NCBI GenBank assembly: GCA_025358515.1
Contig: JANYJG010000216.1
Coordinates: 1-35,938 of the forward strand
DNA: 35,938 bases
DNA from: Chloroflexota bacterium
Lineage (GTDB): Bacteria > Chloroflexota > Limnocylindria > Limnocylindrales > CSP1-4
Reading direction: 5' to 3'
The position numbers were made by a program, and so were the translations under genes. Position 1 is the first letter of the stretch. Each line of letters starts with the position of its first letter. Under the pieces are notes generated by a model. That model saw only the letters and a program-made list of their open reading frames with translations. It did not search any database and was not told the DNA's origin. Below, in pieces: positions 1 to 35,938 of this stretch.

Positions 1-983
1 TCCAGCTCGACCGCCTCCGGTTCCAGCGCCTCCGGTTCCGGCGCCTCCGGTTCGGGCGGAATCAGGTTCTGTGGTTCGGCCAGGATCGGCTCCGGCGGAA
101 GGGACCGCAGCAACTCCAGGTTGCGGGGCTCAACCAGAGCCATGCGGGAGGCCAGCTGCACCCGCGCAGCCTGATCGTCCATCCCGCGCGGTTCCGCCCC
201 GTGGCCGACAAGCGTCCGCGGCACTTGGCCCGCCGGCGCCGGGCGGAGCGACACGCCCGTCCGCGGCACTTCCTGCCAACCGACCGGCGGTCGGCGCAGC
301 CACTCGATCTCCTCTGGTTCAAGACCAGATCGGGTGACCTGGCCCGCGTGCCCCGTGAAGACGAAGACCGCAAATGACGTCACCGAGTGGCCCAGGATAG
401 CCGCCCCGATCCCGCCCGTGGCCAGCGTCACCCAGCCCCCCGCGAGCCCCAGGCCGGCTTCCAGGACAAACACGTACGGATGCCGTCCGGGCGCTGCCGC
501 CCGTGTCACCAGGACGTAGACGATCGTCTCGACCAGGATCGCGATGGCCGGCGGAAAGCCGAGGACGACAGTCACCCCAAGCAGAGCCCCCCGGAAGACC
601 GCCTCGTCGAGGATCGCGGTCGCGACCGAATTGATGGCCGCGCCGGGGTAGGCCATCGGAGTTGGGAAGCGCAGGCAGCCATATCGGAGCCAGGCGAAGG
701 CCGCGGCCTGAGCGATGCCGACCCCTGCCAGCGCCAGGCCGTAGAGCAGTATGTCGGTTCGGTGTCCGCCGACCAGGTAAAGCACGTCACGCGGACTCGG
801 GTGGACGTTATAGATCCCAATGAGGAAGAGCAGGCCCAGGGAGTACCAGGCCAGCCGGGTCCAGAAGCCGCGATGGAATCGGTTTCCTGGCTCGTCGTAC
901 TCGGCGGCAGCGAACCTCTCCGATTCAAGCCGCAGGAGCAGGAGCATCATCAGCAATCCCACCGAGATGAGCGCCCGCACCAT
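1..983 (-). CDS. CPBP-type (CAAX protease/bacteriocin-processing-like) intramembrane metalloprotease, 3' end beyond window
   Basis: Manual translation of the minus strand from ATG at 983 is open to the window edge: MVRALISVGLLMMLLLLRLESERFAAAEYDEP...ATAILDEAVFRGALLG...AILGHSVTSFAVFVFTGH. Several TM segments, a DExxFRG motif resembling EExxxR, and a later GHSxxSF. Absent from the ORF track because no stop lies in the window. Confidence 0.75.
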   Translation of the reverse strand, partial: MVRALISVGLLMMLLLLRLESERFAAAEYDEPGNRFHRGFWTRLAWYSLGLLFLIGIYNVHPSPRDVLYLVGGHRTDILLYGLALAGVGIAQAAAFAWLRYGCLRFPTPMAYPGAAINSVATAILDEAVFRGALLGVTVVLGFPPAIAILVETIVYVLVTRAAAPGRHPYVFVLEAGLGLAGGWVTLATGGIGAAILGHSVTSFAVFVFTGHAGQVTRSGLEPEEIEWLRRPPVGWQEVPRTGVSLRPAPAGQVPRTLVGHGAEPRGMDDQAARVQLASRMALVEPRNLELLRSLPPEPILAEPQNLIPPEPEAPEPEALEPEAVEL

Positions 984-987
984 CGTG

Positions 988-2799
988 TTACACCCCGTCC
1001 ATCCGGAGCACCGCGAGGAATGCCTCCTGCGGTATCTCGACGGATCCCACCCTCTTCATCCGTTGCTTCCCCTCTTTCTGCTTGTCCAGCAGCTTACGCT
1101 TCCGGGAGATGTCGCCGCCGTAGCACTTCGCCAGGACATTCTTGCGCATCGCGGCCACGGTTTCGCGGGAGATGACGTTGGAGCCGATCGCGGCCTGAAC
1201 CGGCACTTCGAACATCTGGCGGGGAATTAAGCCGCGCAGTCGATGGACCAGTTCCCGGCCGATGGCCTGGGCCCGGTCGCGATGGACGATCAGGGATAGG
1301 GCGTCGACCGGCTCGCCGGCAACAAGGACATCCACCTTGACCAGGTTCGCGGCGCGATAGCCGATCTCCTCGAAATCCATCGACGCGTAGCCCTGGGTGC
1401 GACTCTTTAGTTGATCGTAGAGATCGACGATAACCTCGCCCAGGGGCAACTCAAAGCTGAGCAGCACGCGGAGTGGGTCGAGGTATTCCATGCCCAGGAA
1501 GGTCCCCCGCCGGTTGGTTGCCAGTTCCATGAGGGTCCCGATGTAGGTCGTGGGCGTGACCACGCCGAGCTTGACCCAGGGCTCGCGGATCTCCTCGATC
1601 TCGCCGGCGTTCGGCATCCTGGACGGATTGTCGACATCGATTGTTCCCTGGCCGTTGATCAACACGACCTGGTATTCGACCGAGGGCGCGGAGGCGATCA
1701 AGTCCTGGCCGAACTCGCGCTCCAGGCGCTCTTGCACGATCTCCATGTGGAGCAGCCCGAGGAAGCCGCAACGGAAGCCGAAACCCAGGGCAACCGAGCT
1801 TTCGGGCTCGAAAGTGAAGCTGGCGTCGTTGAGGTGCAGCTTCTCGAGGGCATCGCGGAGGGCCGGATAATCGGAGCCGATGATTGGGTAGATGCCGGCG
1901 AAAACCAGGCTCTTGGCCGGCTGATAGCCAGGCAGCGGATGCAGCGCCGGAGCGGCAACAGTAGTGATCGTGTCTCCGACCTGGGCATCGCGGACGCTCT
2001 TGAGCCCCGTGGCGACGTAGCCGACATCGCCGGCCCGCAGTTCCGGCACGGCCACGAGTTGCGGCCGGAAGAATCCCAGCTCGATCAACTCCGCCTCCGC
2101 GCCGGAGCCCATCAGGCGGATGACGTCGTGGGTGTGCAGCGTCCCTTGGGCCAGCCGGACGTACACCACCACGCCTTTGTAGGCGTCGTAGTGGGAGTCG
2201 AAGATCAGACCCTCAACCGGGGCGTCGTGATCGCCTTTGGGCGGAGGAACGCGCTTCACGATCGCTTCCAGGATCTCCGGCACGCCGGTCCCGTCCTTGG
2301 CCGAGGCGAGGATGACCTCCTCGCGGGGTATGGCCAGGACGTTCTCCAACTCATCGAGCACAACGTCCACCTGAGCCGACGGCAGGTCGATCTTGTTGAT
2401 GACCGGGATAATCGTCAGGTTCTGCTTGAGGGCCAGATGGACGTTGGCGAGCGTCTGCGCTTCGATCCCCTGAGTCGCATCGACGACTAGGATCGCGCCC
2501 TCGCAGGCCTGGAGGCTGCGGCTAACCTCATAGCTGAAGTCAACGTGGCCGGGCGTGTCGATCATGTTTAGTCCGTACACCAGCCCGTCGGCGGCTGTGT
2601 ATTCGAGGCGCACCGCCCGCGCCTTGATGGTGATGCCGTGCTCCTTCTCGAGGTCCATGGAGTCGAGCATCTGGCTGCTCATCTGGCGCGGGTCGATTGT
2701 GTGCGTCAGCTCGAGCAAGCGATCGGACAAGGTGGTCTTGCCGTGATCGATGTGGGCGATGATGGAGAAGTTGCGCAGTCGATCCTGGGGGATGGTCAC
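988..2799 (-). CDS. lepA: Elongation factor 4 (LepA) GTPase
   Basis: [32 protein letters not shown]...DTPGHVDF...NKIDLP...; LepA C-terminal [35 protein letters not shown] start at 2799 fits the ~600-aa family length better than the 678-aa ORF. Confidence 0.97.
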
Positions 2800-3117
2800 G
2801 GGTTGGAGTGTAGCGGGGATGCCTGACCTCGGACCAGAGCCTCGCTGGAGCATCCAGTCGTCCGGGCACCCGGTGGGCCTGCATCCTTTGGCAGAGCCGC
2901 CCCTCAAAGCGACCGGCGCCCGGCGAGATGGCCCGGCAACGCCGGTAGTGACGTCGATGATGTTCACTCGGATCGTCCTGGTGTGGCGAGGCCCGGAACG
3001 GAGCGCGCTTTGGCGCCTGCGCATTCGCCCGCGACTCTGATACCATCAACCGTCGCGTCAGTCCGCCTCTTTTCGGCTGCCTGTCGCAGTCCTTATGCAG
3101 CATAGAGGTCTTCGAAC

Positions 3118-3906
3118 TTGGCCAAGACGCCCCGAGGCTGGACCGGCGCCCGCACGCCGTCAGCGATCAAGCGGGTTCGCCAGGCAGAGCGCCGGCGGGC
3201 CATCAATCAGCCGCGAAAGACAGCGGCTAAGACATTCGCCGCGAACGCGGTGAAGGTCGCAACCGGAGCCGCCGAAGGCGAGACTTCTGTTGCCCTTGCT
3301 GAGGCCATGAGCGCCCTGGACAGGGCCGCGAAGGTCGGAGCGATCCACCCCAACGCCGCGGCACGCCGCAAGTCGCGCCTCGCCCTCAAGCTGAACGCCC
3401 TCGCCGCAGGCGGGACGATCCAGCCGGTGGGTCGCGCGACAAAGACCACGGGCACCGCCGCCGCCATCAAGGCCGCCCGGACGCGCATCGCCGCGGGCAA
3501 GGCAAGCAAGGCCAAGGGCCCACAGACGGCCGCCGGCAAGGCTCGCGCCGCGCTGTCCAAGACGGCCCGCTCCGAAAGTGCTGCAACGCCGGTCGCCGCG
3601 CCCGAAGTAGTCGTCAAGACGGTTGCCAAGCCGGCCGCAAAGGCCGCACCGAAGGCCGCCGCCAAGTCGAGCGCGAAGGTCGCCGTCAAGCCGGCCGCGA
3701 AGGCCGTGAAGCCGGTCGCCAAGCCCGCCAAGGTCGCTCCAAAGGCTGCCGTCAAGCCGGCCGCGAAGGCCGATAAGACTGCTCCCAAGGCCGTCAAGGC
3801 CGAGAAGCCGGTCGCCAAGGTCGCTCCAAAGGTCGCCAGTTCTGCTCCCAAGGCCGCAAAGGCCGACAAGCCCAAGGCCGCACCGCAGAAGAAGCCCAAG
3901 TCCTGA
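3118..3906 (+). CDS. rpsT: Small ribosomal subunit protein bS20 with ~160-aa Lys/Ala/Pro-rich C-terminal extension
   Basis: N-terminal ~98 aa match bS20 (IKRVRQAERRRAINQPRKTAAKTF...AIHPNAAARRKSRLALKLNAL). The remainder is AAKPAAKAAPKAAAKS-type repeats. TTG start; divergent from lepA. Confidence 0.88.
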   Translation: MAKTPRGWTGARTPSAIKRVRQAERRRAINQPRKTAAKTFAANAVKVATGAAEGETSVALAEAMSALDRAAKVGAIHPNAAARRKSRLALKLNALAAGGTIQPVGRATKTTGTAAAIKAARTRIAAGKASKAKGPQTAAGKARAALSKTARSESAATPVAAPEVVVKTVAKPAAKAAPKAAAKSSAKVAVKPAAKAVKPVAKPAKVAPKAAVKPAAKADKTAPKAVKAEKPVAKVAPKVASSAPKAAKADKPKAAPQKKPKS

Positions 3907-3929
3907 CGGCCCGTTCGCTAGAACCTTCG

Positions 3930-3957
3930 AAGGACCAGGTCCGCCGACCTGGTCCTT
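3930..3957 (+). terminator. Hairpin terminator downstream of rpsT
   Basis: AAGGACCAGGTC-CGCC-GACCTGGTCCTT, perfect 12-bp stem with a 4-nt loop, 24 nt after the stop; weak T tract. Confidence 0.7.
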
Positions 3958-4209
3958 CTGATTCGGGGGCCGGGGACCCGCTTGTCCGGCGATTCGTGGC
4001 CGAGTTTCGGCGGACCTAGAGGCCCATGTAGGCTAGGGATCTCGCCAATTGCGGCGCTGGATCGGCGGCGGTCACGATTTCGCCTCCACCGAACCTCCAC
4101 GCACCCTCCACCTGCGCTCCACTGCGGGTGCACCCCCGCCACCGAGACTCCGAGTGGAACGGATACCGACATGTACGTCCGGTAGCCGCAGGAGTGAAGG
4201 AGAAGCGGC

Positions 4210-4539
4210 ATGAGCGCAATCCATCGAGTCGGTGCGACGATCGCCGGGCTGGTCACCGTGGCCGCAGTCGGCGGCGCGTTTGTCGCCCAGGGCTACGGCG
4301 ACGCCCACAGGGCTCCGGCCGCCGCTGCGGAGACCCAACAGCCCACGCTATCGGCAACATACAATCCGACCCTCGATCCTCAGACCGTCTACGTAATGCC
4401 GGTCCCTACGGCCCCGGTGATCCACATAATTAAGAGGGCCCCGGCCCCGCCGCCGGCGACCAATCCGCCCGTCATCCACATCATCGTCCCCGGACCAGCG
4501 GGCGGCGACGACGGCGGTAGTGGTGGGACGGACAACTGA
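4210..4539 (+). CDS. Small membrane-anchored/secreted Pro-rich protein of unknown function
   Basis: 109 aa; N-terminal hydrophobic segment (IAGLVTVAAVGGAFVA), duplicated P-V-I-H-I-I motif, GGAGAAG-like RBS upstream (gaaggagaagcggc), TGATG overlap with the next gene. Confidence 0.7.
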   Translation: MSAIHRVGATIAGLVTVAAVGGAFVAQGYGDAHRAPAAAAETQQPTLSATYNPTLDPQTVYVMPVPTAPVIHIIKRAPAPPPATNPPVIHIIVPGPAGGDDGGSGGTDN

Positions 4540-4958
4540 TGGAAACGCCCCTCGGACCTAGGATGGTCATGCCCGTCCACGCCTCCACAGTCACCCCCAA
4601 GTCCAAGCCCGATGCCCGGCCGATGAGGATGGCGCTTGGAGCAGGCGGCCTGGCAGCAATGTCGGCCCTCGCAGCCGGCATCGTTATGCCGCCCAGCGTT
4701 GCGACTTTGGCACCAGTCCCTGCCACGGCTCCTCAGGCGGTCGACGGCACCGCGGCACCTGCAGGCACGCTGCAGGTCAAGCGGCCGGTCAAGTACATCC
4801 AACTGGTCGCCGGCCAGACGCCGCCCCCGGGCGCGCAGGTCATCGCGGCATCGGCTCCCCAGCCGATTACCATCGTCACCACCATCGCGGCGCCAAGGCA
4901 GGTCCAGAGGGCGGCCGTGATTATCAAGACCACCCAGTCAGGAAGGGTAGTCAAGTGA
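4539..4958 (+). CDS. Small membrane-anchored protein of unknown function
   Basis: 139 aa; one TM segment (MALGAGGLAAMSALAAGIVM) followed by a Pro/Ala/Val-rich domain. ATG overlaps upstream TGA; its TGA overlaps the downstream GTG (GTGA). Confidence 0.7.
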   Translation: METPLGPRMVMPVHASTVTPKSKPDARPMRMALGAGGLAAMSALAAGIVMPPSVATLAPVPATAPQAVDGTAAPAGTLQVKRPVKYIQLVAGQTPPPGAQVIAASAPQPITIVTTIAAPRQVQRAAVIIKTTQSGRVVK

Positions 4959-6061
4959 TTGCAGCCGGAGACGCCACCATGGGCGTCTCCACGGTCGGCC
5001 GAACGCTCGGACGGAGCTTGGGTGCCGGACGCGGCTTGGCCACGAGTCGCCCATTGCAGGCCGACCGGATCGTCCCGTTCAGCCTCTTTACCACGGCCAT
5101 GGGCGGCCGACTCGTCGTCCACCTCGGAACCGAAGGGCGGTCGTCCGGCCTACGCGCCGGGGAGCGCACTGCCGAGCGGACCGAAACGGTCGGCGACGCT
5201 TCCCGTGACGCGGACGCTTCCCGTGACGCGCATATGGTCGTCGCGCGGATCGAGGGCTGGGCGAGCCGCCTGACACGCTTCACCGACACCTCGGAACTGG
5301 CGCGTCTCAATGCCGATACCCGACCCGAGGTGCCCGTGGGTCCAACCCTCGCCGCAGCACTTCGGGCCGGCATCTACGCCTCCCAGGCGACCGGCGGCCT
5401 GGCTGATGTGGCACTGCTGAACGAGCGCATGGCAGCCGAAGGGCTGGTCCCCCTGGACGCGGAGGTTGATAACGACCCCGAGAGCCACGATTGGTCGGTC
5501 GTCCTGGACCGTCGCGGCACGGCGATCGTGCGCCGGCCGTTCGGGCTTCGATTCGATTTCGGCGGCGTCGGCAAGGGCTGGATCGCAGATCGAGCCCTCA
5601 GCCTCCTGGGTGCGTGGCCGAGCGGAATCATCGACGCCGATGGCGATCTCGCGGTTAGGTGCGCCCCGGGCAAGTTCTGGGAAGTGGCCATCGAAGACCC
5701 GCGCGCGCCTGAGACAAATCTGGCGATCCTGCGGCTGTCTGCCGCCGCCAACGGAATCGCGACTCATTGGGGCGTGGCAACGTCCGGCACGTCAATACAC
5801 CGCTGGAACATCGGCGGCGCCACTCGCCATCACCTGATCGACCCCCGTACGGGGGAGCCGGCCCGGACCGATGTGGTCCAGGCTACAGTGGTGGCCGGAA
5901 CCGCGCTCCGCGCGGAGGCCCTCGCCAAGGCGGCGGTCATCGCCGGCAAGGTCGATGGCTTCGCGCTACTGGAACGAGCTGGAGTGCGCGGTGCGGTCCT
6001 CCTGACCGACAAGGGCCAGACGCTGGCGCTGCCCAGCACAACCGCGCTGCTCGCACCCTGA
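4955..6061 (+). CDS. apbE: ApbE family FAD:protein FMN transferase
   Basis: TTAMGGRLVVHL, LTRFTDTSELARLN, FDFGGVGKGWIADRAL, GIIDADGDLAV, HHLIDPRTGEPARTDVVQATVVAGTALRAEALAKAAVIAG are typical of ApbE. Confidence 0.93.
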   Translation: MIAAGDATMGVSTVGRTLGRSLGAGRGLATSRPLQADRIVPFSLFTTAMGGRLVVHLGTEGRSSGLRAGERTAERTETVGDASRDADASRDAHMVVARIEGWASRLTRFTDTSELARLNADTRPEVPVGPTLAAALRAGIYASQATGGLADVALLNERMAAEGLVPLDAEVDNDPESHDWSVVLDRRGTAIVRRPFGLRFDFGGVGKGWIADRALSLLGAWPSGIIDADGDLAVRCAPGKFWEVAIEDPRAPETNLAILRLSAAANGIATHWGVATSGTSIHRWNIGGATRHHLIDPRTGEPARTDVVQATVVAGTALRAEALAKAAVIAGKVDGFALLERAGVRGAVLLTDKGQTLALPSTTALLAP

Positions 6062-6072
6062 GGAGGGGCCAA

Positions 6073-7014
6073 GTGCTACCAAGCGATCGACCGACACCGA
6101 CGCCATCCCCGCTGTCGCGCCGGGAGGGCCCCCTCGGGCCCAGCCCTCTCGGGCCCCGACCAATCGGGCCCGGCGGTCTCCCAGGGGGCGTGGACGCTTC
6201 CCGGCCCACGCCCCGGCCGGCCACCCGCCAGGCGCCGACCTACAAGGGGCTCCCCCGCCCCATCAAGTTCATCGGTTGGGTCGGCCTGCTCGTTGCCGTC
6301 GGCATCGTCTTGGGCGCTACCGCCCCGACCGGCCTGCGTCGCATCGGCGCCGTTATCGCCCTGCAGCCGGAGATCCTGGGCTGGTACTCGGTCCGCGCCC
6401 TCGGCTTCATGGCGTACCTGGTGCTGGCCAGCTCCGTGCTTTACGGGCTACTACTCTCGACCAAGCTCCTGGACGCGATCGCCCATCGCCCGGTCAGCTT
6501 CGCTCTGCACAAGGACCTGGCCATCGTGGCCCTGGTGCTTGCCGGACTTCACATGGGACTGCTACTGGCCGACCGCAGCTTCCCATTCACGCCGCGAGCC
6601 ATCCTCGTCCCCTTCGCGTCTCCGTACGCCCCAACCTGGGTCGGAATCGGGCAGATCGTCTTCTACTCGATGGTCGTCGTCACGGCGAGCTTCTACGTGC
6701 GTCGCCGAATCGGCCAGCGGGCCTGGCGCATCCTCCACTACGTGACTTTCCTGTCCTTTATTGGGGCCACCGCTCACGGGATTGCGTCCGGCTCGGACTC
6801 GGGCGCAGCCTGGGCTTTCTGGATTTATCTGGTCCCGACGGCGGGCATTGTCTTCCTGCTCACCTATCGCATCGTCGTCAGCGTCGGAAGCCGAATATTC
6901 CGTCGAGGCGCCGTGCCGGCAACGGCTCCCCTGCCGGGAATGAGAATTCTCGGTCCGCTCGACCGACCATCGGGACAACCCCTCGGCCACGGCGAATTCC
7001 GCGGTCGGCTTTGA
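6073..7014 (+). CDS. Ferric reductase-like transmembrane heme protein
   Basis: GTG start at 6073 immediately after AGGAGGGG; about 6 TM helices with conserved His in FALHKDLAIVALVLAGLHMGL and ILHYVTFLSFIGATAHG. Confidence 0.82.
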   Translation: MLPSDRPTPTPSPLSRREGPLGPSPLGPRPIGPGGLPGGVDASRPTPRPATRQAPTYKGLPRPIKFIGWVGLLVAVGIVLGATAPTGLRRIGAVIALQPEILGWYSVRALGFMAYLVLASSVLYGLLLSTKLLDAIAHRPVSFALHKDLAIVALVLAGLHMGLLLADRSFPFTPRAILVPFASPYAPTWVGIGQIVFYSMVVVTASFYVRRRIGQRAWRILHYVTFLSFIGATAHGIASGSDSGAAWAFWIYLVPTAGIVFLLTYRIVVSVGSRIFRRGAVPATAPLPGMRILGPLDRPSGQPLGHGEFRGRL

Positions 7015-7048
7015 CCCGCCCTGTCATGACAACCCCTGGAGGTCTCCG

Positions 7049-7345
7049 ATGGCCTACGTGATCGCCGAACCCTGCATTGACCACAACGACCAGTCCTGCG
7101 TCGCGGTCTGCCCCGTGGATTGCATCTCAGCGGTTCCCGGCGTGGATCGCAAGTTCTACATCGACCCCCAGAACTGCATCGACTGCGGTTCATGCGAGCA
7201 GGCCTGCCCCAACGGCGCGATCTTCCGATCCGACGCCCTGCCGGCGGAATGGGCCGGCTTCGCCTGGGTGGATGCCACCTGGTATGCGGATCCGCAGCAG
7301 GCTCGGGCCGCCATCGATGCCTACCTGCCCATCGCGGGTCAGTGA
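7049..7345 (+). CDS. Ferredoxin with two Fe-S cluster motifs (7Fe/8Fe type)
   Basis: CIDHNDQSCVAVCPVDCI and CIDCGSCEQACP give Cx7Cx3Cx3C and Cx2Cx2Cx3CP. Confidence 0.95.
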   Translation: MAYVIAEPCIDHNDQSCVAVCPVDCISAVPGVDRKFYIDPQNCIDCGSCEQACPNGAIFRSDALPAEWAGFAWVDATWYADPQQARAAIDAYLPIAGQ

Positions 7346-7355
7346 GGCGACTGAC

Positions 7356-8216
7356 ATGGAAACACCCGCATTGATCCCGATCGGGCCCGCTCCAGGCCTG
7401 GCTCCCGGCCGCACGCCGCTGATGCCGGGGGCGATTGTCACGCCCAGGCCGGAGCGCCGCCGCGAGTTCATGCCCAATGCCACCCTGGCCGAGCGCGTCG
7501 AGCTGACGCCGTTGATCGCCCGCTACGTTGTTCGGCCGGACGGTGCCGTGCCGCCATTCAAACCCGGCCAGTACTTCTCGTTGGGGCTGCAGATCGACGG
7601 CCAGCTGGTGCTTCGGCCCTATTCGACCGCCTCGCCGAGTGGCTCGACGGAGTCGCTCGAGTTCCTCGTCCGGCGCGTCCCGAGCGGCACTTTCACGCCG
7701 ACACTCTGGCAAGCAGCCATTGGCGATCGAATCTGGATCGGACCGCCCAAGGGGCTCTTCATGCTCAAGCCCGCCGACCATCGGACGCATCTGTTCGTCT
7801 CTTCCGGGACCGGCCTCGCGCCGTTCATGTCCATGCTGAATGACGTGCTCGGCTCCGCTGAGCCCGGCCTCGGGCCGCGGGTCGTGGTCGCCCATGGCGT
7901 CTCGTACGAGTCGGAGCTGGCCTACCGAGGACGCCTGGAGGCGCTGGCGGCGCGCAATGCGAGACTCGTTTACGTGCCGACGGTTTCGCGGCCGGACCAT
8001 CCGGCCAACGCCACGTGGACAGGCCGTTGTGGCCGAGTCGAGTCGATCCTGCCACAGGTGTGCGCCGAGCTGGCGCTGGATCCGGCCGACACCGTGGCCT
8101 ACCTGTGCGGCAACCCCGACATGATCGAGACTTCGCGTACGGCACTCGCCGGACTCGGATTCTCCGACGACGCAATCGTTCGCGAGCAGTACTGGACGGC
8201 GGCGGGCCTCACGTGA
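7356..8216 (+). CDS. Ferredoxin--NADP+ reductase-like FAD/NAD(P)-binding oxidoreductase
   Basis: FKPGQYFSLGL...LRPYSTASP (FAD), LFVSSGTGLAPFMSML (NAD(P)), VAYLCGNPDMIETSRTALAGLGF. Confidence 0.93.
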   Translation: METPALIPIGPAPGLAPGRTPLMPGAIVTPRPERRREFMPNATLAERVELTPLIARYVVRPDGAVPPFKPGQYFSLGLQIDGQLVLRPYSTASPSGSTESLEFLVRRVPSGTFTPTLWQAAIGDRIWIGPPKGLFMLKPADHRTHLFVSSGTGLAPFMSMLNDVLGSAEPGLGPRVVVAHGVSYESELAYRGRLEALAARNARLVYVPTVSRPDHPANATWTGRCGRVESILPQVCAELALDPADTVAYLCGNPDMIETSRTALAGLGFSDDAIVREQYWTAAGLT

Positions 8217-8320
8217 GCGTGATCGGAAGCCTGAACTTGCCGGGCTTCATGCGACGCCGGTCGGCGGGGGCTGCAGCGCCGGCGTTTCGCTCGGAGCCCG
8301 CGTCGACTATCGTTCGGGCC

Positions 8321-9070
8321 ATGGGATCGCGGATTCTCGTCGCCGACGACGAGCCTCACATTCGGGAAGTCGTCCGGGCCTACCTTGAGCGCGAGGGCTA
8401 TGAGGTCGTGGAGGCGTCCGAAGGCGAGGCCGCCCTCGAACTGGCGCGCACCGGCGGGCTGGATCTGCTTGTTCTGGACGTGATGCTGCCCCTCCGATCC
8501 GGCTTCGACATCCTTCGTACCCTGCGTGGTGAAGGATCGCCTGTGGGCGTGCTGATGCTTACGGCCCGGGACGACGTCATCGACCGCGTGGCCGGCCTGG
8601 AGTTGGGCGCTGACGACTACGTGACCAAACCGTTCGAGCCGCGAGAAGTCGTTGCTCGCGTCGGCGCGATCCTGCGGCGGTTTGGGCGTCCATTGCCGTC
8701 TGCGGTTGCAGACTCGGCGGGGGACGGGAACGACGACCAGGGTTTGCCGGGCGCCGGTGCGACCGCGCTGTTCGACCTGACCATCGATCTCGATACGAGG
8801 GCGGTTTCCCGCCGCGGCACCGATGTTGCCCTCACTCGGACCGAATTGGACCTGCTGGCTGCGCTCTCGGAACAGCCGGGTCGAGTCTGGACGCGCGAGC
8901 AGATCGGCCACAGAGTCTTCGGTGAATCTTTCGATATATTCGACCGGACAATAGACAGCCACGTCAAGAACCTGCGGGCCAAGCTGGGCCCACGACCGGA
9001 TGGCGGCCAGTACGTGGAAACGATCCGTGGCATCGGGTATCGCGCAGCTCGCCCGATCGAACAAAGCTAG
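8321..9070 (+). CDS. OmpR/PhoB family response regulator
   Basis: Receiver domain MGSRILVADDEPHIREVV...DLLVLDVMLPLRSG...MLTARDD...GADDYVTKPF and winged-helix C-terminus (LTRTELDLLAALSEQPGRVWTREQI...VETIRGIGYR). Confidence 0.95.
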   Translation: MGSRILVADDEPHIREVVRAYLEREGYEVVEASEGEAALELARTGGLDLLVLDVMLPLRSGFDILRTLRGEGSPVGVLMLTARDDVIDRVAGLELGADDYVTKPFEPREVVARVGAILRRFGRPLPSAVADSAGDGNDDQGLPGAGATALFDLTIDLDTRAVSRRGTDVALTRTELDLLAALSEQPGRVWTREQIGHRVFGESFDIFDRTIDSHVKNLRAKLGPRPDGGQYVETIRGIGYRAARPIEQS

Positions 9071-9085
9071 CGTCGGGAGGTCCTT

Positions 9086-10450
9086 GTGAGCCTGCGGTGG
9101 CGGATCGCGATTGGATTTGCGCTGGTCGCACTGGCCACGGCGGCGATCATCGCCCTGGCGACCCCGCCCATCGTCAGCCAGGGTTTCTCCGACCTCGAGG
9201 GTGACCACGAAACGACGCCTGTCGGCGCATCGATCGCGACGGCCGCATCCAACGACGACACGGGCGACGGGGCCCAGGCCACTGTGGCTCCCTGGGTGAC
9301 TCTCCGGGCGGCTCCCGCGGTGACTCCCGCGCTGACTCCCCGGGCGGCTCCCGCGGTGACTCCCGCGGTGACTCCCGCGGTAACTCCCGGGATGGCCGCC
9401 GCCGCGACCACCACTCCAGGCCAGGCCCAAGAGAACACGATCGTGCGCCTTCTGCTGGCCGCTGTCGTAGCCGCCGCCGGCGCCTCGTTGCTCGGGTTGT
9501 TTGCCGCGGGACGACTGGTCAGGCCGCTCACCCGCCTGGAAGCGGCTGCCTCGGCCGTGGCCCGCGGCGACTTGAGCCGTCGATCCGGGTTGGCCGATCG
9601 TAGCGACGAGTTCGGGCAGCTGGGCCGTACGTTCGACACGATGGCCGGCGAGTTGCAACGCGGGGACGAGACGCGACGTCGCTTCTTCCAGGATGCGGCC
9701 CACGAACTCAAAACGCCGCTGGCGGTCATCGAGGCCACGTCCAGCGCCATCCTGGACGGGGTCTACTCGCCGGAGCAGCGCCACATTCTCACGATCCGGG
9801 ATCAATCTCGGGTTCTGGCCCGGATCGTGGACGACCTGCGAACCATCACCCTGGCCGAAGGTGGACATCTGCCCCTGGAACGGCGGCCGCTGGAAGTTCG
9901 AGCCGTGCTCGACTCCATCGCCACCGGCTTCGAGGCCCGAGCTGCCGCGGGCTCAGTTCAGCTGGCCGTGGATTGTCCGACTGGGCTTATCGCGGAGGCG
10001 GATCAGGATCGGCTGCGCCAGATGGTCGGCGCCCTGGTCGACAATGCCCTGCGGCACACGCCTGCAGGCGGTTCGGTGCACCTGGTGGCGGCTGCACGTC
10101 CGCCCTCGGGCCGGCAGGGCGGGTCCGGGACGACGGCAACGACGCCGTCGGAGACACCCCAGCCGGTGGGGACGCCGACGCCGGTGGGGACGCAGCAATC
10201 GGTGATCAGGATCTGCGTCGAGGACACCGGCCCGGGCATCTCCCCCGAGTCACTGTCGCGCATTTTCGAGCGGTTCTTCCAGGCCGACCAGTCACGCAGC
10301 CGTGGCACCGGCACGAGCGGGCTGGGCCTGTCCATCGTGCGGGCCCTGGCGGAAGCTCACGGCGGGCGCGCCGGCGCGGAGAACCGCCCCGAAGGCGGCG
10401 CGAGCCTTTGGATCGACCTGCCGACCATCGCTGGGCCGCTTGGCGGCTAA
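9086..10450 (+). CDS. Sensor histidine kinase (HAMP-HisKA-HATPase_c)
   Basis: Two TM segments, HAMP (GRLVRPLTRLEAAASAVARGDL), H-box FFQDAAHELKTPLAVIE, N-box VDNALRHT, EDTGPGISPE, GTSGLGLSIVRALAEAHGG. Confidence 0.95.
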   Translation: MSLRWRIAIGFALVALATAAIIALATPPIVSQGFSDLEGDHETTPVGASIATAASNDDTGDGAQATVAPWVTLRAAPAVTPALTPRAAPAVTPAVTPAVTPGMAAAATTTPGQAQENTIVRLLLAAVVAAAGASLLGLFAAGRLVRPLTRLEAAASAVARGDLSRRSGLADRSDEFGQLGRTFDTMAGELQRGDETRRRFFQDAAHELKTPLAVIEATSSAILDGVYSPEQRHILTIRDQSRVLARIVDDLRTITLAEGGHLPLERRPLEVRAVLDSIATGFEARAAAGSVQLAVDCPTGLIAEADQDRLRQMVGALVDNALRHTPAGGSVHLVAAARPPSGRQGGSGTTATTPSETPQPVGTPTPVGTQQSVIRICVEDTGPGISPESLSRIFERFFQADQSRSRGTGTSGLGLSIVRALAEAHGGRAGAENRPEGGASLWIDLPTIAGPLGG

Positions 10451-10485
10451 CTCCTGAATGCCGCCGCGCTGCGGGACGGCAGTGG

Positions 10486-10525
10486 AATCAGAAAGAGCCG
10501 GCCACAATGCCGGCTCTTTCTGATT
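10486..10525. terminator. Bidirectional intrinsic terminator between convergent histidine kinase and eno
   Basis: AATCAGAAAGAGCCGGC-CACAAT-GCCGGCTCTTTCTGATT: perfect 17-bp stem with A-rich/T-rich arms. Confidence 0.9.
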
Positions 10526-10537
10526 TGCGAGGAACCG

Positions 10538-13074
<2,537 letters not shown>

Positions 13075-13089
13075 TACCTCAGGCAGCGG

Positions 13090-13142
13090 GCGACCGGCCG
13101 GGAGGCCGGTCGCCTTGACGAAAAGGCCTGACGACCTTTTCG
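13090..13142. promoter_or_regulatory. Two tandem hairpins in the gap-pgk intergenic region
   Basis: GCGACCGGCC-GGGA-GGCCGGTCGC (13090-13113) and CGAAAAGG-N8-CCTTTTCG (13119-13142). Confidence 0.55.
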
Positions 13143-13169
13143 CCTTCTGACTATCTAGCGGCGCTCTGG

Positions 13170-14183
13170 TTAGAGGCGCTCGGCGATGAACTTGGTCAGG
13201 TCGGCGACGCGGCAGCTGTAGCCCCATTCGTTGTCGTACCAGGCCAGGACCTTGACGAACTTGCCCGTGCCGCCGACCACCATCGTCAGCGCGGAGTCGA
13301 CTATCGCAGAGCGAGAGTCGGCCTTGAAGTCCATCGAGACGAGCGGCTCGTCACTGACGCCGAGGATGCCCTGGAGCGGGCCCACGCCGGCCTTCCGGAA
13401 CGCGTCGTTGATGGCCTCGGCGGTAGTCTCGTCGCGTAGCTCGACTGCGAAGTCGACGATGCTCACCGTCGGGGTCGGGACGCGCAGGCTGAAGCCGTCG
13501 ACCTTGCCCTTGAGTGCCGGTATAACGAGCGCCAGAGCGCGAGCGGCGCCCGTGGTTGTCGGGATCATATTCAGGCCGGCGGAGCGAGCCCGGCGCGGAT
13601 CCTTGTGGGCAACGTCCAGGATCTTCTGGTCGTTGGTGTAGCTGTGGATCGTGTTCATGAGGCCCCGTTCGATACCGAACGTATCGTTCAGGACCATGGC
13701 GACCGGGGCCAGGCAATTGGTCGTGCAGCTGGCATTGCTGATGATCACGTGCTTGGCCGAGTCGTACGTGGCCTCATTCACGCCGAGAACGATCGTAACG
13801 TCCTCGCCCTTGGCCGGGGCGCTGATGAGGACCTTCTTGGCGCCGGCGACGATGTGCGCGCGGGCCTTGTCGGCCTCGGTGAAGCGGCCCGTGGACTCGA
13901 TGACGATGTCGACGCCCAGGTCCTTCCAGGGGAGCTGGGTCGGATCCGCGATCTGGAGAACCCTAACGGCCTTACCGTTGATGACGATCGAATCGGCGGT
14001 ATGGGTAACCGTGCCGTGGAAGTTGCCGTAGGTCGAGTCGTGCGCGAAGAGGAGCGCGTTTGTCGGGACGTCCACGAGGTCGTTGACTGCGACGACTTCG
14101 AGCTCGGGGGAGCGCTCGAGGATGGCCTTGAGCGACTGCCGGCCGATTCGACCGAAGCCGTTGATTCCAACGCGAACTGCCAT
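13170..14183 (-). CDS. gap: Glyceraldehyde-3-phosphate dehydrogenase
   Basis: [22 protein letters not shown]...[20 protein letters not shown]...[15 protein letters not shown]. Confidence 0.98.
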
Positions 14184-14218
14184 GTCTTTTCCTCCAGGAG
14201 AGAGTTGCCGCGCTCGGG

Positions 14219-15247
14219 TCAACCGTTTGGCGCGGGGATGTGGGTTGCCCGACCGCCGCGCCAGGCTGGATCACCGAGACGCGCGATCACGAGAGGGTGG
14301 CCGCCGGCCAGACCGACATCCGCACCGAGTTCGGCGCGGACTATCTGGACGCGGCTGCGAGGTGTTCGGAATGCGGTTCTGGCGACCTCCGCCCGAGCCG
14401 GGCCGAGTAATCGCTCGCCTTGAGCGTCCGCGATCGCACCGCCGACCACGATCCGGGTTGGGTTCAGGGCGTCGACGAAACCGACGCAGGCCACTGCAAA
14501 AGCGCGCCTACCGCGCTCGATGATTTCGTGGCAAGCCTCGTCGCCAGCGTCTTCGCCTTCCGCGACATCCCTTGCCTCGATCTTGGCGAGGCCCTTCTGG
14601 GTGGCACGGTCGGCCAGGAATGGACTGCGGCCGTCCGTTACCGCCTGGCGAGCGGTCCGCGCCATCGCGGCGCCGCCGACGAAAGCTTCGAGGTGGCCAA
14701 CGGCACCGCAGCCACACAACCCCTCCATGGAGACGGGCGTATGGCCGAGTTCACCGGCCGTTCCGTCGGGGCCGTGCAGGATGCGCCCGTCGTACACGAT
14801 TGCGCCACCAACGCCGGTTGAGACCGTGATGTAGATGAAGTCGGCGCACTCCCGAGCCGCCCCGAACGCCATTTCGCCCAGCGCCGCCACATTCGTGTCC
14901 CTGTCGAGGAATGCCGGCAGACCCAGCGCGGCGGCGAGTTCCGCAGCGATGGGGATATTGACGAACTCCGGCCCCATGTTGGGGGTCTGGAGGACCATGC
15001 CGTGCCACTGGTCAACTGGACCGGGACTCGAGATCCCGACACCGACTATCGCATCCCGCACATCGGGGGGGGCCTGGTCGCGCGCCGACCGCAGCGCATC
15101 GGCGCAGGCTCGCAGAATGGCCTCCGGGCCGTTGGAGATTGGGGTCTTGCCGTTGGCGCGAGCTATGCGGGCACCATCGTCCACGACGACGGCGGCTCGG
15201 ATCTGCGTGCCTCCGACGTCGAGGGCGAGTACTGGTCGTGCTGACAG
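14219..15247 (-). CDS. ROK family sugar kinase (glucokinase-like); start uncertain (CTG at 15247 proposed)
   Basis: Upstream extension of the track ORF gives [28 protein letters not shown] (phosphate-binding DVGGT). Also [62 protein letters not shown]. Confidence 0.88.
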
Positions 15248-15440
15248 GGGAAACCTCGCCGGTTGGGGTGTTTGGTGGAGATGCTGGTCAATTCTAGCAA
15301 AGCCAATTGACGGTCCAGCGGGCCGGTCGGCCCGTTAGACACGTCCTCCCCGCCCGGGTGGGTCGTGACGGCATTCACTCCCAACCGCAGGATGCCGACT
15401 GAATTGGCCCGTCGGGCCCAGCTTTTGGTCCCGAAGACGC

Positions 15441-15468
15441 CGCGGCCCCCGCCGAAGCGGGGGTCGCG
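15441..15468 (-). terminator. GC-rich hairpin downstream of the DUF5679-like gene
   Basis: CGCGGCCCCCGC-CGAA-GCGGGGGTCGCG, 12-bp stem with one G-U; no long T tract. Confidence 0.5.
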
Positions 15469-15492
15469 ATGACCTGATCCTTGTGCGAGCGG

Positions 15493-15633
15493 TCAGGCGC
15501 CGATACGAAAGACCTTGCCGCCGCACTCCGGGCAAGTGCCCTGCGTCGCCGGCTTACCGTTCTTCATGGTGACCTTCACGGCGTCCTTGATCTCGACCTT
15601 CTTCTTGTCCTTGACGCAGTAACCCTCGACCAT
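15493..15633 (-). CDS. Small zinc-ribbon-like protein, DUF5679 family
   Basis: Manual translation: MVEGYCVKDKKKVEIKDAVKVTMKNGKPATQGTCPECGGKVFRIGA (46 aa), GGAGG RBS 8 nt upstream of ATG. Below the ORF-track length cut-off. Confidence 0.8.
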   Translation of the reverse strand: MVEGYCVKDKKKVEIKDAVKVTMKNGKPATQGTCPECGGKVFRIGA

Positions 15634-16143
15634 TGTTCTAGCCTCCCAGTGCTGTAGAGGGGCGCCTCGACCCCGGACATAGGGCTCACGCCGACGCAGG
15701 CAAAGTCGCCTGGCGGCGGAAATACCAAGCCTGCTTCGCTCGGTTGGTTTCGGCTAATGCCGAACTTCGAACGATCTCGGCGTGCGCCCAGCGTTCCACC
15801 TCACGTGCCGCATGAGTTCCAGGTGTCAGCCTTGGCCTCCGTTCGGATCGAGCCGTGAAGCCCGATTCCGGATTGAAGCCCTGGACAAACGGGGCGAACC
15901 CTGGCGACTCCTGCAAGCCTGGGGTGGGATGAGATACCCCGAACGAATCGCCGGGGCCGAGTCCACATTGGTGCTGCCGGGTTTCCTGAAGGAGCACGCG
16001 GAGGACCGCGTTCGGCAAGACCTCGTTCCTCGTAACTGGTGCTCAATGCTGGGCACCTAGCCGGAGCATAGACGGCGCCAAACTGGAGCGTCAAGCCCGA
16101 GGACGCCGGGAGCACAAGGCGAACTCGACCGCGGACCGCCCTG

Positions 16144-19100
16144 TCAGCCTTCTTCAGGGCCATTTGGGCCAGCCGGCGAGGTGGCCGGAGGTGGAATTGG
16201 CTCCATCTCCAGGTGACCCTGTCTCGACGCGCGGCGCACGGACCGCAGTCGACTGAGAGCCGCAGCGGCGCATCGCTGCACCGGACGAGCTTCGGCTCCA
16301 CCGTGAATCGGAGGGGCTCCGGACTCGACGCGGACGCGCTTGCGGGTGGCAAGAACGCTCCCGCCAATCATCAGAAGCAGCACCAGGACGATCCCGCCGA
16401 TCGCTAACGCGGGCCAGAGCGTGGGCACGCCCAGTCCCCCAGCCTGACCCAGCTGGAAACCCGCGGCGCCGTCGATCGCGTTGTTGCCCCGCGAGCCTGG
16501 GGCTCCTGAGCTTGACGCGTCGGATCTCCCCGCGCTGCCGGGAATCATTGCCGGGCCGAGCCCGAATCCTAAGCCGCCGGACGAAACAGCCGCGGCACCG
16601 AGTTCCAACCCTGGCGAGCCACCCAGGGAAACGATTCGCTCCGGATCCACAATGACGGTCAGTCCCAGTGCTCCGGTCGCAACCTCGCCCGTAATCTCAA
16701 GGGCATCACCGGGTTCGAGGATCGCCAGGGACTCCGCGGCGGCCGCGCCGCTCAAGATCACGCTGCCGGTCCCGTCGTCGAGGACCGCCGTCTCGCCATC
16801 CGTCTCAGTCACAAGGCCCGAGACGACCACGACCAGCCCGATACTGCCGGAGAGATCCCCGATTTTGAGGTGAGGGATTGCTGCACCGGTCGCGGCACCG
16901 GTCGCATTAGCTAGGTTGGATCTGCCCGCATCCTGGGACCGTACAACGCCGTCTGCGGCTCCGCCCGGGACCGGTGAGGACACGCGAACGTCCAGTGAGT
17001 TGCGCGGCAGGAGCTGGAACACAGAATTGTCCGACGTTGACCGACGCACGATGCCGGCAACGATCGCCAAACCACCCTTGACCATCCGAGTGGCGGGCAC
17101 TCCACTGGCGGGTTCGCCGAGAACGATCACACGCCGCCCGTCCACGAGAAGTTCCGCCCTCCACCGTGCCCCGGCCCGAGTCAGTCGGTCGATCCGGCCG
17201 CAGACCTGGACGAGGCGCCATTCGTTCGCCGGACCGAGGGCAGCAGCCGTCCGCACCGGTGGAACCGTCCCCACGTCGCCGAGCAATTCCACTTGCGACG
17301 CCACGACCTTGGGACCAAGGTGCCACGTTCCAACCGTCCCGACCACGCGAACTCGCGAGCCGACGCGAGGCCGCACCGAATCATCGGGCAGTATTACGGC
17401 CACCGCCGCGGTCCCGTCATCGACGACGATCGTCGGACCGTCTACGTCAAGCAGGCCCGCCTGGGCCGTCACCGTCGCCGCTACGTCCACCTTGGCGTTG
17501 CGAGTCGAGATCGCCGAGGCGAGATCCCGGTGAATTGGGGCCGGGGCCGTTGCTTTGGGCGTGGGACTCGGAGACGAGCCGCTCGCCGAGGGCGGGGTGG
17601 AACCGCTCGCCGAGGGCGGGGTGGAACCGCTCGCCGAGGGCGGGGTGGAACCGCTCGCCGAGGGCGGGGTGGAACCGCTCGCCGAGGGCGGAGTGGACGT
17701 CTCAGTCGACAGGTCGGACCGATTGCGCAACCACAGCCGGTAGCCGTCCAACCGCCCGAGCCCTGTCGAACGTTGGCCAACGATCCCGGTCAGGTCGACG
17801 ACCGCGCCGCGGATCGCATCGGCCCGCGACAGGCCCGTCGCTGGATCCGCAAGCACTCGCACGATGGACTTCCCGTCGCCGACGGTCATCGTCAGCCGAC
17901 CAGCCTCCACGCTGACGGAGTCAACGGTGCCGCTTACCCGGACGAGCGATCCCTCGGTTGACTCGCCGATGGCGCTGAGGGAAATACGGGCGGATGGAGC
18001 CGGCATGCCCTCATCGCCCAGGACGGTCCAGTCCAATTCGCGGACTTCGAGTTGACCGTAGGGGGCCGCCAGCTCGCCGACCACCTCGAAGGAACGACCG
18101 AGAGCCAGGCCGTCCAGCGGCGCAGCCAGCCTAACGAAGATCCCGGCCGACGAATCCGCAATCGCGAGTAGAACGTCCGAGCCCAGGACGCCGGGGCAGG
18201 CTGCGATGGCGCCGGCTACTCGGACATGAGTCCCGATCAAGAGGCTTCGCGCCGCAGCTATCGAAACCAGGTCGACTTCTGGATCGGTTGGCGATGGCCT
18301 GACCGACGGACCGGCGGTGGGCGAAGGGGAAGGCCGGACCGACGCACCGGCGGTAGGCGAAGGGGAGGGCCGGGCCGACGCACCGGCGGTGGGCGGGGCC
18401 GATGGCCGGGCCGACGGATCGGACGGCGCCGGTGAGGGACCTGCGTCGACGACCACACGGCCCGGCTCGGTCGCATCCAGCCGGTAGCCCGCCGACGACG
18501 CCGACGTATGCTGGCCGATCGGGCCGGTGACCTGCAATCGCATTCCCCGCACCGGAGCGATCGTTCCAAGAGCATTGGGAGTGACAACGACCCGTAGCGG
18601 TCCGCTGCCATCGTCGAGCCAGAGTCCGATTCCATCGGCGAGCGAATCGGGCGCCGCAGCGACAACGCCGTTGGTCGCGACTAGCAATCCTTCGTCGCCC
18701 TCGCAGACCGCCCCGGTCGCCCGATCGGCAGGTGCCGGAATAGTCCCGGCCCCAAGCGTGACGACATCGCCGGAATCGGCGCGGACGGTCCGCTGGCCGT
18801 ACCGATCGTCGATGGTGCCAGCCACTCGAACCATCGTTCCGGCGGCCAATGGGGTGGACATCGATACGGACAGGTAAACTGCGATGCCTCCGCTGGCATC
18901 CTGGACGAAACCGCCATGCGCGCTCTCCAGCGACCCAAGGGACGCCGTCAGCACGCCCTCGATGGTCACGTGGCTCCCGTCCACGGCTGCCCGTGCCAGG
19001 GCGATCGTCGTTGACCCCGGCCCGGTGGTGGCGACCGGGGGCGACGCGGATGCGGGCGCGGAGGCCGTTGGATCGAGGGACGGAATCAGCGTGGGCCCCG

Positions 19101-19935
19101 GAGGCCCGGAGGCCTCGCCGGTCTGGGTCGGACCCGGAGTCGGCTGGTTGAGGGTCGTGCTCGGTTGGGCCGTGGGCGCAGTCGGCACGGTCGGCGCGAT
19201 AGTTCCTCCGGAGGTCGCGGTCGAGGTGCCTGTCGGGCTGGCCGCGTTAGTCTGGCTGGGGCTCGCACCGGGCGCAGTCGCGCTGAAGGTTGCGCTGGCC
19301 GAAGGTCCCGTGGTGCCGGTCGGAGCCGATGAAAGCGACTGCGGCAGGGGGTTGGCCTGAACCGACCAGTCCGCTCGGCTGTCGTTGGTATCCCGCCCGT
19401 TGCCCTCGGCACCGCCGGGCTGGCGCTCAATGCTGGAGCCGGCCGGCGGAGCCGGAACCGGCAGCCCCTCGAGGAAGGAGTTGTTGGCACTGCCCCAACT
19501 GACGGCGTCCAGTACTGTTCCGCTTGGCGTCTCCAGAACGAGGCTGCCTCCGCCCGCCGCGAGCCCCCCCGTGTACGTGGCGTCGGCGAGTGGTCCATAC
19601 ATGCCCAAGACGTTCGCCACGAGCAGGTGCTGCCCCGGTTCGAGCGACAACGGCGACGCGAGCGTCACCTTCCGCGTCACTGTCGCCCCGGAAGCCGAGA
19701 CATACAGCAACTCGCAACCGCCGGCGTCCACAGGCACTGGGCCGGCGTTGTAGAGCTCGACATATTCGTCCGACGCCGAGACGCCGCCGGTTATGACCTC
19801 CGCCAGAACGAGGGCGGAGGACGTGGGCCATGGGTCAGGACTCACCCCAAAGCCCGGCGATGCGTTAGCGGACACCGCCGCCAGCGCGACAAGGATCGAA
19901 ACGGACGCCGCGAAGATCCCGCGGGGAGCACGCAT
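16144..19935 (-). CDS. Large secreted, C-terminally membrane-anchored protein with lamin-tail domain and multiple OB-fold-like repeats
   Basis: Signal peptide MRAPRGIFAASVSILVALAAVSANA; LTD-like VLAEVITGGVSASDEYVELYNAGPVPVDAGGCELLY...GSANNSFLEG; repeated V.GT(I/V)..R.G...... modules; Ser/Thr/Pro linkers; C-terminal TM LWPALAIGGIVLVLLLMIGGSVLATRKR. Confidence 0.8.
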   Translation of the reverse strand: MRAPRGIFAASVSILVALAAVSANASPGFGVSPDPWPTSSALVLAEVITGGVSASDEYVELYNAGPVPVDAGGCELLYVSASGATVTRKVTLASPLSLEPGQHLLVANVLGMYGPLADATYTGGLAAGGGSLVLETPSGTVLDAVSWGSANNSFLEGLPVPAPPAGSSIERQPGGAEGNGRDTNDSRADWSVQANPLPQSLSSAPTGTTGPSASATFSATAPGASPSQTNAASPTGTSTATSGGTIAPTVPTAPTAQPSTTLNQPTPGPTQTGEASGPPGPTLIPSLDPTASAPASASPPVATTGPGSTTIALARAAVDGSHVTIEGVLTASLGSLESAHGGFVQDASGGIAVYLSVSMSTPLAAGTMVRVAGTIDDRYGQRTVRADSGDVVTLGAGTIPAPADRATGAVCEGDEGLLVATNGVVAAAPDSLADGIGLWLDDGSGPLRVVVTPNALGTIAPVRGMRLQVTGPIGQHTSASSAGYRLDATEPGRVVVDAGPSPAPSDPSARPSAPPTAGASARPSPSPTAGASVRPSPSPTAGPSVRPSPTDPEVDLVSIAAARSLLIGTHVRVAGAIAACPGVLGSDVLLAIADSSAGIFVRLAAPLDGLALGRSFEVVGELAAPYGQLEVRELDWTVLGDEGMPAPSARISLSAIGESTEGSLVRVSGTVDSVSVEAGRLTMTVGDGKSIVRVLADPATGLSRADAIRGAVVDLTGIVGQRSTGLGRLDGYRLWLRNRSDLSTETSTPPSASGSTPPSASGSTPPSASGSTPPSASGSTPPSASGSSPSPTPKATAPAPIHRDLASAISTRNAKVDVAATVTAQAGLLDVDGPTIVVDDGTAAVAVILPDDSVRPRVGSRVRVVGTVGTWHLGPKVVASQVELLGDVGTVPPVRTAAALGPANEWRLVQVCGRIDRLTRAGARWRAELLVDGRRVIVLGEPASGVPATRMVKGGLAIVAGIVRRSTSDNSVFQLLPRNSLDVRVSSPVPGGAADGVVRSQDAGRSNLANATGAATGAAIPHLKIGDLSGSIGLVVVVSGLVTETDGETAVLDDGTGSVILSGAAAAESLAILEPGDALEITGEVATGALGLTVIVDPERIVSLGGSPGLELGAAAVSSGGLGFGLGPAMIPGSAGRSDASSSGAPGSRGNNAIDGAAGFQLGQAGGLGVPTLWPALAIGGIVLVLLLMIGGSVLATRKRVRVESGAPPIHGGAEARPVQRCAAAALSRLRSVRRASRQGHLEMEPIPPPATSPAGPNGPEEG
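17581..17700 (-). repeat. 24-bp tandem repeat, ~5 copies, encoding (GSTPPSAS)n linker
   Basis: gctcgccgagggcggggtggaacc starting at 17581, 17605, 17629 and 17653, with a diverged copy at 17677. Confidence 0.95.
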
Positions 19936-20172
19936 AAGACACCTCGAGTAGCCTCTCCGGCGGGAATGGCACTCCGGTTTGTACACCCGCCCGCTTCGGT
20001 GCGGCTTATCTGGCGCTTATCGGCCGCTTGCCGGCGGCAGCGCGCAGGCATGTCGAACACCCGGCCGGTAAGAGACCGCTCCATGGACTACCATTCCGAC
20101 CGCGCCCCTTGCTGCGCCAGGTGCGGTTAGTGCCTGCTTGTTCGAGACCGTAGCTCTGCCGAGGAGACACAA

Positions 20173-20907
20173 GTGCCCCGCGCCAAGATGACCGATCGAG
20201 CCGAGGCGCGCCGCCGCTATCGGGCCTACCTGATGGCGCAGTCCGATACTGAGGGCGGCGAGACGAATGAGGTAGACACCGCGCCGGATCAGACCTCCCG
20301 AACGAGTCGGGGGCGAAATCCCCAGGGTCAGGCCTCCGGGCCAGCGCTGGCCCCGGGAACACGCGTCGGCTTCTTCACAGCCATGAAGATGGCCTACCGC
20401 ACACCCCACTACCGTGAAGACCTGCGCGGTATTGGAGACTTGGTATTGCACACCACGGCGGTCTGGCCTGTGGCGCTTGTGTGCGCTATCGCCGCGGCCT
20501 TGAGTTACAGCCAGCTTGCCGGCCGGGCCTACGATGCCAACAATCCCATCCTGTCGATAACGCTTCAGTTCGTACTGAGCCCACTGCCGCTGCTGCCGCC
20601 CATGGTCGCCGGCTTCCTTGCGCCCAGGGCGACCTGGCTGGCCGGAATCCTGGCTGCGGCCATCGCCATATTCTTCCTGACTCTCGTGTACGTCGTTGCC
20701 CGGCCGATCATCCCTGGCTTTGGCCAGATCCAGAGCAGCGATGTCCTTCCCAACACGTTCTCGTGGCTGACACAGGCCCTGCCGTTCGGAGCTCTGTTTG
20801 GCGCCCTGTCCGGTTGGTACAAGCGCTTCCTGGGGTTGACCAGCATGGGGAACCCTCGGCGCGCCACGGCCGGCGGCTCAAAGCAGACCTCCCGCCCGCG
20901 CCGCTGA
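20173..20907 (+). CDS. Predicted multi-pass membrane protein of unknown function
   Basis: 244 aa; basic N-terminus, then 3-4 hydrophobic segments (VWPVALVCAIAAALSY, TLQFVLSPLPLLPPMVAGFLA, WLAGILAAAIAIFFLTLVYVVA). GAGGAGAC RBS upstream. Confidence 0.75.
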   Translation: MPRAKMTDRAEARRRYRAYLMAQSDTEGGETNEVDTAPDQTSRTSRGRNPQGQASGPALAPGTRVGFFTAMKMAYRTPHYREDLRGIGDLVLHTTAVWPVALVCAIAAALSYSQLAGRAYDANNPILSITLQFVLSPLPLLPPMVAGFLAPRATWLAGILAAAIAIFFLTLVYVVARPIIPGFGQIQSSDVLPNTFSWLTQALPFGALFGALSGWYKRFLGLTSMGNPRRATAGGSKQTSRPRR

Positions 20908-20927
20908 CCCGCGCCTCCCGGCGCGAA

Positions 20928-23900
20928 TCAACCGCGCCGCGTGCCGGAATAGCCGAGGGCTCGCACGCCATCCGGGCGCGCCGGGCCGCCGGGGCTCTCC
21001 GCGACCTCGGGCAGCGGCCTGATGTCACGGGCGATGACGTTGACCACGTTCGCCTCGCGCTGGAGCGTCCCCTCCACGTAAAGCAGCGCGTGGCGCCTCA
21101 CCACTCCCCGCAGCCGCGCCCAGGCGTCCGGCCAGAGAGTGACGTTGACCATGCCGGTCTCATCCTCCAGAGCCAGGAAGACCGTACCGCGGGCCGTCAT
21201 CGGGTGCTGGCGGGTGACGACCAGGCCACCTAGCCGCACGGAACCCGGGGCACGATCAGCCAGCGATGCGTTCGTCACCGCACCGAGCCGCTCGAGAGCG
21301 GGCCTGAATAGCGATATCACCTGGCGCCGAGCGTCCAGCGATAGCACCGCATACGAGTCGCCGAGCCGCTCGCGTTCGGTCAGGGGCGGCAACTGGGGAA
21401 CGGAAGTCGGGGGCAGCCGCAGGTCCAAAGGCCGCCCGGCGGCGCACCCGTACCGCCCGGCTGCGCGCCGCTTGGTGCCGCTCGCCGGGCTGCTCGCCGT
21501 GCCGCTCATCACACCTCCGGCCCTCCCTCCGGCCCTCCCTCGCGTCGCGCCCATGACCTCCCGAAGCTGCCACAGCAGTTCGCGCCGAGGCCGGCCGAGC
21601 GAGTCGAGCGCTCCGGCTCGAATCATTCGTTCGACCACTTCTTCGGGCAGCTCCGTCCGCGCCACCACGTCCGCGAGCGTGGCATATGGACCGCGCCCCA
21701 GTTCGGTGTCCAGCCTTTCGGCATGTTCCTCGCCGATCCCCTTGACGAGCGCCAGTCCCAGCCTGATCGCGTAGCCGGTCGCCGATTCGGGCGTCAAGCG
21801 GTCGCGCGAAGCCTTCGACGGCACGATGCAACCGGACGATCGAATGGTCGCCTGCCGGCCTGGCCCGACCCATTCGGTCGTCGTCTTGTACTCCGACGCG
21901 TTGACGTCCACCGGCAGGACCGCGACCCCGTGGCGCTTGGCGTCGTTGATCAGGACCTCCACCGGGTAGAAGCCCATCGGCTGGGCGTTGATCAACCCAA
22001 CCGTGAACTGGGCCGGGTAGAAGAGCTTGAGAAAGGCCGATTCGTAGGCCGTCCGAGCAAATGCTGCGGCGTGGCTCTTGGCGAATCCGAACGAGGCGAA
22101 GGCGGCGACCCGGCGAAACAGCTCCTCGGCCTGCTCGTCGGTCAGGTCGTTGGTGACGCGGCAGCCTTCGACAAAGCGCAGGTGGAGCTTCTCCATCTCC
22201 TTGCTGGAGCGCCAAGTCCCCATAGCCCGGCGGAATCCGTCCGACTCGCCCGCCGAGAAACCGGCCACGGTGATGGCGATCTGCATTACCTGCTCCTGGT
22301 ACAGGATCACGCCCAGGGTTTCGCGCAGGATCGGCTCCATGCTCGGGTGGAGGTAGGTCGTTGGCTCGAGGCCCTGGCGGCGGCGCAGATATGGGTGGAC
22401 GGCATTGCCCTGGATCGGGCCGGGCCGGATAATCGCGACCTCCACCACCAGGTCGTCCAGGTTGGCCGGCTTGGACTTGGGCAGGGTCTGCATCTGGGCC
22501 CGGCTCTCGACCTGGAAGACGCCCACGGTGTCGGCGGCCTGGAGCATGGCGAAAACCTCCGGCACGTCCTCCGGCAGTCGATCGAGATCGACGCAGGCGC
22601 CGCAGTCGTGCTCGATCAGCTGGAGCGTCTCGTCGATGGCGGCCAGCATGCCCAGGCCGAGCAGGTCGAGCTTGATCAGCTTCATCGTCTCGACATCGCG
22701 CTTGTCGAACTGCACGACGACGCGGTCGGGCATGGTTGCCCGCTCCAGCGGGGCGATATCGATCAACGGCGCCGCGGTCACGAGCATGCCGCCGGTGTGG
22801 ATCGAAAGGTGCCGGGGCAGGCCGTCGATGCGGGCACAAAACTCGAGCCAGCGCTCCCAGTCCGGCATGTTGCGGGTGGAGCTGGGCGGTGGGAACGGTG
22901 CCGGCGCGGCCGAGGGCGCCGCCGTCGGGGCCGAAGCCGTGCCCGAAGCCGCACCCGCCGACCTCTGCTTTGTCAGCCAGGCCACGCTCGCCGCGGAGTC
23001 GCCGGGACCACCTTTGCCATCCGGGCCACCCCGGGCTACGTTGAGGCGGCCCATGCCGTCGACCAAGCCGCGGGCCATCGCAACCTCGGCCGCGCCACTC
23101 GCCATGCCGCCCCTCGCCCCGGCCGCGCCACCCCCCATGCCGCCACTCGCCGCCGTCTCGCGCTCGACCGTCTCGGCGAAGAACTGGCCGAAGCCACCGT
23201 CCGCCTCCAGATCGCGCCGGACCATCACCGAGTCGTACGTTTCTAGCGCCTTGGCAACCCGATCGACAAGAGGCCTCGGGAATCCCAGCGCGTACCCGAC
23301 CTCCCGAACCGCGGAGCGAGCCCGATACGTGACCAGGTTGCAGACCATGCCCGTGTGCTCGGGGCCGTAGCGCGCATAGACGTACTGGATCACCTCCTCC
23401 CGTCGTGCCGAGGAGAAGTCGATATCGACGTCCGGGTAGCTCGTTCGACCCTCGTTGATGAACCGTTCAAAGAGCAGGTGGTGGCGGATCGGATCGACGC
23501 GAGTGATACCCAGGACGTAGGCGACGATCGAATCGGCCGCGCTGCCCCGGCCCTGAGCCGGAATGCCGCGCTCTTTGGCGAACCGCATCAGATCCCAGCA
23601 GATCAGGAAGAACTCGGCCAGGCCGGTCCGTTCGATGACATCGAGTTCGTGGGCCAGCTGGCGCACGACCGGTGACGAGATCGGGTGGTAGCGGCGGCGG
23701 GCGCCGTCGTGACATAGCTCCTCCAGATACGAATAGGGCGTATTGCCCTTCGGGACCGTGAAGCCTGGAAAGCGATAGCGCTCGAAGCCAAGGTCAACCG
23801 AGCAGCTGGCGGCCAACTCACCGGAGTTGCCGATTCCCTCAACCCAGGCCGACCTCATTCGAGAGTCGGCCTGCGAGTCCTCCGCAGTCGCGCCGCCCAC

Positions 23901-24875
23901 AGGCGCGACGCCTGCGGGTGGCAGGGCCATCAACTCATCAGCCGACTTCAGGTACGACTCACCGTCCGGGCGCCGAAGGTTGCGCAGCTGATCGAGGGAC
24001 CGGCCGTGGCGAATCGCCGTCAGGACATCGTGGAGTTCCCGGCCTTCGGGACGTGCATAGTGGACATCGTTCGTGACCAGGACCGGCAGCCCCAACTCGT
24101 CGGCGAGCAGCGCGGTTTCGGCCACGAGCCAGTCGTCGTCGGGGAGTAGATGGTGCTGCAACTCCAGGAAGAACGCGGCAGTGGCAATGGCGTCGCGGCG
24201 CGGCCCTCTGCCGGCGAACATCAGCGAGTACCGTTCCGCCGCGGCTCGCGCCCCTTCCCGATCGCCGACTCGAAGGCGTCTGGCGATTTCGCCTTCCCGG
24301 CACCCGGAGAGAGCCACCAGGCCTTCCGTGTGCTCCGCCAAAAGCTCCTGAGTGAAGCGCGGCATCGACTTCGTGCCGGCCAGGTTCGCTCGGCTGATCA
24401 GCCGGCACAGGCTCCGGTAGCCGGCCGCGTTGCGAGCCAGCAGCACGAGATGCGGGCCGCGTTGCGCCTCCCCCACCCCTCGCAGATCCTCCTTGATGGC
24501 ATCGCGGTGGCCGGGCAGGCGAGCCCGGGCTGGGCGCGGCCGAGCCGGCAGCCCCTCGCCGCCCGGCGCGTCACCGGGGAGCAGCGAGCCCACCGCCAGA
24601 ACGCGGCCCCTCGCACGACGCGCCGGAACAACGACTCCCGCAAGATCGGGCACCGTCGCGTCCAGCAGTTCGATCTCGACCCCCACGATCGGGCGCACCC
24701 CGGCTTCCTGCATCGCGGTCGCAAAGCGAACCACGCCGTAGAGGCCCCCGTGATCCGTGACCGCAAGACCGGATAGCCCCAGTTCCACGGCGCGTTCGGC
24801 CAGCTCGTCCGGCGTCGAAGCGCCGTCGAGGAACGAGAAGCTGGTGTGACAGTGAAGCTCGGCGTAGGCGGCCAA
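20928..24875 (-). CDS. dnaE2: Error-prone DNA polymerase DnaE2 (ImuC), DnaE-like C-family polymerase
   Basis: PHP domain YAELHCHTSFSFLDGASTPDELAERAVELGLSGLAVTDHGGLYG; FVRFINEGRTSYPDVDIDFSS-like polymerase motif; YQEQVMQIAITVAGFSAGESDGFRRAMG; C-terminal OB fold. TTG start; SOS box upstream. Confidence 0.93.
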   Translation of the reverse strand: MAAYAELHCHTSFSFLDGASTPDELAERAVELGLSGLAVTDHGGLYGVVRFATAMQEAGVRPIVGVEIELLDATVPDLAGVVVPARRARGRVLAVGSLLPGDAPGGEGLPARPRPARARLPGHRDAIKEDLRGVGEAQRGPHLVLLARNAAGYRSLCRLISRANLAGTKSMPRFTQELLAEHTEGLVALSGCREGEIARRLRVGDREGARAAAERYSLMFAGRGPRRDAIATAAFFLELQHHLLPDDDWLVAETALLADELGLPVLVTNDVHYARPEGRELHDVLTAIRHGRSLDQLRNLRRPDGESYLKSADELMALPPAGVAPVGGATAEDSQADSRMRSAWVEGIGNSGELAASCSVDLGFERYRFPGFTVPKGNTPYSYLEELCHDGARRRYHPISSPVVRQLAHELDVIERTGLAEFFLICWDLMRFAKERGIPAQGRGSAADSIVAYVLGITRVDPIRHHLLFERFINEGRTSYPDVDIDFSSARREEVIQYVYARYGPEHTGMVCNLVTYRARSAVREVGYALGFPRPLVDRVAKALETYDSVMVRRDLEADGGFGQFFAETVERETAASGGMGGGAAGARGGMASGAAEVAMARGLVDGMGRLNVARGGPDGKGGPGDSAASVAWLTKQRSAGAASGTASAPTAAPSAAPAPFPPPSSTRNMPDWERWLEFCARIDGLPRHLSIHTGGMLVTAAPLIDIAPLERATMPDRVVVQFDKRDVETMKLIKLDLLGLGMLAAIDETLQLIEHDCGACVDLDRLPEDVPEVFAMLQAADTVGVFQVESRAQMQTLPKSKPANLDDLVVEVAIIRPGPIQGNAVHPYLRRRQGLEPTTYLHPSMEPILRETLGVILYQEQVMQIAITVAGFSAGESDGFRRAMGTWRSSKEMEKLHLRFVEGCRVTNDLTDEQAEELFRRVAAFASFGFAKSHAAAFARTAYESAFLKLFYPAQFTVGLINAQPMGFYPVEVLINDAKRHGVAVLPVDVNASEYKTTTEWVGPGRQATIRSSGCIVPSKASRDRLTPESATGYAIRLGLALVKGIGEEHAERLDTELGRGPYATLADVVARTELPEEVVERMIRAGALDSLGRPRRELLWQLREVMGATRGRAGGRAGGVMSGTASSPASGTKRRAAGRYGCAAGRPLDLRLPPTSVPQLPPLTERERLGDSYAVLSLDARRQVISLFRPALERLGAVTNASLADRAPGSVRLGGLVVTRQHPMTARGTVFLALEDETGMVNVTLWPDAWARLRGVVRRHALLYVEGTLQREANVVNVIARDIRPLPEVAESPGGPARPDGVRALGYSGTRRG

Positions 24876-24904
24876 CTGCGCCCTCGGTAGTCGGTTGGCG
24901 GCTT

Positions 24905-24925
24905 AGTATAGAACAGTTGTTCTAT
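24905..24925 (-). promoter_or_regulatory. LexA (SOS) box overlapping the dnaE2 promoter
   Basis: ATAGAACA-GT-TGTTCTAT at 24908-24925 contains GAAC-N4-GTTC; on the minus strand GTTC is followed directly by a -10-like TATACT (24910-24905). Confidence 0.88.
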
Positions 24926-24974
24926 CTAGTACGAAACCGCCGAGCAACCGCCCGCCGCGTCCAGAAGCCGCCTC

Positions 24975-27620
24975 TCACGCGCCGGCGTCGTTCCTGCGGC
25001 CTCTTCGCCACACCCAGAAGACCATGACTCCCACGACCAATAAAACCGGCACGAGGATGAGGGCTCTCTGATCTGGCGATCCGTCGTCCTTCGGTGCCGG
25101 GGCGGCCGGCGGCGCGACCGAACTCTTGTGCTGCTCCTGATCCACGAAAGCCGTGACCCAGGCCAGGGGGGCGTTCCAGTTGATCGCGACCTCGTTCGTT
25201 GAGAACGAGGCGATATCGTCCACGTACGACTTGCCTTCGGGGTTGCCCGTCAGACCTGCAGCCAGCGTGGCCGGGTCGCTGGGCATGTCGTTGGGGCCGC
25301 CGGCCACTACACCGGGCGGAGGAGTTGGATAGCCTTCATCGACTCGGCCGGCCCAGAAACGGTGGTGCGGGTGCTGTACCGGGTTCGTGCCGTAGCCGGT
25401 GATGTAACTCTTGTTCAAGGGGTTGCGACCGAGCACGTAGTCCAGGGCCTGGGCGGCCCCGTCCAAATATTTGCGGTCACCGCTGAATTGGTAAGACAGG
25501 CCCATCAGCATGGCCGAGTTCAGAACCTCGGAATTGGAGCCCCACACGAAGTTGGCCACCGGCACGCCATAGCCCTGCCTGCCGGCGAAACCCAGCCTCC
25601 GGTCGGCCATGTCGAGGATCGCCTGACGGGCGGCCTGCACCTTATCGGCGGGCAGCTTGTTGGGGATGACGGCCAGCGAAATGGTTCCCAGCCCGGCCGT
25701 GCTGCCCCAGCTTGGAACCATGCCCGAGGCCCAGTCTGGCGAGGCGAGCAGGTAGTCTTTGTAGGTGTCATTGCCGGTGGTCACGAACAACTCGGAGGCC
25801 GCCCAGTAGAACTCGTCGTCAACCTTGGTGTCGGAGTAATCGCCACCGCCGGCGGCGAATGGGACGGCATAGACGCTCGGGTTAGCCTTGGCGGCGGCCC
25901 AGGCGGTCTCGGCGGCGGTCAGGCATTTCGCCGAGAAGGCCGGGTCGATCGTCTTCCAGATGCGGGCACACTGCGCCCCCACTGCGGCCAGGTTAAGCGT
26001 CGCGGCCGTGGACGGCGGGAATAGGTAGCGGTTGGTAGCCTGCGTGGGTGGCATCGACGGCAAGGAGCTCCACACATCGTCGTGCACCTTGTGGTGGACC
26101 ATGCCCGCCTGGGGCTTGCCGGCAGGCACCTGCATGCCCAGCATGAACGTCAGCTCCCAGCGGGCCTCGTCGAGGATGTCAGACACGCCGTTCTTGTTCT
26201 CGGGGATGTTGAGCGTGCCATCAGCGAAGGCCTTCGGGTTGCGTTCGTACTCGTTCATGAGGGTCCAGACCGAGATTCCGCCATTGACGACGTACTTCCC
26301 GTAATCCCCGGCGTCGTACCAACCGCCGGACACGTTTAGCGAGTAGTCGCAGCCCGGCCAGACCTTGCCGTTCGTGTCAACGCCCTTGTAGCAGGTCACG
26401 CTGCTGTCGCTGAGGTGGCCGGCAACTCGAGCCCATTGGGCGCCGGCGTACTGAGCCGTCAGGTCGATGCCGCTGCGGCTGCGGTAGTAATAGGCCAGGG
26501 CGTCCTTCTCGAGGCTCGAATAGAGGTCGGCGGAGATCTTGAACGGATCGCTGGCGACGGCACCCACGTGCAGGGTGTAGCCGGTACCGGGCGTGGTGTA
26601 GGCAGAGAAATCGATTAGATGGACGCGGCTGCCTGAGGCGGGGTCAACCCCAAAAATCGTCGTCTGGCCGGTCGCCACCTGCTGTCCGGCGCCATTTAGC
26701 AGCTTCCACGTCTGCGGCGAGGTATCGGCCAAGGCATAGGAAGCGATCTTGGGTCCGGACGGGTAGTAGCCCACCTGGTTGACGCTCACCTGCGGTGGTG
26801 CGGGCGGGGGCGGCGGCGTGGGTGTAGGCGCCAGGCGGCCGGGAGTTGGGACCGCGCTTGCCCCGACCTTGAAGAAGATGGCCGTGCCGAAGACGCTGGG
26901 GTCTTGATAGGAAATATTTGTGACGTCGGCTTTCGACCAGGCCAGCTGCACGTCTCGATCGAGTACGGAGGCGCCGTTGAGTTGCGCCTGGAAACCGATC
27001 TCGAGGCCAGGGGCAGGCACCACGCCCAGGTCCGCCAGCGGTACGGCGGCTTCGAAGCCCCAGCCCTTCGGGTCTCCTTGGGTCTTGAAGACCAGGCCGC
27101 GGACATGGATCTTCTCGCTGTTTACGCCGGTGAGAATGAGCCCGTTGGGGTCCTTCTTGCCGATGTCCGCGGCGTTGATGTTGATCTGGTAGACGCCTTT
27201 GTAGCTCTTGGTGTTCAGGTTGCCGGTGGTGTTGAGAAAGAACTCCATCGAGTCTTCGTTCCAGAAGGCCCCGGCGTGCTTGCCGGCGATGATTGTCTTG
27301 TCGACGGCAGACATGGTGATGTAGAAGTTGGCCTGATCCGCGGCCACTGAAAAGCTGAACTGTCCATCCTCCAGGAAGTTGGAGGAGGTCTTGGGGCCGT
27401 AGTCGACGACTTGGACGGGTACGCCGGCCCAATCGTTGAGCTTGCCATCGATCTTGATGGCGACGTTGTAAGGGATGTAAACGGCCATGCCGTCGATTTG
27501 GGGCGGAGCCAGCGGCTTCACATCTTTGGCGGCGGCCAGCCCGGTCGGTCCGGTCAGCGCAAAGGCCACACCGCTTAGCAAAAGGGCCACCAACGAGATG
27601 GCCGAGAATCGTCTGGGCAC
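24975..27620 (-). CDS. Membrane-anchored GH9 family glycoside hydrolase (endoglucanase-like) with N-terminal CBM9-like domain
   Basis: Signal peptide; CBM9-like IKIDGKLNDWAGVPVQVVDYG...FWNEDSMEFFLN; Pro linker; CelD-type Ig-like region; GH9 GGWYDAGDYGKYVVNGG, HPHHRFWAGRVDEGYP, STNEVAINWNAPLAW; C-terminal TM LILVPVLLVVGVMVFWVWRRGRR. Confidence 0.92.
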   Translation of the reverse strand: MPRRFSAISLVALLLSGVAFALTGPTGLAAAKDVKPLAPPQIDGMAVYIPYNVAIKIDGKLNDWAGVPVQVVDYGPKTSSNFLEDGQFSFSVAADQANFYITMSAVDKTIIAGKHAGAFWNEDSMEFFLNTTGNLNTKSYKGVYQININAADIGKKDPNGLILTGVNSEKIHVRGLVFKTQGDPKGWGFEAAVPLADLGVVPAPGLEIGFQAQLNGASVLDRDVQLAWSKADVTNISYQDPSVFGTAIFFKVGASAVPTPGRLAPTPTPPPPPAPPQVSVNQVGYYPSGPKIASYALADTSPQTWKLLNGAGQQVATGQTTIFGVDPASGSRVHLIDFSAYTTPGTGYTLHVGAVASDPFKISADLYSSLEKDALAYYYRSRSGIDLTAQYAGAQWARVAGHLSDSSVTCYKGVDTNGKVWPGCDYSLNVSGGWYDAGDYGKYVVNGGISVWTLMNEYERNPKAFADGTLNIPENKNGVSDILDEARWELTFMLGMQVPAGKPQAGMVHHKVHDDVWSSLPSMPPTQATNRYLFPPSTAATLNLAAVGAQCARIWKTIDPAFSAKCLTAAETAWAAAKANPSVYAVPFAAGGGDYSDTKVDDEFYWAASELFVTTGNDTYKDYLLASPDWASGMVPSWGSTAGLGTISLAVIPNKLPADKVQAARQAILDMADRRLGFAGRQGYGVPVANFVWGSNSEVLNSAMLMGLSYQFSGDRKYLDGAAQALDYVLGRNPLNKSYITGYGTNPVQHPHHRFWAGRVDEGYPTPPPGVVAGGPNDMPSDPATLAAGLTGNPEGKSYVDDIASFSTNEVAINWNAPLAWVTAFVDQEQHKSSVAPPAAPAPKDDGSPDQRALILVPVLLVVGVMVFWVWRRGRRNDAGA

Positions 27621-27830
27621 GTTCGCTCCCCTGGCAAGGAAAACTCGCGGACATGGCCCTCATTTTGAGCTGGGCCGGGGCCAATCCTACTCGCTTGAGA
27701 ATGTTCGGGGAGGCTCCCTCGGAGGCCCGCCGGATGCTGGTGGGCGCCTTGGCCGGGCCCCGGCCGCAACCGCCCGCGAGACCACTGGCGGCGCGCAACA
27801 CGCGACCGCGATTGTCCGTCAACAAAGGCG

Positions 27831-27953
27831 ATGACCAGCTGCCGCAACCTCGCATTCAGCGCCTTCCGGACCGCCCTGGCGGTAATGTTCGCGGCCCTGC
27901 TCATCCTCGTGGTCCTGCCGATGGCGGTCGCAGCCCAGGCATCGACCAACTAG
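27831..27953 (+). CDS. Putative 40-aa small membrane/secreted protein
   Basis: Manual translation MTSCRNLAFSAFRTALAVMFAALLILVVLPMAVAAQASTN; one hydrophobic helix, AxA-like site, purine-rich AAAGGCG just upstream. Not in ORF track. Confidence 0.4.
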   Translation: MTSCRNLAFSAFRTALAVMFAALLILVVLPMAVAAQASTN

Positions 27954-28055
27954 AGAAGTACACCTCGACGTCGCAATCGAGGACAGGGGCAACGGTTCGG
28001 TGTGGTGGCCGGAACGCTAGCCCGTCGAACGGCCCAGTGAGCTGGCCGCAAGACC

Positions 28056-28087
28056 ACAGAGCCCGCCGGTTTTCCGGCGGGCTCTGT
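28056..28087 (-). terminator. Hairpin terminator of imuA-imuB-DUF6504 operon
   Basis: ACAGAGCCCGCCGG-TTTT-CCGGCGGGCTCTGT, perfect 14-bp stem 16 nt beyond the DUF6504 stop. Confidence 0.75.
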
Positions 28088-28102
28088 CGATCTCAGGCGC
28101 AG

Positions 28103-28351
28103 TCAGTCGTATAGCCGCTCCAGGTGCCACGTCCCATCGGCCCGATCGATGTATAGCAGCGCCAGCCAGCGAGCCCCGGCAACCTTGAAGTAGTCGCGTT
28201 CGATCGGCCGGCTCCACCAACTCTCCTCGACGCGCCAACGGTTGCAGACCTCGATCTGTTCTCGTCGACCGTTCCAGCGGAAAGCAACCAGCGTCCCGGC
28301 CTGATCCAGTTCCACCTCTATCGAGGGATGCTCCCGCAGCAGCCGCGTCAT
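28103..28351 (-). CDS. DUF6504 family protein (ImuB-associated)
   Basis: 82 aa from the ATG overlapping the ImuB stop (ATGA): MTRLLREHPSIEVELDQAGTLVAFRWNGRREQIEVCNRWRVEESWWSRPIERDYFKVAGARWLALLYIDRADGTWHLERLYD. Confidence 0.82.
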   Translation of the reverse strand: MTRLLREHPSIEVELDQAGTLVAFRWNGRREQIEVCNRWRVEESWWSRPIERDYFKVAGARWLALLYIDRADGTWHLERLYD

Positions 28352-29700
28352 AGGGCAGAACCAGCGGCGCTGTCGCCCTTGGCTGCGGCTCCAGCGGCGC
28401 GTCCATCGGTTTGCCGCCGCCACGTCCATCGGGCTTCGGCGAGCGGCGCCTCCGTGTCCCCCAACTCCGCCCATCCGACCCGGCCCTCACCGAAGCGGAG
28501 CCCGAGTCTGGCGAGCTGCCAGCCAAGCCGGCCGGTCCGTCCGGTCTGGGGCGTGAAGAGAGTGAGCTGGCAGCCGGCAGCGGGCGCCACGTCGCCGAGT
28601 TGGAGGTCGAGGCGCGAGACCGGCGCTTGCGGCGGCGCCATCTCCAGCCGGGCGATTAGCAGGCGCTCTATGGCCAGCCCTTCCGACGTGGGCTCGGGCA
28701 GGAGCTGATCGATGACAAGTTGAGTCGGCCCCTCTCCGGCGACGAAGGTTCGATCCAGCTCCAGGGTCAATCTAGCGCGTGAGGTCGCGGCGCCGCGAGC
28801 CTGGAGTTGATCGCCGAAGGCGGCCGCTAGCCTATGCAGGACGAACCGGAGCCCCTCGACATCCGAGACCGGCGGATCAATGGGCAGTGCCAGCACCATC
28901 CGTTCCGGGGCGCGCCGCGGCCGGAACGGATTCGTTTCCTCGCCGCGAGCCCGGGCATGGAGCCGCTCGCCCTCCGGCCCGAACCGCGCCACCAGAGCGG
29001 AACGCGGTAGTTGGGCGACCTGGCCGATGGCCCTCAGTCCAAGCCTGTCGAGACGGGCGCGTATCTCCGGGTCGCGACTCAGCATGGCCGCGGAAAGCGG
29101 TGCCAGGAACTCGGCGTCCGCGCCCGGTGCCACGACATGCAGCAGAACGGCGCCGGCGGCGCTACCGGCCGAGCCGGCTCCGGGCGCGGCGACGGGCGCG
29201 CCGGGCACGGCGGCTGCGATCGAGGCCGCGACCGCGGCGGCAAATCGCGTCCCGCCGATCCCCGCCAACGGCCGCCCGGGCAGGACCCCCGCCAACGACT
29301 CGCCAACACGGGCAACGATCAGCGGCTCCGGCCCCCATAGCCGCTCAAGACCATCCAGCTGGACCTCGATCCGCCCGAACCCCGACCCGGCCGTCTCCGT
29401 CTCGGCGGCAATGCCCGGGCTGTAACCAGCCAGCAGATCTAGCGCCGCATCGAGCGCGGCCGCATCAGCTATCGGATCGGGATCGAGAAACCTGGCCTCC
29501 GGGGCGAGACGGTGAGCCGACCCAAGCGGCATCCCGACCCGAACTCCTAGCTCCAATGCCGATCGGCTCGCGTCCAGAACCAGGCCGTCCGACCAAGGCT
29601 TGCCGCCCAGCACGATCGGCTCTGCCGGGGAAGGGAAAGGCGATCGGCCTCGGGCCAGGCGGAGTAGAAGGTGCGGCCAGTAGAGATGGAGGAGTCGCAT
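28348..29700 (-). CDS. imuB: ImuB-like Y-family polymerase homologue
   Basis: MRLLHLYWPHLLLRLARGR...VLDASRSALELGVRVGMPLGSAHRLAPEARFLDPDP...LLAGYSPGIAAE; GLERLWGPEPLIVARV; little-finger-like C-terminus. Confidence 0.88.
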   Translation of the reverse strand: MRLLHLYWPHLLLRLARGRSPFPSPAEPIVLGGKPWSDGLVLDASRSALELGVRVGMPLGSAHRLAPEARFLDPDPIADAAALDAALDLLAGYSPGIAAETETAGSGFGRIEVQLDGLERLWGPEPLIVARVGESLAGVLPGRPLAGIGGTRFAAAVAASIAAAVPGAPVAAPGAGSAGSAAGAVLLHVVAPGADAEFLAPLSAAMLSRDPEIRARLDRLGLRAIGQVAQLPRSALVARFGPEGERLHARARGEETNPFRPRRAPERMVLALPIDPPVSDVEGLRFVLHRLAAAFGDQLQARGAATSRARLTLELDRTFVAGEGPTQLVIDQLLPEPTSEGLAIERLLIARLEMAPPQAPVSRLDLQLGDVAPAAGCQLTLFTPQTGRTGRLGWQLARLGLRFGEGRVGWAELGDTEAPLAEARWTWRRQTDGRAAGAAAKGDSAAGSAL

Positions 29701-30685
29701 CGACGGAGACCGGAGCATTGGGATGAGCGGAAAGCGGCGACGGCCGGACCGCAGACAAATGAGCGGCCGGACGTAAGAGGCCCGGCGGATGCAACCTCAC
29801 CGCCAACCTGCCCGGCGCCGACTCTCTCAGAAGCTCGTCTCGGGCCAGGCAAGCGTCCCGGGGGCCACCGTCCGCGTACAGAATTCGAAGCTCCGCGGCT
29901 CGACCCGGAGGCCCAAACCGGTCGCGCGAAACGCGGACCTCTGTCCGCTGGCCCACCACGTCACGCCCGAGCCTGATCCAGGCCCGACGGTTCAACTCCA
30001 GCCGCAGAGCGGCCTCCTGGGTCAGCGCGCCCAGGAGCGCGGCCGGCAGACCAGGCGGCTCCAGGACAAGCATCTGGACACCCGCCCGACGAGCCATCGC
30101 GGACAGCCTGTGGACCCGTTCGGCCAGACGAGCCGCGGAGACTCCCGCCGAATCCAGGGGCTTGTTCGGCAGATCGAACAGCAGCAAATCGACCGTTCGA
30201 TCCTGGAGTAGCATCGCGGCCATCGCCAGCGCCTCCGCAAGGGATTCCGGCATGAGGACGACCAGCCAGTCCAGCTGGACGCCTCTGGCTACCGCCTCTA
30301 CCGGGTCCAGACTCTTGGCGAGATCCAGGTACGCAACTATCCCGCCCAGCGCCTGAACCTGGGCGACGGCCTGCAGCGCAAGCGTGGTCTTGCCGCTCGT
30401 TCCATCGCCCTGGAGAGCCGTGGTTGCGGTCCGCGGAAAACCGCCTAGACCGAGGATCGAGTCGAGGGCGGTGAAGCCCGTTGGGATGGCCCTCTCGTCC
30501 GGCACGATCATTGGGCGAGCGGCCGGAGCGCCCATCCGCGAGACTGCCTGCTCGTCGTCCGGTTCCGGCTGCGGAGCCATTGCGAGAGCCCCGATAACCT
30601 CTCCGCCCCACCGCGGAGCTGCTCCACCCCAACGTCCCTGGAGGGACGTCAAAGCGGCCTGGACATTGGGGGAAGGGGTCTTCAT
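29465..30685 (-). CDS. imuA: ImuA-like RecA-fold protein; the C-terminal ~80 codons overlap imuB
   Basis: IPTGFTALDSILGLGGFPRTATTALQGDGTSGKTTLALQAVAQVQALGGIVAYLDLAKSLDPVEAVARGVQLDWLVVLMPESLAEALAMA: Walker A-like GDGTSGKTT in a RecA-like core, next to ImuB. Confidence 0.85.
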   Translation of the reverse strand: MKTPSPNVQAALTSLQGRWGGAAPRWGGEVIGALAMAPQPEPDDEQAVSRMGAPAARPMIVPDERAIPTGFTALDSILGLGGFPRTATTALQGDGTSGKTTLALQAVAQVQALGGIVAYLDLAKSLDPVEAVARGVQLDWLVVLMPESLAEALAMAAMLLQDRTVDLLLFDLPNKPLDSAGVSAARLAERVHRLSAMARRAGVQMLVLEPPGLPAALLGALTQEAALRLELNRRAWIRLGRDVVGQRTEVRVSRDRFGPPGRAAELRILYADGGPRDACLARDELLRESAPGRLAVRLHPPGLLRPAAHLSAVRPSPLSAHPNAPVSVDATPPSLLAAPSTPPGPRPIAFPFPGRADRAGRQALVGRPGSGREPIGIGARSSGRDAAWVGSPSRPGGQVSRSRSDS

Positions 30686-30694
30686 TAGACGTCA

Positions 30695-30722
30695 ATACTA
30701 GAACATACGTTCTACTAGTCAA
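30695..30722 (-). promoter_or_regulatory. SOS promoter of imuA: -35 TTGACT, 16-bp spacer holding LexA box, -10 TAGTAT
   Basis: Minus strand TTGACT-AGTAGAACGTATGTTC-TAGTAT; LexA-type TAGAAC-N4-GTTCTA at 30699-30714. Confidence 0.85.
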
Positions 30723-30812
30723 GCCCCCGGGCGTCGGCGATACGAAGCACACCGCAGGACCGGCCTTGCCGGGTTTGGGGCGGTAGGGCTGTGCTAGACT
30801 CCTGCCTCGCGT

Positions 30813-30888
30813 GGGGATGTAGCTCAGCTGGAAGAGCACCGCGTTCGCATCGCGGGGGTCAGGGGTTCGAGTCCCCTCATCTCCACCA
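30813..30888 (+). tRNA. tRNA-Ala (anticodon CGC), CCA encoded
   Basis: GGGGATG acceptor pairing with CATCTCC (G3-U70), D arm GCTC..GAGC, anticodon stem CCGCG/CGCGG with loop TTCGCAT, T arm AGGGGTTCGAGTCCCCT, 3' CCA. Confidence 0.97.
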
Positions 30889-31090
30889 CTTCCCTCCGGT
30901 CAACCAACCGCGCCTCCTCCGCCGCCGCCGTTGGTTCTGGCGTGCCCGTCGCCGCCAAACCGGTGAGTGCTATCCGCGTCTTGAGCGCCCTCGCCGAGTC
31001 ACGCCCGCCGAGTGGCAATTCCGCGTCTGGTCCACGCCGTCGCAAGAGGAAGTCACCCGTTTTCGGCCGCCGCGTCTCTTAGTACGTAGG

Positions 31091-31606
31091 ATGGGAAACG
31101 TGGCTAAGCAGGATGCGTCGCTCGACCGATCCGACCAACGGGTCGCGGTCTTGGACATCGACGCGCTCGTGGCTCAACACGGCGCCCTGCTGCTGGCGCT
31201 GGCCCACGCCATCACACGGAACTGGTCGGAGGCGGAAGACCTCTATCAGTCCACCTTCGAGATCGCGCTACGCCACGCCGATCAACTTCGCGATCCTGCG
31301 GCTGCCAAGGCGTGGCTAGTTCGCATCGAGAGCCGAGAGGCTTTTCGCCTGAGGCGGCGCCTGAGGCGCTTCGTTTCCCTGGACGATCGCGTCGAGGAGT
31401 TGCGGGTCGACGGCGAGATGGGCATTTCGGTCGATCTGCGACGCGCCATCGCAGGTCTTCCGCCGAGGACACGGGCGGCACTACTGCTCCACCACTACAG
31501 CGGATTCTCGGTCGAGGAGACGGCTGGCGCGCTGGGCGTTAGTCCGAACACGGTGAAGACTCAGCTGCGCAAGGGCCTGGCCAGGGTCCGGGAGGAACTT
31601 CGATGA
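31091..31606 (+). CDS. ECF-type RNA polymerase sigma factor
   Basis: Region 2: ALLLALAHAITRNWSEAEDLYQSTFEIAL; region 4: AIAGLPPRTRAALLLHHYSGFSVEETAGALGVSPNTVKTQLRKGLARVREEL. Confidence 0.9.
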   Translation: MGNVAKQDASLDRSDQRVAVLDIDALVAQHGALLLALAHAITRNWSEAEDLYQSTFEIALRHADQLRDPAAAKAWLVRIESREAFRLRRRLRRFVSLDDRVEELRVDGEMGISVDLRRAIAGLPPRTRAALLLHHYSGFSVEETAGALGVSPNTVKTQLRKGLARVREELR

Positions 31607-32916
31607 AAGGCGATCGAACGCTTTCGGAAGAAGAGGCAATCGCGGCCGTACGCGGCTACTTCGAGCAGGAGCTGAGGGAAGCCGGCGCGCGGCGTGTAGC
31701 ACCGATGCGGACCGCCCGCCGGCCCCGCTCGGCGTCGCGAGGGATCGCGTCCCTGGCCATGCTCGCAATCGTGGTCGTGGTCGCGGCAATGGCACTGCGG
31801 ATCGGGGCGTTCGGCGTGGTCGTGAGTCCGATGGCTTCCGACACCGCGGCGCCCTCGACCCCAGCGAGCCCTTCGGCCAGCGGTCCCCAAACTCGTGACC
31901 TCCCTGGGTTGGTCAGTTTCTTCGGGTCGTCGGCGTGGATGCTGCTGGACAGCGGCCTTTCCGTGTCGGATGACGCCGGACGGACCTGGAGAACCTTGGA
32001 TCTTCCGAGCGGCGTCGCGTCCTCCGCGGTGGGAGTCGTTGCGATGGCCCCGGGCCGGCCCGTGTGGCTGGCCGTCCACTCCGGCGACGGCTACCGCCTG
32101 TATCGCAAGGCCAATGGCGCCGCCGCGTGGTCTAGCGTCCTGCTGACGCCATCCTGGGCTCTGTTGCCATCCACGAGCGGCACGGCGGACATGGTCAAGG
32201 TCACGCCGGGTCCCGGCGGCCTCGTCACCGTGGCGGAGACGATGAGCGGCGGATCAACGTCGGCAGTCACGTCCTTGTTCGTGTCCACAGACGATGGCAA
32301 GTCTTTCACGGAACACCCGCCGCGGTCGGGCAGCGTCGCGAACATGTACTGGGATTCGGTCACATTAGTCACGCCTCAGACCGGCGTGGTCATCGCCGGA
32401 CCGAGCACCTATCCCCATGTTTTCCTGCACACGTCCGACGGTGGGACCACCTGGTCCGAATCCAGAGTCTCCGGCTTGCCCGCGGCTCCCAATTACACGC
32501 CGGGGACGCCAATGCTGATCGGTTCGGACATCCAAGTTCCGGTCACGATCTGCGGAGCGGACTGCAACACGAGTACGTTCGTGCTGCTGGTCAGTCACGA
32601 TGGCGGCGCCACTTTCAGCCCCCAGGGGGTCGCGGTACCCGCTGGCGGGAACTCCGGCTCGCTCGGTCCGATCACCTGGGTGTGGACCGGCGGTGGCATC
32701 CTCCAGGAGACAACTGACGGCGGCCAGACCTGGACGGCTATCACCGCCGTGGGTCTGCCGATCAACGTTAGTTCGCTCGATCTGACCAGCCCGAGCAGTG
32801 CCACAGCGGTGATCGTCGATAGTGGCTGCGCCGGCTTCAAGACCGACTGCTTGTACCGCAATTACCTTGTCGGCACGACCGATGGTGGCCGAACCTGGGT
32901 CGAGTACAAACCGTAG
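31603..32916 (+). CDS. Single-pass membrane protein with extracytoplasmic Asp-box (BNR/YCF48-like) beta-propeller; putative ECF regulator
   Basis: ATGA overlap with the sigma gene; N-terminal ~48-aa soluble segment, TM SLAMLAIVVVVAAMALRIGAF, then repeats SDDAGRTW, STDDGKSF, TSDGGTTW, SHDGGATF, TTDGGQTW, TTDGGRTW. Confidence 0.82.
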   Translation: MKGDRTLSEEEAIAAVRGYFEQELREAGARRVAPMRTARRPRSASRGIASLAMLAIVVVVAAMALRIGAFGVVVSPMASDTAAPSTPASPSASGPQTRDLPGLVSFFGSSAWMLLDSGLSVSDDAGRTWRTLDLPSGVASSAVGVVAMAPGRPVWLAVHSGDGYRLYRKANGAAAWSSVLLTPSWALLPSTSGTADMVKVTPGPGGLVTVAETMSGGSTSAVTSLFVSTDDGKSFTEHPPRSGSVANMYWDSVTLVTPQTGVVIAGPSTYPHVFLHTSDGGTTWSESRVSGLPAAPNYTPGTPMLIGSDIQVPVTICGADCNTSTFVLLVSHDGGATFSPQGVAVPAGGNSGSLGPITWVWTGGGILQETTDGGQTWTAITAVGLPINVSSLDLTSPSSATAVIVDSGCAGFKTDCLYRNYLVGTTDGGRTWVEYKP

Positions 32917-32943
32917 ACCCGCCCGGAAACCAGAAGCGTGGGC

Positions 32944-33723
32944 CTAGACGGCCGGCGCGGTGACCTGGTTGGCCGAGTCGTTGATGTTGGTGATGTCGAA
33001 GCTCACCTGGAACACCGTCGTCTTGTTGGCGGCCTTGCCTACGATCGCAAGGCTCACCGGGTAGCCACCCTCCTTGGCGATCCAGACATCGACAGAACTG
33101 GTCGTCGCGCCCGTGGCCCCGAACGAAGCGGCCAGGTCGGCGGCCGCGGTCTGGCCAGCCGTGTAGTGGATCGCAGCGACGCCGTTCTTCTGTTCTTCAG
33201 CGACCTTGGTGTAGTTGGCGGCGTTGGAGGTATCGATGGCGGTGCCGAAGATCTTGGCCGGCGATAGAGCATCGCCAATGTCGGCGGCGGTGGCAGGCGT
33301 CTTGGTGAACGCGCCGACGCCGAAGAGGTCCGTGTACACAAAGCCGCCGATGCCAATCATGTGGGCGCCGGCGAAGTTGAGGTCATAGGCCTTGTTCGGC
33401 TTGACCAAAAACGTTCCGTCGATGTTGGCCGGCGTGTCGCTGGTGCCAGCACTTATGGGGGCCAGGAGGTCGCCCAATGTGCCGCCGAGGACCGTCATCT
33501 TCAACTTGTAGCTACTGATTCCGGCGAACTTCGAGCCCGTGCCGCCGAGGCCGCCGACGCCGCTATTCACGGGTCCGACCGCCGTGGAGGGCTGCTGATT
33601 GGCGCTGCTGGAGCCCGGAGTGGCAGAGTTGGTGCTGGTAGTGGTTCCGCAAGCCGCCGCAACGATGGCCGCGATAAAGAGCAGGACGAGGGGACCGCGC
33701 CCCTCATGGAATAATCGAATCAC
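32944..33723 (-). CDS. Lipoprotein, LppX/LprAFG-like fold (paralogue 1)
   Basis: GTG start after GGGAGG; lipobox-like IVAAACGTTTSTN; VDVWIAKEGGYPVSLAIVGKAANKTTVFQVSFDITNINDSANQVTAP. Confidence 0.8.
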   Translation of the reverse strand: MIRLFHEGRGPLVLLFIAAIVAAACGTTTSTNSATPGSSSANQQPSTAVGPVNSGVGGLGGTGSKFAGISSYKLKMTVLGGTLGDLLAPISAGTSDTPANIDGTFLVKPNKAYDLNFAGAHMIGIGGFVYTDLFGVGAFTKTPATAADIGDALSPAKIFGTAIDTSNAANYTKVAEEQKNGVAAIHYTAGQTAAADLAASFGATGATTSSVDVWIAKEGGYPVSLAIVGKAANKTTVFQVSFDITNINDSANQVTAPAV

Positions 33724-33901
33724 GACGACCTCCCGTGTCCCAGGCATGCGGACTCAGCGTGGTGAACGCGGCCCAACGGCGTCGCGGCCAAAGTATCACG
33801 AACCTTGTCCACGGACGCTCTGGCGCCGCGCCTTAACGATGTTGGGGTCCCGACCGGCGGCCGAGACCCCAACCAAAAGCCTGATACGAGGCCAAAGCTA
33901 G

Positions 33902-34708
33902 CTAGGGCAGGACGTTGGTAGGAACACTGACCTTATTGGAGGCGTCGTTGACGTTGGTGATGTCGTATGTCATCTGGAAGGAGACGGTGCCACCGCTGGT
34001 CTTGGCAAGGATTGCCGCGCTGACCGGGTAGCCGCCGTTCTTGGCGATCCAGATGTCACCCGTCCAGGTCGCGTCCGCGGGGACCTGCAGCGACGGGCCC
34101 ATGGCGGCGAAGGCCGAAGAGTTGGCCTGGTAGTGATCGGCGTCGAGGCCGTTCTTGTTCCCCGACCCAACCTTGCTGTAGTCGGACATGGAACCGAAGC
34201 TCGAGAACATCAACGATGGCGATAAGGAGTCGCCCACGCTCGTCCCGGAGGACGGGGACTTGCTGAAGCCGCCCATGCCCAGATCCGTGTAGTCGAAGCC
34301 ACCAACGGAGATCATGTGCATGGTGAGGATCTTGACGTCGGAGGCCTTCTCCGGCTTCACGGTGACCGTTCCACCAATCGAAAATGCCGCGCCTCCGCTA
34401 GCGCCCGCGCCCCCGAACATCGACAACATACTGCTGTAAGGGCCGCCCGCGAGGGTCATGCTGAACTTGTAGCTGTTGATGGTCGCAAACGCAGCCGCGG
34501 CGCCGGTCAGTGCGCCGGCGCCGCCGCCGCCGCCGCCCGGGGCGTTGCTGGCAACCGCACCGCCGCCCGGGGCGTTGCTGGCAGCCGAACCGTTGGCGCC
34601 GCCGGGCGCCGAGGTGCTTGAGTTGCCGGAGCAACCGGACAATGCGATCGCCGTGATCGCCGATAGCACTAGCAGAGTGCGACTCTGCCGCCGAACGGAC
34701 TGGAACAC
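33902..34708 (-). CDS. Lipoprotein, LppX/LprAFG-like fold (paralogue 2)
   Basis: Lipobox ITAIALSGCSGN; Gly/Ala/Pro linker; C-terminus GDIWIAKNGGYPVSAAILAKTSGGTVSFQMTYDITNVNDASNKVSVP closely matches paralogue 1. Confidence 0.82.
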   Translation of the reverse strand: MFQSVRRQSRTLLVLSAITAIALSGCSGNSSTSAPGGANGSAASNAPGGGAVASNAPGGGGGGAGALTGAAAAFATINSYKFSMTLAGGPYSSMLSMFGGAGASGGAAFSIGGTVTVKPEKASDVKILTMHMISVGGFDYTDLGMGGFSKSPSSGTSVGDSLSPSLMFSSFGSMSDYSKVGSGNKNGLDADHYQANSSAFAAMGPSLQVPADATWTGDIWIAKNGGYPVSAAILAKTSGGTVSFQMTYDITNVNDASNKVSVPTNVLP

Positions 34709-35034
34709 TGGTACCTCCCCTGGGGCCGGCGGATCGGTGCGATGGGCCAGAATCCCAGGAACGCCGGCGTCGCCACCAAGTTATCACGCCGCACGTTGCC
34801 TGCCCATATGGGTATATGTAATCAGCCGATAGGGTGGGGCCAGCCGGGCCATATGTCGCGCGGCGCGGCCCATGGCGCCGGTCGGGCATGCTGACCTTGA
34901 CGGGCCGGCGTCGCAACAGGCATGATTTACGCGTGAACTCGCACAGTTTCGCCTGCTTCTGTCCCCGGCGGCCCCGCCGTAGGAGGTAGCCGGCTGCTTC
35001 GCTCCCAATCGGGAGCCGCCGAGTCGCTTCAGGG

Positions 35035-35066
35035 GCCGCGGTCCTAGCCAGGATCCGCGGCTTTTT
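35035..35066 (+). terminator. Strong intrinsic terminator/attenuator in the cysE leader
   Basis: GCCGCGGTCCT-AGCC-AGGA(T)CCGCGGC-TTTTT, ending 50 nt before the cysE ATG. Confidence 0.75.
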
Positions 35067-35116
35067 GGTACCTCCAACCGGCCGAGCGCCAGCCTTCCAC
35101 AAGACCCGAGGTATGC

Positions 35117-35938
35117 ATGGTTCTCCCTCTCAGATCCGTCAATATCGCCAAATCCGCGAAAGCCCCGAGCGACCCGCTCGACGGGCTGGCATCGCGGCTT
35201 CATGGCGTCGTAGCCAACGAACGTGGCGCGCACCTGGCCAAGGCCCGTGTCGCCGTCTGGCTGCGGGCCCTGCTCGACATCCTCTTCCCGCAGACGGCGG
35301 AGCAGACCTATGCCACCGTCGGTGAGGTACGCGATGCGCTGGACGCGTCGGCGGCGGAACTGCGGGCACTGCTTCGTCCTCTTGAGGGCGAGATCGAGGA
35401 TCCAGCCGAGATCACCTCGCACTTCTTCCAGTCCCTGCCGGAAATCCACCGCCAGCTGATGATCGATGCCACCGCAATCGAGCGCGGCGACCCCGCGGCT
35501 GAAAGCGTGGACGAGGTGATCCTGGCCTACCCGGGCTTCCTCGCTATCGCCGTCCACCGCATCGCCCATCGCTTCAGCGAACTGGACGTGCCGCTCCTAC
35601 CACGCGTTCTGACCGAATGGGCCCACGAGCGGACCGGCATCGACATCCATCCCGGAGCCACCTTGGGCCACCCCGTCATCATCGACCATGGCACGGGCAT
35701 CGTTGTCGGCGAAACGGCCGTGATCGGCAACAACGTGAAGCTCTACCAGGGCGTGACCCTCGGCGCACTGTCGGTGACCAAGTCGCTGGCCTCAACGAAG
35801 CGCCACCCGACCATCGAAAACGACGTGGTCATCTACGCCAACGCCACGATCCTGGGCGGCGACACCATCATCGGTCGCGGCAGCGTCATCGGCGGCAACG
35901 TCTGGCTCACGGCCAGCATCCCGCCCGATTCCATCGTG
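35117..35938 (+). CDS. cysE: Serine O-acetyltransferase (CysE/EpsC type), 3' end beyond window
   Basis: MVLPLRSVNIAKSAKAPSD...FLAIAVHRIAHRFSELDVPLLPRVLTEWAHERTGIDIHPGATLGHPVIIDHGTGIVVGETAVIGNNVKLYQGVTLGAL...KRHPTIENDVVIYANATILGGDTIIGRGSVIGGNVWLT; hexapeptide repeats. Confidence 0.95.
   Translation, partial: MVLPLRSVNIAKSAKAPSDPLDGLASRLHGVVANERGAHLAKARVAVWLRALLDILFPQTAEQTYATVGEVRDALDASAAELRALLRPLEGEIEDPAEITSHFFQSLPEIHRQLMIDATAIERGDPAAESVDEVILAYPGFLAIAVHRIAHRFSELDVPLLPRVLTEWAHERTGIDIHPGATLGHPVIIDHGTGIVVGETAVIGNNVKLYQGVTLGALSVTKSLASTKRHPTIENDVVIYANATILGGDTIIGRGSVIGGNVWLTASIPPDSIV

Follow-up and report, generated by a model that had tools for sequence, protein, structure and literature searches.

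The window, 35,938 nucleotides in length, is contig C219 of the metagenome-assembled genome G000 (2.78 Mb, 264 contigs, 67% GC). Its forward strand carries a gene for an ECF sigma factor, P0001, followed directly by a gene for a membrane protein, P0002. P0001 (31091–31606, + strand) has 171 residues, with region 2 encoded at 31166–31369 and region 4 at 31433–31585; both are matched above cut-off by Pfam, Sigma70_r2 (PF04542) with 46.1 bits and Sigma70_r4_2 (PF08281) with 61.6 bits, and the NCBIfam sigma70-ECF model scores 69 bits (cut-off 42.9). ECF (group 4) sigma factors possess regions 2 and 4 only and are about 170–200 residues long, which is what was found for P0001. P0002 (31603–32916, + strand; 437 residues), a putative membrane anti-sigma factor and sensor, has a start codon that overlaps the stop codon of the sigma gene (ATGA). 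Orthologous pairs occur in genomes G017 and G005, with identities of 81% and 79% for the sigma factor and 69% and 55% for the partner.

Two other gene groups flank the operon. A mutasome-like cassette on the minus strand (20928–30685), comprising a DNA polymerase III alpha subunit of DnaE2 type, an ImuB-like Y-family protein (28348–29718) and a RecA-like ImuA (29465–30685), encloses a gene for a GH9 cellulase (24975–27620). Convergent with the sigma operon are two tandem paralogous lipoproteins of 267 and 268 residues (32944–34708, minus strand), which weakly resemble the SCO4651 lipoprotein family.

P0002 consists of a cytoplasmic N-terminus (residues 1–46; 31603–31740) with a predicted helix at residues 9–32 and an Arg-rich juxtamembrane segment, a single transmembrane (TM) helix (residues 47–65 by hydropathy; 31741–31797), an extracellular linker rich in Pro, Ser and Thr and of low pLDDT (residues 68–102; 31804–31908), and an extracellular Asp-box beta-propeller (residues 103–437; 31909–32913). 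The AlphaFold2 model, built with 39 sequences, has a mean pLDDT of 84.8 and places the TM helix at 49–67; the propeller (104–437) is modeled at a pLDDT of about 95, and its strands are predicted to form seven blades. The hallmark of Asp-box (BNR) propellers is a repeated S/T-x-D-x-G-x-T-W motif located where strand 3 of a blade turns into strand 4. In P0002 the strict pattern [ST]x[DN]xGx[TS][WF] occurs exactly six times, at residues 122, 228, 277, 331, 370 and 425 (starting at 31966, 32284, 32431, 32593, 32710 and 32875, + strand), compared with a mean of 0.007 and a maximum of 1 in 5000 shuffles of the protein. In the model, the box of blade 2 is degenerate (N171...W176) and those of the other six blades are canonical. 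Together with a PF02012 (BNR) score of 42.5 bits (cut-off 27) and the predicted strand order, these boxes place P0002 among the Asp-box propellers. The original prediction, made from the DNA alone, had described the ATGA overlap, one TM helix, a cytoplasmic N-terminus of about 48 residues, at least six Asp-boxes outside and no HxxxCxxC motif. All of this was borne out, with the N-terminus shortened to 46 residues and the propeller corrected to seven predicted blades.

The best structural matches found by Foldseek were Ycf48 (target TM-score up to 0.60), the Vps10 domain of sortilin, and GH74, at 11–16% sequence identity. The resemblance of the fold to GH74, sialidases and Ycf48 gives some weight to another reading of the locus, in which P0002 acts at the cell surface as an effector or receptor (an enzyme, assembly factor or adhesin) and is a mere target of the sigma factor with no part in regulating it. 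However, P0002 scores 23.7 bits against the NCBIfam Ycf48 equivalog PRK13684 (cut-off 326) and falls far under the NCBIfam glycosylhydrolase cut-offs, and the F/Y-R-I-P motif of sialidases (GH33) is missing, with no R-I-P anywhere in the translation.

The zinc-binding anti-sigma (ZAS) motif HxxxCxxC was sought in the cytoplasmic domain and is absent; the first Cys or His of P0002 is residue 159. Pfam searches returned no anti-sigma domain in P0002 and none in 24 partners. A class I anti-sigma domain has four helices and is longer than about 50 residues, and the N-terminus of P0002, with 46 residues and one predicted helix, is not of this kind. Its length fits class II (CnrY-like), in which two helices, rather than the one predicted here, wrap around sigma2 and sigma4. 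A profile search of the PDB with 15 related N-termini gave no match. With a profile built from paralogous partners, type A N-termini scored 7.3–8.7 bits against 0.8 for shuffles, but non-cognate N-termini reached 11; the profile fails to separate cognate from non-cognate N-termini, and we claim no specificity from it.

A candidate autoregulatory ECF-type promoter lies at 31050–31084 (+ strand), with AAGTCACCCGTTT at 31050–31062, 41 bases before the sigma start, and a -10-like CTCTTAGTA at 31076–31084. The 13-mer is identical in G000, G017 and G005, and similarity among the three upstream regions runs from it to the ATG and ends abruptly on its 5' side; the genes further upstream differ among the three genomes, with tRNA-Ala in this window. 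Each of these genomes has a single exact copy of AAGTCACCCGTTT, and three control genomes have none. The related pattern GTCACCCG-N17-CTCTGTA precedes four paralogous sigma operons. In ten genomes, GTCACCCG-N16/17-CTCT occurs eleven times, seven of them before such sigma genes, and the reversed control pattern three times. The element is in keeping with ECF autoregulation and a small regulon, and the transcript of the sigma gene would be nearly leaderless. We also considered that the conserved block, which is open in the sigma frame, might be coding. This was rejected, as that frame has no start codon in the block, the similarity breaks off at the 13-mer, and in the paralogues the motif lies at a greater distance upstream of the start. 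In another SigE-like subgroup, the sequence AGGGTCATCACG is conserved upstream of the sigma gene (L041, L044, L046, L049, L055 and L059) and the partners begin MKTD..GG; AGGGTCATCACG is possibly that subgroup's own promoter.

Linkage of propellers to sigma genes was examined with a profile of the partners, searched in the family, class and phylum, which yielded 75 propeller frames in the retrieved loci; P0002 as the sole query against the genome contigs had found no relatives. The original prediction proposed such a co-occurrence analysis, and had held that propellers generally unlinked to sigma genes would speak against it. Linkage turned out to follow the N-terminus. In Chloroflexota genomes, all 38 intact Asp-box propellers that have both a TM helix and a cytoplasmic N-terminus are directly preceded by an ECF gene. 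None of 31 related propellers is; these, mostly lipoproteins, begin with a signal peptide or lipoprotein signal or lack an N-terminus. In this comparison start codons were taken near the sigma stop for linked propellers and as the longest reading for unlinked ones, and most relatives come from one family and are not independent within it. The exact four-base overlap is seen in 33 of 39 linked pairs. At the contig-end locus L126 the end of a sigma gene is visible upstream of the propeller, and the propeller gene at L124 has an N-terminus of the usual type yet is frameshifted and has no sigma gene upstream. Since G000 contains only 23 Sigma70_r2 genes, chance adjacency to a sigma gene would be roughly 1%, and as judged by gene order the sigma/propeller pairing is beyond chance. 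Linked TM propellers occur in at least four Chloroflexota families (f1, f19, f21 and f22) and in one Bacillota MAG (L170, JAJYSJ010000059), where the TM protein has 11 Asp-boxes; this case likely represents independent origin or transfer. A scan with query A2 named 32 loci, L170 among them, nearly all of which are sigma-unlinked Asp-box proteins of other phyla, and a TM propeller of an Actinomycetes MAG (L176) has no sigma gene.

Short gene overlaps are common in bacterial operons, and the two genes might on that ground be uncoupled neighbors whose overlap is a by-product of a compact genome. We regard this as extremely improbable, because the pairing recurs with many types of sigma factor in all the lineages just named, the Bacillota MAG among them, and because it depends on the N-terminus. 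The same dependence bears on the mere-target reading. Homologues that are lipoproteins without a sigma gene do exist, as that reading would have it, but a mere target has no need of a cytoplasmic N-terminus that is found only beside sigma genes. Two of the lipoprotein propellers close to P0002 (L022:8542–9717 and L023:3280–4503) lie directly downstream of genes for sugar-type ABC importers, not of sigma genes, a context that may hint at a carbohydrate ligand.

Do the two parts of the partner have the same history? Across 40 pairs, similarity of the sigma factors correlates with similarity of the N-termini when the ectodomain is controlled for (partial rank correlation, rho, 0.52; Mantel p 0.001), and with similarity of the ectodomains when the N-terminus is controlled for (0.47), in part through shared ancestry. 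Individual pairs are discordant. In G005, upstream of the orthologous pair, the partner L021:12565–13935 has an ectodomain like that of P0002 (normalized score 0.64), but its N-terminus (0.08) and sigma factor (0.12) are unrelated to those of the pair in the window. Conversely, L135 resembles this L021 pair in sigma factor (0.88) and N-terminus (0.57) and has an unrelated ectodomain (0.07). Loci L111 and L112 are syntenic to L029 and lack one contiguous stretch, comprising the sigma gene and partner residues 1–33, while TM helix and propeller are kept. Repeated co-loss of sigma gene and N-terminus was considered for these two loci and dropped; they share a breakpoint at residue 34, and there was probably one event. 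Relative to L028, locus L027 (G014:C187) has a segment inserted into the partner gene past approximately residue 26. Next to the sigma gene, the old N-terminus now carries a new ectodomain, and behind it the old TM-propeller remains as an orphan; we read this as a natural ectodomain replacement.

In these discordant pairs and breakpoints, the N-terminus acts as a component of the sigma module and the ectodomain as a swappable piece, with recombination breakpoints placed by these alignments inside the partner gene. Such co-segregation is predicted for an anti-sigma factor with a sensor and not for a mere target gene, whose N-terminus would have no reason to switch with the sigma factor upon an ectodomain swap. 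TM-propellers without a sigma gene persist in L111, L112 and L113, which can be set to the credit of the mere-target reading; such ectodomains may have a role of their own, or may decay slowly. On balance we consider it unlikely that P0002 is merely a target of P0001.

The propeller is one sensor type among several. Most ECF genes of G000 have an overlapping single-TM partner, as do 25 of the 27 sigma genes of the genus that are nearest to P0001 (orthologues excluded); three of the G000 partners show HxxxCxxC. Behind short N-termini, the ectodomains that Pfam identifies in G000 include a kelch propeller (L223:979–2469), a solute-binding protein (L229:1525–3129), an NfeD-type membrane protease module (L222:2024–3613) and, on the partners at L217, L221 and L031, further Asp-box repeats. 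Since partners in the same genome carry these other ectodomains, the propeller is best seen as one sensor in a repertoire and is not what defines the system. The L031 locus (G000:C135, L031:7808–10104, minus strand) is a second, independent pair of ECF sigma factor and TM/Asp-box propeller, in which the sigma factor and the type of N-terminus (MNVPDLETRVRSYYERF...) differ from those of P0001 and P0002. A sigma factor and partner with a swappable receptor probably serve general environmental sensing in these bacteria.

Taken together, the operon probably encodes an ECF sigma factor and a non-zinc membrane anti-sigma factor with the propeller as its sensor, within a modular receptor repertoire. 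The features computed here are the architecture, the recurrent linkage, the module boundaries, the conserved promoter and the site-2 protease gene. P0002 has the general layout of membrane anti-sigma factors, being encoded directly downstream of a sigma gene and having a single TM helix and a cytoplasmic N-terminus. Sigma binding by the N-terminus, ligand sensing and proteolysis we infer by analogy. The original proposal of a non-canonical anti-sigma factor with a propeller ectodomain stands as the best reading. Following RsiV, CnrY and RseA, the short helical N-terminus would keep the sigma factor membrane-bound and inactive. Outside the cell, the propeller with its seven blades would act as the sensor; its ligand, seated on the propeller face or within the channel, is probably a peptide or glycan. 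Of the similar folds, Ycf48 and sortilin have peptide ligands and GH74 has xyloglucan. The GH9 cellulase gene lies near the operon but lacks the promoter motif, and as a pointer to the ligand it is at most a hint. Ligand binding would then expose the linker or TM helix to site-1 cleavage, and an RseP-type site-2 protease would free the N-terminal piece, both again on the model of RsiV, CnrY and RseA; the genome has M50 site-2 protease genes, including an RseP-like M50 match of 150.9 bits. The freed sigma factor would transcribe its own operon from GTCACCCG-N17-CTCT(N)GTA, and presumably a small regulon as well. The propeller would be one of several interchangeable ectodomains borne on sigma-specific N-termini in this lineage.

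One may ask whether the partner restrains the sigma factor or assists it. The sign of regulation does not follow from linkage, modularity or promoter data, and P0002 could in principle be a positive co-regulator, its N-terminus tethering or activating the sigma factor upon a signal. We think this quite improbable: RsiV, CnrY and RseA, the established cases with the same layout, are inhibitors, and a sigma gene translationally coupled to the gene behind it is a typical arrangement in sigma/anti-sigma pairs.

If the anti-sigma reading is right, a beta-propeller receptor joins the known anti-sigma sensors, and the natural swaps and deletions show that the sigma-binding and sensor pieces evolve separately, with a breakpoint between N-terminus and ectodomain. 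About 40 cognate pairs would be ready for study of the specificity of tiny non-zinc anti-sigma factors, and there would be a route to extracellular ligands in an abundant uncultivated lineage of soil and sediment. A broader suggestion, which has in our view slightly less than an even chance of being correct, is that this Chloroflexota family runs a plug-in receptor system in which ECF sigma factors take over a large share of the role that histidine kinases have elsewhere, short helical sigma-specific anti-sigma peptides being combined with ectodomains of unrelated fold (Asp-box, kelch, solute-binding, NfeD) swapped by recombination within the partner gene.

There are precedents for non-zinc membrane anti-sigma factors that sense through an ectodomain. 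One of the closest likenesses is to RsiV/sigma V of Bacillus subtilis and C. difficile, in which an ECF sigma factor is paired with a protein having a short cytosolic N-terminus that includes the sigma-binding part, one TM helix and an extracellular ligand-binding receptor domain, in an autoregulated operon; the anti-sigma factor is itself the receptor for lysozyme (PMC5014341). The RsiV ectodomain that binds lysozyme is DUF4163-DUF3298, whereas P0002 has no such Pfam match and has BNR/Asp-box repeats instead. The RsgI/SigI systems of Clostridium thermocellum are likewise sets of paralogous sigma/anti-sigma pairs with extracellular sensors that vary with the substrate and release by RseP (PMC12203970), but SigI is not an ECF sigma factor, and the N-terminal domain and carbohydrate-binding ectodomains of RsgI differ in fold from P0002. 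ECF57 sigma factors are also associated with propeller repeats, as WD40-like C-terminal extensions fused to the sigma factor itself (PMC8999054); P0002 is a separate membrane protein with an extracellular Asp-box propeller. Ycf48 and the sortilin Vps10 domain, with GH74 the nearest folds, are ligand-binding Asp-box propellers that function in photosystem assembly and eukaryotic sorting, respectively, without sigma linkage. In the open-access literature searched we found no description of anti-sigma factors with a BNR, Ycf48, kelch or propeller ectodomain, and the Asp-box propeller version thus appears to be undescribed there. The original suggestion of a new class is weakened in one respect, as a missing zinc motif is no novelty by itself: among anti-sigma domains of class I, about 44% are without it (PMC7406223, PMC4598750). 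The class II protein CnrY of Cupriavidus metallidurans, the partner of CnrH, is like P0002 a membrane protein with a very short non-zinc cytoplasmic domain, consisting of two helices only (PMC4598750, PMC7406223). CnrY differs in that sensing is done by a separate protein, CnrX, and no sequence similarity to P0002 was found. That the short N-termini described here form a new structural class is a real possibility.
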